64,000 nt of DNA from Terrimicrobium sacchariphilum (GTDB taxonomy: Bacteria; Verrucomicrobiota; Verrucomicrobiia; Chthoniobacterales; Terrimicrobiaceae): positions 620,001 to 684,000 of the forward strand of contig NZ_BDCO01000003.1 of NCBI RefSeq assembly GCF_001613545.1, written 5' to 3'. Positions 1 to 64,000 of this stretch are shown here, one piece after another. How positions within the stretch are numbered: position 1 is the first letter of the stretch; the number at the start of each line of letters is the position of its first letter. The notes under the pieces were generated by a model. It was given only the letters and a program-made list of their open reading frames with translations. It made no database searches and was not told where the DNA came from. The position numbers were made by a program, and so were the translations under genes.

Positions 1-1580
1 TCAAAACCAAATCCCATTACTCCATTGTTTGCGAGACTTTGATCCGGACTGGCAGTGTCTTTTGGTCCCGGGTCTCTCCCGAGCGAGCCGCTGAGGATGC
101 CGGCTTTCAGAAGCTCAAAGAAGTTGGGTTCCCGCCCTTCTGCGGCGACGACATCCAATGTCTTGATGGCGTGATCCGAAGGCATGGGATTGGCGAGTTC
201 CACGTAGTTCCAGCGCTTGTTCGCATTATCCCAATTCAGGCCGAAGCTGGCGCGGATGGCGGCATCGGAGATGCCTGAGGCGTTTCCATTTCTGGTGATC
301 CATGCAAGTTTTGCCAGGGAAAAGCGGCGTTGCAGCAGCGGGCTGCCTTTGGCGATGGGGTAGGTGAGACTGCCGCCGGCATCGTCGTAATGGGTGATCA
401 CGAGGTCCGATGGCGCCCTCACATTGGCGAGATTACGATTGGCTTTTCCTGCCATGTCGGCCTCGGCTCCGTAATTCACTGTGCTGCCCGCCGGTGTAGT
501 AGGCCTGGCCGATGGTGCATTGGCTGATCTGCTAAATGTGCTCAGATACGGACTGGCCTCAGAAGCGGCTTTTTTACTCAGGAAATCCAACATGTCCTGG
601 CGGCTCAATAGCGGGTTGTCACCCGCCCATTGCTGGAGAAATCCTTTGCGTGCGGATTGGGTAAGCAGGTTTGACCAAGGGGAAAAAAGTGTGCTGCCGC
701 CTTGATTACGCCGACTTACAAATTGATCGATTACAGATTGTGAAAGCCCGGGAATGACACTCAAGTCCGCATAAGACACGTAAGACTTGCCAGCAGTCGC
801 TCCGGGCTCGGCGGCTACGGCCGCCTGAGGCAGGCCGGCCACATTGATGTCCAGGAGTGAACCCTGGTCGTAAATCACATAGGCGTAGCGGCCGAGAACG
901 GCATTGGCATTCGCGCCGCCTGGATCGGCCCAGAGGCTGCCAGAGGCAGCCTCGGTATCGCTGCAAACGCGCGTTCCTGACCGGGTGACATAGATCCAGT
1001 CCGGAGGTTTTGCCGAGAACGGCTGTGCTGGTTGAGCGCCAAAGAGTTGTGGTTTGTTCCAACGGGCCGGGGTGACCCTGCGTCGATTGGCCGAGACATT
1101 GGTCGTGGAAACGTCAGACGCTACCAGGGAGGGCAGTTTGGCGGTGTCGTACCCGGCCGGATAGTTTGCATTATAGCGGCTGACTTGAAGAAGCGATGGG
1201 GGGAGTTTGGCGCCCGTGCTGTCCACATCCGTGGAGAAGTCTGTTGCCGGAAAACCGAGGCGTGCAGGAACAGAGGTGGAATTTGTCAGAGCTGGGTAGA
1301 TGCGGATGCCGTTTACGGTGTCGCTTGCGTTTGCACTCGAACCTGCATCAATCTCTTGCAGCAGCCCCGACACAATCTGCTGCATTGCACTTTGGGCGAC
1401 TTCTTCAGCTTTGATGGCTTGCCCATAGTTGCTCATGGACTGTTTGTCCAATTGCACGGAGATGAGATATGACAAAAGCAGGGCGGCCAGGATGGTGATG
1501 ATCGCCAGAGTGGTAACCAAAGCCGCGCCTTTGTTTCTAGCACGGTAAGTTCTGGCGCGAGGAGGGCGGGAAGAAGTCAT
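1..1580 (-). CDS. Verru_Chthon cassette protein A (partial, C-terminus beyond window)
   Basis: The minus frame starting at ATG 1580 stays open for about 526 codons to the left edge, so the 3' end is missing. The N-terminus is basic, followed by a single hydrophobic helix (residues about 18-42, starting GAALVTTLAIITILAALLLS) as in PilX/GspK-like minor pseudopilins. The rest is a long Ser/Thr/Ala/Asn-rich extracytoplasmic domain. The start overlaps the stop of the upstream cassette gene (ATGA at 1577-1580), so translation is probably coupled. The family named Verru_Chthon cassette protein A is typically the largest member and sits beside B, C and D, exactly as here. Its function is not known; a role in assembling or capping a pilus- or type-II-secretion-like pseudopilus is inference from the N-terminal helix. 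Confidence 0.85.
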   Translation of the reverse strand, partial: MTSSRPPRARTYRARNKGAALVTTLAIITILAALLLSYLISVQLDKQSMSNYGQAIKAEEVAQSAMQQIVSGLLQEIDAGSSANASDTVNGIRIYPALTNSTSVPARLGFPATDFSTDVDSTGAKLPPSLLQVSRYNANYPAGYDTAKLPSLVASDVSTTNVSANRRRVTPARWNKPQLFGAQPAQPFSAKPPDWIYVTRSGTRVCSDTEAASGSLWADPGGANANAVLGRYAYVIYDQGSLLDINVAGLPQAAVAAEPGATAGKSYVSYADLSVIPGLSQSVIDQFVSRRNQGGSTLFSPWSNLLTQSARKGFLQQWAGDNPLLSRQDMLDFLSKKAASEASPYLSTFSRSANAPSARPTTPAGSTVNYGAEADMAGKANRNLANVRAPSDLVITHYDDAGGSLTYPIAKGSPLLQRRFSLAKLAWITRNGNASGISDAAIRASFGLNWDNANKRWNYVELANPMPSDHAIKTLDVVAAEGREPNFFELLKAGILSGSLGRDPGPKDTASPDQSLANNGVMGFGF

Positions 1581-2449
1581 CGGATGGTGGCAATGGGGAG
1601 GGCTACCTGGCGCTCGAAGGATTTGAGTCCCACCCTCAGGGGTTCCGGGAGGCTGGCGATGCCGGAGCCGGAGCGAATCAGATCATTCCAGTATGCTGCG
1701 TAGCTTTCATTAGGGTCGGGAGTCCCGGAAAATGCATCCATCAGCTCCGAAATCCTGCCCGTGTCTTTGGCAAGCTTCAGCGCAGTTGAGTCAATCACCA
1801 GCAACGACAAAACCAGAGATCGGGCGTTCGTTGTCGAGGAGGGATTGTCATAGTCGTATTGAAACAACTTGCTCAACGTTCCATCTGCCAAAACAAATTG
1901 TACCTCCAGTCGGAGCACCCCGTCGGTGAGGGCCTGGGAGGTTGCCTTATCCAGATCCGGCATGAGGCCATGCGTGCCGTAAGGCGGCGTACTTGTTGAA
2001 TCGAAGGAATACCCATAGTCATACCGGATCAACTCCGGTGCCGTGGGCAAGCCGGTCATTTGATAAGCCACCAGGGCAAGCTTGCGTTCCTGGCCCGGAC
2101 TGGAAACCCGTGTGAGAAAAGCCAGCGCAGGCTTCCCTCCAGTATCTACAAAAGAAGCCAGATCCCGCCGTAGCACGCTGGACTGGATGTCCCGGTCCAT
2201 CAGCCCCAACACGGTTCGAGCTTGGGTGAAATTGTCTACCCTGGCCCTACCGGTGCTCCATGTCTTGGACGCCAGCGAGACCATCTGTGATAGCAAAAGC
2301 AAGATCACCGACAATACGGCCACCGCTACCAGCAATTCGATCAACGTAAAGCCCACGGTGCGCCGGGGCGATGCATCCCAGCTAGTCGTCTCCACATCTT
2401 GGGATGGAAGTGGAGTGAAGATGGAATTTCTCAGCTTTCGGGAAAACAT
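1577..2449 (-). CDS. Verru_Chthon cassette protein C (type IV pilin-like)
   Basis: 290 residues. After a 33-residue basic leader it carries a prepilin N-methylation motif (G33 then FTLIELLVAVAVLSVILLLL, with Glu at +5), followed by a globular domain with a pseudopilin-like helix (NFTQARTVLGLMDRDIQSSV). The protein would be cleaved by a prepilin peptidase and sit in the inner membrane or a pseudopilus. It lies between genes B (5 bases upstream) and A (4-base overlap), so the three are one operon read leftwards. Length and order match Verru_Chthon cassette protein C, a family defined in Verrucomicrobium and Chthoniobacter. The partner secretin, ATPase and prepilin peptidase are not in this window. 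Function beyond pseudopilin-like is unknown. Confidence 0.88.
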   Translation of the reverse strand: MFSRKLRNSIFTPLPSQDVETTSWDASPRRTVGFTLIELLVAVAVLSVILLLLSQMVSLASKTWSTGRARVDNFTQARTVLGLMDRDIQSSVLRRDLASFVDTGGKPALAFLTRVSSPGQERKLALVAYQMTGLPTAPELIRYDYGYSFDSTSTPPYGTHGLMPDLDKATSQALTDGVLRLEVQFVLADGTLSKLFQYDYDNPSSTTNARSLVLSLLVIDSTALKLAKDTGRISELMDAFSGTPDPNESYAAYWNDLIRSGSGIASLPEPLRVGLKSFERQVALPIATIR

Positions 2450-2454
2450 CAGGA

Positions 2455-2913
2455 TTATCGAGGGGGAATGCTGGCGAGCACTTCATAGTGTCCGGCCGCA
2501 TTTGCCGGCGACGCTTGGGCGGGCCAGTGAAAATTAAGATATACCGAGAAATTCTTCCGACTCCCCACGGCCGGGGCGTCAACGCGATAGGTCAGGGCGT
2601 ATCGAGCTTCAGCCGCCGAGGGAGCGATCAAGCCGTTCTGATCCAGATTGACGACTGTTTTCGCTATGCTTGAGCCAGGCTGCAATGCGGGGATTGGAAA
2701 CTTTGCACCCAAATTGCTATCTGGTGTGTTCCTTCTCATCGCCAAAAGTTTCTGGCTCAAATGACTCACCTGCAGAATATCGGCTGATTCCTTCTCGGTT
2801 CGGATTCCCACAGCGAACAGCCCCATCAGGGCGACCAAACAAAATGAAGTGATTCCCAAAGCCAAAACAACTTCGGTCAAGCTGAATCCAGGGACCTTCC
2901 GAGGAGTATGCAT
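2455..2913 (-). CDS. Verru_Chthon cassette protein B (type IV pilin-like)
   Basis: 152 residues, first gene of the leftward B-C-A operon. A short leader ends in Gly9 and is followed by FSLTEVVLALGITSFCLVAL, a canonical prepilin cleavage and methylation site with Glu at +5 and a hydrophobic assembly helix. The remaining ~110 residues form a small soluble domain with no recognised catalytic motif. Size and position match Verru_Chthon cassette protein B. The 200-base gap to divergent gene D should hold promoters for both directions; no confident -35/-10 pair could be picked out. Role as minor pseudopilin is inferred from the N-terminus. Confidence 0.85.
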   Translation of the reverse strand: MHTPRKVPGFSLTEVVLALGITSFCLVALMGLFAVGIRTEKESADILQVSHLSQKLLAMRRNTPDSNLGAKFPIPALQPGSSIAKTVVNLDQNGLIAPSAAEARYALTYRVDAPAVGSRKNFSVYLNFHWPAQASPANAAGHYEVLASIPPR

Positions 2914-3114
2914 TTTCTGGGGGAGTGTTACAAAGTGAAACGATAAAGATTACATAGTACCTACATCAATGTTTTTTTTAGGTAGATTTGCTCTGGGATT
3001 GGGTTTGGATATTTTAGCGAGGAGGTCAGAAATCCCAGAAACATCGGATTTTGTTCATTTCTTCGGTTGCAAACAGTTTCCTTTTGAAACATTGTTGTCG
3101 CAACTCCCCTTCTG

Positions 3115-3759
3115 ATGTCTTGTCCCACAATCGCCAGCAAGGCCTTTTCGCTCGTTGAACTCCTCTGTGTCATTGCTGTCATTGCGATTTTGACCACCGT
3201 TTCGATTCCTGCACTCAGGGGCCGAGCCAATGATATGAACGCGGGGCTGCACGTGGCCGGTGGGGTGATGGAGTTTGCGAGGCAGTACGCCATAAGTCAA
3301 AACACGTATGTTTGGGTGGCCGTGCGCTCATCGACGTCCGGAGAGGATGGAAGAATCGCGGTGATTGCCTCAAAAGATGGGACGGATCTCTTGTCGTGGT
3401 CTTCGGCTTCCACAGATGTTGCTTCATCCACAGATCTCGAATTGGTCGGACCGGTCCGCACTCTTCCCAGAGTGCGGGTAGTAGACGCAGCCACGGCATC
3501 GATTCCGAGTATGCCAGCCGTTTCGGGCGCCGTTAAGATGGCGGAAGTCGACTTCCAGGTCGGCAGCGGGAGCGGATCGCAGAATTTCAATAGAGCGGTT
3601 CAGTTTACCCCCACAGGCGAGGCACGGGTAACGTCCGGAGTGGTTGATCGATACATCGATATGGCGCTTTTACCGCATCAGGCAGCGCTTACGGATCCTA
3701 ATCAAGCGGTTATCCGGATTTTTGGCCTTACGGGGAAAAGCGTGGTTTATCGAAATTGA
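3115..3759 (+). CDS. Verru_Chthon cassette protein D (type IV pilin-like), divergent
   Basis: 214 residues, transcribed away from the B-C-A operon. The N-terminus has a pilin-type motif starting at F11 (FSLVELLCVIAVIAILTTVS, Glu at +5), with Ala10 rather than the usual Gly at the -1 cleavage position. A GspH/FimT-like region follows (VMEFARQYAISQNTYVWVAV), which is typical of protein D. The ATG at 3115 fits the start of the leader; no strong Shine-Dalgarno is visible, which is common in these bacteria. It completes the cassette A/C/B/D. The Ala at -1 is tolerated by some prepilin peptidases, but it means processing of this subunit should not be assumed. Function unknown. Confidence 0.87.
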   Translation: MSCPTIASKAFSLVELLCVIAVIAILTTVSIPALRGRANDMNAGLHVAGGVMEFARQYAISQNTYVWVAVRSSTSGEDGRIAVIASKDGTDLLSWSSASTDVASSTDLELVGPVRTLPRVRVVDAATASIPSMPAVSGAVKMAEVDFQVGSGSGSQNFNRAVQFTPTGEARVTSGVVDRYIDMALLPHQAALTDPNQAVIRIFGLTGKSVVYRN

Positions 3760-3996
3760 AACTTACTGGACGGTCGCGATCGCTCCATGCCATTCCGGAC
3801 CAGGTGTGATTCCGTTGGGAAGGGATAACAGAAGGTTTTCTCCTATTCGTGGAATGAACATAGTCAGTGAACCCTGGGTTTCTGTTTAGGCCAGAGAACA
3901 AGGTCTTGCCGTGAAATCACAGTTCCGTGAAAGTCTCTATGGAGACGTGAAATGGAACGGTGGTGTGAGTGAAATCTAGTACTTTGCCAAAAGAAG

Positions 3997-4309
3997 CTAG
4001 TGCCTCAGATTTCGATCCAGCGTGCGGTATTGGATGGCTTCCATCACATGTGGAGGTTGGATGGTGGCGCTTCCGGCGAGGTCGGCGAAGGTGCGGGAGA
4101 CCTTCTGAATGCGGTTGTAGGCGCGGGCGCTGAACTGGAGGTTGGTGCTGGCGTGGCGGAGGAGCTCCTGACCGGCGCTGTCGAGCCGGCAATGCTCCTG
4201 GAGCTGGCCGTGCGACATCTCGGCGTTCGTGCGCGTCTTGCGGGATGAGGCAAAACGCTCGCACGGGAGCGGATGCCGGAGGAAGTGTCGGCGCTTTCCG
4301 TGCTGCTGG
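3997..4309 (-). pseudogene. Decayed second copy of the 3' end of comM
   Basis: This segment is a diverged copy of the last ~337 bases of the intact comM gene (5740-6076) in the same orientation. Of the 73 C-terminal residues from the shared MSHGQ motif to the stop, 63 are identical by direct comparison. Further upstream a ~25-base deletion relative to comM shifts the frame, and homology stops near 4309, four bases from the stop codon of the membrane-protein gene at 4313. There is no ATPase domain and no plausible start, so it is a remnant and not a gene. The two copies flank gene 4313-5722 as direct repeats. Confidence 0.85.
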
Positions 4310-4312
4310 CTT

Positions 4313-5722
4313 TTACCTTACGTCGGTCAGATTCGCGAGGAGATTGGAAATCAGCATCTGTGTGCGCGGGCTGGCTTGCGATAGATTGAGTAGTCTAAGG
4401 CGAGCGATGGCGGTTTCCTTCTCGGAGGGCGTCAGGTGTTTGCGGACACCCTCATAAGCGGCAGCAACAACATCGGGATCATTGCTGGACAAAGCCCACT
4501 CCATTTCTGGGGCCGTGGCATTGGATCGCTCCATGGCAAAGAGCATCATCTTACGGCCTCGGGGATGAGCGTTCTCCAACGCCTTGGGAAAAAGCGAGAA
4601 GGCGGGGGTGCCCAGGTTTCTGAGGTTACTGACCACATTTGCGGAGCTATTCTCGTCTCCCCAGTACGGTTGGGAAGCGGTGATGAGCTGTGCGGCGTAT
4701 CCGTTGATCTTCTCAGAGATCTTTAACGAGGCGACAGAGTTTGAATCATCCGGAGGCACCCCGGCCCAATGGCGGATAGCTTCAGGAGGCGGCGTCTTGC
4801 CGGTGGTATGGCTGTGGAGTTCATTCAAATTACTTGCGACGTTCTCCAACGCGTATATCGCTGCAGAACGCAGCTTCTCCTGGGCAGGAATGATTGCGGC
4901 TATCTCAGATATCAGATCAAAACTCTCCGCGTTCGAGCAGAGGGAGCCCAGGGTCTCGAAATCAGCGGCTCCGGTTACACGGGTTTGACGGAGTTGATCG
5001 CGAATAAAGTGTTGGAGCGAGGGTGAAATGAGTTCGTCCGGCTGCTTAAGAAAGACAACGATAGGTTTCTTACCATCGAGAGAATATGATGCGTTTTCGG
5101 ATAGGATTCCCTTCCACCAAGAGGTGACCTGCACAGTTTGTGCGGCATCATGGAAGCTGCTTGCCTTCGGGGCTTTTGAGATGCTGAAACACAGTCCGTT
5201 GGAATCACTTTCTTCAAACCTGATAGACCCAAGCGGATCGTAGCGGAACCTGATACAGCCATTGGAATCTGTGAGGAGAAACTTTCTGCCTTTCTTCACA
5301 CGATCATGTTCGGCCGTCGCGAACAGGCCGATGCCCCTGGCCGGGGAACCGTCGGCTGCCAAGACCTGAACTGTACGCTCGACGGTGCAGGAATAGTGTT
5401 CAACCGTAATTGCTGCCGTCGCAAGGACAACGCCTGTCAGAATTGCGGCCGGTCGAGGGTGCCTGGGAAGTGCAAAGAGTCCTGCCAAAAGCAAGGCGAA
5501 CCATGGCCAGCCAATCATCAAGGCAAATAACGCCCCCAACGCAGCCATATCCGGGCCGTTGTTTGCCGCGATAACAGCACCAACCCGATAGCTCATCAGG
5601 AGAGTGAAAGCCATCGTGGGAGTCCAGATGGACGCGGCCCACGCACGCTTCCGAAGCACGAAAGTCGCAATCAATGCTGCGGCAACCAAAATCATCAACG
5701 GAAAGTGAAATTGGTACGGCAT
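4313..5722 (-). CDS. Hypothetical membrane protein with large soluble domain
   Basis: 469 residues, not recognised as a named family. Four hydrophobic segments occupy residues ~5-110 (for example PLMILVAAALIATFVL and ILTGVVLATAAITVEHY). A region of about 90 residues follows that resembles a carboxypeptidase-regulatory-like beta-sandwich (TVQVLAADGSPARGIGLFAT), then a helical C-terminal half of ~250 residues that could be HEAT-like. It starts 17 bases after the comM stop and could be co-transcribed with it. It lies exactly between intact comM and the decayed comM tail, which suggests it arrived in one recombination event. Its base composition looks less GC-rich than comM. Function unknown. Confidence 0.6.
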   Translation of the reverse strand: MPYQFHFPLMILVAAALIATFVLRKRAWAASIWTPTMAFTLLMSYRVGAVIAANNGPDMAALGALFALMIGWPWFALLLAGLFALPRHPRPAAILTGVVLATAAITVEHYSCTVERTVQVLAADGSPARGIGLFATAEHDRVKKGRKFLLTDSNGCIRFRYDPLGSIRFEESDSNGLCFSISKAPKASSFHDAAQTVQVTSWWKGILSENASYSLDGKKPIVVFLKQPDELISPSLQHFIRDQLRQTRVTGAADFETLGSLCSNAESFDLISEIAAIIPAQEKLRSAAIYALENVASNLNELHSHTTGKTPPPEAIRHWAGVPPDDSNSVASLKISEKINGYAAQLITASQPYWGDENSSANVVSNLRNLGTPAFSLFPKALENAHPRGRKMMLFAMERSNATAPEMEWALSSNDPDVVAAAYEGVRKHLTPSEKETAIARLRLLNLSQASPRTQMLISNLLANLTDVR

Positions 5723-5739
5723 GGATGATGATTAGTTCT

Positions 5740-7275
5740 TTAGTGCCATAGGTTGCGATCCAGGGTGCGGTATTGGATGGCCTCCATGACATGGGGCGGC
5801 TGGATGGTGGGGCTTCCGGCGAGGTCTGCGATGGTACGCGAGACTTTTAATATGCGGTCGTAGGCGCGGGCGCTGAGCTGGAGATTGGTCATGGCGTGGC
5901 GCAGGAGCTCCTGCCCGGCGCTGTCGAGTTTGCAATGCTCCTTGATCTGGCCGTGCGACATCTCGGCGTTCGTGCGCGTTTTGCGGGATGAGGCAAAACG
6001 CTCGCGCTGGATGCGGCGGGCCTCGATGACGCGGGATCGAATCGCTGCGGACGGCTCGGCGCTTTCGGTGCTGCTGAGATCCTTGTACTCCACGGCAGGG
6101 GCTTCGACATGGAGGTCGATGCGGTCGAGCAACGGGCCGGAGATGCGGTTGCGGTAGTTCTCGATCTCGCGCGGCGAGCACCGGCACTCGCGTTTCGGGT
6201 CTCCATAATAACCACATTTGCAGGGGTTCATCGCTGCGATGAGCATGAAGTTCGCCGGGAAGGTCACGCTGCCCGCTGCGCGGCTCACGGTCACCTGGCG
6301 ATCTTCCAGGATCTGCCGCAGGGTTTCCAGCGTGGTGCGCTTGAACTCCGGCAGTTCATCGAGAAAGAGCACGCCGTGATGCGCTACGCTCACTTCGCCG
6401 GGCGAGGGATTGGCTGATCCGCCGACGAGGCCGACATCGGAAATGGTGGAGTGGGGGGAACGGAACGGCCTGCGGCCGACGAAGGGTGCGTCGTTTTTGA
6501 GCATCCCGGCCACGCTGTGAATCTTTGTGGTTTCGATGGCCTCCTCCAGCGTGAGCGGCGGCATGATGGTGGCGATGCGCTTCGAGAGCATCGACTTCCC
6601 GCTGCCCGGAGGTCCGATCAGCAGCAAAGCGTGGTTGCCGCTCACAGCCACCTCGATGGCGCGTTTGACATGATGCTGCCCCTTGACCTCGGAGAAATCG
6701 ACTTCGTCGCGAGCCATGGACTCAAACAGCGCCTCGACATTCTCGGTCACGGGCGACAGTTCGGCCTTGCGGGTGAGAAACTCGTAGGTCTCGCGGAGGT
6801 TAGTCACGCCATAAACCTCGATGCCCTCGACCATGGCCGCTTCGCGCGCATTGGCGAGAGGAAGCACGACGGCCTTGTGCCCGCGATTGCGCGCTTCCAG
6901 TACCATCGACAGCGCACCCTTGACGGGACGGACTTCGCCGGTCAGCGCCAGCTCCCCGGCGACGAGGCAGCGGGCGAAGCGAGGCACATCCTCATCCAAC
7001 GCCGCCGCGATCATGCCGAGCGCGATGGGCAGGTCAAAACTGGGGCCTTCCTTTTTAATGTCGGCGGGAGCGAGATTGATCGTGGTGCGCTCGCGCGGCC
7101 AGCGGTAGCCGCTATTCGAAATGGCCGTCGTGACGCGATCCTTGCTCTCCTTCACGGCGACATCCGGAAGCCCTACGACCACAATTTGCGGAGCGCCAGG
7201 GCCGGTGTTGACCTCGACTTCGACTTCAACAGCGTCGACGCCCTGAATGGCGGCGGAAAAGACTCGGGTCAGCAT
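5740..7275 (-). CDS. comM: YifB/ComM family Mg-chelatase-like AAA+ ATPase
   Basis: 511 residues, the usual length of the family. Domains in order: an N-terminal Lon-protease-like S5 fold ([20 protein letters not shown], then [20 protein letters not shown]), the Mg-chelatase AAA+ core with Walker A GPPGSGKS near residue 220 and Walker B LFLDEL near 300, a zinc-finger-like cysteine cluster ([17 protein letters not shown]), and the C-terminal Mg-chelatase-related helical domain. In Vibrio and others ComM is a hexameric helicase that promotes branch migration when transformed DNA is integrated. Here it is complete; the odd feature is the second copy of its 3' end at 3997-4309. comM is a documented insertion site for genomic islands in Acinetobacter, a useful parallel but not proof. 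Confidence 0.93.
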
Positions 7276-7391
7276 CCCGTGAAATTACATGATTCCCCTG
7301 CGGCATGTCGAATCTCGCTTCCGGAACAATTTGGGGAGGCAAGATTGGGAGTTTTTGCTGAGAGCGATCGACTGAGAGCATCATCGGCTCG

Positions 7392-7751
7392 TTAGCCTCG
7401 CAATAGCCGCCGTACACCCGGCGAGTCGGGAAGAATATGTGCCTCGTCGATTTGCTCGTCTGAGCGGAAGGTGACGCCTTCCGCCAGAAGCATCTGTTTT
7501 TTACGCAGGAGCACCTTGCCGAAATCCTGGCCTCCGAAGCCGCCCAGGAGTCCTCCGGCGGCCACGACCCGGTGGCAAGGCACATCGTCGTACGGGCAAA
7601 GGCGCATTGCCTGCCCGACGGCTCGCGGAGAGCGACAGTCGATCGCGCTTGCCACCACGGCATAGCTGGCCACCTTGCCGGTAGGAATACGTCGCACGGT
7701 CGCATAGACGCGTTCCTGGAATTCGGTCGGTCCTTTCGATCTCATTGCCAA
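7392..7751 (-). CDS. MGMT family protein (alkylated-DNA repair / Ogt C-domain)
   Basis: 119 residues corresponding to the C-terminal DNA-binding and active-site domain of O6-alkylguanine-DNA alkyltransferases. Visible are the winged-helix region (RVYATVRRIPTGKVASYAVVA), an RAVGQAM recognition helix with the arginine finger, and the PCHRV active-site motif with Cys59. Because the cysteine is present it may transfer alkyl groups to itself; short single-domain members also include the ATL proteins, but those have lost the cysteine. It lacks the N-terminal domain of full-length Ogt/MGMT, as many ~110-residue relatives do. It stands alone, downstream of the GH5 gene on the same strand. Confidence 0.88.
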   Translation of the reverse strand: MAMRSKGPTEFQERVYATVRRIPTGKVASYAVVASAIDCRSPRAVGQAMRLCPYDDVPCHRVVAAGGLLGGFGGQDFGKVLLRKKQMLLAEGVTFRSDEQIDEAHILPDSPGVRRLLRG

Positions 7752-7834
7752 ACCGATGCAGAGTAATTCAAGCGCTCTACGGAGGACAACACATCAGCGC
7801 TCCGGACTTCCTGCCCGGTGTTGGTGATTACGCA

Positions 7835-9421
7835 CTAAGGGTTCACTGCCCGCGCGGACTGGTTCTTTGACAGCCCGGCGCGAAGTTCCTTTTCCCGGGT
7901 GGTCGGCACAGGCGCCGGACTCGTGTCATCCTTGACGGAACCGACCTCGACGTTCCAGCCATGCCACTCGCGGAAGGCGTGGTAGGCCCAGTCCCAGCCG
8001 TATTCCTCGAAAATCTCGATGCAGTCGCGGAGATAGCAGGCGGCGCTATCGCCGGGCGCCCAGCGAATGGCGCTGAATTCTCCGACGAAGATCGGCACGT
8101 TGTAGTCCTTTTGAAACTCGCGGACGGGGGCGAGGATTTCGCGCAGCTTCTCCTTGTTCCACAGGACGCCCCGGATCATGCCGGGATACTCCACGCCCAC
8201 CGGGTAGCCATCGAGCACGCCCTGATGGGTGAAGGCCAGCGGGTCGTACATGTGGATGCTATAGACTATTCCCGGTACAGCGATTGGTTCAAAGAAGGGA
8301 AGATTGCCCCAGCCGCCGTACGGGCCGGGTTCGACGATGATGGCGCGGTGCGGGTCGATTTCCCGAACGCGGTGGGCGGTCAGATCGGCGAGGGAATGCC
8401 AGTCGAGCAGCCCGGGTGCAACGGAACCCTCCGCCGGTTCGTTAAGCAGGTCATATCCCCAGATCGCGGGCTTGTCCTTGTAATGGCGGGCGAGCTTTTC
8501 CCAGACCTCGAGGAATTTCTTCTGATACTCCGCTTTTTGAAAGATCGCCGACTGCCGGGATTCCGTCGCTCCCGGCGGAGTGTGGAGGTCGATGAGGACG
8601 CGGATGCCGAGCTGCTCGCAGAGCGGGAGCATGCGATCCACTTCCGCCATGGTGGCTTCCAGCCATTGGTCATACAGCGCGAGGTCCAGTCGCTTTTCCG
8701 GGAAAGTGCCATCGTACCAGTAGAATTGCCACCGGATGAGATTGGCTCCCCACTCGGCCAGCTTGCGGATGTCCTCCTCGCGGCCTTGGGGGCCATACAT
8801 CACTCCACGCAGCCGGGGCAGGTCCGTCCGGCGGTCGAGCTTTTCCGGGGGAAGGAGGGCGGGCGGCGAAGCTGGTCGCGAGCGAAGCTTCCCCAGGACC
8901 AAGAGCGAGACGTCATCAAACCACGCCTTTCCGCTTGCATCCTGGATGCCCAGCATCAGGGTCGCCTCCGTCACGTCTGCCGGGATGGTCGTGATGAGTC
9001 CGCAGGACTTCCAGTTGAATGTCCCGTAAAGATCCATCAGGCCTTGATAATCCGTGCCGCCGGGAGCCACGGTTTTCAGCATGACCTTGACGCCGTTCCA
9101 CGGTTCGCGTGGCCTCGTGACATTCTCGCCCCTCACATGGGCGGAAAGCGCGATCCGCCGACCCCGGACGCTCTCGGCCGACAGCGGGATATGGACAAAC
9201 CGGCTGCCTTGATCGGGCAAGGTGACCAAGAGCGATTTGGCTCCAAAGCCCTCGGGAACAAGCGTCGCATTGCCCGATCCCTCGCTCTTCCAATCGGGTG
9301 ACAGGACTCCATTTTCAAAATCCACGCTCACTACGGGTTGGCTGCGGGAGGAGTCGGTCTCCCCTTGGGCCAGAGGAGTGGCGAGCAGAAGGAGTGCGAT
9401 GAACAACGCGATCGGGGGCAT
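7835..9421 (-). CDS. Secreted glycoside hydrolase family 5-like enzyme with N-terminal carbohydrate-binding-like domain
   Basis: The reading frame can start at 9517, but the internal ATG at 9421 begins a clear signal peptide (MPPIALFIALLLLATPLAQG), so that start is preferred (528 residues). A beta-sandwich of ~150 residues follows (VSVDFENGVLSPDW to WFDDVSLLVLG), resembling a carbohydrate-binding module. The (beta/alpha)8 cellulase-family domain comes next: RGVMYGP, NLIRWQFYW, the acid/base glutamate in LLNEP and the nucleophile glutamate in FVGEFSA. The protein is probably periplasmic or extracellular and cleaves a beta-linked glycan. The substrate cannot be read from the sequence (cellulose, mannan and glucan are all possible for GH5). 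No CAZyme cluster surrounds it. Confidence 0.88.
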   Translation of the reverse strand: MPPIALFIALLLLATPLAQGETDSSRSQPVVSVDFENGVLSPDWKSEGSGNATLVPEGFGAKSLLVTLPDQGSRFVHIPLSAESVRGRRIALSAHVRGENVTRPREPWNGVKVMLKTVAPGGTDYQGLMDLYGTFNWKSCGLITTIPADVTEATLMLGIQDASGKAWFDDVSLLVLGKLRSRPASPPALLPPEKLDRRTDLPRLRGVMYGPQGREEDIRKLAEWGANLIRWQFYWYDGTFPEKRLDLALYDQWLEATMAEVDRMLPLCEQLGIRVLIDLHTPPGATESRQSAIFQKAEYQKKFLEVWEKLARHYKDKPAIWGYDLLNEPAEGSVAPGLLDWHSLADLTAHRVREIDPHRAIIVEPGPYGGWGNLPFFEPIAVPGIVYSIHMYDPLAFTHQGVLDGYPVGVEYPGMIRGVLWNKEKLREILAPVREFQKDYNVPIFVGEFSAIRWAPGDSAACYLRDCIEIFEEYGWDWAYHAFREWHGWNVEVGSVKDDTSPAPVPTTREKELRAGLSKNQSARAVNP

Positions 9422-9562
9422 ATTGCGACCATGGCGGAAAGCTAGGCTTGGAACAAGCGGAGGAAGTGCGCCAGGGCAACGTGCGTCTGCACGCTCTCGG
9501 AATAAAAATTCATTCAAAACTTGACGTTTTTTAAAAGACGACTACTTTGATCGTATATTAAC

Positions 9563-9634
9563 GGTGGAATAGCCAAGTGGTAAGGCACAGCTCTGCAAAA
9601 GCTGCAAACGCAGGTTCGATTCCCGCTTCCACCT
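9563..9634 (+). tRNA. tRNA-Cys (anticodon GCA), copy 1
   Basis: A 72-base cloverleaf: acceptor GGTGGAA pairs with TTCCACC, the anticodon stem CAGCT/AGCTG encloses loop CTGCAAA with anticodon GCA, and the T-arm contains GGTTCGATTCC. The discriminator base is T (U73), the expected identity element for cysteine. The 3' CCA is not encoded. A second tRNA-Cys gene of different sequence lies at 58868-58939. Confidence 0.96.
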
Positions 9635-9665
9635 CCCTACCTTTTGCCATCATGACGAAGTCACT

Positions 9666-9703
9666 CCACAGCCCGGCCATATCGGCATTGCGCCGGGCTG
9701 TGG
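9666..9703. terminator. Perfect 12-bp hairpin downstream of tRNA-Cys
   Basis: The arms CCACAGCCCGGC and GCCGGGCTGTGG are perfect complements around a 14-base loop. It lies 31 bases after the tRNA and could end its transcript, but there is no T-run on either side, so a factor-independent terminator is not established. Confidence 0.45.
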
Positions 9704-9798
9704 GTGTCCTGATGGCGGAGAGGTGTTGTCGCTGAGCACGCTTTGGTTTTCCGGAGGGAAAGGGGTTCTCGCCGGGGTTTTGCTCAAGTCGACACACT

Positions 9799-10461
9799 AT
9801 GCAGTTTTTTACACACACATCATTATCCACACTGAGCAGCGGCAGGCTGCGGATCGCGGCATTTCCGGGCTTTGCGCCCTTTTCCTGGAGAGAAGGCGAC
9901 CGGGCGTACGGGCGGGATATTGCTTTTCTCACCCTTTTCGCCTCGCTTCACGGACTGGAGCCGGTGGTGGAGTTTCACGATTTTTACCGACTCTGGGAGT
10001 TGCCGGGCAGGCAGGCGGCGGATGTCGCTGCGAGCGGCATTTCGATGCGACCGGCCTGCAATGACGGCGTCACGTGGTCGCGTCCCTACAGCGAGGTGAG
10101 GCGGACTCTTTTGGTCCGGGCTGCTGATACAGAGGTGATTCGCGGCATCCGGGATGTGACGAGAATGTCTGCCGTCCCCGGGTCTGCCGCGGATTGGCAT
10201 GCCCGGAGATTTCTCCCCAGGAAAGCTGAACTCTCATTTATCGCGAATCTCGAGGAGGGAATCGAGGATCTCGTTCTCGGCAATACCGATGCGGTAGGGA
10301 CTGGCAGCCTCAGCGCCCATCATCATATCGCAAAGCATCCCGGGCTGGCCGCAGTCGACGTGCATGGAGAGCTGCCACCGGAACTGATTTCCTTTGTGGC
10401 GAGAACGCCTGTGCTCGCGGCCCTTGATGACTTTATCGCTCATCATGGAGCCTGCTACTGA
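9799..10461 (+). CDS. Orphan periplasmic solute-binding-like protein (SBP_bac_3 fold)
   Basis: 220 residues. The stretch LRIAAFPGFAPFSWREGD, then FLTLFASLHGLEPVVEFHDF and AADVAASGISMRP, follows the pattern of domain 1 of amino-acid-binding periplasmic proteins (LRVG...PPF..., the G-I-D/helix region, and DVVASGMSIT). The C-terminal half is less clear but keeps the return to domain 1 (HHIAKHPGLAAVDVHGELPPELISFVARTP). No signal peptide or lipobox is seen and no transporter genes are adjacent, so it may be cytosolic, use an unrecognised start, or be a regulatory ligand-binding protein. The start at 9799 is the first ATG before the conserved block. Confidence that it is a gene is good; the function is an inference. 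Confidence 0.65.
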   Translation: MQFFTHTSLSTLSSGRLRIAAFPGFAPFSWREGDRAYGRDIAFLTLFASLHGLEPVVEFHDFYRLWELPGRQAADVAASGISMRPACNDGVTWSRPYSEVRRTLLVRAADTEVIRGIRDVTRMSAVPGSAADWHARRFLPRKAELSFIANLEEGIEDLVLGNTDAVGTGSLSAHHHIAKHPGLAAVDVHGELPPELISFVARTPVLAALDDFIAHHGACY

Positions 10462-10526
10462 GATATGCTGACGGCCCCCGCGCGCCATTCGACCGTCAAC
10501 AAAACTCAGAAATGAACCTCCAGCGT

Positions 10527-11498
10527 TTATTCTGCCCAGGGGCGAGGTTTGAAGCGCGAGCGTGAACGAGCGACAAATACGACAAAGGCGCCTGCGATCA
10601 CGAGGAGGGTGACGGTCGATGGTTCAGGAACCATGGCGATGCCTGTGATGGTTTGCTCCTCGGTCAGATCGGCGAAGATCGTGTAGCTTGCGGTGCTGCT
10701 TCCCGGTTGGTGAGAGAGGATTTCATTGTCCCAGTTTGAACGGTTATTGCCGATGTAGAGCGTGCCGTCTGCGTCAACCCCGAGGCCGTAGGATTGATAC
10801 ACGCGGCGGTTCAATGCGACAGAAACGACATCGTCGGCGACCTGGTAGACCGCTTTGTAGCTTCCGACGTAAAGAGTACCATCGGGAGCAAAGGCGACAT
10901 CTCCCGCCGAGTCGACCGAGGCATAAACGGTATGTGATCCATCGGCGGGATCGAAGCGATAGACCGCACCAGCGAAGGTGTCGCCGGAGTAGATGTACCC
11001 GTCGTGACCGATGGCCAGGTTGGACAAAGACTGGCCCTGGAGCGTCCAGGTATCAATGAGCTGTCCCGATGCATCATATTTATAGATGCCATAGTAAAAG
11101 CCGACGGCGCCCACGGAATAAACATTGCCGAGGGCATCGACGGTGACGCCGTATCCATAAGAGTCACTCGGTTTGGTGGCGAATACTGTGCCATTGCCGG
11201 AGGGATCGATCTTGAGGATGTACTGGCTATCGTTGACGTAGACGTTGCCTGCCGAGTCGATGGCGATGCCGCGGGGATCATAGAGTTCAAACGCCCGGTC
11301 CCAGGTGATATTCCAAACCGACGAGGTGCCGTCGTTGAAAACCTTGAGAATGTTGCTGGGTGTCCCCACCATGTTGTTGGACGAGGCATAAAAGAGCAGT
11401 GAAGCATGCCCTGCGGCCGGAAAGACGATCCCGGCCAGCATTATCAGGGTGAGGAGGATTGTACGGACTTGTCCCATCCGCACAAAATACCGCCTCAC
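10527..11498 (-). CDS. PEP-CTERM sorting domain protein with NHL-like beta-propeller
   Basis: 323 residues. A signal peptide (residues ~9-32, TILLTLIMLAGIVFPAAGHA) is followed by repeating blades such as GIAIDSAGNVYVNDSQ, GVTVDALGNVYSVG, LAIGHDGYIYSGD and DVAFAPDGTLYVGS, i.e. an NHL/SMP-30-like propeller. The C-terminus is a textbook PEP-CTERM signal: VPEPST from residue ~290, a transmembrane helix and a basic tail (ARSRSR). Such proteins are processed by an exosortase and go to the cell surface or an exopolysaccharide matrix. No exosortase gene is in this window. The ligand or function of the propeller is unknown. Confidence 0.9.
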   Translation of the reverse strand: MRRYFVRMGQVRTILLTLIMLAGIVFPAAGHASLLFYASSNNMVGTPSNILKVFNDGTSSVWNITWDRAFELYDPRGIAIDSAGNVYVNDSQYILKIDPSGNGTVFATKPSDSYGYGVTVDALGNVYSVGAVGFYYGIYKYDASGQLIDTWTLQGQSLSNLAIGHDGYIYSGDTFAGAVYRFDPADGSHTVYASVDSAGDVAFAPDGTLYVGSYKAVYQVADDVVSVALNRRVYQSYGLGVDADGTLYIGNNRSNWDNEILSHQPGSSTASYTIFADLTEEQTITGIAMVPEPSTVTLLVIAGAFVVFVARSRSRFKPRPWAE

Positions 11499-11560
11499 GG
11501 CATTGTGAATACTCCCCTAAATAGAGGGGGACTGGCTGCGACCGACCGGGAAGGGTGGGT

Positions 11561-12469
11561 TTACGGGAGAGAGTCGCGGGACGAGCCGCCGAGCCACAGA
11601 GCCAGGAGGCTGGCGCGGCTCTTGACTCCGTAGCGGTTGTAAATCGTCATCACGTACTTGTGGGTGGTGGGCGTCTTCTGGCCCATGGCATCAGCGATCT
11701 CTTTTTCACTCCGCCCATCCAGGAGGAGCGAGAGTATGCGCTGCTCCGCCGGGCTGAAGAGCTTGTCGCCAGCCAGCAGCCCATTGCCCAGCAGGAGACG
11801 GCGATGCAGCGCGGGTACGCTGCGGGCGGCGAATCCGGCGAGGCTGGTTTCCTCGCGCGTAAAGATCCTCTTGGGCGACTTTCCTTTACGCCTGTAGCGG
11901 TCGATCATGAAAAAAGACTCGCATCGTTCAGTGACCGGCAATCCGATGGTCATTCGGTCCAGGATGCCGGGAATCTGAAAATACAGCTTGTAGTGCGTTG
12001 TCTTGCGAAAGGCGTCGAAGTCGATCCACTCACCACTGCGCAGGCTGTGTGCCCGGAACGTTCCTGTTTCCGCCAGGGATGCGCGCCCGGTCATTCCCAC
12101 ATGGTCGATTTTGTTTGCATGCGAGCGGAGGTGAAATGTCGGCGTGAGCTTTCCGTAGTGCTCGGGCTTGTAGTATCGGTTCAGGATCTCTTGGTATGAC
12201 GGCGGTTCCGGGCGAAGCGGCAGCCTTACCCTCAACCGCCAGCCGAAGAAGGGGTCCTCCTCTGCGGTTGCCGTGTCCTGCACCCGTGCGGCGGCAACCC
12301 AGATCGCATTATCTGCATCGACCTCGCGGACGATCCACTCCATTAAGTCGCGCAGCGCGCTTTCCGTGGCCGAGGCAGGGCTCAGGGATATCCGCGTCCA
12401 TAGATCGGCGAGCGACTGAACCCTTTCGGACGAAAGCGAAATATGGCTGGGAGGTGTTGGCGGGTTCAT
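11561..12469 (-). CDS. LuxR-type helix-turn-helix transcriptional regulator
   Basis: About 302 residues from ATG 12469. A GTG start at 12559 is possible but would begin inside the inverted repeat at 12549-12560, so the shorter form is preferred. The N-terminal ~220 residues form a sensor-like domain with a GAF/PAS-like pattern but no named family recognised (ALRDLMEWIVREVDADNAIW, FFMIDRYRRKGKSP). The C-terminus holds a clear LuxR HTH: LFSPAEQRILSLLLDGRSEK, then EIADAMGQKTPTTHKYVMTI and YNRYGVKSRASL. There is no phosphoacceptor domain. It is divergent from the carbonic anhydrase gene and could regulate it, itself, or targets elsewhere. Confidence 0.82.
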   Translation of the reverse strand: MNPPTPPSHISLSSERVQSLADLWTRISLSPASATESALRDLMEWIVREVDADNAIWVAAARVQDTATAEEDPFFGWRLRVRLPLRPEPPSYQEILNRYYKPEHYGKLTPTFHLRSHANKIDHVGMTGRASLAETGTFRAHSLRSGEWIDFDAFRKTTHYKLYFQIPGILDRMTIGLPVTERCESFFMIDRYRRKGKSPKRIFTREETSLAGFAARSVPALHRRLLLGNGLLAGDKLFSPAEQRILSLLLDGRSEKEIADAMGQKTPTTHKYVMTIYNRYGVKSRASLLALWLGGSSRDSLP

Positions 12470-12548
12470 CTGCGGATGGGGGATGCGGGACCATAGCCCG
12501 TGACCGACCGAGGAAAAGATAAAGCTCTGACAGGAGCGCAAAAAAAAC

Positions 12549-12560
12549 TGTGTTGACACA
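12549..12560. promoter_or_regulatory. Inverted repeat overlapping a possible -35 box in the LuxR/carbonic-anhydrase intergenic region
   Basis: TGTGT-TG-ACACA is a perfect palindrome with a 2-base spacer. It contains TTGACA (12553-12558), which is followed after 17 bases by TATCGT (12576-12581), a 4/6 match to the -10 consensus. A transcript from this promoter would start only a few bases before the ATG at 12590, so the message could be nearly leaderless. Operator function is inference. Confidence 0.35.
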
Positions 12561-12589
12561 AATAACGACTAGAAATATCGTCATTATGT

Positions 12590-13174
12590 ATGAGCAAGAT
12601 CTTAAGTGAAGTTCTCGATGCCAATGCCGTCTATGCCGAATCCTTCGGAGACAAAGCCAATCTTGCCCTTCCCCCTGCGCGGCAATTTGCCATCCTTACG
12701 TGCATGGACGCCCGGCTTGACCCTGCAAAATACGCGGGATTGAGCGAGGGTGATGCTCATGTGATTCGCAATGCGGGCGGACGTGCGAGTGATGATGCGA
12801 TCCGCTCGCTGGTTATTTCTCATAAACTGCTCGGGACCCAGGAGTGGTTTGTCATTCATCACACGGATTGCGGCATGGCATTGTTTACCGACGATATCAT
12901 TCGCGGGCTGCTAAGGAAGAGTCTGGACACCGCCGAGATCGGTGCCGAGGGTTGGAAAGATGTGGGCCACGGGCCTGGGGCCACCGAAGGCGATTTCATT
13001 GACTGGCTGACTTTCCCGGATGAAACGTCCAGCGTGATCGTGGACGTGGCGCGGGTGCGCAATCATCCGCTCGTGCCGAGCTACATCCCGATCCATGGCT
13101 ATGTCTACGACGTCAAGTCGGGCAGGCTGATCGAGGTGCCTGAGGCTACGAAAATCGGCGCTGCTTCTCCGTAG
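12590..13174 (+). CDS. Beta-class carbonic anhydrase
   Basis: 194 residues, the size of small beta-carbonic anhydrases. The zinc ligands and catalytic dyad are visible: Cys38-Met-Asp40-Ala-Arg42 ([10 protein letters not shown]), then His91 and Cys94 in HHTDCGM. The [15 protein letters not shown] block is also family-typical. The enzyme interconverts CO2 and bicarbonate in the cytoplasm. No signal peptide. It is divergently arranged with a LuxR-type regulator and precedes the two-component pair by ~100 bases on the same strand, so it could be separately transcribed. The insertion at ~105-130 ([20 protein letters not shown]) is common in the short actinobacterial-type subclass. Confidence 0.93.
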
Positions 13175-13280
13175 GCTGGCTCTCGTTCGTTGCAGGACAA
13201 GGCAAAACAAGACTCGCCAATGCCGCGACCGTAGCGCCGGAGGTTGACGAGTATAGGGCGGTCTTGCGAAAACGGCGGGC

Positions 13281-14816
13281 ATGGCCGTGATCGTCCAGAG
13301 AGGAACGTCGGTGCGAGTGCTCATCAAGGCGCTCGCCTTTTCCGCCGCATCGAACGCGGCGGTGCTGTTCGTTTTCTGGTACGGGAAGTTTTTCTGGCCC
13401 GAGGGCCTGCCAGCCTGGGCGCATCACATCTTCTGGCTGGCCAGCGGAGTGAATCTGGCGGGGGTGCTTTTGCTGGGAATCCGTTATGCCCCGGTGATTC
13501 TGCTCGATGCCATCCCGGTGTGTTTGCTTCTCGGTGCTGCGTGGGAAACATCCCTCGTCGGTGCTGCGATCAACATGATCGAGGCGGCGGTGGCGGCCGG
13601 GGCGATCCGGGCCATTCATGGCGGGAATGTCACTCTCCGTCTGAACCAGCTGAAGCCGACTGCGACGCTTCTGGGAGTGTCGCTCATTGGCTCGTGGGTG
13701 ACCGCCCTGCTGTTTCCTGTCTACCTGATCCTGCGCGGGCAAATGCCCGCGGCCGAAATTTGGAACGCGCTCGGCAATTGGAATCTCGCCAATGCCGCAG
13801 GCATGCTCCTCATCGCGCCGCTGGTATGGTCGCTCTATCGTCGGACCTGGAACTGGCGTGGAGCGAGCGGAGAGTTTGCCTGCACGCTTGCCTCGATGTT
13901 AGCGCTGAGCCTCACGGCTTTTGGCGCGGCCTTTAGCGGGTTGGGAATCAATTTCACCTTCCTGGTATTTCCTCCGGTGATTTATGCGGCGGTGCGCTTT
14001 GGGTGGGCAGAAGTCAGCGCCGTGCTGGGCATGATGGTTGCGATGATCTACGTGACCCTCGGCTGGAATGCTCACGTCCTCAAACCGGAAGAGCTGGTGG
14101 CCGCGATCTGGTTTGTCCAGGCATTCAGCTGGGGACTTGCCGCGACGGGGTTCCTGATCTCCGCTTTGACGACACAGCGGCGCGAGGTGGAGCGCCATGC
14201 CATGATCGAGCGCGAGCGTGCGCTGCAGGCTTCACTCTATGCGGAGCGGATGCGGCTCGCCGCACTCCGCTACCAGATCAATCCCCATTTCATCTTCAAT
14301 GCGCTCAACTCCGTGCGTGCCGCGCTCCCTTTGACCGAGGCCGTCGCGCGGGATATGCTGACCGATCTCTCCGGCTATCTGCGCTCCACGCTCGCGGCCG
14401 ATGAGGTCGAGATGGTGACGCTGTCGGAGGAGGTGCGCAGTGTGCAGGAGTATCTCCGCATCGAGCAGCATCGATTCGGAGCGCGTTTACAGACTCGGGT
14501 GGAAATCGATCCTGACGCTGTCGGGAAGAAAGTGCCGGTGTTTATCCTCCAGCCATTGGTGGAAAATTCCATCCGTCACGGATTGGAGAAAATGAAAGGC
14601 GTGTGCGAGATTACGGTCATGGCGCATGTCGCGGAATCCAACCTGGTGCTGGAGGTGCAAAACTCTGGCCTATGGAACCCTGAACCGGATGGCGGGCGGG
14701 GCATAGGGTTGCAGAACGTCCGGCATCGGCTTGCTCTGGTCTATTCTGGCCGGGCTTCGCTGACGATCGAGACCGGGGAGGGGCGTGTGGGAGTCAAGAT
14801 GATCATTCCCTCATGA
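13281..14816 (+). CDS. LytS-family sensor histidine kinase with MASE1-like membrane domain
   Basis: 511 residues. Residues ~10-295 contain eight or so hydrophobic helices with a MASE1-like pattern (WPEGLPAWAHHIFWLASGVN, LGNWNLANAAGMLLIAPLVW). A short coiled linker leads to the His_kinase domain with the phosphoacceptor motif QINPHFIFNALNSV (His near 336), then a HATPase_c domain (LQPLVENSIRHGL, GIGLQNVRHRL). It is the LytS/YehU class, which pairs with LytTR response regulators. The next gene is such a regulator and overlaps by 4 bases (ATGA), so the pair is co-translated. The stimulus is unknown; MASE1 domains are membrane sensor modules. Confidence 0.93.
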   Translation: MAVIVQRGTSVRVLIKALAFSAASNAAVLFVFWYGKFFWPEGLPAWAHHIFWLASGVNLAGVLLLGIRYAPVILLDAIPVCLLLGAAWETSLVGAAINMIEAAVAAGAIRAIHGGNVTLRLNQLKPTATLLGVSLIGSWVTALLFPVYLILRGQMPAAEIWNALGNWNLANAAGMLLIAPLVWSLYRRTWNWRGASGEFACTLASMLALSLTAFGAAFSGLGINFTFLVFPPVIYAAVRFGWAEVSAVLGMMVAMIYVTLGWNAHVLKPEELVAAIWFVQAFSWGLAATGFLISALTTQRREVERHAMIERERALQASLYAERMRLAALRYQINPHFIFNALNSVRAALPLTEAVARDMLTDLSGYLRSTLAADEVEMVTLSEEVRSVQEYLRIEQHRFGARLQTRVEIDPDAVGKKVPVFILQPLVENSIRHGLEKMKGVCEITVMAHVAESNLVLEVQNSGLWNPEPDGGRGIGLQNVRHRLALVYSGRASLTIETGEGRVGVKMIIPS

Positions 14817-15514
14817 AGGCGCTGATCGTCGATGATGAGGCTCCCGCCCGCCTCGAGATTCGAAAACTGCTCTCGCTTTTTCCCGAGGTTGAGGTGGTCG
14901 GGGATGCTCCCGATGTGGATGCTGCTCTGGAATTGACTGCTCGCCACCGCCCGGAGATATGCTTCCTCGACATCCAACTGGCAGGTGAATCGGGCTTCGA
15001 CTACGTGGCGCAGGTGGGGGGGGACGGCCCGCGTATCGTTTTTATCACAGCGCATGACCGCTACGCCGTGAGGGGATTTGAATGCAACGCCATGGATTAC
15101 CTGCTCAAGCCGGTGCGCGCCGAGCGCCTCGCCGAGACCCTTCGGCGTCTGCCTGCTCCCGCGCCAGCTCCGGCGAAGGAGCACGACCTCGTTTTTCTCA
15201 AGGGAGCCTCCACTGCTCGATTTGTTCCGTGGAGCGAAGTCCGCAGGATCGAAAGCAAAGGCAACTATTCCTCCGTCCATCTGGTCGATGGATCATCCCT
15301 TATGATGTTGCGCACCTTGAAGCAATGGGCGGACCTCGCGCCGACCGGTCACTTCCTTCAGATTCATCGCAGCATCCTGATTCGTCCAGGAGATATCAGG
15401 GAACTGCGATTGGCCGATGGTCGGCAACGTGAGTTGATCCTCCTCGACGGAGCGTGTGTTCCTGTGGGTCGGACCTTCTGGTCGGCAGTCCAAAGAATCT
15501 CGGGAATGAAATAG
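14813..15514 (+). CDS. LytTR-family response regulator
   Basis: 233 residues. The receiver domain (residues 1-118) has the acidic pair Asp8/Asp9, phosphoacceptor Asp53 in CFLDIQLAG, Thr in ITAHD and Lys in YLLKP. An Ala/Pro linker (RRLPAPAPAPAKE) joins it to a LytTR DNA-binding domain (FVPWSEVRRIESKGNYSSVH to FLQIHRSILIRPGDI). It is the cognate partner of the overlapping LytS-type kinase. The giant autotransporter begins 88 bases after its stop, so it may be a target or be read through from this operon; no LytTR repeat could be assigned with confidence. Confidence 0.95.
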   Translation: MKALIVDDEAPARLEIRKLLSLFPEVEVVGDAPDVDAALELTARHRPEICFLDIQLAGESGFDYVAQVGGDGPRIVFITAHDRYAVRGFECNAMDYLLKPVRAERLAETLRRLPAPAPAPAKEHDLVFLKGASTARFVPWSEVRRIESKGNYSSVHLVDGSSLMMLRTLKQWADLAPTGHFLQIHRSILIRPGDIRELRLADGRQRELILLDGACVPVGRTFWSAVQRISGMK

Positions 15515-15602
15515 GTTGCGCGGGCATTCGTCAGCGATTTTGAGCGATTCGTCCCAAAATCGTTGTTTTGAGGGAGCAGCGCTCGTCTTGTGGCCCCTCG
15601 CC

Positions 15603-18600
15603 ATGACTGCTCGCGCCCGAATTGTCTGCTTTTGCCTGCTGTTGACCCTTACCTTGGGAAGGGTTTCCCCTTCTTGGGCTCAGGATGTTTTCTATTCGGG
15701 AGCGGATAATGGTTTCTGGTTCACGCCGTCCAACTGGAGTTCGGGCGCAGTTCCTACCAGTGACAGTTCTTCCGAAACATACATAAACAATTTTAGCACG
15801 GTCCGGATCGACGCTGCGGGAGCAACGGCAAATAGGTTGAACATTGCAGTATTTTCGGGGGTCGGGACAGGAGATGGAGGGCTGATTGTGAGCGGTGATG
15901 GGCGATTGACGACGACATCGCTCTACGTGGGCGCCCGGGAAAACGGAACACTGTCGGTCATCGACGGAGGGCAGGTAATAGTCGCGCAAAATCTGGCTGT
16001 GGGCATTGGCGCTGGCGGAAATGGCAGCCTCACCGTGTTCGGCGCGGGATCCCTGTTTTCCTCGCTTGACCAGTTGGCTATAGGGACGTCGGGAGGTGAA
16101 GGTTTCCTGAAAGTTGAAGATGGAGGCAGGGTCGATCTGGCCTCGACGCTGACCGTGGGAGGTGTCAATGCGGGCTCGAAAGGGCACGTGCATTTGTATT
16201 CCGGCGGGATTCTCCAGGTTGCGTACATTCAGGAAACCGATGGCCAGGGAACGATTGATTTTGACGGAGGTATCCTGCAGGCCAGAGAAAACCAGTCGGA
16301 CTTTCTGCGGTCCTTTGAGGCGGGAGATGTGACCATCGGGAATGGCGGGGGCACGATCGATACGAACGGCTACAATATCGGCATCTCCTCCGTAATCGGT
16401 GGGACGGGTGCGTTGACCAAGATCGGAGCGGGGACACTCACGCTCTCCAATACTGCCAGCAACACCTTTAATGGCCTCATCGTGCGCGGCGGCAAGGTCG
16501 TGATCGATACGGCGGCGTGGGTGTATGGCTATGCGGGCGATGTGGTGCTTGGCAACAGCTCAAGTCCCGGTGCTGCTGACAGCGCGGAACTGGCAATTAC
16601 CGGAGATCAGCAGGCCGCCTCGTCCGGTCTCACCATTTATCAGGACGGCTTGCTCCGGGGAAGCGGGAGCGGCAATCGTATGTTCTATTCCTCCCTCACC
16701 ATGACAGGAGGACATGTTTTCCTGGACAGAAGTTTTCTCTTTTTGGAGGGCGGGCTGACGACGAATGCCTCGGCTGCGAGCGCATTGATCGATGGCTCCG
16801 GATTGTTCAAACTAGGTGGAAATCCGCGGACTTTCACGATAGCAGACGGTTCTGCGACCTATGATCTCAACGCTGTAGTGCAGTTGGACAACGGCGTCCT
16901 CGTGAAGGATGGCGCTGGAACCATGCGCATCGCAGGCAACAACTCCAGCAACTTTTCTGTCAACCTGAAGGCGGGCACGGTGGCTCTCGCCAATAATGGT
17001 GCGCTTGGCACGGGAGCCTTTGTGGTCGACGGCGGTACGATCACCCCGGATAGCGGGGATCGCTCGATTGCGAACAACATCACGCTGAACAGCGGGCTCA
17101 CGGTCGCCGGAAGTCTCGACGGCTCCGAGCGCAATATGACTCTTTCAGGCGTCATTTCCGGCTCCGGGGGGCTGACCAAGACTGGGAGCGGTTCCCTGAC
17201 CTTGAGCGGAGTCAATACATATACTGGCGGCACGCTGGTCACCGGGGGGCGGCTCATCGTTGCCAACAATAGTGGGCTTGGAAATCCTGGAGGCTTCGGA
17301 GACGCTGCCGCGGCATCGGGATCGACCGCTGTCATTCAAGTGAATTCCGGCATCACTGTGAACAAGGCCCTCGCAATGTCCAACGGCGGCACGATCGATA
17401 ATCGCGGTACGATCGTTTCGGGCTTCTTCGCAGGTGTCACAGGCTTGAACGGCGGGACCGTGCTGAACACCGGCTCGATCTCATCAACGAATGGAGATGG
17501 GGCGTACTTTGAGGCGGGTGCTGCAGGGTCGGTGACAAATACCGGCGGAACGATCCAGGGCAAAGGAGGAAACGGCGCGTGGCTGAAGGGCGGAGGGTCG
17601 ATCAAGAATGAAGAGGGAGGCCAGATACTTACCATTTCCACAGATTACGATGCCATCTGGATCGAGGGTGGCGCCGGTACGGTGGACAATCTTACAGGCA
17701 GCACCATCACCGGACGCTACAATGGCGTGACTCTGGTCGATGGGGGCACCATCACCAATAGCGGTAACAGCACGATTCAAACGACGGGCAATGGCGGCCA
17801 GAATGGCATCCAGGGAAGCGATGCGGCGGTAACAGTCAATAATCTCGACACGTCGACGATCAGCGGTCGTCTTCGCGGGGTATGGCTGGACGCGGGCGGC
17901 ACCGTTTTAAATGAAGGCACCATTTCGAACACGGCGACCTCGGGGTCGAATATTGCCGGAGTGCGGTTTTCCACCACGGCTGCGACCTTGATCAACAAGG
18001 GAACCATTAACGGTGGAGTGCTAATGGCGAATCAGGCCCATACAGCCACGCTCTTCTCCGGGTCAAAGATCAATGGAGCCCTCAACATGGGCACGAGTGC
18101 CTCGGCAGCCTTGAAACTGGACGGCACGGGCTCGCAGTTGCTCTCCGACGCTGTCACAGGTGCGATCACTTTTCGCGGCGCGCTTTCCAAGCTCGGTTTC
18201 GGCACGTGGACTCTCGACAAAAGCCTGACCTCGGTTGCCAGCACCGACATCCAGGCGGGAATATTGAAGGTGAACTCCACACTCAGCGGAAGCACCTCGG
18301 TGCGGTCGGGTGCGACGCTCGGAGGCTCGGGAACACTCTCGGGCGCGGTGACCGTGGAAGATGGCGGCATCATCGCGGCGGGAAACAGCCCGGGAGTTCT
18401 CACCCTTGGCTCTCTGGACCTAAGCAATGCCTCCCTCCTGAACTTTGAGCTGGGCAATCCCTCGAGCGACCGGATCGACGTGGGCGGATTGCTGAATCTC
18501 GACGGTGTTCTCAATGTTACTGCCGTCACGGGTTTCGGGGCGGGCACCTATCGCCTGTTCAATTACGGCTCTTTGACGAACGACGGATTGGCCTTTGGCA

Positions 18601-21600
18601 GTGTCGCCATGCCTTTCGAGTACCAGATCGATCTCAGTACACCGGGGCAGATCAATCTCGTCGTCACCGCCGCCGAGTGGCAGTATTGGGATGACAGCCA
18701 GACGACACCCAATGGGACCATCGAAGGCGGCTCGGGGGTCTGGGATACGGGCACGACAAACTGGACCAGCTCGAGCGGCAATGCGAATGCGGCGTGGAAC
18801 GGCTCTGTGGGGGCTGTCTTCAAGGGCGCGGCGGGTACCGTGACGATCGCCGACGGCGCGACGGTCACGACTCCGGCGATGAGTTTCCAGGTCGACGGCT
18901 ATACGATTGCCGGGACAGGCACGGGAAATCTCCAATTGGCGGGAGATGGCGCAATCGAGGTTTTTGGCGGCGCGACGGCGACCATCAGAGCAAAGATCAC
19001 GGACGGTCAGTTGGATAAACGTCAGGCCGGGACGCTCGTTCTTTCCGGCGAAAATAACTACGCGGGCGGCACCACCATCTCGGCAGGAACGATCTCCGCG
19101 CAGAACGATTCCGCCCTGGGAACGGGTGCGGTGACGATTGCCAACGGAGCGAGGCTTTCCGTAGATACGACTCAGCTCCTGATTGGAGGTCTCAGTGGCG
19201 TCGCCGGCTCCCAGGTCATCCTGGATAATGGGAATGCGATGGGCATCGACCTAGCGTCTGGCTCCTCGACCTTTGCGGGAAATATCACCGGCTCGCTTTA
19301 TGGTTTCCTCGTGAAATTGGGCGCGGGCACCCAGGTGCTCAGCGGGAATAACACCTTCGCGGGACAAGTTGATGTTTTTGGCGGCGAACTCGTATTTGCC
19401 AGCAACATGGCGCTGAGCTCCAATGCCTACCTCGGAGCGCAATTCGGGCAGGCGACAATCGCGGGTGTCGATTTGACGGTGGCCCAGCTCATCGGCAGCA
19501 CCGGCTCCATCGTGCTGAATGGCGGTTCCCTGACACTCGGAGGAGCCAATGCGGCAAACACCTTTGGCGGCGCGGTAAGCGGGACGGGTGCATTGATCAT
19601 GGACGGTGGCAACTCGTCCACGCAGACCATCTCCGGAGCCAATACCTACAGCGGAGGCACGACGGTGAAGAGCGGTACGCTGGCCCTGTCCGGCAATGGT
19701 TCACTCCTCTCAACCGGGGCGCTATCGGTGGATACGAACGGAACGTTCAATATCTCGGCGCTGAGCGGCAGTGCGACCACGGTCGGAGACTTGTCCAACG
19801 CGGGGAGCATCGTGCTCGGGGCGAAAAATCTGATCTTTGGCGCGGGTGGCAATACCACGCTTTCCGGAAGCATCACGGGAACTGGCGGGCTGACCAAGCA
19901 AGGGGCAGGGACGGTACGCATCACCTCGGCGAACCTTTACAGCGGCGGCACCACCGTCAATGCAGGAGTGCTCGAAACCGCCAACGCTGCGGCTCTCGGC
20001 ACTGGCGCGCTGACCTTGGGCGGCAATGGAATGGTCGCGCTTGATAGCGGCACGACGCTATCGGTCCAGGCTCTCAATTGGCAGAGCGGCGGAACCTTCC
20101 GGTTTTCACTGGGCTCGGTCACCGCCTCGACCCCGTATGTCTCAATCAGCTCTCTGCTCTCGCAGGGTGGGACGGGGGTATTCAGCTTTACCGATGGTGG
20201 TTTCCAGGGAAACACGACCTATGATCTGCTTACCTTCGACAGCACCTCAGCGGTCGATGCGTCGCTCTTCACCGCCAACATGGTCTCCGGTTTAGGCGGT
20301 ATCTTCGTTGTCCGGGATAATGGTGACGGAACGTCGACGCTCACCGTCCGCTACAGTGGCAGTGCCCAGAGTAATGTCATCAACAACTACGCTCCCGACT
20401 GGACTCCCCGGAATGCAGATTTTCTCGTTAACGGCAATGTCCAGTCTCTCGCGGGCAACCAGCAGGTGAATTCGCTCACTTTTGGAAATGGCTCAAATCT
20501 CGACATTCTGGGGCTGCTCCAGGTTACCTCCGGGCAGCTCAACGTGCCGCAGGGGCTGGCCTCCATTTCCGGCGGGACTTTGTTTTTGCCCGACGCACTG
20601 ATCAAGCTGGGTGCGGGTCAGCTCAACCTGCTCGGCTATGTGCTGGCCAATGGCAATGGCTACGTGCAGGACGGAACGCTCTCGGTCAACGGAGTGCTCA
20701 GCCTCAAACAACTGATCGTGCAGTTTGGCGCGATCCTTAAAGGAGCAGGAACGATCATCGGCGATGTGCTGAACCAGGGAACCGTGGCGCCGGGCAATTC
20801 GCCGGGGACGTTGACCATCGCGGGCAACTTTACGCAGACCGGCACGGGTGATTTGCAGATCGAGGTGGCGAGCTCGAGTGTCTTTGACCAACTGGTCGTC
20901 ACCGGAACAGCCAGCCTCGGAGGTACTCTGGCCGTGCAGAGCTACAATGGCTTTCAGTTCGCCTACGGGCAGCAGTTCAACTTCCTGCAAGCGGGCAACA
21001 TCATGGGAAGCTTTGATTCCATCACGATGCCCGATCCGGAAATCTTCCGCGGACGGTTTCTGAGCAATGCAACGACAGGCACGTTGTTGGTGGCGCCGAC
21101 CAGCTACACTCTTGTCGCGGAGACGCAGAACCAGCGGAACGTGGCCCATGCGCTCGATAGCTACATCCCTGCGACGAGCGGAGATCGGGAGGCGGTGAGC
21201 ATTGCGCTCGATCTCCAGACTGCGGAGCAGTATCCGGCGGCGTTTGACGCGATTGCCCCCGGCTACTACGAGACGCTGACCGATACGACGATCGAGCAGG
21301 CAACGGCGCAAAATCAATTTGTTGCCCAACGCCTCAGTGCGGTGCGTCTTGGAGCGCGCGGCTTTCAGGCCATCGGCATCGAGGCTCCTCTTGTCAACGA
21401 TCGCAATGGCAAGAATGTCCTCGATGCGAAGGATGGCAAAGACTTGCTTACTCCCTCGCCGGACAACAAATGGGGCGTGTGGGCGCTTGGCAATGGCATC
21501 TTCTCCAAGGTGACCAGCGTGAGCCAGATCCCGAACTACCGCTTCCAGAGCGGCGGATTCCTGGTCGGTGCGGATTACGCCTGGAGCGAGAACTTCGCCA

Positions 21601-22301
21601 CCGGTGTCTTCGGCGGATACCAGGGGACGTATGCGAAGTACGGCAATGGCAGCATGTCGTCCGTGAACTCTGCGCTCTTCGGCGGCTACGCGACCTATCA
21701 GAATGGCGGCTTCTACAGCGACGCCATCGTGAGCGGCGGATACAATGGCTATATCGCCAAGCGCGCCATCCAATTTAGCACGATCGACCGCACAGCCCGG
21801 GCGAACCCGGATGGCGGGCAGTTCTCGACTTATCTCGATGCCGGGCATGACTGGCAGGTGGGCGGCTTTACCTTTGGGCCGCTCGTGAGCGCACAATACA
21901 CGTATGCAGGCATCGCTCCGTTTTCGGAAACCGGCGCCGACAGCCTCGACCTGCGGCTTGAGCAACAGAATGCCAACAGTCTGCGCACCAATGTTGGCGG
22001 ACGTATTGCCTACACCTGGAATGCCGGATCCCATGTCGTCCTGATCCCCGAGGTGCGGATGTTCTGGCAGCACGAGTATCTGCAAAACTCGACCGCCATC
22101 GGCGCCAGTCTCGATGGCGGGGCCGGGGAGTCCTTTGACTACATGACCACTGTGCCGGGGCGCGACAGCGTATTTGCCGGCGCGGGCGTGAGCGCGCAGT
22201 TCGGCGAGGATTTCAACGCCTTCGTGTATTACAATACGGACTTCGGTCGTCAGGATTACTTGAGCCAGATGATCTCCACCGGCCTAGGCTGGAAGTTTTA
22301 G
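15603..22301 (+). CDS. Giant autotransporter with T5SS/PEP-CTERM-associated and beta-strand (PATR) repeats
   Basis: About 2232 residues from ATG 15603, which begins a signal peptide (MTARARIVCFCLLLTLTLGR, ending ..SWAQD); a TTG start at 15516 would only add an unrelated leader. The passenger opens with a W..NW module, then repeats such as LYVGARENGTLSVIDGGQV and LAVGIGAGGNGSLTVFGAGS (T5SS/PEP-CTERM-associated repeats). Many autotransporter-associated beta-strand repeats follow (GGTGALTKIGAGTLTLSN, GSGGLTKTGSGSLTLSGVNT, GTGGLTKQGAGTVRITS). A second W..NW module sits near 18680-18900, as if the passenger were assembled from two units. The last ~270 residues, from WGVWALGNG, form the outer-membrane autotransporter beta-barrel and end in aromatic Phe (GLGWKF). 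Predicted surface adhesin or structural fibre; the ligand is unknown. Few or no cysteines, as usual for passengers. Confidence 0.93.
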   Translation: MTARARIVCFCLLLTLTLGRVSPSWAQDVFYSGADNGFWFTPSNWSSGAVPTSDSSSETYINNFSTVRIDAAGATANRLNIAVFSGVGTGDGGLIVSGDGRLTTTSLYVGARENGTLSVIDGGQVIVAQNLAVGIGAGGNGSLTVFGAGSLFSSLDQLAIGTSGGEGFLKVEDGGRVDLASTLTVGGVNAGSKGHVHLYSGGILQVAYIQETDGQGTIDFDGGILQARENQSDFLRSFEAGDVTIGNGGGTIDTNGYNIGISSVIGGTGALTKIGAGTLTLSNTASNTFNGLIVRGGKVVIDTAAWVYGYAGDVVLGNSSSPGAADSAELAITGDQQAASSGLTIYQDGLLRGSGSGNRMFYSSLTMTGGHVFLDRSFLFLEGGLTTNASAASALIDGSGLFKLGGNPRTFTIADGSATYDLNAVVQLDNGVLVKDGAGTMRIAGNNSSNFSVNLKAGTVALANNGALGTGAFVVDGGTITPDSGDRSIANNITLNSGLTVAGSLDGSERNMTLSGVISGSGGLTKTGSGSLTLSGVNTYTGGTLVTGGRLIVANNSGLGNPGGFGDAAAASGSTAVIQVNSGITVNKALAMSNGGTIDNRGTIVSGFFAGVTGLNGGTVLNTGSISSTNGDGAYFEAGAAGSVTNTGGTIQGKGGNGAWLKGGGSIKNEEGGQILTISTDYDAIWIEGGAGTVDNLTGSTITGRYNGVTLVDGGTITNSGNSTIQTTGNGGQNGIQGSDAAVTVNNLDTSTISGRLRGVWLDAGGTVLNEGTISNTATSGSNIAGVRFSTTAATLINKGTINGGVLMANQAHTATLFSGSKINGALNMGTSASAALKLDGTGSQLLSDAVTGAITFRGALSKLGFGTWTLDKSLTSVASTDIQAGILKVNSTLSGSTSVRSGATLGGSGTLSGAVTVEDGGIIAAGNSPGVLTLGSLDLSNASLLNFELGNPSSDRIDVGGLLNLDGVLNVTAVTGFGAGTYRLFNYGSLTNDGLAFGSVAMPFEYQIDLSTPGQINLVVTAAEWQYWDDSQTTPNGTIEGGSGVWDTGTTNWTSSSGNANAAWNGSVGAVFKGAAGTVTIADGATVTTPAMSFQVDGYTIAGTGTGNLQLAGDGAIEVFGGATATIRAKITDGQLDKRQAGTLVLSGENNYAGGTTISAGTISAQNDSALGTGAVTIANGARLSVDTTQLLIGGLSGVAGSQVILDNGNAMGIDLASGSSTFAGNITGSLYGFLVKLGAGTQVLSGNNTFAGQVDVFGGELVFASNMALSSNAYLGAQFGQATIAGVDLTVAQLIGSTGSIVLNGGSLTLGGANAANTFGGAVSGTGALIMDGGNSSTQTISGANTYSGGTTVKSGTLALSGNGSLLSTGALSVDTNGTFNISALSGSATTVGDLSNAGSIVLGAKNLIFGAGGNTTLSGSITGTGGLTKQGAGTVRITSANLYSGGTTVNAGVLETANAAALGTGALTLGGNGMVALDSGTTLSVQALNWQSGGTFRFSLGSVTASTPYVSISSLLSQGGTGVFSFTDGGFQGNTTYDLLTFDSTSAVDASLFTANMVSGLGGIFVVRDNGDGTSTLTVRYSGSAQSNVINNYAPDWTPRNADFLVNGNVQSLAGNQQVNSLTFGNGSNLDILGLLQVTSGQLNVPQGLASISGGTLFLPDALIKLGAGQLNLLGYVLANGNGYVQDGTLSVNGVLSLKQLIVQFGAILKGAGTIIGDVLNQGTVAPGNSPGTLTIAGNFTQTGTGDLQIEVASSSVFDQLVVTGTASLGGTLAVQSYNGFQFAYGQQFNFLQAGNIMGSFDSITMPDPEIFRGRFLSNATTGTLLVAPTSYTLVAETQNQRNVAHALDSYIPATSGDREAVSIALDLQTAEQYPAAFDAIAPGYYETLTDTTIEQATAQNQFVAQRLSAVRLGARGFQAIGIEAPLVNDRNGKNVLDAKDGKDLLTPSPDNKWGVWALGNGIFSKVTSVSQIPNYRFQSGGFLVGADYAWSENFATGVFGGYQGTYAKYGNGSMSSVNSALFGGYATYQNGGFYSDAIVSGGYNGYIAKRAIQFSTIDRTARANPDGGQFSTYLDAGHDWQVGGFTFGPLVSAQYTYAGIAPFSETGADSLDLRLEQQNANSLRTNVGGRIAYTWNAGSHVVLIPEVRMFWQHEYLQNSTAIGASLDGGAGESFDYMTTVPGRDSVFAGAGVSAQFGEDFNAFVYYNTDFGRQDYLSQMISTGLGWKF

Positions 22302-22309
22302 CAAACAGG

Positions 22310-22350
22310 CGAAAGGCGGGATCTTGGGGCGGGTCCCGCTTTTCGTTTTT
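22310..22350 (+). terminator. Factor-independent terminator of the autotransporter gene
   Basis: A 12-bp stem (CGAAAGGCGGGA against TCCCGCTTTTCG, one G-T wobble) with a 12-base loop is followed by TTTTT. It begins 9 bases after the autotransporter stop codon. Confidence 0.85.
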
Positions 22351-22385
22351 CCGTCAGCCGGGTCACCTGCTAGAGTTTCCGCGTT

Positions 22386-22883
22386 TTGGTTGATCCTTCC
22401 GTCATCTGGTTTTGCGCCACGCCCGCGATGCTGCCCGGCTTTGCCATGCTGGTGGAGGGGGTGGTTTTCCTTTTCTATTCACTCGAGGCAAAAGGCACGA
22501 TCATCGCTTATGAGGGAATTGATGATTCGGTGGAGCGGATGCTTACTCCGAAGGTCGAGTTCGTCGATGGAAACGGAAGGCTCCGTCGTGTGGTGTGTGG
22601 CGTCGGCCGGAGTTCTCCCCTCGGGATCGGCACCGCGGTACGGATCAGATACGACGCTAGATATCCGGATGAAGCGCGGATCCTCACCGTGGTGGATTAT
22701 TGGCTTCCGCCCTGCGCGATATGGTTTTTTGGATTCCTGATTTACCTGGCGATCCTCGATGCCTCCGGCGCTTGGTCCGCGCGTCCCGATATGGCAAAAT
22801 GGGCTTTTCCCGTGCTTTTGGGAGTTCCTTTGCTCACCGGGATCGTCGGGGTCTGGAAATGGCGGCAGCGCGGTAGAGCCTGA
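22386..22883 (+). CDS. DUF3592 membrane protein
   Basis: 165 residues from a TTG start. An N-terminal transmembrane helix (CATPAMLPGFAMLVEGVVFL) is followed by a ~70-residue beta domain with the DUF3592 pattern: KGTIIAYEG, PKVEFVDGNGRLRRV, GTAVRIRYDARYPDEARIL. Two further helices (YWLPPCAIWFFGFLIYLAIL and FPVLLGVPLLTGIVGVW) close the protein. The family is widespread and uncharacterised. It stands after the autotransporter terminator as its own unit. An ATG at 22428 is an alternative start but would cut into the first helix. Confidence 0.78.
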   Translation: MVDPSVIWFCATPAMLPGFAMLVEGVVFLFYSLEAKGTIIAYEGIDDSVERMLTPKVEFVDGNGRLRRVVCGVGRSSPLGIGTAVRIRYDARYPDEARILTVVDYWLPPCAIWFFGFLIYLAILDASGAWSARPDMAKWAFPVLLGVPLLTGIVGVWKWRQRGRA

Positions 22884-22944
22884 CACCCGGGACGTGGGAT
22901 GTTGACACTATCTCGCGTTGCGGAAAGCGAGGAAAGCGCCGCAC

Positions 22945-23580
22945 TTACGCCGCGCTCTGCCGGATCAGACCGCGGAAGACCCCGGCAATGGAAACCGACT
23001 CGGCGGGCATGGAAAGGTCCGGGTACTTCGGATTACTCGCGCGAAGGGTAACCGTTTCCTTGTCGACGTAGATGTGCTTGAGCGTCGACTCGTAGGATTC
23101 GCCGACGAGGACGGCGGCGATTTCTCCCTGGCGGGCTTCGACGCCCGGGCGCAAAAGCACCTTGTCTCCATCGAGGATGCCGTCTCCGATCATGGAATCG
23201 CCCTTCACGCGCAGGAGGAAGTCTCCATCGCGATAGGGGAAAAGCTCCTCGGGCTCCACGAAATCATCCGCCTGCTGCAGCGCCTCGGTGAGCGGACCTG
23301 CGGGAATGAAGCCAAGGAGTGGGATGCCTCCCGCGCCGATGGCCATGCGGCCCTGAGTGGTGAGCCGGGCGACTCGGGATCGACCGCGCGCTCCACCGCC
23401 TTGCAGGAGGAGAAAGCCCTTGCGCTCCATGAGGTGCAGCGTGGCGGTGAGACTGCTTTCGGCGGCGTATCCCAGATTGCGCACGAGGTCGCTGACAAAT
23501 GCCGGCTCATGTCGTCGCTCCAGATTCAGGATGGCTCGGGCGATCCGTTCATGCGTGGGCGTCAACGATGATGTGCGCAT
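22945..23580 (-). CDS. lexA: LexA-type SOS repressor / S24 autopeptidase
   Basis: 211 residues from ATG 23580 (an upstream start at 23631 only adds an unconserved leader). The N-terminal winged HTH is recognisable but diverged (LTPTHERIARAILNLERRHE, FVSDLVRNLGYAAESSLTAT). A hinge with the cleavage-type Ala-Gly (LLGFIPAGPL) comes next, then the S24 protease domain with Ser in GDSMIGDGILDGD and Lys 39 residues later in STLKHIY. LexA represses DNA-damage genes and cleaves itself when RecA filaments form. No canonical SOS box was found upstream, but the verrucomicrobial operator may differ. The small ORF 23714-23908 is divergent from it. Confidence 0.88.
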   Translation of the reverse strand: MRTSSLTPTHERIARAILNLERRHEPAFVSDLVRNLGYAAESSLTATLHLMERKGFLLLQGGGARGRSRVARLTTQGRMAIGAGGIPLLGFIPAGPLTEALQQADDFVEPEELFPYRDGDFLLRVKGDSMIGDGILDGDKVLLRPGVEARQGEIAAVLVGESYESTLKHIYVDKETVTLRASNPKYPDLSMPAESVSIAGVFRGLIRQSAA

Positions 23581-23713
23581 ATCGTGTATATTCACGAGCG
23601 CGGCGCGATTGGCAAATGCTTTTCTTCGCAAACTTCGCGAAATGCGATTGTCACGGGAACGTTACAATGGTTTTAGTTGTGGAGGGAAATATTTCAGGGA
23701 GGGTTTCAAGGGT

Positions 23714-23908
23714 ATGCCACAGGACAAATCTGGCAGCAAAAACGAGGTGAGTTTTCGCAAGTCACGGAGGGAAATCCGGGCGGAGCTTCGGCGTCTCATC
23801 AAGAACGAGGGTGTGCCAGAAAGTTTGCCAGAGCGGAAAGCCGAGGTAGCCTCGGCGGTCAGTGCAAAAAATTCACACGATTCTCACGCATCCCGGCGGT
23901 GCGCATAA
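23714..23908 (+). CDS. Possible small charged protein upstream of MYG1
   Basis: 64 residues, very rich in Lys, Arg, Glu and Ser (KSRREIRAELRRLIKNEGVP), predicted helical. A GGAGGG sequence lies about 13 bases before the ATG. It overlaps the start of the following MYG1 gene by 47 bases in another frame, which would be unusually long for coupling. No family recognised. It may be a genuine short gene or the non-coding leader of the MYG1 transcript. Confidence 0.3.
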   Translation: MPQDKSGSKNEVSFRKSRREIRAELRRLIKNEGVPESLPERKAEVASAVSAKNSHDSHASRRCA

Positions 23909-24734
23909 AGACGAGTTCCTGGCCTGCTGCGTTCTCGTCGCCCTGACCCAGGCGCCGATCATCCGGCGTGAACCGACGACGGACGAACTGGCCGACCCGG
24001 GCATCGCCGTAGTCGATGTGGGGCATGAACATGCCCCTGATCGGCATAACTTCGATCACCATCAATTCCCCGCGGATCATCCGCCGATCTGTTCGCTCTC
24101 CCTGGTCCTGGAGCATCTGGGACTGCACGAGGACGCGAAGGTTTTTTGTGACTGGCTGGAAGCCGCGGAGTGGTTTGATTCCCGCGGCCCGCACGAGACG
24201 GCAAAGTGGCTCGGTGTTTCCCGGGACACCCTGGATCGGCTCATCTCCCCGGTTGATATCACGCTTCTGCGGCGATTTGCCCTGGGAACCCGGTTTGAGT
24301 CTACTGATGCCATCTGGCAGGTGATGCGCATGGTGGGCGAGGATCTGCTCGAGTACGTGCATTCGTTGCGCGAGCGTTTGGACTTCATCGGACGTCATGC
24401 CGAGGTCTGGGAGATTCCGGTGGCGGAGGGGGCTGCATTGCGGGTTTTGTACATGCCGCGTACGACTCCGAGCGTGGACGAGCCATCCTTTGGCCTCGAC
24501 CGTTACATCCAGTCAAAGGGGCTGGAAATTGCGGCCCTGGTTTATCCGGATCGACGCGGAACCGGCTACGGGCTTTCCCGCCATAATGACCATCGGGGAT
24601 TTGATTTCACCAGGCTAAGCGGTCATGAGTTAGTTCACTTTGCCCACGCCCGCGGTTTCGTCGCCAAGACCTCTGCGACTTCGGTGGCCGATCTGAAGCT
24701 TCTTTTGGAACAGGCCCGCGCTTCGTCTTATTAA
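23862..24734 (+). CDS. MYG1 family (UPF0160) DHH-like phosphoesterase / exonuclease
   Basis: 290 residues from a GTG start at 23862, the point where the family's conserved N-terminus begins (ILTHPGGAHKDEFLACCVLV). Further motifs are VVDVGHEHAPDRHNFDHHQF and, near the C-terminus, GFDFTRLSGHELVHFAHARG. The metal-binding HKDE and DHH motifs are intact. The human member MYG1 is a 3'-5' RNA exonuclease; bacterial members are presumed nucleases but not well studied. It stands between lexA (divergent) and a TMEM43-like gene. Confidence 0.88.
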   Translation: MQKIHTILTHPGGAHKDEFLACCVLVALTQAPIIRREPTTDELADPGIAVVDVGHEHAPDRHNFDHHQFPADHPPICSLSLVLEHLGLHEDAKVFCDWLEAAEWFDSRGPHETAKWLGVSRDTLDRLISPVDITLLRRFALGTRFESTDAIWQVMRMVGEDLLEYVHSLRERLDFIGRHAEVWEIPVAEGAALRVLYMPRTTPSVDEPSFGLDRYIQSKGLEIAALVYPDRRGTGYGLSRHNDHRGFDFTRLSGHELVHFAHARGFVAKTSATSVADLKLLLEQARASSY

Positions 24735-24791
24735 TAGCTTTGCTCGGCATAAAGCTTGACCCTGTCGATCCGGCAGGGTTCTCCTCGGGCC

Positions 24792-25964
24792 ATGGCCGAT
24801 GTAGTCACGACGACCCGCAGCAAGTCCTGGTTTGAACGTATTAGCTCGGCGATCGCCGGTGTGGTCGGAGGCGTGGTCCTGGTGGCTGTCGCTTTCGGAT
24901 TGCTAAGCTGGAATGAAGTGCGAGCCGTAAATCGCTCGAGGACTCTGGCCATCGGGGAAAAGGAAGTCATCGATGCGGCAGCCGCTCCCGTGGACCCGGC
25001 TAACAACGGCCGGCTCGTCCACGTTTCCGGCCCCGCAGCGGCTTCCGGTCCGGCGACGGATTCGCTCCTCGGTGTTTCGGCTCAGGCGCTCCGCCTCCGC
25101 CGCTCGGTCGAGATGTACCAGTGGAAGGAGGAGTCCTCCACCGATACCAGAAAAACATCTGGCGGAGGCGAGGAGGAGACAAAGACCTACTCTTATAAAA
25201 AGGTCTGGTCTTCGTCGCTGATTGATTCCGCGGATTTTCAGGAAAAGAACGGCCATCAGAATCCGGACACCCTGCCAATCGCCACGGAGGACTTCTTACC
25301 CCAGGAGGTGACGCTCGGAGATTTTCTCCTGACCGACGAACTGCTCTCGCAGGCAGACAAGTTTGAGAAGCTGCCGGTGAAGGGAGAGAACCTCTCCGCC
25401 ACCTCCGAGCTCGAGCGGCTGGGCAAGGTATCGGTCGTGGCCGGGGCGTATTACGTCGGCAACGACCCGCAGAAGCCCGCCGTGGGGGATATGCGCGTCG
25501 CGTTTGAGATCGTTCCCCTAGGCGACGTCAGCGTGCTGGCCCGACAGGTCAGCGACTCCTTTGAACCCTTCTCCGTACGCGACCTGGGATCCATCGAGAC
25601 GCTTTATCTCGGCAATGTCAGCGCGAAGGAAATGTTCGCTGGAGAGCGCGCCGCCAATACGACATGGACGTGGATCCTGAGGGGCGTGGGGTTTGTCTTG
25701 ATGTTCGTCGGGCTGCTGGCCATTTCCAGCCCTCTTCCCGTGATCGCCAGCATCCTGCCTCTCGCGGGCGATCTGATCGGTGCGGGCGTCGCGTTAGTGA
25801 TGTTCCTGCTTGCTCTGGCGCTGTCCATCGGAACGATCGCCATCACTTGGATCGCCGTGCGTCCTTTGCTGGGGATCGTCTTGCTCATTCTCGCGGGCGT
25901 GACCGTCGCTGCGGGAGTCTGGCTGTTGCATCTGCGTCGGCAGCGGAGACTGCTCGGGGCATGA
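24792..25964 (+). CDS. TMEM43 family membrane protein
   Basis: About 390 residues from ATG 24792; an upstream start at 24756 is possible. An N-terminal helix (ISSAIAGVVGGVVLVAVAFG) is followed by the family signature LLSWNEVRAVNRSRTL, then a long extracytoplasmic domain (GRLVHVSGP, LGVSAQALRLRRSVEMYQWK) and three or four C-terminal helices (GVGFVLMFVGLLAISSPLPV and on). This is the TMEM43/LUMA architecture. The function in bacteria is unknown. The stop overlaps the next ATG (ATGA at 25961-25964), so the two are an operon. Confidence 0.88.
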   Translation: MADVVTTTRSKSWFERISSAIAGVVGGVVLVAVAFGLLSWNEVRAVNRSRTLAIGEKEVIDAAAAPVDPANNGRLVHVSGPAAASGPATDSLLGVSAQALRLRRSVEMYQWKEESSTDTRKTSGGGEEETKTYSYKKVWSSSLIDSADFQEKNGHQNPDTLPIATEDFLPQEVTLGDFLLTDELLSQADKFEKLPVKGENLSATSELERLGKVSVVAGAYYVGNDPQKPAVGDMRVAFEIVPLGDVSVLARQVSDSFEPFSVRDLGSIETLYLGNVSAKEMFAGERAANTTWTWILRGVGFVLMFVGLLAISSPLPVIASILPLAGDLIGAGVALVMFLLALALSIGTIAITWIAVRPLLGIVLLILAGVTVAAGVWLLHLRRQRRLLGA

Positions 25965-26281
25965 ACTCGGTCCGGCGTCCTCGCTGGCCCTGGATCACGC
26001 TTTTGATCCTGCAGCTGCTCCAATTGCTTACCCTTATCCCCTGGCTGCCCATGGCGGGATTGTCCGTCATGGCCTTCGACTCTCCGGGGTCGACCAAGAT
26101 GTGGCAGCCCTGGCTATTTGTCGGACTCCTGTGGTCGTACCCTCTGTGGCTGCTGCTGGCGGGGGCCGGAGCCTGGGTGCTATGGGCGTTTCATCGTAAT
26201 CGTTCGGCGGTTATTCTGGCAGCTGTGTTCACCCTTCCGGTGCCGATTTTGTTGGGAATCATTCTCATTTCAAATAGTTAA
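25961..26281 (+). CDS. Small three-helix membrane protein
   Basis: 106 residues with three hydrophobic segments (LLILQLLQLLTLIPWLPMAG, LFVGLLWSYPLWLLLAGAGA, VILAAVFTLPVPILLGIILI). The ATG overlaps the stop of the TMEM43-like gene by four bases, so it is probably translated with it and may form a complex with it. No known family recognised. Confidence 0.68.
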   Translation: MNSVRRPRWPWITLLILQLLQLLTLIPWLPMAGLSVMAFDSPGSTKMWQPWLFVGLLWSYPLWLLLAGAGAWVLWAFHRNRSAVILAAVFTLPVPILLGIILISNS

Positions 26282-26365
26282 CTACCTAAAGCATTAGGTT
26301 TTTTTGGCGGTTTTTATAATTAGTCTTGCAACGGGTTGAGAAGCTGGCAGAGAAGCGAGCCAATC

Positions 26366-26740
26366 ATGAAACGCATCCTTTTTTCCCTCACAGTTGCCTC
26401 CGTGGCGATGTTCACCCAGGTCTCGTCCGTTCGCGCGGGCGATCAGGATTTCACCGTTCATAACAAGACGGGTGTCGAGATCCACGAGCTCTACGTTTCT
26501 CCCCATTCCTCCAATGATTGGGAAGAGGACGTTCTCGGCAAAGACAAGCTGCCCGACGGCGAGGACCTCGACATCACTTTCAGCCCGAAAGAGAAAGCCG
26601 ATGAGTGGGATCTCAAGGTCGTCGACAGCAAGGGCAACAGCATCACCTGGGAAAATCTCAAGCTGACCGAGATCACCGACGTCACGCTGTACTACAAGGA
26701 CGGCGAGGCCACCGCGGTGACCCAAAACGGCAGCAACTAA
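26366..26740 (+). CDS. Small secreted protein, conserved, function unknown
   Basis: 124 residues from ATG 26366, which opens a signal peptide (MKRILFSLTVASVAMFTQVS, ending ..VRAGDQ); an ATG at 26336 lacks that property. The mature part has the pattern FTVHNKTGVEIHELYVSPHS, DWEEDVLGKDKLPDGEDLDI and DEWDLKVVDSKGNSITWENL, an immunoglobulin-like beta fold seen in many small secreted bacterial proteins. The mature protein is acidic (many Asp/Glu), so it could bind cations. A hairpin 20 bases downstream (26760-26801) probably ends the transcript. Confidence 0.78.
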   Translation: MKRILFSLTVASVAMFTQVSSVRAGDQDFTVHNKTGVEIHELYVSPHSSNDWEEDVLGKDKLPDGEDLDITFSPKEKADEWDLKVVDSKGNSITWENLKLTEITDVTLYYKDGEATAVTQNGSN

Positions 26741-26759
26741 GGACACTCCGCATCTCTTC

Positions 26760-26801
26760 TTGTCCGCCCTTGGCCGGGCCCCAATGGCTGGGGGCGGACA
26801 A
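26760..26801. terminator. Stem-loop downstream of the small secreted protein gene
   Basis: The arms TTGTCCGCCC and GGGCGGACAA are perfect 10-bp complements, with a partly paired inner loop. No T-run follows, so it may terminate poorly or act as an RNA-stabilising 3' end. Confidence 0.55.
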
Positions 26802-26884
26802 CAGAGATGATCGCCGGGAAAGGATGTTCTTTTTCCGGCAAGCGGTTGCATCCCGCCCGAGTCGGGCGTAAAATCACCTCGCAG

Positions 26885-28171
26885 ATGGCGAACGGTGACT
26901 CTCCCTCGGACCCGATCTACTCAGATCCGGTGTTTCAAATGGCGATGCAACAATTTGAAGTGATCGCTGATCACTTGCAGATACCAGAGGGGACGCGACG
27001 GCGGTTGATCTATCCGAAGCGAGCCGTCTCCGTCGCCCTACCCATTGAGCGGGACAACGGCGAGGTGCACGTCTTTCACGGTTATCGGGTGCAGCACCAT
27101 CTCTCGATTGGCCCGACCAAGGGAGGAACACGGTACTCCCCAGACCTGACCATCGGCGAATCCGCCGCTCTCGCGGTCTGGATGAGCTGGAAATGCGCGC
27201 TGGCGGGGTTGCCCTACGGCGGCGCAAAGGGAGGTATCCGAGTTGATCCTCGCAGTCTGAGCCGCAGGGAACTCGAGGTGCTCTCCCGCCGCTACATGCA
27301 GGAGATGATTCCCTTCGTGGGACCTCAGATGGATGTCATGGCGCCGGACATGGGCACCAACGAGCAGGTGATGGCCTGGTTCATGGACACATACTCCGTG
27401 CATATGGGATGTGCTCTCGGCGAGATCGTGACAGGTAAGCCTGTGTCGCTCGGCGGCGTGCAGGGTCGTCGAGAGGCGACTGGTCGAGGAGTCATTTATC
27501 TCATCGAGCGGGCACTCAACATGCTCAAGATCACGCCTTCGGAGTGTACCGCCATCGTGCAGGGTTTCGGCAATGTCGGTTCTGTCACCGCAGCCGGTCT
27601 GGCTTACAAATCCGGGATGAAGGTGGTCGGTTTGAGCGACCATACTGTGGCCCTTTACGATCCAAACGGCCTTGATGTCGCCGCGGCGGATCGCCATGTC
27701 GCCGTCCATGGAGTGCTCGAGGGCTTCGAGCAGGGTGAACGGGTCGATCCCAACGAATTTCTTACTCTCCCGTGCGACGTGCTCGTGCCTGCCGCCGTGG
27801 AGCGAGTCATCACGGAGGAAAACGCGGGCCGATTAAAATGCCGCATCCTGGCCGAGGCGGCGAATGGTCCCACGACGCCCGATGCCGACAAGATCCTCGA
27901 TCAGCGCTGGGACGAGTTGTTTGTTATACCCGACATCCTCTGCAATGCCGGCGGTGTGATTGTGTCGTACTTCGAGTGGGTGCAGGACCTGCAGAACTTC
28001 TTCTGGTCCGACGTGGAAATCACCGACCGGCTTTATCGCATCCTGGAGACGGCATTTACTGCGATGGTCAAGCGTTCCAAGGAACGCCGCATCCCGCACC
28101 GTACGGCGGCGGTATCGCTCGGGGTCGAGCGCGTACTCGCCGCCAGACAGGCGCGGGGTATTTTTCCTTAA
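26885..28171 (+). CDS. gdhA: Glutamate dehydrogenase (Glu/Leu/Phe/Val dehydrogenase family)
   Basis: 428 residues from ATG 26885 (the frame is open to 26807 but the added residues are not family-like). Substrate-binding and catalytic blocks are present: GPTKGGTRYSP, WKCALAGLPYGGAKGGIRVD with the catalytic lysine, and VMAPDMGTNE with the catalytic aspartate. The nucleotide-binding motif is GFGNVGS and the C-terminal signature VSYFEWVQDLQNFFW is that of glutamate rather than leucine dehydrogenases. The enzyme interconverts glutamate and 2-oxoglutarate plus ammonia. Size (~430) fits the hexameric NAD-type (GudB/RocG-like) class; coenzyme preference is not certain from sequence alone. Confidence 0.93.
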   Translation: MANGDSPSDPIYSDPVFQMAMQQFEVIADHLQIPEGTRRRLIYPKRAVSVALPIERDNGEVHVFHGYRVQHHLSIGPTKGGTRYSPDLTIGESAALAVWMSWKCALAGLPYGGAKGGIRVDPRSLSRRELEVLSRRYMQEMIPFVGPQMDVMAPDMGTNEQVMAWFMDTYSVHMGCALGEIVTGKPVSLGGVQGRREATGRGVIYLIERALNMLKITPSECTAIVQGFGNVGSVTAAGLAYKSGMKVVGLSDHTVALYDPNGLDVAAADRHVAVHGVLEGFEQGERVDPNEFLTLPCDVLVPAAVERVITEENAGRLKCRILAEAANGPTTPDADKILDQRWDELFVIPDILCNAGGVIVSYFEWVQDLQNFFWSDVEITDRLYRILETAFTAMVKRSKERRIPHRTAAVSLGVERVLAARQARGIFP

Positions 28172-28181
28172 GCGGGTCGGA

Positions 28182-28679
28182 TCAGGCTTCTTCCTCGTTT
28201 TTGTCCGGGAAGTCGGGGAAGAAGGCGGGAATCGCCAGGGCGGTTCCGATACCCACGAGGGTCGTCGCGCCGATGATCAGGTTTTCCAAGGCCAGCTCCA
28301 CGGGAGGGAGCGAGCCGGGGACCTGATTGTTATTGATCATCAGGAAGATTGCGTACAGGCCCTTGGCGGCAAGGCTGCCGGGTACCATCGGGATGCTGCC
28401 CACGATCGCCAGCACGGGACCGCGCAGGGAAAGCGCGTCCTCCCACCACCAGCGATTGAGCGAAGCGATCAGCAGGCTGCCGAAAAACGACGCCGCTGGC
28501 AGGCCCAGGTGGAAGATATCCTGGCAGAATGTGCGAGTGGCCAGTGCCAGCATTCCCGAGATGAAGCCCACCCACAGGATGCGAGGAGTGCAGTTGAAGA
28601 GCACGGCGAACCCGAAGGCGGAGACGCCGCCAAAGAACGCCTGGTGAATGATGTGGCGGATGATTTCGTCGTTGCTCAT
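28182..28679 (-). CDS. yjjB: Threonine/serine exporter family, small subunit (YjjB-like, ThrE_2 domain)
   Basis: 165 residues with four to five hydrophobic helices (FFGGVSAFGFAVLFNCTPRI, FISGMLALATRTF, FFGSLLIASLN, IIGATTLVGIGTALAIPAFF). The signature PMVPGSLAAKGLYAIF is typical of the ThrE_2 half. Its ATG overlaps the stop of the upstream large-subunit gene, so the pair is coupled. In E. coli the split YjjP/YjjB pair has been linked to succinate export; in Corynebacterium the fused ThrE exports threonine and serine. Substrate here is not determinable. It is convergent with glutamate dehydrogenase, with only 10 bases between stops. Confidence 0.88.
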   Translation of the reverse strand: MSNDEIIRHIIHQAFFGGVSAFGFAVLFNCTPRILWVGFISGMLALATRTFCQDIFHLGLPAASFFGSLLIASLNRWWWEDALSLRGPVLAIVGSIPMVPGSLAAKGLYAIFLMINNNQVPGSLPPVELALENLIIGATTLVGIGTALAIPAFFPDFPDKNEEEA

Positions 28680-29482
28680 GGCAGTGGGATGAGGCTGATG
28701 ATTCGCTGGGCCAGGATGAGGCCGAGGCTGAGGAAGAGCAGGATGAACATGATGCGCACCACGCGGGCGGCCGCGAGACTGGGCTTCCCATGCAGGATGT
28801 CGAGTTGCGCATTGAACATGGCCGTCCCCGGCACCAGAAGCAGCGTGGCTGCGACGGTGGCCAACTCCCATTTCGAGGAGTGCACCAACCGGCTGCCCAG
28901 CCCGGCGATAAAGGCCGAGGTGAAAGCGACCGATGTCACCATCATGTAAAAGTTCAGGTGCTTGTGCAGCATGGTGTGCCGGAGCCACTGTCCCACCGCT
29001 GTACCGAGGCAGGTCGGGATGAAGACCATCCACTCCACACGCCAGTCCGAGAGGATCAATCGACCGAACCCGGCGCAGGCCAGTCCTGTGGCGAGCGCCA
29101 CGACCCATACCGGATATTTCCTGGTAGTGGTTGGGACGTCCTTGAGGACCCTCTTCGCTGCGGCGAGGTCGAGTGTTCCATCCTGGATATGCTCCACCAG
29201 TTTACGCAGGGAACTGGCTATACGGAGGTTGGTGCCGTGTTCGCCGACCTTGCCCATATGGGTGTAGGATTCGCTGCCACGACGGAGGGTTACGATAAGT
29301 GCTGCGTGCTGGGCGTATACTTCTGCGTCGGTGCAGCCTAGCCCTTTGGCTGCATCGATAATGCTGGAATGAACCACGTCCGTCGTCGCTCCGGCCTGCA
29401 TCAACCCGCGTCCTATCGCGGTGGTCAGTCGGGCGATGTCTGCCAACGGAGGCGGATTGATCGCTGAATCTGTCACAGCCAT
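28676..29482 (-). CDS. yjjP: Threonine/serine exporter family, large subunit (YjjP-like, ThrE domain)
   Basis: 268 residues from ATG 29482; an ATG at 29542 would add 20 non-family residues. The cytosolic N-terminal domain carries the ThrE pattern (IARLTTAIGRGLMQAGATTD, then LGCTDAEVYAQHAALIVTLR). Five helices follow (WVVALATGLACAGFGRLILS to MFILLFLSLGLILAQRIISL) with the signature LLLVPGTAMFNAQLDILHG. It forms a split ThrE-type exporter with the overlapping downstream gene. Confidence 0.88.
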   Translation of the reverse strand: MAVTDSAINPPPLADIARLTTAIGRGLMQAGATTDVVHSSIIDAAKGLGCTDAEVYAQHAALIVTLRRGSESYTHMGKVGEHGTNLRIASSLRKLVEHIQDGTLDLAAAKRVLKDVPTTTRKYPVWVVALATGLACAGFGRLILSDWRVEWMVFIPTCLGTAVGQWLRHTMLHKHLNFYMMVTSVAFTSAFIAGLGSRLVHSSKWELATVAATLLLVPGTAMFNAQLDILHGKPSLAAARVVRIMFILLFLSLGLILAQRIISLIPLP

Positions 29483-29630
29483 CCAGAATATCACTTTTCC
29501 CGCCCCCTTCCCAACCTCATTTCCTCGCCCTCGGTTGCTCAATGCATCTGGTTTTTTGCGCTGGATTTTGTCAATCAGGCAGGTCTACTGAACTTTTCAG
29601 CAAATCAGTTAACTTCAACCGATTCCGGGT

Positions 29631-30905
29631 ATGAGCGAACAAAAGGGGAGCAAAGAAAAGCAGCAGCCGTCCACAAAGGGAGTACCGGAGGGCAAAGGAG
29701 AAACCTCGGCAGATGCGAGTGCGACAGAGCGCAAGGGCTTGCCTGCGGCCAAGAGTGCCAAGACGGCTCCAGAAGAGGAATCCACGGCGATCGAGAATCT
29801 CTCCACCATTCGCAAGCCAACCGGAGTCGCCAAGACCAAGCCAAAGGCGCGGTTTGAGCCGACCCGTCAGGCAACTCGGGAGAACGACCATCGGACTGAG
29901 GAGGAGAAATGGGAGGCTCCGGAGGGGAGGGAGGAGGAACCCCCCGAGGAGGTCGACCCTGCCAAGCGACCTCCCGCTCCCGAGGAGCAGGCGGCAGCCA
30001 TGGGCAAGGCGATTCTAAAGGCAGCGAAGAAGGTGCTCTTCATCGACCTGAAGCTCGTTTACGTCGTGATCGCGGGGGTGATTCTGGTCGTGTGGATACA
30101 TTCTTTGTCATACGACTCCGGTGTGGCTGAAGGTCGAAGGCTGGCCAACAAGGAGGCCAGTTTCGATGGCGCCGATCTCGACCCGACATTTTCAAGCAAA
30201 CTCAATGCCACACTGATCAAAATGCGCGCGGGACAAGTCGATGAGAGCCTGGAGGAACTCAAGAACTTGCAGACCCAGTGGCCATCCGTCGTTTCGATGA
30301 ATTATCTGGTGGCACTTGCAGCCTTGGAGAAGGGGGATGATGAACTGGCCTCCGTAAAGGCTACCGAATCGATCGCCAAACGCCAGAGGGTGTCCGATTC
30401 GCTGGCACTACTCGCGGTGATTGAGAGTCAGAAAGCCGCCCGACGGGACAAGTTTGTCATGGGAAATCCCGTCAAGCGCGCGGAGGAATATCTGCGCCGC
30501 TCCATTGCCGCCGATCCGGCCAATCCGTACCCGCACTTTGAGCTGGCATCGATCCTCCGCTATGCAGGCAAACGCGACGAAGCTCTCGCGGAGGTGCGTG
30601 CTGCACAAGCCCGTCTCAGTTTGGTCGACAGCCACCTCGTCATGGATGTGACGGCTCAGATCATGGAGCGGGAGACGATGAGCGACGCCCAGCTGCCACC
30701 AGATGTCGGAGCGACGGATAACGTGCAAAAGCTCGTCCCAGCGGCATACGTGGCCATGCGCCGGGGGAACTTTGATCGCGCGGCCGAGCTTCTGACTGAG
30801 GCCAGCAGGGCGATGACACCAGCTGTCTTTGGCTACGTGATCAATGATCCGGCATTGCGCCGATATCGCAACGAGCCAAAGCTCCGGCCGTTCTTCGCCC
30901 GGTAG
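29631..30905 (+). CDS. Single-pass membrane protein with disordered N-terminus and TPR-like domain
   Basis: 424 residues. Residues 1-120 are a low-complexity, charged, Pro/Glu/Lys-rich tail (cytosolic, probably disordered). One transmembrane helix (LVYVVIAGVILVVWIHSL, ~143-160) is followed by ~260 residues of helical repeats resembling TPRs: VDESLEELKNLQTQWPSVVS, VKRAEEYLRRSIAADPANPY, PHFELASILRYAGKRDEALA. Type II topology would place the repeats outside the cytoplasm. A scaffold for envelope proteins is plausible but unproven; no family name was recognised. Confidence 0.75.
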   Translation: MSEQKGSKEKQQPSTKGVPEGKGETSADASATERKGLPAAKSAKTAPEEESTAIENLSTIRKPTGVAKTKPKARFEPTRQATRENDHRTEEEKWEAPEGREEEPPEEVDPAKRPPAPEEQAAAMGKAILKAAKKVLFIDLKLVYVVIAGVILVVWIHSLSYDSGVAEGRRLANKEASFDGADLDPTFSSKLNATLIKMRAGQVDESLEELKNLQTQWPSVVSMNYLVALAALEKGDDELASVKATESIAKRQRVSDSLALLAVIESQKAARRDKFVMGNPVKRAEEYLRRSIAADPANPYPHFELASILRYAGKRDEALAEVRAAQARLSLVDSHLVMDVTAQIMERETMSDAQLPPDVGATDNVQKLVPAAYVAMRRGNFDRAAELLTEASRAMTPAVFGYVINDPALRRYRNEPKLRPFFAR

Positions 30906-30917
30906 CTGGGCGCTCGA

Positions 30918-31628
30918 TCAGCGAATGGTCGGCTGCTTGCCGGAGAGGCTGGCGAGCAGAGCCAGCGGTCCGTCAAACGGGCTGCTCTTTTTTCCGGGGA
31001 GGTGATCCATCGTGATGGTCACCGTCACACCGATAGGGACAGAGGTATAAAGGTCTACGACATCGCGGGACCGCATGCGGATACAGCCATAGCTGACCGG
31101 GCGGCCGAGTTGTTTCTCCACCGGGGTGCCATGAATGTAGATGCCGCGCTCGCGGGCGTTGGCATTCTGACCTTCTGTTCCCTCCAGCCAAAGGATGCGG
31201 GTCACAATGGGGTCGCGGCCAGCGGCATTGATCGGAAGGATTTCACCAGTCGGCTGGCGGTGCTTGAAAACAGAACCCTCCGGGAGGCCGCCACCGAGCT
31301 TGCTGCAAACCCGGAGTTTTCCGAGCGGCGTACGGTACGAATTGTAGCTGTCGCCGACACCATAACGTGAGGTCGAGATGGTGTATTTTTTGACGACCTC
31401 GCCCCCAGAAACCAGGGCCAGTTGCTGATCGGCCACGCTGACGAGGATTTCCAGATCCGAGGATGTCGGTCCGGCTCCCGGGATGGAAGCTGGCAACGGG
31501 ATCTCGGGATTCACCGGGACGGCGGATTCCTCGGCTCTCGCGATTGCGAGCGTCGAAGCAAGAAATATGGGCAGTAAAAAGCGGTTCAGTTTCGTCACGG
31601 TCAAAGGCAGGCGCGGCGAACGCACCAT
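30918..31628 (-). CDS. L,D-transpeptidase (YkuD domain), secreted
   Basis: 236 residues with an N-terminal signal peptide (FLLPIFLASTLAIARAEE). The YkuD domain follows: LEILVSVADQQLALVSGGEV, SYNSYRTPLGKLRV, and the catalytic block HGTP ... SYGCIRMRSRDVVDLY with the nucleophilic cysteine. These enzymes act in the periplasm and make 3-3 peptidoglycan cross-links or attach proteins to peptidoglycan. It is transcribed towards the TPR protein gene (stop-to-stop gap 12 bases). Confidence 0.92.
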   Translation of the reverse strand: MVRSPRLPLTVTKLNRFLLPIFLASTLAIARAEESAVPVNPEIPLPASIPGAGPTSSDLEILVSVADQQLALVSGGEVVKKYTISTSRYGVGDSYNSYRTPLGKLRVCSKLGGGLPEGSVFKHRQPTGEILPINAAGRDPIVTRILWLEGTEGQNANARERGIYIHGTPVEKQLGRPVSYGCIRMRSRDVVDLYTSVPIGVTVTITMDHLPGKKSSPFDGPLALLASLSGKQPTIR

Positions 31629-31676
31629 CGGCGCTTCCGAGAAAAAAGCAAATTCTATGCCGCTACAAATGTTTTT

Positions 31677-34600
31677 TTACCTCACGGGAACCAGCCGGGC
31701 CTCAATGGCGGACTCGGGCAAACCGGTGAGGGCGGCGAGACATTCACGGTAAACGGCAATTTGTTTCCCGTGGCGTTTCTCCAATTCCGCCGGCTCGGCG
31801 TCGTCGGTCTTGAAGTCCAGCAACAGGGCCTGATCGGCTTGCACAACGACCCGGTCAAACACGCCGGCTACCCGCCGCCCATCGGGCAGCACGACATCGA
31901 AAGCTTTCTCCCGCCAGAGAGTCGATTTCCGAGTCGGCTTTTCGAAATGGACCGCGTTCTCCGGGTTTTCAAGAAACTCCCGCAGAAGCATGGCCGCCTC
32001 TGGCGAGACGCTGTCGAGGTCGGGAGTGGGTCCTGGGAGCCATTCCACTTCGGCGAGGGCCGCATGGATTTCCACGCCGAGATCAGCCGAGGCCTGGGCG
32101 GCAAGGATCGCGCGTCCGGGTAATGTCGAGGAGTGCGTTTCTGAGGGGTGGGAGGCTGTTCGTGCCGTACGGATAGGCGAGACGGAGGCATCAAAGCCAG
32201 CAGGCTCAGCCGGAGCGGAAATTGTCACCGGTTTTCCGGCGGCGTGCCATTCTTCGTTGCCCAGAACGTATCGGCCCGACTTTCGCGGAAAGGTCAGGTG
32301 AAGCAAACGGTTGAAGTCCCGGCTCGTCGTACTGTCTTTTTGCGCCGTGGTGAGCAAATAAAGCCCGCGTTTCGCACGTGTGAGGGCGACATAGTAGAGG
32401 CAGAGGTTCTCGTAACAATCCTCTGCCACGTCCTGCTCGTAGGCTTCGCTCAGCACGGGATCGGCCTCGCAGACATCCTTGTTGGGCAGATCGAGACCCC
32501 AGTCGACATCGCCGTGATCATTGACGTGCAGGTGGATCGAGCTATCGTCGCGGCGGCTGGGCAGTGAGACTCCCTGCACCTCCGGCAGGATGACCATGTC
32601 AAAGTCGAGCCCCTTTGACGCATGGATCGTCATTACCCGGATCGTGTCTCCCGATCCGATTTCTGTGTCCGTGAACCCCTGCGCGTAGGTGACAAACTCA
32701 TCCAGCGTGCCTGTGCCGCCGGTGACGGCTTCAAACTCCACCGCCGCCTCGATGAGCGTCTCGAAGCGGCTTTGGAGATATTCGCCGCGGGATGGGGCGG
32801 CCTGATTGACCCATTGCCGCACGGCCTCGGCAAAACCCTGCGTGCGGATAAGGTGCAACGCCGCGAGTCGGAAGTGCTCTGCTCCCTCATGCCAAAGCGT
32901 GGCAAAGGGCGACATGAGAACGTGTTTTTCCGCCAGCGTATCATGTGGATGCGCCAGCCAGTGGACGAGCGCCAGGAGGGCTCCGGCCAGTTCATTGTCC
33001 GCACAGGGAAAGAAGCGTCCCTCGGCTGCCGCAGGCAGGCCCTCAGCGCGCAGGGCGTTCACCACGCTGGCGATACGGGAGTTGGTCTGCACGAGGACGG
33101 CGCAGGTCCAGCCTTTCTCTATTGGGTTGATCTCCGCGGCAAGGCGGGCCGCCTGCTGATCGAGAAAGGAGCTGCCTTCATCCGTGGCAAATGTCTGCCA
33201 TGTCACACAGCCGCGGCCCGCCTGGGGGTTGGACGCGTGGTGCTGCCGCCATGAGGCCTGCCACCGGCTGAGGGTGGCGGCGGGAAACTCGATGATTCCC
33301 GCCTGGTCGGATAGATTGCCGGGAGAGAAAAGCGTATTGACACTTTCCAGGATCTCGGGGACCGAGCGGTAAGAGGTGTTTAGCGATTCCGAGACGTCGA
33401 TCCGGTCCTCGCCCGAGGCATTGTAATACCGCGCGATGTCATCGAAGAGCCGGGAGTCGCCACCGCGCCAGGAGTAGATTGCCTGCTTGGTGTCACCGAC
33501 GTAAAAAAATGAGCGTCGACCGCTCTCGCTTTGAATCACCTCGTCGATGAGATCGCGGATGGCTAGCCACTGGAGGCGGCTTGTATCCTGAAACTCATCC
33601 AGGAGCCAGTGGTCGTAGGACGCATCGAGACGATAATCGATGGCCTGGCGCACGTGAGGACGCAGAGATTGCCCGGACCATGCGCCGGTATCACCCGAGG
33701 CGAGCATCCCGGTGATGTCGAGGAAGGTCAGCTTGCCTGCCTGGCGGACCGTACGCTGGTACGTTCGCTCAAATTTCTCAACCAGCGCGTGCAGGGCCCG
33801 CGAGCGCGTGATGCGAGTTTGCAGATCGATGGAAAGAATGGATTTTGCGATATCCTCGACGAGCGGACGCAGGGTCTCGGGAAATGCGAAGGTTTTGCGG
33901 CTGAGCTTCAGGTCGAAACACTCCTCGGCTTTTTTGGATGGCGGCGCGGAGAGAGCCTTGAGGGCAAATCCGAGGCACTCCTTCGGCACGACATGGCCGG
34001 CTTTCAATCGCCCGATTTCGTCGAGGAGTTCCCGCCAGCCTTCGCGGTGCTTATCCTCCATGTCGGAGTGGATTTCCTCCAGTTCGTCGGCAAAAAGCTC
34101 CACCCGGGCAGAGAGGTGACCGGAGTTTTGAAAGGGTGGATGTTCGCCCCAGATGTCACTAGGGTCGCCCCATACATGCTGGGCGGGAGTCTGCAGATAT
34201 TTTTCATGCAGAGTCGCGACCTGGCGGTCGACGGTTTCGATCACCGTACGCGACTGCCGGTTTCGGCTTTCCTGACGGAGAAGCTCAAGGAGTTCCGCGA
34301 AAGATTTGTCATTTGCCGCATGCGCGCGGAAGACAGCTGCAAGCACGCCGCGACGCGTCACGTCGAGAAACTGCGGGTCGAGCACGGTGATTTCTCCCGC
34401 CAAGCCGCACTCCAGCGGAAACACGCGGACCACCCGGGCAAAGAATCCGTCGAGCGTGCCGAGCGCGAGTTGCGGCAGCTTGCGCACCATGTCCTCGAGC
34501 AGGCGGTGGAAATCCGCCTGCTTCAGAGCGGGAAAACCGACGGCACCGGCGAGTTCGCGTGCCCCCATGTCGGAAGATGAGGCCTTGAGCAGTCGCTCAA

Positions 34601-34766
34601 AGATGGCGTCCAGAAACTCTCCCGCCGCCTTGCGGGTAAAGGTGAGGGCGATGATTTTCTCGGCGGGAACGCCCCGGGCCAGCAGTTCGATGAAACGGCT
34701 GGTGAGGCGGTATGTCTTGCCCGATCCCGCGTTGGCGATGATTCGCTGATGGCGCAGAGGGTTCAT
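31677..34766 (-). CDS. addA: UvrD/AddA-like helicase-nuclease (RecB-type)
   Basis: About 1029 residues from ATG 34766, which overlaps the stop of the upstream nuclease gene (ATGA); an earlier start at 34787 is less likely. Superfamily 1A helicase motifs are present: Walker A ANAGSGKT, ALTFTRKAAGEF (motif Ia), WLLDEFQDTSRLQW (motif II), GDTKQAIYSWRGGD (motif III), VMTIHASKGLDFDMVI (motif V) and YVALTRAKRGLYL (motif VI). The C-terminus has a PD-(D/E)XK nuclease motif (ALLLDFKTDD). With its partner it would resect double-strand breaks in place of RecBCD. The subunit length is somewhat shorter than Bacillus AddA. Confidence 0.88.
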   Translation of the reverse strand: MNPLRHQRIIANAGSGKTYRLTSRFIELLARGVPAEKIIALTFTRKAAGEFLDAIFERLLKASSSDMGARELAGAVGFPALKQADFHRLLEDMVRKLPQLALGTLDGFFARVVRVFPLECGLAGEITVLDPQFLDVTRRGVLAAVFRAHAANDKSFAELLELLRQESRNRQSRTVIETVDRQVATLHEKYLQTPAQHVWGDPSDIWGEHPPFQNSGHLSARVELFADELEEIHSDMEDKHREGWRELLDEIGRLKAGHVVPKECLGFALKALSAPPSKKAEECFDLKLSRKTFAFPETLRPLVEDIAKSILSIDLQTRITRSRALHALVEKFERTYQRTVRQAGKLTFLDITGMLASGDTGAWSGQSLRPHVRQAIDYRLDASYDHWLLDEFQDTSRLQWLAIRDLIDEVIQSESGRRSFFYVGDTKQAIYSWRGGDSRLFDDIARYYNASGEDRIDVSESLNTSYRSVPEILESVNTLFSPGNLSDQAGIIEFPAATLSRWQASWRQHHASNPQAGRGCVTWQTFATDEGSSFLDQQAARLAAEINPIEKGWTCAVLVQTNSRIASVVNALRAEGLPAAAEGRFFPCADNELAGALLALVHWLAHPHDTLAEKHVLMSPFATLWHEGAEHFRLAALHLIRTQGFAEAVRQWVNQAAPSRGEYLQSRFETLIEAAVEFEAVTGGTGTLDEFVTYAQGFTDTEIGSGDTIRVMTIHASKGLDFDMVILPEVQGVSLPSRRDDSSIHLHVNDHGDVDWGLDLPNKDVCEADPVLSEAYEQDVAEDCYENLCLYYVALTRAKRGLYLLTTAQKDSTTSRDFNRLLHLTFPRKSGRYVLGNEEWHAAGKPVTISAPAEPAGFDASVSPIRTARTASHPSETHSSTLPGRAILAAQASADLGVEIHAALAEVEWLPGPTPDLDSVSPEAAMLLREFLENPENAVHFEKPTRKSTLWREKAFDVVLPDGRRVAGVFDRVVVQADQALLLDFKTDDAEPAELEKRHGKQIAVYRECLAALTGLPESAIEARLVPVR

Positions 34767-37543
34767 TCGGGCCTCCCTTGCAGCCATTCCAGAGATTCCT
34801 CGGAGAGAACATCTTCCGGGGCTTCTCCGAGGAAAAGCGAGTCATAGTCGTCGTAAAGCGGCTCGCGGGGCGGCCAGAATATCCCGCGCGCGATACGCTC
34901 GGCGATGGCTTCCGTACAAAGCGTCGCGTTGCTGATGGTCTCCTCGTCGAGATCAAACATCGCGATCTTTGCGTCCTCCACTCGTTCCGGGAGCAGGAAA
35001 TATCCGACGACCGGAGGTGCGAGATCGTCGCGCCACTTGAAGAGCGAGAGTTCGCGGTAGAGGGGGAGTTGAAGATTCGTCCAGTAGCGCGGCTTGCCAT
35101 CGCGAATAACTTCTTCGCCTGGCAGGAGTTCCGCGGGACAGCGCGAGGAGAAATGCGCCTCATCAGGCGACTTGTCACGGGCGAAGGTCTTGTAATCCAG
35201 GATACGCCGCTGGCCGGTGCGGATATGCACCTCGATTCGGTCCAGGCTTGCGGAGATCGGCAGACCGAACCACTCCGGAGATTTCTCCCCCTTGGGGCCA
35301 AACCGGTACTCGGAGTGAAGAATCTGCCACCCGGCGGCCCGCTCCCCAGCCTGGATCTGCGCCATTCGCGACAGGCGTACGCGCAGGCTTTCCTGCTGCA
35401 CTCGTACGGGTAGCGAAGGGTGCAGACCATGCAGTCGTACCACCTCCCGGTCGAGCGCGTCGTGAAGGAAGCGCTCGATGATGCGGGGATCGTCACTCTC
35501 GCGGGCGACCTGGTCCTTGGCGAAGCGATCAACGACCGTGTGAAACAACAAACCAAACATCGAGGCATTCATCTCACCGGCCTGCGGATCGATGGCTCCC
35601 ATGCCGAGCACATGCTTGAAGTAATACCGCATCGGGCAGGCGAGATAGTCGCCAAATCCCGTCACGGGGAGCTTCGTCATCGTCGCTGCCCTGGGCACCT
35701 GCAGTCTCCACTCGCGTCGCCGCCGAGGCGAATGGCGCAAGGTTGGGACGGAATGAAAGACCCGCGCCACGCGAGTGGCGAGTTCCTCTGGCGGGCAACG
35801 CAGGAGCAGCCGCGAGGGCTTGGCTGGTTCGCCCCCCGCATTCATGCGTCCATAGAGAAACTTGACTGCTCCGGGAGGGCGGGAACGTAGGATGTTGTGG
35901 AGGAAAAAGGCGTCGCGCGCGTAGCGTGAGCGGTTCGTTGAGAGACCCAGAGTCTCCCTCGCGCTGTCGGGCAGAAAGGCGTGCCCATTGGTGGATGAGG
36001 GGAGGGCGCCCTCCGTGCAGCCGGTGAGTACCAGGTGCTCCTCTGCGAGCCAGGGAGCTTCCAGCCAGCCATTGAGTTCCACGGCATCTGCAGAGTGGGC
36101 GTCGTAAAGAGCGATGCGGCGCGCGGCCTCACGGATGCACTCACGAAGTAAATCGCCGTTTTCATGAGCGTGAGTCCGTGCCTCGCGGAGGGCGTTGATA
36201 TAGCCGCGCAGGGATTGGGCCTCGCGGGAATGGGACTCCAGCTTCGCTTCACCGTAAAGAAAAGCTACAAACTGCTCCAGGCCCTCCACGAGGTCGGATG
36301 CCGCGGCGAATTCCTTGCGCAACGTCTCGACGGTTTGAACAAAGTGAGCCCGCTTGCGAAGCATCTCAGGCTCTTCCTCGATCGGGCGTTGGAAGTACCC
36401 TGCGACATCCTGCCAGTAGTCGATCAACATCTCTGTGCGCACGAGGTCGTAGGCCTCGAGGCTGTGTGCGGGTACGAGGCTGGCGGTGCGATTCAGCGCG
36501 GCGAGAAACGCGGGAGATTGCACCACTGGAGCGAGGGCTGAGACGAGCTCGCTCGTGCAGAACTCCACCCACGCATCGGTGAGGACCGCGATCTCGGCGG
36601 CGGCGAGAGGTTCCCCCTGGGGATCAAAGACCTCACGATTGCGCCGCGCAAACGCGCTGCGCGCCTGGGCTTTGAGGGATTCATCCGCCAGGCAAAGACC
36701 CGCTCCGGGAGCCGAGGCGATCAATCGGGCTGCCTCCTCGGCTTCGGAATAGGCATCGGCGGTCACGATGATGTCGCCTGCACGGATCGGGATGGTCATT
36801 TCCTCCCAGTCCTTGGCCGCCGGGGTTCCCCAGGCATCAAAGGTGATCTCGGGTTCCCCCGGAGCATCGACGAGGACGGTGATGCGAACGCCGCACTCCT
36901 CGAGATGATTGAAGATCAACCGGTGCAGGCGTGGGAGATCTGCGACATTGGCGATGACGATATGATCCAGCCCGGATGGTGGCGATGCCTCAGCAATGGC
37001 GGCAATGCGGGCCTCGTTCGGGTCTGCATTCTGGAGAAATGAGAGGTAGCCGCGGTAGAGGGTTGCCACCGCCTCCCAGCGCTCGGCGTCGTTGGACAAC
37101 AGCTCGGGCAGCTTTTCCGAAAGCGGGGTAAGGGCCGCCTCCGCGAGCGATGAGCAGAGATCGAGGAACGTCTGTGCGAGCCGGGCCGAGTCGCGGGCGG
37201 GGATGGGGAGCCGAAACCCCGGCAGCAAATCGCTCACCGCATGGGCCTCATTGCTGATCGCTCGACTCCAGGCTGCGAGGCGCTCGGAGGGTGTCGCCAC
37301 CTTGGGAAGCAGGGCGTCAATGAAGCCAAACGGGGTAGAGATACGGGGCGGAAAGAGTCCGGCGCCATGATCCTCGGCCAGCAGCGATAACTCGTCTCTC
37401 AGCCTCCGTCCCGCTCCTGCCGTAGGCAGCAGGACGGCCACAGTGCTCAGATCCCATGGTTTGCTGGAGGCCTGACCGGCCAGCCATTCCGCGGCCTTCT
37501 TGACCAGCGGTCGAGCTTCCGTGAGGAAAACAGGCGTAGGCAT
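34763..37543 (-). CDS. addB: AddB-like PD-(D/E)XK nuclease with inactivated helicase domain
   Basis: 926 residues. The N-terminal part aligns in style with AddB/RexB-type inactivated helicases: VAVLLPTAGAGRRLRDELSL retains the strand-loop-helix of motif I but not a functional Walker A. Helicase-like blocks recur (LVLTGCTEGALPSSTNGHAF). The C-terminal nuclease has LACPMRYYFKHVLGM and the catalytic RILDYKTFARDKSP. Only one cysteine of the AddB iron-sulfur set is apparent, as in RexB-like members. The gene overlaps the AddA-like gene by four bases, so they are made together and should form one break-resection enzyme. Confidence 0.87.
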   Translation of the reverse strand: MPTPVFLTEARPLVKKAAEWLAGQASSKPWDLSTVAVLLPTAGAGRRLRDELSLLAEDHGAGLFPPRISTPFGFIDALLPKVATPSERLAAWSRAISNEAHAVSDLLPGFRLPIPARDSARLAQTFLDLCSSLAEAALTPLSEKLPELLSNDAERWEAVATLYRGYLSFLQNADPNEARIAAIAEASPPSGLDHIVIANVADLPRLHRLIFNHLEECGVRITVLVDAPGEPEITFDAWGTPAAKDWEEMTIPIRAGDIIVTADAYSEAEEAARLIASAPGAGLCLADESLKAQARSAFARRNREVFDPQGEPLAAAEIAVLTDAWVEFCTSELVSALAPVVQSPAFLAALNRTASLVPAHSLEAYDLVRTEMLIDYWQDVAGYFQRPIEEEPEMLRKRAHFVQTVETLRKEFAAASDLVEGLEQFVAFLYGEAKLESHSREAQSLRGYINALREARTHAHENGDLLRECIREAARRIALYDAHSADAVELNGWLEAPWLAEEHLVLTGCTEGALPSSTNGHAFLPDSARETLGLSTNRSRYARDAFFLHNILRSRPPGAVKFLYGRMNAGGEPAKPSRLLLRCPPEELATRVARVFHSVPTLRHSPRRRREWRLQVPRAATMTKLPVTGFGDYLACPMRYYFKHVLGMGAIDPQAGEMNASMFGLLFHTVVDRFAKDQVARESDDPRIIERFLHDALDREVVRLHGLHPSLPVRVQQESLRVRLSRMAQIQAGERAAGWQILHSEYRFGPKGEKSPEWFGLPISASLDRIEVHIRTGQRRILDYKTFARDKSPDEAHFSSRCPAELLPGEEVIRDGKPRYWTNLQLPLYRELSLFKWRDDLAPPVVGYFLLPERVEDAKIAMFDLDEETISNATLCTEAIAERIARGIFWPPREPLYDDYDSLFLGEAPEDVLSEESLEWLQGRPE

Positions 37544-37548
37544 CCGCT

Positions 37549-38226
37549 TTATTGAGACCCGGAGCCCAGGGCGGCGCGGAGTGCCTCGACCTCCTTGGCC
37601 AATTGAGCGGGAGAGGTCTTTTTCTGGTTTTCAACCTCCTTGGCGATCGCCGTGACGGTTTCACGCATCTGGTCAATGGCCTTGCCACGGAGTAGCGGTG
37701 CCATCATGGAACCCGGGGTGACCAGGTTACGATAGCAGATCAGGGATTCCTCTCCGTAAGGCTCGATGCGAAGACAGCCTTCGCTATCCTTCGTCTGGGT
37801 GGCCCGGAGCAGCTTCCAGTCGATGCGATAAACTCCATTCGTCAGGCTCAGGGAGTTGCGGGCGGTATAATACTCGTCGGGCAGGATGGGGATATCGACG
37901 CCGTAGTCGACTTCGGCCACACAAGGGCTCACCTGCTTGGAAATCTCGGACTTGAGCAGATTGGGAATGTATTTCGTTGCGCCGGGGTAGTTTGTGAAAA
38001 CTGCGGCCACTTCCTCGGGTTTGGCGGCTACCCGGCGATAAAGTCGCACGCGAGGCCACGGTTTTCCTGCAATGTCCTCCGTGACAACGACTAACTTGCC
38101 GTCTTTAACCTGTTGAAGATAGCTGTCGGAGAGTTCTTTTGCGATTTCTCCTGCCTGGATGCCGGAAGTTGCGAGAATAAGCCCGGTACCGAGGAGGCAC
38201 CGCCATCTTTGCCAAGCTGTCTTCAT
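37549..38226 (-). CDS. Secreted START/SRPBCC-like protein
   Basis: 225 residues from ATG 38226; the frame extends further upstream only because it runs antisense to rpsU. A signal peptide (CLLGTGLILATSGIQAGE) is followed by a domain that resembles START/SRPBCC ligand-binding folds: VRLYRRVAAKPEEVAAVFTN, YPGATKYIPNLLKSEI, YRIDWKLLRATQTKDSEG and CYRNLVTPGSMMAPLLRGKA. The C-terminal ~40 residues are helical. It starts immediately upstream of addB (5-base gap), so it may be co-transcribed with addBA, but a functional link is not obvious. It may bind a hydrophobic ligand in the periplasm. Confidence 0.7.
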   Translation of the reverse strand: MKTAWQRWRCLLGTGLILATSGIQAGEIAKELSDSYLQQVKDGKLVVVTEDIAGKPWPRVRLYRRVAAKPEEVAAVFTNYPGATKYIPNLLKSEISKQVSPCVAEVDYGVDIPILPDEYYTARNSLSLTNGVYRIDWKLLRATQTKDSEGCLRIEPYGEESLICYRNLVTPGSMMAPLLRGKAIDQMRETVTAIAKEVENQKKTSPAQLAKEVEALRAALGSGSQ

Positions 38227-38341
38227 GCGGGGGAACGCAATACGGAATATCACAGAAATCAGCAAACAGGAAAGGAGATGTTTGACTCCCGGAAAATCAG
38301 CCGTTACCGTCTCAGGCCCCAAAAGAAAGGAAGGTGAAGAT

Positions 38342-38545
38342 ATGCCAGAAGTGACAGTCCGTAAAGGAGAGCCAATCGACCGCGCCCTTAAGCGCCTCAA
38401 GTCGAAGTTGGACTCCGAAGGCATTCTCGACGAAGTCCGTCGTCTGCGCGCGTTTGAAACGCCCACGCAGAAAGCTCGTCGCAAAGCGAAGAACAACGCC
38501 AAGCGCGCGAAGCTCAAGATTCGTTTCAACCTGAACCTTCCTTAA
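38342..38545 (+). CDS. rpsU: 30S ribosomal protein bS21
   Basis: 67 residues, the usual size. The sequence (MPEVTVRKGEPIDRALKRLK, then KARRKAKNNAKRAKLKIRF) is a clear bS21, highly basic and ending in the Verrucomicrobia-like extension. A strong Shine-Dalgarno GGAAGG (38329-38334) lies 7 bases before the ATG, noteworthy because most genes in this window lack one. bS21 sits near the 3' end of 16S rRNA and affects initiation. Confidence 0.95.
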   Translation: MPEVTVRKGEPIDRALKRLKSKLDSEGILDEVRRLRAFETPTQKARRKAKNNAKRAKLKIRFNLNLP

Positions 38546-38553
38546 GCAATTTT

Positions 38554-39393
38554 TTGCCGAAGGTAATCATAGCCGGCTGCGGTTTCCTTGGAGAAGCCGC
38601 AGCCGATTTGTTTTTTTGCTCAGGCTGGGAGGTGCTTGCCTTCGCTCGGGAGGATTCAGTGCGGCGGTTGGCGGGAAAACCTTATGAGGTTCGCTCCCAG
38701 GATCTTACGCAGGAGTTTTTGCTCGATGCTCCCTGGCGTGGCGCTGACGCCCTGATCTACGCTGTAAGCACGCGGGGGGGGGACGTTGAAGCCTATCGCA
38801 TGGCCTATCTGGAGGGATTTCTCAATTCCCTCGCTGCCGCCAAACCCCGTCGCTCGCTCTTTGTCAGCAGTACATCGGTCTATGCTCAGAGAGACGGCGA
38901 ATGGGTGACGGAGGACAGTCCTTCCGATCCGCCCCGGGATACTGGGCGCATCCTCCGCGATGCCGAGGGGGTCGCCCTCGCTTCGGGTGGGTACGTAGCG
39001 CGGCTGGCCGGACTGTACGGTCCGAAGCGCTCGGTTTTGCTCAAGCGCTACCTCGCAAAGGAGGCCGCCCTCGACGGGGAGGGGAGTCGCTGGATCAACC
39101 AGATCCATCGCGATGACGCAGCGAGGGCCCTCTTCCATCTTTACGCGCATCGTTGCGCTCCTGGTATTTACAATGTAGCCGATGACCAACCGGCCACCCA
39201 GCGGGATGTATACCAGTGGATCGCCGACTTCCTCGGCGGAGCACTGCCCGCTCCAGCGCAGGGCGATGTGGTCCGTCGACGCGGCGCAAGCAACAAGCGT
39301 GTTTCCAACGCGAAGCTCAAAGCCGCGGGATGGACGCCGCTCTTCCCGGCCTACCGCGTGGCCCTGCCGGATTTGGTGCGGGCCGAGGAGTGA
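38554..39393 (+). CDS. NAD(P)-dependent SDR/epimerase family protein (YeeZ-like)
   Basis: 279 residues from a TTG start 8 bases after rpsU. The Rossmann glycine motif (VIIAGCGFLGEAAADLF) opens the protein, followed by DALIYAVSTRGGD, SLFVSSTSVYAQRDGEWVTE and VARLAGLYGPKRS, as in the extended/atypical SDR group around E. coli YeeZ. The active-site Tyr in the SVY.Q block is retained, but the YxxxK motif is altered, as is common for this group. Substrate unknown. Its proximity to rpsU suggests read-through transcription. Confidence 0.85.
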   Translation: MPKVIIAGCGFLGEAAADLFFCSGWEVLAFAREDSVRRLAGKPYEVRSQDLTQEFLLDAPWRGADALIYAVSTRGGDVEAYRMAYLEGFLNSLAAAKPRRSLFVSSTSVYAQRDGEWVTEDSPSDPPRDTGRILRDAEGVALASGGYVARLAGLYGPKRSVLLKRYLAKEAALDGEGSRWINQIHRDDAARALFHLYAHRCAPGIYNVADDQPATQRDVYQWIADFLGGALPAPAQGDVVRRRGASNKRVSNAKLKAAGWTPLFPAYRVALPDLVRAEE

Positions 39394-39446
39394 TTTTCGG
39401 CGAAAAAACCCTTGGCGGACCCGACTCCCTGCATAAAGTCTCCCCG

Positions 39447-40067
39447 ATGCTTCTCCGGAGTCTGGCCCTAGTCGCAATGATCGCCATCGCCACCACGGCG
39501 CAGGCGGGCCAGCTTTCCCGGACGAAGCTCGTCGCTGCCGCTGTCGAGAGTGCAAACGATAACATCGCCTCCGGGTGGTGCGGACGTGGCATCTACTCGA
39601 TCCTGAACAAATCCGGTCTCGGAGCAGGTCTTAAGCAGGGAAACGGTCAGGACTGGGAGAAAATCCTCGCCGATGCCGGATGGAAGCCGGTGGCTTGTGT
39701 TTCACCTTTTAAGGCTCCTCTAGGCAGCGTACTCGTCTATCTGGGTGATGCCCGTATGGGGAAACGTAATCGCGGCACGCCCGGCGGTTCCTACGGTCAT
39801 GTGGAAATGGTTGCGCTCGCTCCGAATGGCCAGCGCCTCTACGTATCCGACTGCCCCCGTGCCCTGCCTGGTGGATCGGTTTTCGATAATTTCACCAGGC
39901 GCGCCTGGATGCCTCCGGGTGGTTCGATTCTCACCCCCTTGCCGCCTGTCGATCAGCAGGTGGCCGTCGTGCTCGAGGAACGCAAGCGTATGGCGCTCGC
40001 GTTCTTCGATAAACGCCAGCAGCTGACCGAGAACAAGACGACGACATCCTCGGTGCAGGTGCAGTAA
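39447..40067 (+). CDS. Secreted cysteine-peptidase-like (CHAP/NlpC-like) protein
   Basis: 206 residues with a signal peptide (MLLRSLALVAMIAIATTAQA). The mature protein has a candidate catalytic cysteine in ASGWCGRGIYSIL and a histidine in GGSYGHVEMVAL after a GSVLVYLGD strand, the order expected for CHAP/NlpC-type amidases. This would make it a peptidoglycan-cleaving enzyme; the assignment rests on motif order only. The C-terminal ~45 residues are charged and unlikely to be part of the catalytic fold. It is convergent with the next gene (5-base gap). Confidence 0.65.
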   Translation: MLLRSLALVAMIAIATTAQAGQLSRTKLVAAAVESANDNIASGWCGRGIYSILNKSGLGAGLKQGNGQDWEKILADAGWKPVACVSPFKAPLGSVLVYLGDARMGKRNRGTPGGSYGHVEMVALAPNGQRLYVSDCPRALPGGSVFDNFTRRAWMPPGGSILTPLPPVDQQVAVVLEERKRMALAFFDKRQQLTENKTTTSSVQVQ

Positions 40068-40072
40068 GGCAT

Positions 40073-41455
40073 CTACGTGTAGTGCAACTGCGCTGTTGCG
40101 CGGCAGTCGGCTGAGGCCGTGACACGTACCCAATGCGCGGAAAACCCGTCCGGGAAGACGTGCGGGACATAACTCCCGGCTGGAACCTCGATGCGTGCGT
40201 AGGATTTCCATACCCCGCAGCCAAGGAAGTCGACCTCGACGTTGAAGGTTACTGCATGGGCGCTTTCCTGGGAAAGGTGCAGGACCTTTTTGTCGAAGCC
40301 AGTCATCAGGTACGGATCGGAGGGTTCGCCCGCCTTTACCGCATCCTCCCACCATGGGCCGCCCCAGCCCTTTGGCTTGCCGAGATTCCACAGATCGTCG
40401 GTGCGACCGAACCAGAGGCCGGACTGAGGCTCGGCGCATTGCAGATTGCCGCCTCCCTCGTGACTGGTGTTGTCCGCGCCGATGATGAGCATGCCTTTCC
40501 ATGAGCAGAAATCGCCATGGACCCAGAGGTGGGTGGAGATGGGGCGGATGCCCCACACGCGATTGCCGTAAGCCCATGGGGAGAGTTCGTAAAACATGCC
40601 ATGATGATCCATGAGCAGGCGCTCGTGATCGACGGAGCGGATGCGCGGCCATTCGGTCTGCCACTTGTGGTCCCAGCAGTGGGAGGCCTTGGGCAGACGG
40701 TAGGTGCGCCAGGTCTTGTCGGCTCCGGTGAAGACCTTGAGAATCGCCGAGGCGCGATCCCAGCCGGTGGCGAAGACATTGCCGCCGTACGGCCCGAGTC
40801 CTCCGAGGCCTACGTAGGGTTTGCGCTCGATGACGGTCCATTTTTCTCCATCGTACTCGGCCAGCGTTCCCTCGCTCTGCTTCCCGAGGAAGTCTGGTTC
40901 GCTGTAGTCATTGTTGACCACGACGAGGCGCCCGCCCTCGGTATAGCAGTCCTTGTAGTGACAGGAATATTCGCCGGGAGTGGAGAGCGCCGCAGTGAGG
41001 TCAAAGATGAGCTTCACCTCAAGGGTATGGACGTTGAGTTCGAAAAGCTCGCCCTCCATGCCGAGCATGTAGACGAGATTCTCGGGATCAGTCAGGTGCG
41101 TGGCCGTGCCGCAGAGCCGGATGTCGATGAGTTCGCGCACGGTGCGCACGGTGTGCTGCGTGTCGATGAGGTGCGGCCCGATGATCAACTGGCTCGACGG
41201 CGCGTGGACGAAGCGGTTGGCGTAAGTTCCGTCGACCGCGGCGGGATGCACTGTCATGGAGAAATCGTCCTCGATCACTCGTAGCCCCGCGCCCGTGCCG
41301 GTGTGCCGACGGTGGGAGACGTAATTTAGCACGTACAGTTTGCCCAGCCACGGCATGAGGCAGCCGATGCCGATCTCACTGCGCGGCGGGCCAAAGTCCG
41401 CGACCTGGGCAAGCGAAGGAATGACGCCGGAAACACTGAAGGGAGGCTTGTTCAT
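40073..41455 (-). CDS. Beta-propeller-like cytoplasmic protein, divergent from a LacI regulator
   Basis: 460 residues with no signal peptide. Repeating strands such as MLGMEGELFELNVHTLEVKL, LVVVNNDYSEPDFLG, TLAEYDGEKWTVIERKPYVG and LLMDHHGMFYELSPWAYGNR suggest a seven-bladed propeller. The C-terminal domain (VEVDFLGCGVWKSYARIEVP to VTASADCRATAQLHY) looks like a beta-sandwich. No catalytic motif was recognised. The gene is divergent from a LacI-family regulator with a 62-base shared intergenic region, which points to control by that regulator and a role in carbohydrate use (inference). A sugar lyase, phosphorylase or epimerase function is not supported by visible motifs. Confidence 0.7.
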   Translation of the reverse strand: MNKPPFSVSGVIPSLAQVADFGPPRSEIGIGCLMPWLGKLYVLNYVSHRRHTGTGAGLRVIEDDFSMTVHPAAVDGTYANRFVHAPSSQLIIGPHLIDTQHTVRTVRELIDIRLCGTATHLTDPENLVYMLGMEGELFELNVHTLEVKLIFDLTAALSTPGEYSCHYKDCYTEGGRLVVVNNDYSEPDFLGKQSEGTLAEYDGEKWTVIERKPYVGLGGLGPYGGNVFATGWDRASAILKVFTGADKTWRTYRLPKASHCWDHKWQTEWPRIRSVDHERLLMDHHGMFYELSPWAYGNRVWGIRPISTHLWVHGDFCSWKGMLIIGADNTSHEGGGNLQCAEPQSGLWFGRTDDLWNLGKPKGWGGPWWEDAVKAGEPSDPYLMTGFDKKVLHLSQESAHAVTFNVEVDFLGCGVWKSYARIEVPAGSYVPHVFPDGFSAHWVRVTASADCRATAQLHYT

Positions 41456-41482
41456 GGCATCAGGATTCCCCGCAGCCTCGTG

Positions 41483-41516
41483 TTGCGCAATGGGCTTGAA
41501 ATGTTCACAGTAACAT
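41483..41516. promoter_or_regulatory. Candidate LacI-family operators between the propeller gene and the regulator
   Basis: TTGCGCAA (41483-41490) is a perfect 8-bp palindrome with the central CG usual in LacI-family sites. A second inverted repeat, ATGTT (41501-41505) and AACAT (41512-41516), ends one base before the regulator's ATG. Binding is inferred from position and symmetry alone. Confidence 0.4.
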
Positions 41517-41517
41517 C

Positions 41518-42474
41518 ATGGAGGCCAAGAATCGCCCAACCCTTTATGACGTTGCCCGACTGGCGGGCGTCAGCCACATGACCGTTTCGCGTGTTGTGCG
41601 CGGCGGGTTTCGAGTGTCGCCGGGCACGAGGGAGAAGGTAGAGGCGGCGATTCACGCTCTCGGCTATCGGCCTGATCCCGCGCTCTCGGCCCTGGCGGCC
41701 TATCGGGAACGGCGAGGTCGCCGCCATGGCAGTGTGCTGGGTTATCTTTTGTGTGACGAGGACGAGTATGGGCTGCGCGTTCTCGCGGGAGCTCGCACGG
41801 AAGCCGAGCGGCTGGGATATTCCATCGAGGCGCAAAATCTCCCGGGTCAGATCGGGGGCAGGCGTCGCCTCGCTCGCCTGTGGTTTCACCGCGGGGTGCA
41901 GGGTGTGTTGCTCGGGACCTCTCAGGTGCCACAGGATTTGGAGGGATGGGATTGGGCTTTCTTTGCGCCCGTTTCGCTGGGCGCGCTCGCGCATCATCCG
42001 ACGATGAACAGTGTCGCCATGGATTACTTTGACGGAGTGACGAGGGCTGTGAACTGGCTCCGGGACCAGGGCGCGCGCCGGGTTGGCTTTGCCGTCGCCC
42101 CCTCGCTGGAGTCCCGCACCGGTCATCGCTGGCTTGGCGCGTATGCGGCATCACTCGCGGGAAAGAACGGGATTCCGCCTTACGCCGGGAACATCGACGA
42201 TCATGACGCCCTACGGCGGTGGCAGCGGAGGTTTCGGGTCGACGGGGTTCTGACCATTCACGCCAGCGTCTGGATGGCGCTCAATGAAAGAGTTTCCGGT
42301 TTTGCCTTTCTCAATTCCTTCGAGTGTCCGCCGGGGGTGATGCATATTGCCTCCTCCCCGGCGGATATTGGCAGCGAGGGGGTGAGGCTGGTCCATCACC
42401 AGCTTCTGGCCGGAGAGCTCGGCCTGCCTGCCGAAAGCAAGACGCTCTCCCTGCAGGGAAAGCTGGTGGTCTGA
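41518..42474 (+). CDS. LacI-family transcriptional regulator
   Basis: 318 residues. The HTH is canonical (TLYDVARLAGVSHMTVSRVV, then FRVSPGTREKVEAAIHALGY) and is followed by the hinge (RPDPALSALAAYR). The periplasmic-binding-like effector domain follows but is shorter than the usual ~340 residues; its SVLGYLLCDEDEYGLRVLAG and WLRDQGARRVGFAVA blocks match the family. Typical ligands are sugars. The gene is divergent from the propeller-like protein, probably its main target, and it may regulate its own promoter through the palindromes at 41483-41516. It is convergent with the AraC pseudogene. Confidence 0.92.
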   Translation: MEAKNRPTLYDVARLAGVSHMTVSRVVRGGFRVSPGTREKVEAAIHALGYRPDPALSALAAYRERRGRRHGSVLGYLLCDEDEYGLRVLAGARTEAERLGYSIEAQNLPGQIGGRRRLARLWFHRGVQGVLLGTSQVPQDLEGWDWAFFAPVSLGALAHHPTMNSVAMDYFDGVTRAVNWLRDQGARRVGFAVAPSLESRTGHRWLGAYAASLAGKNGIPPYAGNIDDHDALRRWQRRFRVDGVLTIHASVWMALNERVSGFAFLNSFECPPGVMHIASSPADIGSEGVRLVHHQLLAGELGLPAESKTLSLQGKLVV

Positions 42475-42477
42475 CCG

Positions 42478-42932
42478 TTATCCAGACATCTCGCGCCATG
42501 AGAACCGGGCGAAGTATAGCGGGGAGTGGCCGAAGTGTTTTTTGAAGAGACGCGAGAAATGGTATGTGCTTCATAGCACACCTCGAGGGCGGTCTGCTTG
42601 ACCGGCATTCTTTCGGCGAGGAGCGATTCGGAGGCCCGCAGCATCTTATTGTGGGTCAGTTACTTAAATTGTCTGGATTGGTTGAATTGCTGGAACACCC
42701 GGCAAAGCTGGGTTGGGCGGAGATGCAACTCGGCGGCGAACTCCTCAGCCGGAGAAAATGCTCGTCGATCTAATCCCGGCAGAGTGAAGTTTTCACTGAT
42801 TGATGTGTTCAGCGGCGTCGGTGAGCACACCGCGTCGGTAGCCTTGAGGAGGGATGCGGGGACTTCCGAAGCTTCGGAACCGAAGTAATCGACGGAATAT
42901 TTCGGCAGCGACTGCCGGGCGTCGCTGCGCAT
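42478..42932 (-). pseudogene. AraC-family regulator, inactivated by a nonsense codon and a frameshift
   Basis: The minus strand encodes both HTH motifs of an AraC C-terminal domain in broken form. First helix pair: EEFAAELHLRPTQLCRVFQQ, then QSRQFK, an in-frame TAA (42660-42662) where most relatives have Tyr, and LTHNKMLRASESLLAERM continuing in the same frame. Second: VKQTALEVCYEA, then a one-base loss near 42565, after which the other frame reads YHFSRLFKKHFGHSPLYFAR to a stop at 42478. The N-terminal ligand domain is only partly recognisable and may continue to ~43120 in degraded form. It is a clear regulator relic beside the low-GC interval. Confidence 0.85.
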
Positions 42933-43132
42933 TTCATAGGCGATGCAGGTCGTGGATGCCGAGAAAAGGCTGTGTGTGACCGCATGGATCGATCACGCGG
43001 AGGGGAGGGCTTGCAAGAATCTATCTCGGACCTGAGAGAACCCTCGGCGTTTGGAATGCGGGTAGCTTCTAGTTGACGAGAATAGTGGCATCCCAAGACG
43101 AGCTGGTCAGTTGACACCTTCGCCTATCAGAA

Positions 43133-43309
43133 ATGAAGAAACTAAAACATCTAATCAGCGGGGCGAAGCCATCCAAAGGGTTCAAATCTTCAGGGAGAAG
43201 TGTAGAGCTTTGGAGAGACAAACATTCGCGGAAAAAGCATCGCAAGATGATGTGGCAAACAACTCCATTTGCCGTTGATTTCAAAATTGACTCGATGCGA
43301 CATGAGTGA
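43133..43309 (+). CDS. Possible 58-residue basic protein
   Basis: ATG at 43133, 58 residues, rich in Lys and Arg (MKKLKHLISGAKPSKGFKSS, then WRDKHSRKKHRKMMWQTT). A TTGACA lies about 20 bases upstream but no clear -10 or Shine-Dalgarno follows. Its stop overlaps the start of a second tiny ORF (ATGAGTGA at 43302-43309). No family recognised. The interval is low-GC, so the ORF may be chance. Confidence 0.25.
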   Translation: MKKLKHLISGAKPSKGFKSSGRSVELWRDKHSRKKHRKMMWQTTPFAVDFKIDSMRHE

Positions 43310-43457
43310 CGCAAAACTTACTGGGCCGCCAAGTTTCGTGGACACGACCTATATCCACTATATAAGGTCACCCATAACAGCCGAACCCCAATATATAGAG
43401 ATTCGGCTTGACAAGGCCTTCTTCAGACGGCATTCCTCCAGAGGAAGGGGCGGATGA
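43302..43457 (+). CDS. Possible 51-residue protein overlapping the previous ORF
   Basis: ATG at 43302, 51 residues (begins MSDAKLTGPPSFVDTTYIHY, ends in a basic Arg/Gly tail). The 8-base overlap with the preceding ORF would allow translational coupling. It covers a perfect 7-bp inverted repeat (43379-43408), which argues that the DNA may be functioning as RNA instead. No homologue recognised. Confidence 0.22.
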   Translation: MSDAKLTGPPSFVDTTYIHYIRSPITAEPQYIEIRLDKAFFRRHSSRGRGG

Positions 43458-43571
43458 ATTAGGTTAACGTGATCGTTGCTAATTCCCCGAAGGGGATACC
43501 AATGCACTTGATGAAGTGCCCCCCTCAGTCCCCATACTAGTAAATCCGTGACTTTGTAAATCGTTAAAGAA

Positions 43572-43586
43572 CACGATAACTTCGTG
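43572..43586 (-). terminator. Weak hairpin downstream of tmRNA
   Basis: On the minus strand CACGA and TCGTG form a 5-bp stem around a 5-base loop, followed by TTCTTT. It begins 40 bases beyond the mature 3' end of the tmRNA and could terminate its transcript; the stem is short. Confidence 0.35.
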
Positions 43587-43625
43587 CAATTTCTTACAAG
43601 GGGGCTTTTTCAGATCATAGAAAAC

Positions 43626-43979
43626 TGGAGGCGAGGGGAGTCGAACCCCTGTCCCTGAAGCGTTCAGCGCGACTTTCTACATGCTTAGACGACCAAAGGT
43701 TTTGGAGCGATGCTACGGGTCGTCGCGCTACCCGCTCCTGAGCGTCCACGAAATCGAATTCACTCTTGGCCGCGGTCGCCCCAGCCTTGAGCTAGCCTGC
43801 TGTCGTCGTATTTCCGCCTAGCAGGCGTCACCGGAAACACGTCACGGCACGTTAGGCCGCGAGAGCGAGATCTTCGTAATCTGCGTTTATTTGTTTGATC
43901 CGATTTTTAACGAGGCCAACGAATCATCCTCGGCATGCGGGCCGGGCATCAAACTTCACGTCGAAACCAATACGCCCCC
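43626..43979 (-). ncRNA. ssrA: Transfer-messenger RNA (tmRNA)
   Basis: About 354 bases on the minus strand. The tRNA-like 5' end GGGGGCG pairs with the 3' end CGCCTCC (discriminator A; CCA not encoded). The T-arm reads GGGGTTCGACTCCCC. Near the 5' end are GGTTTCGACG and GCATGCCGAGG with GGCCTCGTTAAAAA, the conserved tmRNA blocks before the message part. The tag reading frame starts at GCA in AAACGCAGAT and reads ADYEDLALAA then TAA, a 10-residue tag with the usual LAA end, as in other bacteria. It rescues stalled ribosomes together with SmpB, whose gene is not here. Confidence 0.95.
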
Positions 43980-43988
43980 GTGTTGGGA

Positions 43989-44018
43989 ATAACATGGCAT
44001 GGTTTTGCGGACTTTCAA
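43989..44018 (-). promoter_or_regulatory. Candidate promoter of ssrA
   Basis: On the minus strand TTGAAA (44013-44018, 5/6 to consensus) and TGTTAT (43989-43994, 4/6) are 18 bases apart; the tmRNA 5' end follows 9 bases later. It overlaps the last codons of the upstream phosphoesterase gene. Confidence 0.45.
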
Positions 44019-44860
44019 GTCCTTGATTCAGGGAGACTGCGCAGGGTGATGATCGCGATTTCCGGAGGGCAGGCGATGCGCACGGGTGGAAAGGACGATC
44101 CTGAGCCGCGCGAGACGTAGACGCGCACAATGGGACCCTGGCAAAGACCTTCCCGGTACTTTTGTCCGTAGCGAGAGGGAAGGTGCGGCGCGCCGATGCC
44201 GGGGATGATGACCTGCCCACCATGGGTATGGCCGCTGAGCATGAGGCCCACGCGCTCATCGCGCAGGGTCTCGGCGTAATCGGGATTGTGACTCAGGAGG
44301 AGAGCCGACTCCGCCGACATCGCGCCTGAGAGCGCCTTGCGAGGGCGCTGCCGGTCCCTCCAAAGGTCGCCCACGCCACCGATGCGAAACTCCGCGCCTC
44401 GTCTGCGCAGGTCGATGCCATCGTTGGTCAGGTCGTAGATGCCGGCGGAGCGGAGAGCGTGTCGCAGGGGGGCTGCTGCGTAATCCGCGTGATCGTGATT
44501 CCCAAGAACGGATACGACCCCGCGCCGGGCCTGCAGACGGGAAAGCTCGCTGACGCAGCCGGGAATCCACGGCCTGCCGCAGTGAATGAGATCGCCGGTG
44601 AGCGCGATGAGGTCGACGTCCTGCAGATTCGTCCGGTCGACGATTTGCCGCAGATAGGAGCGGGGAATCCACTCGCTGTGGTGCAGGTCGGTGAGAAGCG
44701 CGATGCGGAAGCCGTCGAATTCCCGGGGCAGCCCGCGCAGCGTCACACTGGTGCGCGTGACCACGCAGTGCGCCGCCGCCAGGAACGGCCCCAGGGCGAA
44801 CCCCAGGGACGTTCCGGCTATGGCCTTCGCGGCAAGTGAGAGAAAGTCCCGGCGCGTCAC
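44015..44860 (-). CDS. Metallophosphoesterase with Tat signal
   Basis: 281 residues. The N-terminus has a twin-arginine motif (TRRDFLSLAAKAIAG) and hydrophobic core. The calcineurin-like phosphoesterase metal-binding motifs are all present: LLTDLHH, LTGDLIH, LGNHDHADY, LLSHNPDY and LSGHTHGGQ. Close in pattern to the YaeI/YkuE group of membrane-associated phosphodiesterases that act on lipid-linked or cell-surface phosphates. It precedes ssrA on the same strand and its 3' end overlaps the ssrA promoter. Specific substrate unknown. Confidence 0.92.
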   Translation of the reverse strand: MTRRDFLSLAAKAIAGTSLGFALGPFLAAAHCVVTRTSVTLRGLPREFDGFRIALLTDLHHSEWIPRSYLRQIVDRTNLQDVDLIALTGDLIHCGRPWIPGCVSELSRLQARRGVVSVLGNHDHADYAAAPLRHALRSAGIYDLTNDGIDLRRRGAEFRIGGVGDLWRDRQRPRKALSGAMSAESALLLSHNPDYAETLRDERVGLMLSGHTHGGQVIIPGIGAPHLPSRYGQKYREGLCQGPIVRVYVSRGSGSSFPPVRIACPPEIAIITLRSLPESRT

Positions 44861-44867
44861 GGGTTCC

Positions 44868-46094
44868 CTAGTAGGATTCGGTGGCAGCCTTGGGCATGGG
44901 CGGAGGAGTCACTGCGGCCGTCGCCCGGGCGGCAAATTTCTCCGACCAGTTCACCTTGGCGGTGACGACCATGAGGATGGCGAGGGTGATGATCGCGCCG
45001 ATGGTGATGGTCAGCCCCGTGATGCCGTCAAAGAAGAAGCTGTAGCTGAAGAGGACCATGTAGGCGAACTGCGCCGTCGCCGCGAGGCTGGCAAACTTTC
45101 GCCCCTTCGCGAGAAACAGATATCCGGAGACCAGCACCAGCGAGACGATCGCGGAGAGCAGGAAGGCTGCGCCGATGGGAATGAGGTCCACGAGATAGGC
45201 GAAGAGCAACTGAAAGGCGAAGCAGCCCGCCGCGAGGAAGAAGTAATTCATCGGATGCAGGTCGACCTTCAGCAGCAGGCAGAGGATGACGAGGATCGCG
45301 AAGAAGAACAGAAGCGATACCGGAGCAAAGAAGCTGATCCGCGCCGCCGTCGGGCCGGGATTCAGGACCTTTGGCATGTCCATGCCGATCGGGCGCGCGC
45401 CGATCTGGTCGGGGTAATCCCAGGTGAGCGTCCAGCCTTTGGCGGTCTGCTCCCGGTTCGTCGGAGACCCGGTGCCTTCCGGGAAGTCGATGGACCGGAA
45501 ATCGGTCGCCATCTGGAGATTGAACTTCTGTACGCGGGTCTCACTGCCGAACTGATAGCCCCATGAGTCGAGCCCCCGACTGTCGTAGGCGACGACGAGG
45601 ACAGCTTTCTCCTCCGGCGCCAGGGTGACGGCCTCCGTGATGGGCGCGGTGCCGTTGATGGTGGCCTGCGTGGGTTTGCCATTGAGCGTGTAGGCAAAGT
45701 TGTTGTAGCTCGCGTCTGCCGAGGGCAGAGAGAACTGGACGAAGATCGTCTGCGGGATGGGCGTCGGGTTGGTGAAGGTATACTCACCTCGGAAGCCCAC
45801 CGTGTAAGTACGAGCCCAGAGCAATCCCTTGCGTTTGGGCTCATAGCCGAGGCTGACGTGGATCGCGCTCGAAACGGGTCTCAGCGCGGCGCGTCCATTG
45901 GCCTCGGTGGGAGCCTGGTAATACGCTGTCGGGTGGGGCTGCCTCATGACGGGTCCCCAGGTATCGGAGACTCGATCCCAACTGGCGGAGGAGGATTGTC
46001 CGGTCCGCAGGTCCAGCGCTCCGCCGAGGATGAACCACCCCACGGCGGTACAGCAGAAGATGAAGAGGATCGCGAATAAGCGTTTGGTTGTCAT
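44868..46094 (-). CDS. creD: CreD-like inner membrane protein
   Basis: 408 residues. Architecture: N-terminal helix (LFAILFIFCCTAVGWFILGG), a ~230-residue extracytoplasmic beta domain (YTVGFRGEYTFTNPTPIPQT), then about six C-terminal helices beginning ISFFAPVSLLFFFAILVILC. The C-terminal half matches CreD/inner-membrane CreD (the run FFLAAGCFAFQLLFAYLVD and AFLLSAIVSLVLVSGYL). CreD is the membrane output of the CreBC system, linked to envelope stress and colicin tolerance in E. coli. It follows the secreted gene with a 4-base overlap, in an operon with creB and creC. It is shorter than E. coli CreD in the N-terminal part. Confidence 0.85.
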   Translation of the reverse strand: MTTKRLFAILFIFCCTAVGWFILGGALDLRTGQSSSASWDRVSDTWGPVMRQPHPTAYYQAPTEANGRAALRPVSSAIHVSLGYEPKRKGLLWARTYTVGFRGEYTFTNPTPIPQTIFVQFSLPSADASYNNFAYTLNGKPTQATINGTAPITEAVTLAPEEKAVLVVAYDSRGLDSWGYQFGSETRVQKFNLQMATDFRSIDFPEGTGSPTNREQTAKGWTLTWDYPDQIGARPIGMDMPKVLNPGPTAARISFFAPVSLLFFFAILVILCLLLKVDLHPMNYFFLAAGCFAFQLLFAYLVDLIPIGAAFLLSAIVSLVLVSGYLFLAKGRKFASLAATAQFAYMVLFSYSFFFDGITGLTITIGAIITLAILMVVTAKVNWSEKFAARATAAVTPPPMPKAATESY

Positions 46095-47236
46095 GATTTG
46101 GCAGGTTTTTCGGGTTTTTGGTAAAACAGCTGGACGGTGGCGGCGTCGCCTCGGCCGAGTTCGCGCTTCAGCCGCACGAGGTCAGGGCGCGGGGAGGGTT
46201 CAAAGTCGACATTGCCCTGGATGGCGACGGTCTCGTAGGGCTTCGGTATTTCCAGATCCCACCCCAGCTTCTCGATGAGGAAGGGCGCTCCGGGCAGGGT
46301 GACGGAGAACTCCCCGCGCACCGGATCGAAAGCCTTTCCTCGCGCGGTGTAGGTGAGTTCGATCTGCGATTCGCCCTGGCTGGACGGCGGAGGGATCGGC
46401 AGAACGATGTGGCTCGCATCTTTTTCCAAAGGGGCAGCGTTGGAGCCATTCACCCGGCAGGTCAGGATCTCCGCGTCCTGGGGCATGGCCAGCGTCAGGT
46501 CGACGGCGTTGTCGTGGCGAATGATCCAGCCCGTCTTGGCGAGATAGGACCCATCCCGCACGGCACGCATCTCGACGTTGAGCTGACGGATGATGGTGGG
46601 AGCCTCGACGCGTTTGGTAGGGAGAGGCGTTTCGCGAACGATCTTGGGTGTCATTTCGCGGGTGACAGTGATTTTTTCGGCTGCCCCGAGTTGCCAGCGA
46701 AGAGCTTCGCCCTCGGGAGTCGGAGCGCCGAGGCCTGCGACCGTGATGGTTTCCGAGGCGTCGGCGCCTCGGATCGTCAGCGAGCTAAGGGCAGACTCCG
46801 GGATGGACAGATCAAGCGCCCAGCGCCCTGAGGTGTCCCGCGTCGCGGCGGTAAAAACAAGCACCAGCCGGACGCGGGATTTTCCCTCTAGCAAATACTT
46901 CAATCGCCCGCTCAGCACGGAGAGCACAGCGTCCTTGGGTTCCACCCGCTCGACGCGGGCGGCGGAGCCGAGTAGCGGAACAAGCTCGGGGTGGTCTGAG
47001 AAATTCTGGATCTCGAAGGTCGCGGTGCCGGTGACCCGGTCTTTTTCCAGCGTGAGCTGGTAGTCGGCGGAAAGAATGCTGAAGGCGAGCGGCGCGGCCG
47101 GTGGCGGCTCCTTGCGCGCGGCATCCAGCAGGGCTTTCAGCTCCGGATAGCTGAGCGTGACACGCGCTTCGTTAAGAGGGGGCGGTTCCGCCGCGGCGAG
47201 GGCGGCGCTTGCGAGCAGCAGTGAAATCCAGCGCAT
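46091..47236 (-). CDS. Secreted protein inserted between creC and creD
   Basis: 381 residues with a signal peptide (MRWISLLLASAALAAAEP). The mature part is beta-rich with no catalytic motif recognised (LAFSILSADYQLTLEKDRVT, GTATFEIQNFSDHPELVPLL, IELTYTARGKAFD). It overlaps creD by four bases and starts 43 bases after creC, so it belongs to the operon. E. coli creABCD lacks it, but it stands where the system's periplasmic signal or effector would be expected. It may be a partner of the large periplasmic domain of CreD. Function is inference. Confidence 0.72.
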   Translation of the reverse strand: MRWISLLLASAALAAAEPPPLNEARVTLSYPELKALLDAARKEPPPAAPLAFSILSADYQLTLEKDRVTGTATFEIQNFSDHPELVPLLGSAARVERVEPKDAVLSVLSGRLKYLLEGKSRVRLVLVFTAATRDTSGRWALDLSIPESALSSLTIRGADASETITVAGLGAPTPEGEALRWQLGAAEKITVTREMTPKIVRETPLPTKRVEAPTIIRQLNVEMRAVRDGSYLAKTGWIIRHDNAVDLTLAMPQDAEILTCRVNGSNAAPLEKDASHIVLPIPPPSSQGESQIELTYTARGKAFDPVRGEFSVTLPGAPFLIEKLGWDLEIPKPYETVAIQGNVDFEPSPRPDLVRLKRELGRGDAATVQLFYQKPEKPAKS

Positions 47237-47278
47237 GGCCGGAGACTGGCAGGCCCGTGTGAAGCGATGATGAAGAGA

Positions 47279-48745
47279 TTATGAAATCTCCGGGAATTTC
47301 ACCGCGAAGAGCGATCCTTTGCCTGATTCGCTCAGGAACGTCACCGCACCATGGTGCTTTTGGACGATGGACTTCACGATGGCCAGGCCAAGCCCGGTCC
47401 CCCGCCGTCCCGTGGCTGGGTTCACGGTCGTGACGAAGCGGTCGAAGACCTTGGGCTGCAGTTCGGTGGGAATTCCGGCGCCTTCGTCGGCGACCTCGAT
47501 GCGTGATCCGTGGAGGGAAAACCGCACGTGTTTCCCTCGAGGCGTGAATTGCAACGCATTGTCGAGCAGCGCCTCTATTACGCGGCGGAGCTGGTCGGCC
47601 GGCACAGCGATGCGGGTGGCTTCCTCTCCGATGTGCGATTCAAAGACGATGCCTGCCGCCTCGGCCCGTCGGGCGTAATGCTCGGCGACCTCGGCAGCGA
47701 CCGAGTTGAGCGAGGTCTCTGCTGTTTCCGCTGGCTGGGTTTCGATGCGAGACAGGGCGAGGAGATTGGAAACGATCTGGGTGAGCCGGTCGACCTCGGC
47801 CTGGATGTTGCGGAGGAATTTCTGGCGTGTTGACTCGTCCGGACTGTCTTCCAGCACCTCGGCTGCCCCGCGAATGGCGGCGAGCGGAGTTTTCAGCTCA
47901 TGAGAGAAGGTCGCGACCATTTCCTCGACATAGGATTTTCCCTCGAGTTTCAGACGCATGCGCTCAAAGGCACGGGCGAGATCTCCGAGTTCGCTCTTGG
48001 TCCAGGTTTCCAACTTTACTCCGGCCTCGCCATCCGCAATACGCTCCGCGCGTCCTGCCAGATCAGTGATGACTCCGGTGAGGTAGCTCGAGAGAAGATA
48101 GGAGGTGAAAACCGCCATGCAGAAGGCGATCGCGGCCGGGATGGCAAGATCTTGGAACGACCTTAGAATGGATTTGCGGACATCGGCTGTCGTCTTGATC
48201 ACGCTGACCGCTCCGATGATGTTGCCGTGACGGTAGACTGGAAGCGTGCTGAAAAGGACGACTGTCTTGCGATCAGGATCGCGGATCCATCGGCTGCCGT
48301 ATTCGCCTTTCAAAGCCTTGCGTACGTCCCGTTCGTCCGCCCGAGCCAAGCCTTTGGGAAATGCCCCGGTTGTATCCCAGACGACATTGCCGCCGTCGTC
48401 GTAGATCACGATCCGCAGGTCCGGCGAGAAGTCACGGAAGACGCGGGCGTTGATCTCGCGAACGGTCGGGAGATCGGAAAGCGAATCGCTGCCCGAAGAG
48501 GCGAGTGACTCTGCCACGACGAGCGCCGTGTCGATCATGCCGCGTTCCGTGGAGCGCACATGGCTGCGCTCGATGCCGAGGCGCACCTGCCAGAGAAAAT
48601 AGAGCGCCGGCAGAAAGATCGCCACCAGCAGCAGGGCGAGGATCTTCCAATGCAGGCTGTGCAGCGGAGGCGCGAGACGCGAGATAAGGCGCTGAATAAA
48701 ATAGACCGCACGCCAGAATCTGGAAACCGGCTGCCCGGACGTCAT
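47279..48745 (-). CDS. creC: Sensor histidine kinase of CreC type
   Basis: 488 residues. Domains: TM helix ~26-48 (LHSLHWKILALLLVAIFLPA), an extracytoplasmic sensor of ~140 residues (with the CreC-like RIVIYDDGGNVVWDTTG), second TM helix (AIPAAIAFCMAVFTSYLLSS), HAMP, HisKA with phosphoacceptor His near 281 in TFSHELKTPLAAIRGAAEVL, and HATPase_c (ALLDNALQFTPRG, DEGAGIP, GTGLGLAIV). It overlaps creB by four bases. The CreBC system responds to carbon/envelope state in E. coli; the signal here is unknown. Confidence 0.9.
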   Translation of the reverse strand: MTSGQPVSRFWRAVYFIQRLISRLAPPLHSLHWKILALLLVAIFLPALYFLWQVRLGIERSHVRSTERGMIDTALVVAESLASSGSDSLSDLPTVREINARVFRDFSPDLRIVIYDDGGNVVWDTTGAFPKGLARADERDVRKALKGEYGSRWIRDPDRKTVVLFSTLPVYRHGNIIGAVSVIKTTADVRKSILRSFQDLAIPAAIAFCMAVFTSYLLSSYLTGVITDLAGRAERIADGEAGVKLETWTKSELGDLARAFERMRLKLEGKSYVEEMVATFSHELKTPLAAIRGAAEVLEDSPDESTRQKFLRNIQAEVDRLTQIVSNLLALSRIETQPAETAETSLNSVAAEVAEHYARRAEAAGIVFESHIGEEATRIAVPADQLRRVIEALLDNALQFTPRGKHVRFSLHGSRIEVADEGAGIPTELQPKVFDRFVTTVNPATGRRGTGLGLAIVKSIVQKHHGAVTFLSESGKGSLFAVKFPEIS

Positions 48746-49395
48746 GTGGATTCCTCGCGCAGGCGGTAGCCGACTCCTCGCACGGTCTCGATCAGATCAG
48801 GATCGGTCAATTTCTTGCGCAGAGTCTTGATGTGCGCATCCACCGTTCGGTCTGTGACGAGTCCGCCATCCGGCCATGCGCGGTTCAGAAGTTGATCACG
48901 GGTAAAGACTCGTCCCGGCTCCGCCTGCAGGGCGGCCAGCAGGGCAAACTCGATGCGCGTGAGGTCGAGCGATTTGCCCAGGAAGGAGGCGCGATGCGTG
49001 GCGGGATCCACCGAGAGCGCGGCAGGTGGTGGATCTGCGGCACGCTCGAAGCGCCTTGCCACCGCCTTGATCCGGGCGGTGAGCTCGCGCGTGCTGAAGG
49101 GTTTTGCCAGATAATCATCGCCGCCGAGTTCCAATCCCACCACGCGGTCGACCTCCTCGCACCGCGAGGTGAGAAACATGAGCGGAGTTTCCAGCGTGCG
49201 GCGGATCCGGCGGCAGACTTCAAATCCATCAATATCCGGCAGCCCGACGTCGAGTAGGATGAACTCCGCCTCGCCCGCGCGGCGCACCGCCTCGAGGCCG
49301 GATGATACGCAGGTCACGTCATGGCCTTCCCGGCGCAGAGCATAGTCCAGCACCTCAATGATGCCGGGATCGTCTTCCACGACGAGCACTCGCAT
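48742..49395 (-). CDS. creB: OmpR-type response regulator CreB
   Basis: 217 residues. Receiver: acidic pocket E7-D8-D9, phosphoacceptor Asp49 in FILLDVGLPDIDGFEV, FLTSR and YLAKPF. The C-terminal winged HTH (FALLAALQAEPGRVFTRDQL, TVDAHIKTLRKKL, ETVRGVGYRLRE) is OmpR/PhoB class. It is first in the operon creB-creC-secreted-creD. In E. coli CreB binds tandem TTCAC sites in front of creD and other genes; a search of the promoter here was not conclusive. Confidence 0.9.
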   Translation of the reverse strand: MRVLVVEDDPGIIEVLDYALRREGHDVTCVSSGLEAVRRAGEAEFILLDVGLPDIDGFEVCRRIRRTLETPLMFLTSRCEEVDRVVGLELGGDDYLAKPFSTRELTARIKAVARRFERAADPPPAALSVDPATHRASFLGKSLDLTRIEFALLAALQAEPGRVFTRDQLLNRAWPDGGLVTDRTVDAHIKTLRKKLTDPDLIETVRGVGYRLREEST

Positions 49396-49403
49396 CGGAG
49401 CGC

Positions 49404-49811
49404 CTAGAGGAGTTTCAGCGTAAAGGGCGGGGTGTACTCCTCTCCGTTGCTCGCCTTGATCGCGCCGAGAATGGTGAAGACCAGCCAGGCGACAAAGACC
49501 GCAACCGGGAGAATCAACGGGATGATGAGCCAGCCGAGGACCACCATCACGATGCCGCTAACCCAGAGATAGATCGTGTAGGAGATCTGGAAATTCATCA
49601 CGGCTCGTCCCGTTGCGTCGATGGCGGGAGATTCCGGCTTTTTGAGCAGCCACACCACGAGCGGAGCCACGATATTGCCGCAGCTCGGGACGATCAGGCC
49701 TGCAAGACCGCAGAGGTGGATGATCACCTTCCACTGCCGGTCCGAACTGGAAGCCGGAGGGGTGGGGGGAATGGAGGGCGATCCCGGTGTGATGGGCGGC
49801 GGTGTGTCCAT
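49404..49811 (-). CDS. DUF4870 membrane protein
   Basis: 135 residues from ATG 49811; a longer frame to 49991 is antisense to the divergent gene and unlikely. A proline-rich start (PPPITPGSPSIPPTPPASSS) leads to the DUF4870 pattern: WKVIIHLCGLAGLIVPSCGN, IAPLVVWLLKKPESPAIDAT, GRAVMNFQISYTIYLWVSGI and FTILGAIKASNGEEYTPPF. Three to four helices. It ends 9 bases upstream of creB and may be co-transcribed with the cre operon. Function of the family is unknown. Confidence 0.88.
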   Translation of the reverse strand: MDTPPPITPGSPSIPPTPPASSSDRQWKVIIHLCGLAGLIVPSCGNIVAPLVVWLLKKPESPAIDATGRAVMNFQISYTIYLWVSGIVMVVLGWLIIPLILPVAVFVAWLVFTILGAIKASNGEEYTPPFTLKLL

Positions 49812-49896
49812 TCGCGGCTCAATAGCAAAAAGACTCTCCCGCGAGAAGAAATTCCGCCAGTTGCGAAATCCGCCTTTCCGCCGTATCAGTGCGACA

Positions 49897-50766
49897 ATGC
49901 GCAAGGTGGCGGCTCTTTTCCTGTTGGCCGGTGTCGCGGCGGTACAAGCCGCCTCCCTCCCGGAGAACGTGGTTTTTGTCGGCAAGGACAAGTATTACGA
50001 CCTCATTCGAAAAGGGCAGAACGAGGGCTGGGCCAGCCTGCCCATCGGCGAGCGAACCACCCGCGCCGGCCTCGCTCTGGTCGGTACGCCGTACAAAAAC
50101 TACACCCTCGAGCTGGACGACCGCATCGAGACGCCTTGCGTGAACATGAACGGGATGGACTGCTGGACGTTCTTTGAGATTTCGCTCGCCTCAGCCCGTG
50201 CGCTCAAGGTCTCAGCCAATCCCTCTGCCGCCGACATGCTGCGCATGATCGAGCTGGATCGCTACCGCGGCGGGCGCTGCAATGGCATCTTCACCTCCCG
50301 CCTGCATTATCTGGAGCAATGGCTGGCCGATAATCAAAGCCGCGGACTCGTCAAGGACGTGACGCCCGATCTGCCGGGGGCCCGCAAGCTCAATCGCGAG
50401 ATGCGCGAAATGTCCGCCGACTGGAAATCCAGCAAGCAACTGAGGGCCAATCCCAGGCTTGTGCCCGAGCTTGCCCGTATCGAGGATCAGCTTTCCCGGC
50501 GCGGTATTTATTATGTGCCAAAAGCGAAGGTTCCCGCGGCAGAGAAGTATCTGAAAAACGGGGACGTCATCTGCATCGTGACCACCTGGCCGTACGGCTA
50601 CACCTCCCATGTCGGGCTGGCCTATCGCGACAAGAGCGGCGTGCTACGTTTCATGCACGCTTCCAAAAACGCCCGCGAGGTGATCGTGGATACCCGGCTG
50701 AGCGCCTACCTGAATCGCTTCAAGAGCGATGCCGGGATCATGGTTGCCCGGCCCAACGACATCTAG
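49897..50766 (+). CDS. DUF1460 (N-acetylmuramoyl-L-alanine amidase-like) secreted enzyme
   Basis: 289 residues from ATG 49897, which opens a signal peptide (MRKVAALFLLAGVAAVQAAS). The family pattern is clear: ERTTRAGLALVGTPYKNYTL, the probable catalytic Cys in NMNGMDCWTFFE, RLHYLEQWLADNQSRGLVKD, and the His in TWPYGYTSHVGLAYRDKSGV. Members adopt an NlpC/P60-like fold and cut peptidoglycan peptides or amide links. It is divergent from the DUF4870 gene (85 bases apart) and convergent with ubiE. An extended frame to 49621 does not fit the signal peptide. Confidence 0.9.
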   Translation: MRKVAALFLLAGVAAVQAASLPENVVFVGKDKYYDLIRKGQNEGWASLPIGERTTRAGLALVGTPYKNYTLELDDRIETPCVNMNGMDCWTFFEISLASARALKVSANPSAADMLRMIELDRYRGGRCNGIFTSRLHYLEQWLADNQSRGLVKDVTPDLPGARKLNREMREMSADWKSSKQLRANPRLVPELARIEDQLSRRGIYYVPKAKVPAAEKYLKNGDVICIVTTWPYGYTSHVGLAYRDKSGVLRFMHASKNAREVIVDTRLSAYLNRFKSDAGIMVARPNDI

Positions 50767-50775
50767 CCGCGCCGG

Positions 50776-51477
50776 TCAGGCTTTGATTGCCGTGTAGATG
50801 CTCGCGATACCCAGGCAGAGCCGGTGCTGGGCCATGCCGTGATAACCACAGCGCTGGAGCAGGGAAAACATCTGCTCATCACGCGGGAAGCTCTCGATCG
50901 AGGTGCCGAGATATTCGTACGCCTCCTTGTTGCCCGTGATGGCAGCGGCAAAGCGTGGCAGCACATTGTGCAAATAGAGGCGATAGGCAGAGCGAATCGG
51001 CGCGACCGGAGGCATCGAGAAATCCATCACCAGCAGGAACCCGCCGGGGCGAAGCACACGGTTCATTTCGCGCAGGGCGCCTTCCCAGGAGGCCATGTTG
51101 CGCAGGCCAAAAGCCACCGTGAGTGCGTCGAAGGTTCCGTCGCGAAAGGGAAGGTTCAAACCATCTGCCTGGATGAGTGCCGGAACATTTTTCCCCCGCG
51201 CGACCTCGAGCATAGGCAGGCAAAAATCCGCGCCCACGATTTCTGCCCTGGGATTGGCCGAGGCGAGGGCTTTCGCCAAATCGCCGCTGCCGGTCGCGAG
51301 ATCGAGGATGCGAGTCGGTCGGGTGGCGGCGACGAGATTGGCGGCCTTGGCGCGCCAGAGAAAATCAAATCCGCCGCTCAGGAGGTGATTGGCGAGGTCG
51401 TATCGGCCCGCGATGGCCGAGAAGGTCTTGCGGACAAAGCCGGGATTCTGTTGTGGAAGCGTAGGTTGGATCGCCAT
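50776..51477 (-). CDS. ubiE: Demethylmenaquinone/ubiquinone methyltransferase
   Basis: 233 residues from ATG 51477. Upstream in-frame codons to 51609 belong to the neighbouring tRNA-Leu and are not part of the gene. The SAM-binding motif is present ([20 protein letters not shown]), with the UbiE/MenG signatures [20 protein letters not shown] near the start, [19 protein letters not shown] in the middle and [17 protein letters not shown] late. It transfers a methyl group to the quinone ring in the last step of menaquinone synthesis (menaquinone being the likely quinone here). It is upstream of no clear partner and stands alone. Confidence 0.92.
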
Positions 51478-51530
51478 CGAGTTTCGATGCCTCCGGCAGG
51501 CGGGCTCCCGCCGAATTTCTCGGCTGGGAG

Positions 51531-51615
51531 TGGTGCTCACGAGAGGATTCGAACCTCCAAGGGTTTCCCCATACGCTCCTGAGGCGTACGCGTCTGCCAG
51601 TTCCGCCACGTGAGC
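51531..51615 (-). tRNA. tRNA-Leu (anticodon CAG)
   Basis: 85 bases on the minus strand, including an encoded CCA. Acceptor GCTCACG pairs with CGTGAGC, the anticodon stem TACGC/GCGTA encloses CTCAGGA with anticodon CAG, and a long variable arm marks a type II tRNA. The T-arm reads GGTTCGAATCC. It is the only tRNA in the window with CCA encoded. Confidence 0.97.
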
Positions 51616-51724
51616 AGATTGAACGAATAGAATTGCTCCACTGTCTCACGGTGTAAATCGGAAAATTCAATTTTCCACTCGCCTTGATTTTCTGGGCATG
51701 CCAAACAAACTGAACTCCATTTCA

Positions 51725-52906
51725 ATGAAGAAATCCCTCTCCCTCGTGTTGTGCTCGGCTACGGCCGCCGCCGCCACGCTCGCCATGACCTCCTGCAAGC
51801 CGTCCCAGCCTGCGGCCTCCGAACCCGCCGCAGCACCTTCCGCCACCCCGGTTGCAGCGGCTGCCAGCCCCGCCCCGGCTGCCTCCGCGACTCCCGCGGA
51901 TGCGAGCGCCCCGGTTTCGCCCCTCGGTCTGAAGGACCCGGTTGCCGTCGTAAATGGGGAGCCGATTTCGCTCAAGGAGCTTCAGGAAGCCTTTGAGACT
52001 GCGGTGAAATCCTCCGGGGTTGATGCCGCCAGCCTCACCGATGCCCAAAAAATCGAGGGCTATCATCAGCTCCTCGATGAGCTGATCGTTGACAAGCTCA
52101 TCGCCAAGCAGGCGGCTAGCGTGGAGATCAGCCAGGCTGACGTCGACGCCGAGGTGGCCAAGATCAAGAAGCAATTCCCGACCGAGGAAGACTTCAACAA
52201 GCAACTCGCCCAGGTCGGCCAGTCGCCGGAAAAGGTGAACGAGACGATCAAGAAAATGCTCCAGCAGCAGCGCTGGGTGGAGAGCCAGGTCGCCGACAAG
52301 GTCGCCGTGACCCCGGAAGACGCCCAGAAGTTCTACAACGACAACAAGCAGGAGTTTAAGGAAGACGCCTCCGTGCGCGCCAGCCACATCCTTATCCGTG
52401 TCGATGAAAATGCTCCCGAAGATGTCGTGAAGCAGAAGCAGGCCGAGGCTGCCAAGGTCGCCGCTCTCGCCTCGAAGAAGGGCGCTGATTTTGCCGCCCT
52501 CGCCAAGCAGTACTCCGAAGAGCCCGGCGCCAAGGATTCCGGTGGTGATCTCGATTTCTTCACCAAAGACCGCATGGTTCCGGAGTTTGCCGAAGCCGCC
52601 TTCAGCCAGAAAGTCGGTCAGGTGAGTCAGCCCGTGCGTACGCAATTCGGCTGGCACGTTATCAAGGTGACCGATACCAAGCCGGCCCGGGTGCTCTCGT
52701 TTGACGAGGTGAAGGGTGACCTGACGAACTATCTCAAGCGCAACAAGCAGCGTGAAGCGGTCCAGAACCTGATCAAGGGACTTCGCGACGGTGCCAAGGT
52801 GGAAAACAACCTCCCGCCTGCTCCGGAAGCACCGGCCGCCCCGGCTGATGCGGTTACAGTTCCTACAGTGGATCCAGCCAAGGCCCCCGGAGGCATCAAT
52901 CCGTAA
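51725..52906 (+). CDS. Parvulin-type peptidyl-prolyl isomerase lipoprotein (SurA/PrsA-like)
   Basis: 393 residues from ATG 51725 (ATG 51698 is an alternative). A lipoprotein signal ends in TLAMTSC; an Ala/Pro-rich linker (~50 residues) follows. The chaperone N-domain (VAVVNGEPISLKELQEAFET and a helical region to ~200) is of the SurA/PrsA type. One parvulin domain follows (VRASHILIRVDENAPEDVVK, FAALAKQYSEEPGAKDSGGD, GWHVIKVTDTKP). It probably folds outer-membrane proteins such as the autotransporter. It heads a four-gene run with 3-, 1- and overlapping-base junctions, ending in a second, cyclophilin-type isomerase. Confidence 0.9.
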   Translation: MKKSLSLVLCSATAAAATLAMTSCKPSQPAASEPAAAPSATPVAAAASPAPAASATPADASAPVSPLGLKDPVAVVNGEPISLKELQEAFETAVKSSGVDAASLTDAQKIEGYHQLLDELIVDKLIAKQAASVEISQADVDAEVAKIKKQFPTEEDFNKQLAQVGQSPEKVNETIKKMLQQQRWVESQVADKVAVTPEDAQKFYNDNKQEFKEDASVRASHILIRVDENAPEDVVKQKQAEAAKVAALASKKGADFAALAKQYSEEPGAKDSGGDLDFFTKDRMVPEFAEAAFSQKVGQVSQPVRTQFGWHVIKVTDTKPARVLSFDEVKGDLTNYLKRNKQREAVQNLIKGLRDGAKVENNLPPAPEAPAAPADAVTVPTVDPAKAPGGINP

Positions 52907-52909
52907 GCA

Positions 52910-53887
52910 ATGGCTCGCTCGGCGAAACCCAACGTAGGAGTCATCGGCCTCGGGCTGATCGGCTCCCGCGTGGCAGCAAATCTCCGCAAGGCCGGTTATC
53001 AGGTGTGGGTGTGGAGTCGCTCACCGCGACCGGAGCCCAACTTCCTCTCATCGGCGGCGGAGGTGGCTGAGTCCGCCAAGCAAATCCAAATCTTTGTTTC
53101 CGACGGAGCCGCCTTGCTCGAAACGGTCAAGGCGATGGCTCCGGCGCTCGGGCCGGAGCACGTGGTGATCAATCACACCACGGTCTCCCCGGCTGAGACG
53201 GTGGCAGCTTCGCACGTTGTGCAGGAGCGTCATGCCAAGTACCTCGATGCCCCGTTTACCGGGAGTCGCGATGCCGCAGCCGCCGGTCAGATTGTTTTCT
53301 ATATCGGCGGAGACGCTGGCGCCTTGGAAAAAGTCCGCCCGCAGCTCGAGGTGAATGCCAAGGCGATCCTTCCTGTCGGGGAGATCGGCCAGGCCGCGGC
53401 TCTCAAGATCGCGATGAATGTCATCATCGCGGTTTCCACGGCCGCGTACTCCGAGGCGCTCGCCATCATCGACCGCAGCGGCATCCCGCTGTACAAACTC
53501 GGTGAGGCATTCCAGTTACACGGCGCCAATTCCGCTCTCGGCAACATGAAGCTACCCGGCATGATCAAGGGCAACTTCGAGCCAAGTTTCGCGCTCAAGC
53601 ATATGTTCAAGGACGTGCAGATCGCGCTGAACATGGCCTCCGAGTACGGCATTGATCTTCCGGCATCCACGGCATTTGCCGGTTCGGCGATGTCCGGCCT
53701 TCAAAGCGGCTGGGCCGAGGAGGACTTCACCGTTCTTGCCCGCCAGTACGGCTTTCCCAATTCCGACCACGAGATTCCCGAGGGGACATTCCCATCCGGT
53801 GGCGCGCAGGCAGATCATGGCGCGACCGCCCCGGCGGCTGCTCAGCCCAAGAAGGGGATTTTCCCGCTCTTTGGACCGAAGAGCTAG
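52910..53887 (+). CDS. 3-hydroxyisobutyrate-dehydrogenase-type NAD(P)-dependent oxidoreductase
   Basis: 325 residues. The dinucleotide-binding motif GVIGLGLIGSRVAANLRKAG opens the protein. The family signatures follow (DAPFTGSRDAAAAGQIVFYI, ALKIAMNVIIAVSTAAYSEA with the catalytic lysine-containing KIAMN helix, and GFEPSFALKHMFKDVQIALN). The protein is in the beta-hydroxyacid dehydrogenase group; the substrate (3-hydroxyisobutyrate, glyoxylate/succinic semialdehyde, tartronate) is not clear. The C-terminal 30 residues are Pro/Ala-rich and likely disordered. It follows the parvulin gene by three bases. Confidence 0.87.
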   Translation: MARSAKPNVGVIGLGLIGSRVAANLRKAGYQVWVWSRSPRPEPNFLSSAAEVAESAKQIQIFVSDGAALLETVKAMAPALGPEHVVINHTTVSPAETVAASHVVQERHAKYLDAPFTGSRDAAAAGQIVFYIGGDAGALEKVRPQLEVNAKAILPVGEIGQAAALKIAMNVIIAVSTAAYSEALAIIDRSGIPLYKLGEAFQLHGANSALGNMKLPGMIKGNFEPSFALKHMFKDVQIALNMASEYGIDLPASTAFAGSAMSGLQSGWAEEDFTVLARQYGFPNSDHEIPEGTFPSGGAQADHGATAPAAAQPKKGIFPLFGPKS

Positions 53888-53888
53888 C

Positions 53889-54737
53889 ATGGCCGACGAG
53901 GCGAGCTTTTCAGTCCCGCAAGGGTATTTCGCACTTTCAGGACTCGGTCGCATCCGTGTGACGGGTGCCGATCGCCTGCGCTATCTCAACGGCCAGACGA
54001 GCAACGATCTCCGCAAGCTCCAGCCGGGATCGGCGCTGGGCGCTCTCGTGTTGACGGCCAAGGGAAAAATCTGTGCTCCCGTGCAGATATGGGAGGATGA
54101 TGATGCTCACATCATCGAGACTGTCTCCGCGCTCTCGGAGACCCTGCTCGCCCGCCTCGAGCGATATGCCATCGCCGACGACGTGAGCTTTGAACTCATG
54201 GAGTCCCCTCGTGGTTGGCATGTTATCGGGACGACCAGCGACGGATTGCGGATCAGTCGCCTTGGCGAATCAGGCGTAGATGTCTCCACGCCGCCCGCAG
54301 GCCTTCAGGAGTTTTCCGCCGACGAGGTGGAGCGCCTGCGCATCCTCCGTGGCATTCCGGCCTGGGGAGCGGAAATCGATGAGGATACCCTTCCTCAGGA
54401 GGCGCGGCTAGATGCCACTGCTGTGGATTTTCATAAGGGCTGCTATGTCGGGCAGGAAGTGGTTTCCCGCCTGCGCAGTGTTGGAAGAGTCAACGAGATC
54501 CTCACTCTCTTCCACGGGGACATTTCCCTTCCGTCTGGACGCCGCCCGTGGAAATTGGCCGATTCCCAAGGGGCAAACACGGCGCGCCTCACCAGCATCG
54601 CACCTGCGTCCCCGCCTTTTTGTGCCCTCGGTTATGTCTCTACTCGATCCGAAGAGAAGGTTTTCTCAGTGCTGGATGAAACTGGGGCTTGCCTTGGCCG
54701 CGTGGAAAAGACTGAATTCCCCCTTACTCTCGAATGA
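53889..54737 (+). CDS. ygfZ: YgfZ/GcvT-like folate-binding protein
   Basis: 282 residues, ATG one base after the previous stop. The YgfZ signature is present: FHKGCYVGQEVVSRLRSVGR, with the conserved Cys of KGCYxGQE. N-terminal blocks (LSGLGRIRVTGADRLRYLNG and QTSNDLRKL) and RLDATAVDFHK are also family-typical. YgfZ binds tetrahydrofolate and supports iron-sulfur cluster enzymes. Last-but-one gene in the isomerase-flanked run; it overlaps the cyclophilin gene by four bases. Confidence 0.88.
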   Translation: MADEASFSVPQGYFALSGLGRIRVTGADRLRYLNGQTSNDLRKLQPGSALGALVLTAKGKICAPVQIWEDDDAHIIETVSALSETLLARLERYAIADDVSFELMESPRGWHVIGTTSDGLRISRLGESGVDVSTPPAGLQEFSADEVERLRILRGIPAWGAEIDEDTLPQEARLDATAVDFHKGCYVGQEVVSRLRSVGRVNEILTLFHGDISLPSGRRPWKLADSQGANTARLTSIAPASPPFCALGYVSTRSEEKVFSVLDETGACLGRVEKTEFPLTLE

Positions 54738-55336
54738 AGCTCCATCTGATCGTTGCCGCGCTCGTCGTTGGCTTTCTCACCGCCTCTCACGCCCAAACCC
54801 TGGGACCTGAGGTTGCGGTCATGCAGATCCGTATCGGTAAGGAAAAGCAGCGTCAGCAAGTCGTGATCGGCCTCTACGACCAGGATGCGCCCCTCACCGT
54901 GGCAAATTTCAAAGACCTTTGCCGCCGCAATTTCTACCGCGGAATGCGTTTTCACCGGGCCTTCCCAGGCGCCCTCGTGCAGACTGGCGACCCGTACAGC
55001 CGTCACGGCGATAATGACCGCTCCGGCACAGGCGGCCCGGGTTACACCGTGCCTGCCGAGATCAAACGCAATAACGTCCGTGGCTCCGTAGGTACTTCCC
55101 GTCTGCCCGACAACGTCAACCCGGCGAAGGCCTCCAATGGCAGCCAAATCTATTTTGCTCTCACGTCCCTCCCGAAACTCGACGGAAAAAACACCGTTTT
55201 CGGGGAAGTCCTCGAGGGATTGGACGTTTTGGAGGCAATCAGCAATCAACCGACAGATAGTAACGATTTTCCATTGGCAAAGATCATAATAGAGTCTATT
55301 ACCATCCAACCGCGCTTCGCCGGACAGGCGAGGTAG
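54734..55336 (+). CDS. Secreted cyclophilin-type peptidyl-prolyl isomerase
   Basis: 200 residues with a signal peptide (MKLHLIVAALVVGFLTASHA). The cyclophilin domain is of the short bacterial type: VVIGLYDQDAPLTVANFKDL, the catalytic FYRGMRFHRAFPGALVQTGD, GTGGPGYTVPAEI, and GSQIYFALTSLPKLDGKNTV with FGEVLEGLDVL. Catalytic Arg and the substrate-loop residues are present. Periplasmic, so it can act on exported proteins together with the parvulin lipoprotein three genes upstream. ATG overlaps the ygfZ stop (ATGA). Confidence 0.93.
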   Translation: MKLHLIVAALVVGFLTASHAQTLGPEVAVMQIRIGKEKQRQQVVIGLYDQDAPLTVANFKDLCRRNFYRGMRFHRAFPGALVQTGDPYSRHGDNDRSGTGGPGYTVPAEIKRNNVRGSVGTSRLPDNVNPAKASNGSQIYFALTSLPKLDGKNTVFGEVLEGLDVLEAISNQPTDSNDFPLAKIIIESITIQPRFAGQAR

Positions 55337-55365
55337 TAACCTTCAGCGCGGAGGCTTTCCCAAAC

Positions 55366-55448
55366 GGGTAGGTACCGAAGTGGCCAAACGGGGCGGACTG
55401 TAAATCCGCTGGCTTACGCCTTCAGTGGTTCGAATCCACTCCTGCCCA
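55366..55448 (+). tRNA. tRNA-Tyr (anticodon GTA)
   Basis: 83 bases, type II with a long variable arm. Acceptor GGGTAGG pairs with CCTGCCC (one T-G pair), anticodon loop CTGTAAA gives GTA, and the T-arm contains GGTTCGAATCC. CCA is not encoded. It starts 30 bases after the cyclophilin gene and is followed by an unusually structured non-coding interval. Confidence 0.96.
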
Positions 55449-55451
55449 TTT

Positions 55452-55985
55452 CCCCTTAAGTCTGATAAATCGAGATTTAAGGGGGTGAAGAGAGATCTCT
55501 TCACGTCTCGCCTTGAGCTCTTTTGGGGGTTCTTTCCAGAAGTTTCCAGACTGGAAACGATGCCGGGGAGACCGTTTCCAGAGACAACGCGATCGTCTGT
55601 CTGTGGGTCCTATAAGTGATGGCTTTCAGGAGAGATTATCTCCGTTCGGGAAGGACGCTTTCTGTCCCTGCCGCCGAGAAGTGCTGGAATCTGGATTGAG
55701 TTCCCTGAATAGACGCATTTGTCTAGTCGCACCTCCGAAGCGATAACCTCTGAGCTTCTTCCCCGCCTGCGCAGTGGGCTTTATTGCTCCGATTTCGTTC
55801 TTATCTCCTGTCCATCATCGTTGGGGGGCGATATCTGACGCGTAAACTCCCACAAGCGCCACTTAAGCCCCACACCTTTTCCCGAAAAGGTGCGCGTCGA
55901 TAGACTTTTCTACCCCAAAAGAAAGTCTCTTTTATTTAGGGTTTCCATTGCTTGGTTTGATCCACTTAATGCCGCAATAAGTGGA
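55452..55985. other. Hairpin-rich non-coding interval downstream of tRNA-Tyr
   Basis: There is no supportable gene between 55449 and 56110. The DNA is full of perfect inverted repeats: 55452-55484 (12-bp stem, CCCCTTAAGTCT against AGATTTAAGGGG with one or two wobbles, 9-base loop), 55485-55504 directly abutting (GTGAAGAG/CTCTTCAC around AGAT), 55542-55558 (GTTTCCAG/CTGGAAAC with one central base), 55873-55892 (CACCTTTT/AAAAGGTG around CCCG) and 55961-55985 (TCCACTTA/TAAGTGGA). TTTCCAG occurs three times on the plus strand (55533, 55543, 55575) and once inverted (55551). This may be a structured small RNA, a REP-like element or a protein-binding cluster. Confidence 0.6.
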
Positions 55986-56110
55986 CCGTTCCATTGTGAT
56001 CACCCTCTCGTCTTGATTCATTCACCCTGAACCCGGTCCATTTGGCCACCATGGCATGTTGGGCGCCAGTCCAGACTCCCAGGTATCGATCAGGTCGGGT
56101 TCTTGACGCT

Positions 56111-58408
56111 CTAGTCGTCCTGTTTTTCGTGAGTGCGCTGCTCGAAGATGGCCTTGTCGGCAAGGGAGACGTGACCATCGACCATGCCGTTGTCGAGCGG
56201 GTTGTCGACACGTGAGGCGAGATCGCGGAAGAGCCGACGGATGTCGATGACGCCTCCGATGAAGAACCAGAAAGTAGAGATGATACCGACGATGCCCGTC
56301 ACGAGGAGGCTGGTGATGAAGAAATAGGTGCTCCACCATTCCTGCGGCCAGGGGGAGATGGCATTCCAGATCAGAACGGCGACGAAACAGAGGCCGAACT
56401 TATAGACGATGGCATATCCCACCACGGACCAGGCGATCACCTTGTCGCCGAGGGTGTACTCGGGAGTGATGCCGATGAGCTTCTGGAGCGCATTGCGGAA
56501 CGTCCACTTGAAGGGCGCTTTGAACTCGCCCGCCACGTCGTAAACGCCGCGATGGAGGAGGCGATCGAGGTTGTAGGGTTGCTTCTGCGTGAGGAATGAA
56601 CCGATGACGTAAGCGGCGATGCCGATAACCATCGACATGAAGTACAACTCGTAGGAGTTGATGGGGAACTTCACGGGATTCATCTCCCAGACGATGTAGG
56701 GATTGAAGGGCTGGGAGACCGTGTGGAGCAGATTGCCGACGGCGAGATCCCATCCATTCGATTGCAGCCAGGGGTAGACGGTTTCGGCCCAGTTGCGCTG
56801 GAGGAAGAGCCCGACGATGGAAAGTCCCGAGCCAAAGATCAGCGAGCAAAATGCCCCGGTGGTGGTGCCAAAGCGGCTGTAGAGGCCGAAGATCATGATG
56901 GGACCGGCGCCGCCGAGCCAGATGGCGGTCATGATCGTGGTGAACATCTGGATGTAGTCGATCTGGACGAAGAACAGCGAGACGATGAAGAAAAAGACGC
57001 AGACGCCCGTCGAGACCAGCCGGATGACCAGCAGGTGCTGCTTGGGCGTAAACGGCGTTTTTCGAAACGGCATGATCACGTCCTGCACGATGGTCGAGGA
57101 GGCGTTGAAGACGCGCGAGTCGTCCGTTGAGAGCATCAGCATGATGACCAGCAGGCAGAAGAGTCCCATCAGCCCGATGGGCAGGATGTTATGCAGCGCG
57201 ACCGGCAGCATCATTTGATGATAAAGGGTACGGAACTTCTGGAACTGGAGGTTTCCTTCCGGCGTCCCCGCGAGAGTCTCGTGGGCGGCGGTCATGAAGG
57301 GCGTGTCGATGTTCTCTTCGCGGGAAAGCGGCGCGTCGACGCCGATCTCCTGGCGGTGAACGGGAATGGCGCTCAGGCGTGCATCGAGAAGCGAACGGGT
57401 CTTGGGATCGGCGACAGCCTCCTCGGCGACCTTCTGGCTGAGTTGCTGGCGGATGCCGTGAGCCTGGTCGGCGAATTTCTGATGCGCCATGAGGGCGATG
57501 ACCATCACCGCCACGAGGAGCAGCATGAGGTTGGAGTACAGCGAGCGCCACGTGCCGAGGATGCCGGCCATCTTTTGCTCGTGGGGGGTGCGACCGCAGT
57601 TGGAGGTATCGTTGCCGATCCAGCTCGCACGATTGAGGATGCTGCCCATGATCGTGACGAAGAGGGCGAAGATGTTGAAGTCGCGCAGCTTCTCGATGTC
57701 GAAGGGATTGATGAAACTCTCGCCCGGCGCTCGATCCATCATCACGGGAGCGATGGCGTCATTCCATCCAAACTTCAGGAAGATATACCCGGCGATGATG
57801 ACAAAGATCGGGTAGCTCATGAGCCCCTGAAAGGCGTCGGAGATCAACAGCGAGATGCGTCCTCCCGGCCAGATGACCACCATGCACAGGCACAAAGAGA
57901 AGCCGACGAGCAGACCGAAGGTCGGCAGCGGGATGCCTGCGATCATGACCTTGTGGGGCAGGCCAAGGAAATAGATGAAGAAATTCGCCGCGACCGCTGG
58001 CCCGATCGCATTGGTGAGCATCTCGGAGATTGTGCGCAGGCCCGCCGCTATGATGCGGAAAGAGCGGCTGTAACGGATTTCCAGGAACTGGCCGATGGAA
58101 AGCGAGCGTGTCTCGCGAAACCGATATACGCAGAATCCCGTAAGGCCCATGATGATGCCCACGGGAACAGTCAAATACTCCCAGAAGGTGAGCGCGTAGC
58201 CCACCTGGTACTTGGCCTCCACCAGCGCGACCAGGGTGATGATGCCCAGGCCTGACGTCATGTCTCCCGCCGAGAGCACGTAGCGCCCGGCCGTACGGCC
58301 TGCCGCGAGAAAATCAGCGACGCCCCGCACGTAGCGCTTCGAGTACACGGATAACCAGAGAATCCCGGTCACGGGAACAATGACGATGAGCCAGTCAATA
58401 AAATGCAT
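56111..58408 (-). CDS. Large sodium:solute symporter (SSS) family transporter
   Basis: 765 residues, longer than the usual ~500-550. Twelve or more helices can be traced, starting WLIVIVPVTGILWLSVYSKR and with the family pattern RYVRGVADFLAAGRTAGRYV, SAGDMTSGLGIITLVALVEA, SIGQFLEIRYSRSFRIIA and DSRVFNASSTIVQDVIMPF. Extra length comes from a hydrophilic loop of ~95 residues around 315-410 (QLSQKVAEEAVADPKTRSLL, FMTAAHETLAGTPEGNLQFQ) and a C-terminal part with three more helices plus a charged tail. Substrate not determinable; long verrucomicrobial SSS members often sit near sugar-use genes, but none is adjacent here. Confidence 0.88.
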   Translation of the reverse strand: MHFIDWLIVIVPVTGILWLSVYSKRYVRGVADFLAAGRTAGRYVLSAGDMTSGLGIITLVALVEAKYQVGYALTFWEYLTVPVGIIMGLTGFCVYRFRETRSLSIGQFLEIRYSRSFRIIAAGLRTISEMLTNAIGPAVAANFFIYFLGLPHKVMIAGIPLPTFGLLVGFSLCLCMVVIWPGGRISLLISDAFQGLMSYPIFVIIAGYIFLKFGWNDAIAPVMMDRAPGESFINPFDIEKLRDFNIFALFVTIMGSILNRASWIGNDTSNCGRTPHEQKMAGILGTWRSLYSNLMLLLVAVMVIALMAHQKFADQAHGIRQQLSQKVAEEAVADPKTRSLLDARLSAIPVHRQEIGVDAPLSREENIDTPFMTAAHETLAGTPEGNLQFQKFRTLYHQMMLPVALHNILPIGLMGLFCLLVIMLMLSTDDSRVFNASSTIVQDVIMPFRKTPFTPKQHLLVIRLVSTGVCVFFFIVSLFFVQIDYIQMFTTIMTAIWLGGAGPIMIFGLYSRFGTTTGAFCSLIFGSGLSIVGLFLQRNWAETVYPWLQSNGWDLAVGNLLHTVSQPFNPYIVWEMNPVKFPINSYELYFMSMVIGIAAYVIGSFLTQKQPYNLDRLLHRGVYDVAGEFKAPFKWTFRNALQKLIGITPEYTLGDKVIAWSVVGYAIVYKFGLCFVAVLIWNAISPWPQEWWSTYFFITSLLVTGIVGIISTFWFFIGGVIDIRRLFRDLASRVDNPLDNGMVDGHVSLADKAIFEQRTHEKQDD

Positions 58409-58867
58409 CGGTATCTGGAGGCGGTGATTCTACGGGTTAACGGAGCGGACGCGTATTGGGGTTCTCCCTGTTCCCGAGGATTCTCTAGAAGATATTTTTC
58501 GAGATGTCTGGGGGATCGGGGGTGGTTGCGCCGGAAAATAGGGTAGTCACCCTTTTGGTGCAAGTAGGGAGGCTGCAAAAAGCGCTTTCTTGGCGTACCA
58601 AATTGAAGTTTTCCTGGGGAGCTCAGCCATAGGTGTACAGTCTTTAACGCTTTGCCAATCAGGTTGATATTCAGGCTGACCGTCACCGGCAAGCCAGGGC
58701 GGGATTTGCATGACCTTTTCCCGCTGGCTGGTGACCCGTTTCATTCTGAGAAGTTCGGAAATTTTCCTGAAAACCGCTGTGAAGCGACTCCAAGTTCAAG
58801 AGATTGGAGTGAAGGATACCCTCTGGGAGGGATCTCAGAACTTCCTTATCTGAAAAGAATAAGATGG
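58409..58867. other. Intergenic interval between SSS transporter and tRNA-Cys
   Basis: No gene was found in these 459 bases. It must hold the promoter of the transporter gene (minus strand). The only marked feature is the long inverted repeat at 58682-58735. Confidence 0.6.
58682..58735. repeat. Long interrupted inverted repeat
   Basis: GTCACC (58682-58687) pairs with GGTGAC (58730-58735), AGCCAG (58692-58697) with CTGGCT (58124 offset positions 58724-58729), and CGGGA (58700-58704) with TCCCG (58719-58723). Two small bulges (4 and 2 bases) occur only on the 5' side; 17 pairs in total around a 14-base loop. It could fold as RNA on either strand; no T-run follows. Confidence 0.55.
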
Positions 58868-58939
58868 AGGCGGGGGTCGGAATCGAACCGACGCATGGGG
58901 CTTTTGCAGAGCCCGGCCTTACCACTTGGCTACCCCGCC
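58868..58939 (-). tRNA. tRNA-Cys (anticodon GCA), copy 2
   Basis: 72 bases on the minus strand. Acceptor GGCGGGG/CCCCGCC, anticodon stem GGGCT/AGCCC around CTGCAAA (anticodon GCA), T-arm GTCGG/CCGAC with TTCGATT, discriminator T. CCA is not encoded. Acceptor and T stems differ from those of copy 1 at 9563-9634, so the genes are not a recent duplication. Confidence 0.96.
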
Positions 58940-58955
58940 GTTGGGATAAGAACGG

Positions 58956-59714
58956 TTACCAATATACGTTCAGTGGCGGTGTGACAATCGAAACTTGTCC
59001 GGCTCCCACTAAAGTTCCTTCCGTCTGATCCAGCGAGTCTACGAGATTATCTTTGAAGGCGACTTTCAGGGTGCCTACCGGCACCTTCACGTAGATGGTA
59101 TTTCCGATCATGACAGTCTGCGTCACGACATTGGCCGGTTGGCCGGGCTTATTGGGTGGAATGACGGTCTGGGTGACTCCCGGGGTGTAGGTCGTCTGGG
59201 GAATGAGATCATACTTCACGTATTCCCAGAGCTCCTCCAGGCCTTCCTTGTTGGCTCGTTTGGTAGTTTTTGCAGGTTTGCCCAGGCTGCGGCGCACTTC
59301 GTCGGAGGTCATGCCGATGGCGACCTCTTTCTTTGCGATGAGAGCTTCCACCATGAGTCGGCGTTCTTCTGCCTTTTTCATGGTAGCGAGGAAGTCTTTT
59401 GGCAAGCCGGACAGATCGTCGAACGAAACCCACGCGACCACGCCGCCCTGCTGGGCATTGCCACGCACCCGGCAGCCTGTATCCGCGACCGCCACGACCT
59501 GGACCTGTTGCGGGTAGCGTAGGGTGCCGGCATACCGTGTCATGCCCATGTCGAAGTAGCTTTTGGCTGCCTGCGTCATGTTGACGCGGAGCGTTTTGTC
59601 TCCGAAATCAGAGAGATAAATCGCCCCTGGTTCGCGGACGATGGGTGAGGCGTGGAGAGATGCCGCCGCGAGAAGAAATAGCAGGAACCCGGGGAGATTC
59701 GCCAGACGAGTCAT
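58956..59714 (-). CDS. Secreted protein with BamE/SmpA-like motif
   Basis: 252 residues with a signal peptide (LANLPGFLLFLLAAASLHAS). A ~100-residue N-terminal domain precedes a region like the BamE/SmpA/OmlA fold (VAIGMTSDEVRRSLGKPAKT, then LEELWEYVKYDLIPQ), in which a Gly-Met-x-x-x-x-Val helix is followed by a Gly-Pro/Lys-Pro turn. The C-terminal part (NVVTQTVMIGNTIYVKVPVG) is beta-rich. BamE-like domains occur in envelope assembly and small-molecule-binding lipoproteins; this protein has no lipobox. Function unknown. Confidence 0.75.
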   Translation of the reverse strand: MTRLANLPGFLLFLLAAASLHASPIVREPGAIYLSDFGDKTLRVNMTQAAKSYFDMGMTRYAGTLRYPQQVQVVAVADTGCRVRGNAQQGGVVAWVSFDDLSGLPKDFLATMKKAEERRLMVEALIAKKEVAIGMTSDEVRRSLGKPAKTTKRANKEGLEELWEYVKYDLIPQTTYTPGVTQTVIPPNKPGQPANVVTQTVMIGNTIYVKVPVGTLKVAFKDNLVDSLDQTEGTLVGAGQVSIVTPPLNVYW

Positions 59715-59799
59715 TTGGCGTAATCTGGCATGGGTCCGGGAAAGTTGCCAGCGTGAACGGAGGCTTGTCGAGTTGCCGCCGACCGCTTAAGCAGGTCTG

Positions 59800-60207
59800 A
59801 TGAGCAGCAGCTTCCACGAGTTTGTTCTTCGCGGCGGTCAGACCGTTACGGCCGGGCGCATGAATGCCTTCCGTCGGCAGATCCCTTTTCTCAAGGTCAA
59901 GGCGGAGACGCTGAACAGCCCCGACTTCCCCCATCTCGCTGAGCAGGCGCGTTTTCTTTCTCGCTATGCCGAGGATGTTCTCGACGGAGTTTATCCCTCG
60001 GGCGATCTCCAGGCCATTACCGAGACGGTTTTCGGTCTCGGGTATCTGCTAAACGACGTCGACATCATCCCGGACGACATTCCAGGCAAGGGGCTGGCTG
60101 ATGACTCTGCCGTGCTGCGGGCGGTCCTGCTCAGTCACGAAGCGGAGTTTCAAGCCTTCGCCAAGCACGCCGGACTCGACTACGGAAAGGTCACGGGCAA
60201 CCCGTGA
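59800..60207 (+). CDS. DUF1232 (YkvA-like) protein
   Basis: 135 residues, cytosolic. The pattern FLSRYAEDVLDGVYPSGDLQ, AITETVFGLGYLLNDVDIIP and DDSAVLRAVLLSHEAEFQAF matches DUF1232/YkvA-like domains, which carry a conserved DxIPD-type core. There is no predicted membrane segment, unlike many members. Function of the family is unknown. It is convergent with the aldo/keto reductase (stop-to-stop 19 bases). Confidence 0.75.
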   Translation: MSSSFHEFVLRGGQTVTAGRMNAFRRQIPFLKVKAETLNSPDFPHLAEQARFLSRYAEDVLDGVYPSGDLQAITETVFGLGYLLNDVDIIPDDIPGKGLADDSAVLRAVLLSHEAEFQAFAKHAGLDYGKVTGNP

Positions 60208-60226
60208 CCTCGCGAGGGAGCCGTTA

Positions 60227-61228
60227 TTACGGTTCCCGCAGGATGGTTTCGATCCGGGAGAGTTCGTCGGCGGAAAACTCCAGCTTCTGCAGGGACGCCA
60301 CAGTGTCCTCCAGTTGAGCCACCCGGCTGGCGCCGACAAGCACGGAGGTGACCACCGGCAGGCGGAGAATCCATGCCACCGCCATTTGAGCCAGCGTTTG
60401 GCCTCGCTCGACCGCGAGGTCGTTGAGCTTGCGGATGCGGGAGATTTTTTCTTCGGTGACGGCGCTGGATTGAAGGAATCCTGTCGGGCGCGCCGCTCGC
60501 GAATCCATCGGGATGCCTGCGAGATAGCGGTTGGTCAGGAGGCCTTGGGCAAGGGGGGAAAAGGGGATGCAGCCCACGCCCTTTTCTTCAAGGACAGAGG
60601 TGAGACCGTCCTCGATCCAGCGGTTGAGCATACTGTAGCTCGGCTGGTGAATCAGGAGCGGCACCTTTTCCTCACGCAGGTAATCTGCCGCCTGGGCGGC
60701 GAGAGAGGCCGGGTAGTTGGACACACCGGCATAAAGCGCCCGTCCGGAGCGCACGGCTTGCACCAGAGCTCCGAGGCTCTCTTCTAGCGGTGTATCGGGA
60801 TCGGGCCGGTGATGGTAGAAAATGTCGACGTAGTCGAGGCGCATGCGCTTCAGGCTCTGGTCGAGGCTGGAGAGCAGGTATTTACGCGACCCCCATTCAC
60901 CATAGGGTCCGGGCCACATCCGGTATCCAGCCTTGGTCGAGATGATGAGCTCATCACGGTGAGCGGCGAGTTTGCTATGAAGCACGCTGCCGAACGTTTC
61001 CTCGGCACTTCCCGGCGGTGGGCCGTAGTTGTTGGCGAGATCAAAGTGTGTCACCCCGAGGTCGAAGGCGCGGAGGATCATCTGCCCGGCGTTCTCAAGT
61101 GTATCGACTCCGCCAAAGTTGTGCCACAGTCCCAGGGACAGAGCGGGCAACTTGAGTCCGCTCCGGCCGCAGCGGCGATACTGCATGGAGTCGTAGCGAT
61201 CGGGGGCAGGGAGGTGGGGTGTGCTCAT
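60227..61228 (-). CDS. Aldo/keto reductase (L-glyceraldehyde-3-phosphate reductase type)
   Basis: 333 residues. The aldo/keto reductase tetrad is visible: Asp and Tyr in FDLANNYGPP, Lys in ISTKAGYRM and His in DIFYHHRPDPD. The YghZ-type extras GPPPGSAEETFG and MWPGPYGEWGSRKYLLSSLD are characteristic. NADPH-binding signatures occur near the C-terminus (VLVGASRVAQLEDTV). YghZ reduces L-glyceraldehyde 3-phosphate and methylglyoxal. No operon partner is apparent. Confidence 0.92.
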   Translation of the reverse strand: MSTPHLPAPDRYDSMQYRRCGRSGLKLPALSLGLWHNFGGVDTLENAGQMILRAFDLGVTHFDLANNYGPPPGSAEETFGSVLHSKLAAHRDELIISTKAGYRMWPGPYGEWGSRKYLLSSLDQSLKRMRLDYVDIFYHHRPDPDTPLEESLGALVQAVRSGRALYAGVSNYPASLAAQAADYLREEKVPLLIHQPSYSMLNRWIEDGLTSVLEEKGVGCIPFSPLAQGLLTNRYLAGIPMDSRAARPTGFLQSSAVTEEKISRIRKLNDLAVERGQTLAQMAVAWILRLPVVTSVLVGASRVAQLEDTVASLQKLEFSADELSRIETILREP

Positions 61229-61321
61229 TCCGTATCATTGGTATCAGACGCGCTGTAGTGAAGAAACGGCAAAGATCGCCCGCAGCTTGCCGCAGGGCGG
61301 TGAAATTGCTACCGAAGGAAT

Positions 61322-61831
61322 ATGGCTCGAGCATATCGGTGGACGGCATGTGTGCTGGGGTTCCTGGCGCTGGCTGGGTGTTCCAGCCCGCAATACAGCG
61401 GGTATAAGTGCAAGCCCTACACGGTGAGGGGACATCATTACGAACCCCTAAGCCCTCAGGAGGCGGTGGGATATGTCGAGGAGGGAGTCGCCTCACACTA
61501 CCACGAGGGCTTCCTGATTTTCCCCGGCAAGACCGCGCTCGGTGAGTCGCTGTGGTTCTGGAGCAGCAGCGGTGCACACAAGACGCTGCCATTGCCCTGT
61601 ACGGTACGGGTGACGAATCTCCAGAATGGGCGTTCAGTGGTTATCCGCCTTAACGATCGTGGGCCGTACATCGGCGACAGGGTCATCGACGTCACCACCC
61701 CCGTGGCCAAGAAGCTTGGTTTTTACCATCAGGGTCTCGCTCGCGTAAGGGTGGAGGTTCTGAGCGTCGGCGACGGCAAGTGGCGCATCAAAACGCCTCG
61801 CGGCTACCGTCAGCCGACCGTGTACTACTAG
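61322..61831 (+). CDS. rlpA: RlpA-like septal lipoprotein (DPBB domain)
   Basis: 169 residues. Lipoprotein signal with lipobox LALAGC. The double-psi beta-barrel of RlpA follows: EEGVASHYHEGFLIFPGKTA, LPCTVRVTNLQNGRSVVIRL, NDRGPYIGDRVIDVTTPVAK. The catalytic pattern (HY...., NDRGP) fits septal-ring lytic transglycosylases. No C-terminal SPOR domain is present, so it is a minimal form; septal targeting by denuded glycan binding would then need another partner. It is divergent from the aldo/keto reductase gene. Confidence 0.88.
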   Translation: MARAYRWTACVLGFLALAGCSSPQYSGYKCKPYTVRGHHYEPLSPQEAVGYVEEGVASHYHEGFLIFPGKTALGESLWFWSSSGAHKTLPLPCTVRVTNLQNGRSVVIRLNDRGPYIGDRVIDVTTPVAKKLGFYHQGLARVRVEVLSVGDGKWRIKTPRGYRQPTVYY

Positions 61832-61981
61832 GTGGAATGTCGCCGGGAGCCCTGCTGCCGCATTGCGGGCGATGTCTGTGGGTGCCTCCCCATGATCTTC
61901 CGTATGCCTTCATGTTATGGCTTTCGTTGATTTGCGATTCGCCCTAGGTAACGAGGCACACAATTCCTGTTTTCTCCGAAC

Positions 61982-63100
61982 GTGCTCAAAGCAGATCTTC
62001 CAGCTCTCACTGGCATTCGCGCCCTTGCTGCCATCTGGGTTATCAGCTTGCACTTCCAGGACGTGTGGGAGATTCTGTTTCCGCCGCTTGTATTGGTTCG
62101 GCCCCTCATTGCTGCGGGAAATTACGGAGTCGATCTCTTCTTCCTCCTGAGCGGCCTCATCATGATGCACGTTTACGCGGCCGTTCGCCCCTTTCGCTGG
62201 AGGGACTACCGTGATTTTCTCGGTCGGCGCCTTGCCCGCATTTACCCAGCCTATCTGGCAGCATTCTTTTTCATGATTGGACTCGTCCTCGCGGCAAACT
62301 TCGCGGGTGTGCCGATGTCTACGGAGATGTATCCCCCGAGTTCTCTCTGGCGCGAAGCTTTCATGTTGCAGGCGTGGGGAGCGCCGGTGCTTTCATGGAA
62401 CTATCCCGCATGGTCCGTCAGTGCAGAATGGTTCGCCTACCTCGCAGTTTTTCCTCTCGCTCTCCTCTGCCATCACCGTCTCGGAGATCTTTCGCCGCTC
62501 CGTCGTGCTTTTACGGCGATCGTCATTATCTTTGGGGCGATTGCCACTCTCCGCCTCGCCACGCCAGATGGCGATCTTCCGCATGCCTTGATCCGCGTCT
62601 CGACCGAATTTTTTGCCGGAGCAATGCTCTATCATCTCCTGCGCGCTCTCTGCGGGCATCCCCGACTTGCTGACGCACTGGTCATGTTTTCCATACTCCT
62701 CCTTGGCCTGGCGTGCTGGTTTCCCGCTGGCACAATGGGCACAGGCATTCTCACCCTTTCCTCCCTCGTCTTCGGCCTCCTTGGTCTCGGGGAATCCCGC
62801 AGTCTCTCCGCACGTGTTCTCGCCGCGTCTCCCTGGGTTTATCTCGGCACGATTTCCTACTCTCTCTACCTCATTCATGCCCCGATGCAGCGGATCCTGA
62901 AGGTAGTCCTTCCCGTGGAGCGTTTCGCGGAATCATCTATCGGCTTGCGCTGTGCGGTCTTCGCCGTCCACCTTTGCGCCCTTTTTCTCGCAGCGGCCTG
63001 CCTCTATCACTTCGTGGAAGATCCCGCTCGCCGGTATTTCGTGACGAGACTCTCCCGTAGGAAAAGCGCGGGCGCTCCATGCAATTCGAGCGGGGGCTAG
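61982..63100 (+). CDS. Acyltransferase 3 family membrane protein (OafA/YrhL-like)
   Basis: 372 residues from a GTG start. About ten helices, with the family motifs LPALTGIRALAAIWVISLHF (arginine and histidine pair), GNYGVDLFFLLSGLIMMHVY, DFLGRRLARIYPAYLAAFFF and WSVSAEWFAYLAVFPLALLC. These enzymes O-acetylate (or otherwise acylate) surface sugars using acetyl groups brought across the membrane. There is no C-terminal SGNH domain. Neighbouring genes give no clue to the glycan. It ends in a basic tail (FVTRLSRRKSAG). Confidence 0.92.
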   Translation: MLKADLPALTGIRALAAIWVISLHFQDVWEILFPPLVLVRPLIAAGNYGVDLFFLLSGLIMMHVYAAVRPFRWRDYRDFLGRRLARIYPAYLAAFFFMIGLVLAANFAGVPMSTEMYPPSSLWREAFMLQAWGAPVLSWNYPAWSVSAEWFAYLAVFPLALLCHHRLGDLSPLRRAFTAIVIIFGAIATLRLATPDGDLPHALIRVSTEFFAGAMLYHLLRALCGHPRLADALVMFSILLLGLACWFPAGTMGTGILTLSSLVFGLLGLGESRSLSARVLAASPWVYLGTISYSLYLIHAPMQRILKVVLPVERFAESSIGLRCAVFAVHLCALFLAAACLYHFVEDPARRYFVTRLSRRKSAGAPCNSSGG

Positions 63101-63163
63101 CGATGGACCGAAACGATGTCGGCATCCGGTTGGCGATGCCGCAACGGGCTGGTTGCCGTGCTG

Positions 63164-64000
63164 CTAGGCGGCGGATTTTTCCTCGAGCGAACTGAGTAAC
63201 TGGCGGGCGGCCTCGAGTTGCTCGGGCCGTCCGATGAGGAGGATTTCGTCCTTGGCGGTGAGTTCCTCATCCGGCGGAGGGTTGATGATGCTATCCCCGG
63301 CGCGATCGATGCCGACAATACTCGCGCCCGTGAGACTCCGAATCTGAAGTTCCCGGATCTGCTTGCCTTCCCATGGCGAGCCGCCGGGCAGGGCGACGGT
63401 CTCGAGCTTGGCATTGCGCAACATCGATGGCAGGGCCGGAGCGTGATGGGGCGACAGGGGCAGGGGTTCGGCCTCCTCCGCAAAGGTGTCGTGCAGAGCG
63501 GATTGAGCGCGGGAATACAGACGAACCGATCCCCGATAAAGGAAAAATCCGGTGATCGCCGCGACGATCAGGGCGAGGAGGAGAAGATTGCGCGACGGCA
63601 GGACGGCGGAACTGAGCAGCAGGATCAGCAGGATGAGGCCGATCGTAGCCGCTGTCGTAATGACCCCGGTGATGATGGCCTGGATGCCTGCGGCGCTTGC
63701 CCCTGCCTTGGCGGTATTGACGCTGATCTCGGAGATCAGCATTGCCACCACCTCCAGCTTGCGCCAGACGGCGATAAGCAGCGGGAAGCTGATCAGCATG
63801 GCCGCCAGCCAGCAGGCAGCTTTGGCTCCATCGACTCCGCCGGGGAAGTGATCCCATTGCGAGACCACGGTGCGATACAGAAAGGCCGCCGCGATGAAAA
63901 TGCCGGTGACCATCAGCAGGTTGATCCCGATCTGCATGCCGAGCTTGGTCAGGATCTTGCGCTCCATGTTGCGTCCGCTCCGCGCAGTGAGACTGCCCAC
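63164..64000 (-). CDS. Membrane protein with C-terminal TrkA-C domain (partial, N-terminus beyond window)
   Basis: The frame is open to the right edge, so the true start may lie beyond 64000. The visible 278 residues show five or six helices (MQIGINLLMVTGIFIAAAFL to LLLALIVAAITGFFLYRGSV) and then a TrkA-C ligand-binding domain (ALPGGSPWEGKQIRELQIRS, TGASIVGIDRAGDSIINPPP, TAKDEILLIGRPEQLEAARQ). TrkA-C domains bind nucleotides or ions and gate potassium channels and CPA2-type antiporters. The complete protein is probably a cation/proton antiporter or related channel. Confidence 0.8.
   Translation of the reverse strand: MGSLTARSGRNMERKILTKLGMQIGINLLMVTGIFIAAAFLYRTVVSQWDHFPGGVDGAKAACWLAAMLISFPLLIAVWRKLEVVAMLISEISVNTAKAGASAAGIQAIITGVITTAATIGLILLILLLSSAVLPSRNLLLLALIVAAITGFFLYRGSVRLYSRAQSALHDTFAEEAEPLPLSPHHAPALPSMLRNAKLETVALPGGSPWEGKQIRELQIRSLTGASIVGIDRAGDSIINPPPDEELTAKDEILLIGRPEQLEAARQLLSSLEEKSAA

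Follow-up and report, generated by a model that had tools for sequence, protein, structure and literature searches.

A displaced comM 3′ end behind intact comM in Terrimicrobium sacchariphilum, and its possible origin by gene-end replacement

Why should a bacterial genome carry an intact comM gene and, one gene further on, a second and decayed copy of the 3′ end of comM? We have examined this question for the window, a 64 000-nucleotide stretch of contig C3 in the 4.75 Mb genome of Terrimicrobium sacchariphilum (G000), by comparison with two congeners (G001 and G002) and with other genomes of the order.

The comM locus and its second 3′ end

The features of the locus are collected in Table 1; comM, the 469-codon gene and the comM tail are all on the minus strand. 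The resident gene matches the Pfam families Mg_chelatase (1.2e-91), ChlI (4.4e-43) and Mg_chelatase_C (4.3e-34), and its product is identical to ComM of G001 (100%) and nearly so to that of G002 (99%). The original prediction, of an intact comM ending at 5740 and a diverged copy of its last ~337 bases in the same orientation, is borne out. The direct repeat consists of a main block (3998–4268 versus 5741–6011, 271 nt, 87%) and a second block (4264–4308 versus 6032–6076, 45 nt, 78%), and the repeat spacing shifts from 1743 to 1768, which therefore places a 25-base deletion in the tail, much as predicted (~25 bases). The predicted identity of 63 of 73 residues to the ComM C-terminus was likewise recovered (BLASTP, 3e-44). 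Counted along comM, the tail begins near nucleotide 1199 (window about 6077, codon about 400). Its length of about 311 bases corresponds to a comM stretch of about 337 bases less the deletion, or roughly the last fifth of the gene. Chance similarity is ruled out by a tail/comM local alignment score of 368, as compared to 27 for the best of 100 shuffles. Only a few bases separate the stop of the 469-codon gene from the tail start, and the gene fits between the repeats as had been described.

Table 1. Features of the comM locus in window coordinates, with the comM positions at which boundaries recur in other genomes
Feature	Position	Strand	Remarks
Intact comM / yifB (Mg chelatase-like AAA ATPase)	5740..7275	-	511 codons; Pfam domains
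469-codon orphan gene	4313..5722	-	Two hydrophobic N-terminal stretches; low GC
Displaced, partly decayed comM 3′ end	about 3998..4308	-	comM nt about 1199-1536; 25-base deletion
Variable zone, part inside window	1..5739		From synteny; between comM and conserved downstream block
Recurrent boundary position 1	6291..6315	-	comM nt about 961-985, codon about 324; uninterrupted in window; boundary in G152, G021, G158, G112, G116
Recurrent boundary position 2 (AMNPC motif)	6219..6229	-	comM nt about 1047-1057; uninterrupted in window; boundary in G001 tails A and C, G002 C9, G031, G110, G054, G083
Recurrent boundary position 3	5860..5875	-	comM nt about 1401-1416, codon about 469; uninterrupted in window; boundary in G002 (twice), G043 (twice), G135

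The 469-codon gene has a GC content of 54.5% (GC3 60.4), as compared to 63.0% (GC3 78.7) for comM. Its product had been labeled a membrane protein; two hydrophobic stretches (residues 3–27 and 59–86) favor the label, which is otherwise weak, with no Pfam family above cut-off (best MG4, E 0.011).

We consider it fairly probable that the window tail is the scar of an insertion that replaced the gene end, made by incoming DNA bearing its own comM 3′ end. Entry of such DNA into comM would join the resident 5′ part to the incoming 3′ end and leave the gene whole, while the old 3′ end would be displaced downstream behind the cargo, there to decay; repeated insertions would stack displaced ends behind comM. 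The original enzyme would have been a site-specific recombinase, probably a serine recombinase, and the window insert would later have been reduced to a single gene, with loss of the recombinase and of the initial portion of the tail. Gene-end replacement is already known, as is the use of Mg chelatase genes as serine-recombinase targets. Element e14 of Escherichia coli is described as entering icd and supplying a new 3′ end, with the old 163 bp icd′ left as a displaced duplication (PMC6379469). For integrase sites deep in a gene, such as that in icd, one account has the attP hold a replacement sequence that preserves the function of the gene, the identity blocks reaching about 250 bp (PMC10111431).

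The AbaR islands are built of transposons and are not known to bring a replacement gene end. They resemble the present case in that comM is a target of large islands, and the original pointer to Acinetobacter holds to that extent only: AbaR insertion is described as inactivating comM in Acinetobacter baumannii, with insertion there lowering natural transformation in Acinetobacter (PMC7508600), whereas the window comM is full length.

Displaced ends across the order and where they start

With the window comM as query, matches were found in at least 144 of 156 genomes, and at least 35 of the 156 had two or more, some of which reflect a comM cut by contig ends or by a frame break (e.g. G084, G101 and G042). 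A recA model, which is a rough control in that the two queries differ in kind and length, found more than one match in 6 of 156, at least three of the six with pieces at contig ends. Complete rescanning of 32 multi-match genomes, with G000, G001 and G002 handled apart, yields at least nine genomes in which intact comM is followed by one or two downstream tails on the same strand (G000, G002, G021, G043, G077, G106, G114, G135 and G152). Not included in this count are G143, whose comM is cut by the contig end; G102, whose piece sits at the edge of a different contig and which has no tail in the 2.6 kb beside comM; G058, with a 52% piece on a separate contig; and G112, G158 and G001, in which the pieces are likewise on contigs other than that of comM. 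Ten of the genomes listed combine an intact comM with a 3′ piece on the contig of that gene. In nine of them the piece is downstream of comM and shares its strand; the exception is G054, whose 3′ halves are on the opposite strand. A clear tail is found on neither side of comM in any of 60 further intact-comM genomes, hand-chosen for usable flanks (neither at random nor exhaustively) and with downstream flanks of 765–9465 bases; DNA matches there are 18–37 bases (the longest, 37 bases at 89%, in G051), and protein matches are at most 34% identical. Displaced ends reach lengths of roughly 570 bp (G152) and 490 bp (G001).

Boundaries of displaced or split ends recur at three comM positions (Table 1), and they do so across different families. 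Position 2 corresponds to codon about 350–357; comM is split there in G031, in G110 and twice in G054, and a 3′ half is also found in G083. The G054 and G083 3′ halves have about 400 bp in common before the junction. Position 2 is also where G001 tails A and C start, as does the comM fragment on contig C9 of G002; all three are preceded by a common block of about 230 bp that occurs once more without comM (G001 C36:309 k). Translated and searched as a zinc-finger-like protein, this block gave no Pfam family above cut-off and no convincing relative outside the genus. At position 1, the stretch leading up to the tail is alike in G152 and G021 for about 50 bases (83% over a match of 59 bases, part of which is comM), and G158 has only about 20 bases in common with these two. 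Tails start outside the three positions in G077, G106 and G114, and also in G000, whose start at codon about 400 was found in no other genome compared.

Serine recombinases occur on contigs of comM pieces split at position 1 or 2, namely in G054 (two), G031, G110 and G116, and in G054, G031 and G110 these contigs carry the comM 5′ halves. Since tails of G001 and G002 start at the same codons as these recombinase-linked splits, displaced ends in the window's genus start at a target of serine-recombinase elements, for which comM is a favorite gene. In Wolbachia phage WO, most sr1WO recombinases are described as integrating in the magnesium chelatase gene (PMC9203015). The likeness to the splits at position 2 in G031, G110 and G054 has its limits: comM is left in two pieces there, whereas the window comM is intact with an extra end downstream; the window zone has no PF07508 recombinase; and its junction is at codon about 400 rather than at AMNPC. 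A search with two profiles, PF00589 for tyrosine recombinases and PF07508 for serine recombinases, found neither type in the variable zone of G000 or G002, nor on contigs C36 and C54 of G001. Nor does the DNA between comM and tail in G021 and G152 match the recombinase profiles used. A tyrosine recombinase by the G002 C9 fragment was set aside; it sits beside a tRNA-like sequence (by eye) and has no relatives at E 1e-10 in G000 or G001.

As with e14 in icd, the window has an intact gene with a displaced 3′ end downstream on the same strand, a layout shared by the genomes counted above. The differences are that the gene is comM and not icd, that the longest displaced ends exceed the block limit of about 250 bp given in PMC10111431, that one gene holds three recurrent positions and stacked displaced ends, and that in the window one cargo gene is retained and neither integrase family was found. 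In the open-access literature searched, we found no description of displaced comM ends, nor of their occurrence together with stacking, three positions and replacement between families.

Transforming DNA from a related species offers a serious rival explanation, which we regard as possible but unlikely. Homologous recombination within comM at one end and an illegitimate join at the other would leave a hybrid comM followed by cargo and by a residual tail that begins at an arbitrary point, with no dedicated recombinase. The tail start peculiar to G000, the varying starts in G077, G106 and G114, the zone free of tyrosine and PF07508 recombinases and the cargo of a single gene would all suit such an event. 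Arbitrary joints should scatter, however, and the boundaries instead recur at three positions across families; moreover, the sequence before the junction is shared at position 2 (the blocks of about 230 bp in G001/G002 and about 400 bp in G054/G083) and at position 1 (about 50 bases in G152/G021).

Resident comM genes and the replacement prediction

Replacement of a gene end by incoming DNA predicts that the resident comM is chimeric and that the displaced end resembles the comM of close relatives. Compared with G016, the resident comM of G021 is 94.3% identical in nt 1–960 and 65.2% in nt 985–1536, and the displaced G021 tail is 88.5% identical; for each of the 14 genus members compared, this tail is a closer match than the resident end. 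For G152 against G153, the corresponding values are 91.1% and then 73.7%, with 85.4% for the longer tail piece. Against G162, the G152 resident end (78.3%) is slightly closer than the tail piece (76.0%), and its last 190 bases are 88–92% like G162, so that the G152 comM end is a mosaic. The change-point log-likelihood ratio (lnLR) is 107.9 for G021 (nt 1020), 42.2 for G152 (nt 958) and 19.9 for G152 versus G162, as compared to at most 8.3 in the other 11 rows, which represent 10 distinct pairs without G021 or G152. On these comparisons of sequence, the resident comM of G021 and, less cleanly, that of G152 are chimeras of a native 5′ part and a foreign 3′ end, with the native end displaced; G021 is the one genome on which we base the result. 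A swapped end may cross families: the resident end of G021 (family f1) is 75.5% identical to G152 and 74.2% to G153 (both f13), as compared to 65.2% for G016 and 66.3% for G010 of its own genus.

Used as a probe, the DNA following the comM stop of G152 matched G021; its other matches were mostly to a short sequence scattered through f13 genomes and to putative PEP-CTERM coding ends (judged by place). We therefore do not count the similarity between G021 and G152 in the DNA past comM as a shared element end, and we claim no further copies of the G152 element.

Five of the seven genomes tested (G043, G077, G106, G114 and G135) gave no sign of replacement, their resident ends being as close as the tail to relatives or closer, except that for G106 versus G109 the resident end is at 73.7% and the tail at 74.5%. 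A chimera was also sought in the window comM by identity, tree and change point, and none was seen; against G002 the lnLR is 4.4, and the resident end is not visibly foreign. These results would suit a passenger tail, that is, a foreign comM fragment already present on island DNA that landed downstream and left the resident comM unchanged, as would the G002 C9 comM fragment, lying on another contig behind the shared block, and the occurrence of that block alone at G001 C36:309k. A passenger origin nevertheless seems improbable to us, given the downstream, same-strand placement in nine of the ten listed genomes (the tenth being G054) and given that in G021 and, with less clarity, G152 it is the native end that has been displaced.

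Gene-end replacement thus remains our preferred reading. For the window genome itself, we infer the event from the divergence of the tail, the variability of the zone, the recurring layout and the G021 and G152 chimeras, because nothing visibly marks the resident end as foreign, the junction lies off all three positions and the zone has no tyrosine or PF07508 recombinase. If elements that land in comM do hand the gene a new end, ComM would be kept whole and stacking at one locus would become possible, and the displaced ends would form a readable record of earlier insertions. The comM locus would then be a concrete place for asking whether elements evolve repair of their targets. A further idea, which we hold to be rather doubtful, is that the comM end is a standing landing site for small non-autonomous cassettes, each with one or a few cargo genes and its own comM 3′ end. 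Such cassettes would be moved in trans by recombinases that recognize the comM positions, would stack and pass between families, and would swap the C-terminal part of ComM each time. Candidate cargo would be the 469-codon gene in the window, a PEP-CTERM protein in G152 and an amidohydrolase in G002.

Divergence of the tail and the zone behind comM

Over 87 codons, the window tail differs from comM by 21.5 synonymous and 11.5 non-synonymous differences (dS 0.48, dN 0.060). Tail A of G001 differs from G001 comM by 37 synonymous and 2 non-synonymous differences in 158 codons, and tail C by 35 and 6. Resident comM genes of the species of the genus, compared over the whole gene, have dS 0.49–0.64 and dN 0.003–0.010. 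Because the divergence of the tails is mostly synonymous and at the level of sister species, they diverged chiefly as working comM genes in separate lineages, and the G000 tail decayed for a time afterwards. The original prediction had raised the question of whether the tail is closer to the comM of another lineage, and within the genus the answer is not clean. The tail is nearly equidistant from the three resident genes (87.5% to that of G000, 85.3% and 86.0% to the other two), and it is nearest to the displaced tail t1 of G002 (89.2%, over 130 bases only), with which a tree of the short 3′ stretch groups it at 73, a weak support.

Tandem duplication of the comM end in place, followed by insertion of a gene and decay of the copy, would suit the nearness and orientation of the copy and the fact that its closest resident comM is that of G000, yet we reject it as barely credible, since the dN/dS of 0.12 for the window tail (0.01–0.05 for the G001 tails) falls well short of the value near 0.5 that simple reasoning leads one to expect of a copy decaying neutrally beside a constrained gene, and since the congeners have other layouts. 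Of the two origins first proposed for the second end, foreign DNA carrying its own gene end and a decaying tandem duplication, the former is thus favored, by the synonymous divergence, the variable zone, the different tails of the congeners and the clean G021 and less clean G152 cases.

Gene order upstream of comM is syntenic in G000, G001 and G002, and the DNA behind it is variable. The distance from comM to the next conserved block is about 15 kb in G000, where the zone continues beyond the left edge of the window as far as about 610.3 k on the contig, and about 6 kb in G002. G001 has 39 kb behind comM on contig C54, the conserved block at 220–239 k on C36 and then a further 141 kb of C36; the zone there is probably a single array of about 180 kb or more across the two contigs, a linkage drawn from synteny and from the agreeing strand of all pieces rather than from joined sequence. 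Three displaced comM ends lie in the G001 zone, all on one strand. In G002, comM is followed by two, of which the second is much decayed; this genome also has the C9 fragment on another contig, and the amidohydrolase lies between its two tails. Among the zone genes scanned (ten proteins only) are, besides this amidohydrolase, a heparinase-like protein, a GH94 piece, a putative glycoside hydrolase and a sodium:solute symporter.

The differing layouts of the congeners rule out an old vertical arrangement, under which relatives would share the same gene and both comM copies in conserved order: the 469-codon gene found no counterpart in G002, and what G001 keeps of it is a remnant beside a different displaced comM end. 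Of the 167 genomes searched in the order, 3 have matches to the gene, namely G000, G001 and G073, those of G073 being distant (25–29%). The G001 remnant, 77% over 207 bases, comes after displaced tail A, and the 469-codon gene therefore has a past beside comM in two species.

Split and supernumerary comM genes in the order

Beyond the genus, comM is also found interrupted. In the Chthoniobacterales genome G116, 26.7 kb separates the two parts of the gene (contig C24, 215-247 k), which is split at codon ~325; the insert carries a serine recombinase of 650 codons, and an additional comM 3' end (359-510) lies 3.3 kb past the split gene. A second genome of the order, G054, has one intact comM together with two 5' halves and two 3' halves, distributed over contigs C55 (loci L204, L205, and L227) and C45 (L206). 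Both 5' halves end at codon 357, each directly adjoined by a serine recombinase, and both 3' halves lie on the opposite strand; this single genome thus holds three comM equivalents.

Two full-length comM genes occur in G128 (C28:14171-15700 and C143:298-1827), sharing 66% and 65% identity, respectively, with the window's comM; either contamination or a true duplicate could explain the pair. In G152 (L219), the resident and displaced comM ends are nearly identical over ~90 bases past the junction, and then ~72% identical. This pattern resembles the outcome of local conversion or of a crossover lying deeper inside.

A repeated block and a recombinase in the congeners

The two congeners, G001 and G002, share a ~230-bp block that precedes a comM end in three of its four copies. 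It encodes a zinc-finger-like reading frame, for which no Pfam family scored above cut-off and no convincing relative was found outside the genus. The tyrosine recombinase of G002 has a partial copy at C9:412348, 80% identical and containing a stop.

Features of the congeners and of the window
Feature	Genome	Position	Remark
~230-bp block	G001	C36:309276-309515	
~230-bp block	G001	C36:379129-379362	
~230-bp block	G001	C36:293173-293387	
~230-bp block	G002	C9:316422-316655	
Tyrosine recombinase (L025)	G002	C9:314732-315907	Adjoins tRNA-like sequence (seen by eye) and comM fragment
Insert, second point	G002	C11:1465293-1471447	~6 kb
Insert, second point	G001	C36:232855-237497	4.6 kb
Frames with prepilin N-terminal methylation motifs	Window	1577-2449, 2455-2913, 3115-3759	Variable zone
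Frame of 2261 codons	Window	15516-22301	Candidate autotransporter

A second insertion point and other window genes

Comparison of the window genome with both congeners reveals a second insertion point, located downstream of the comM zone inside a block that is otherwise conserved; unlike G001 and G002, the window genome carries no insert there. The DNA that contains the three prepilin-motif frames is ~55% GC, and the motif of one of the three scores below the Pfam cut-off. The 2261-codon frame, which by eye looks like a repeat-rich autotransporter, has a homolog in G001 (~70% identity).
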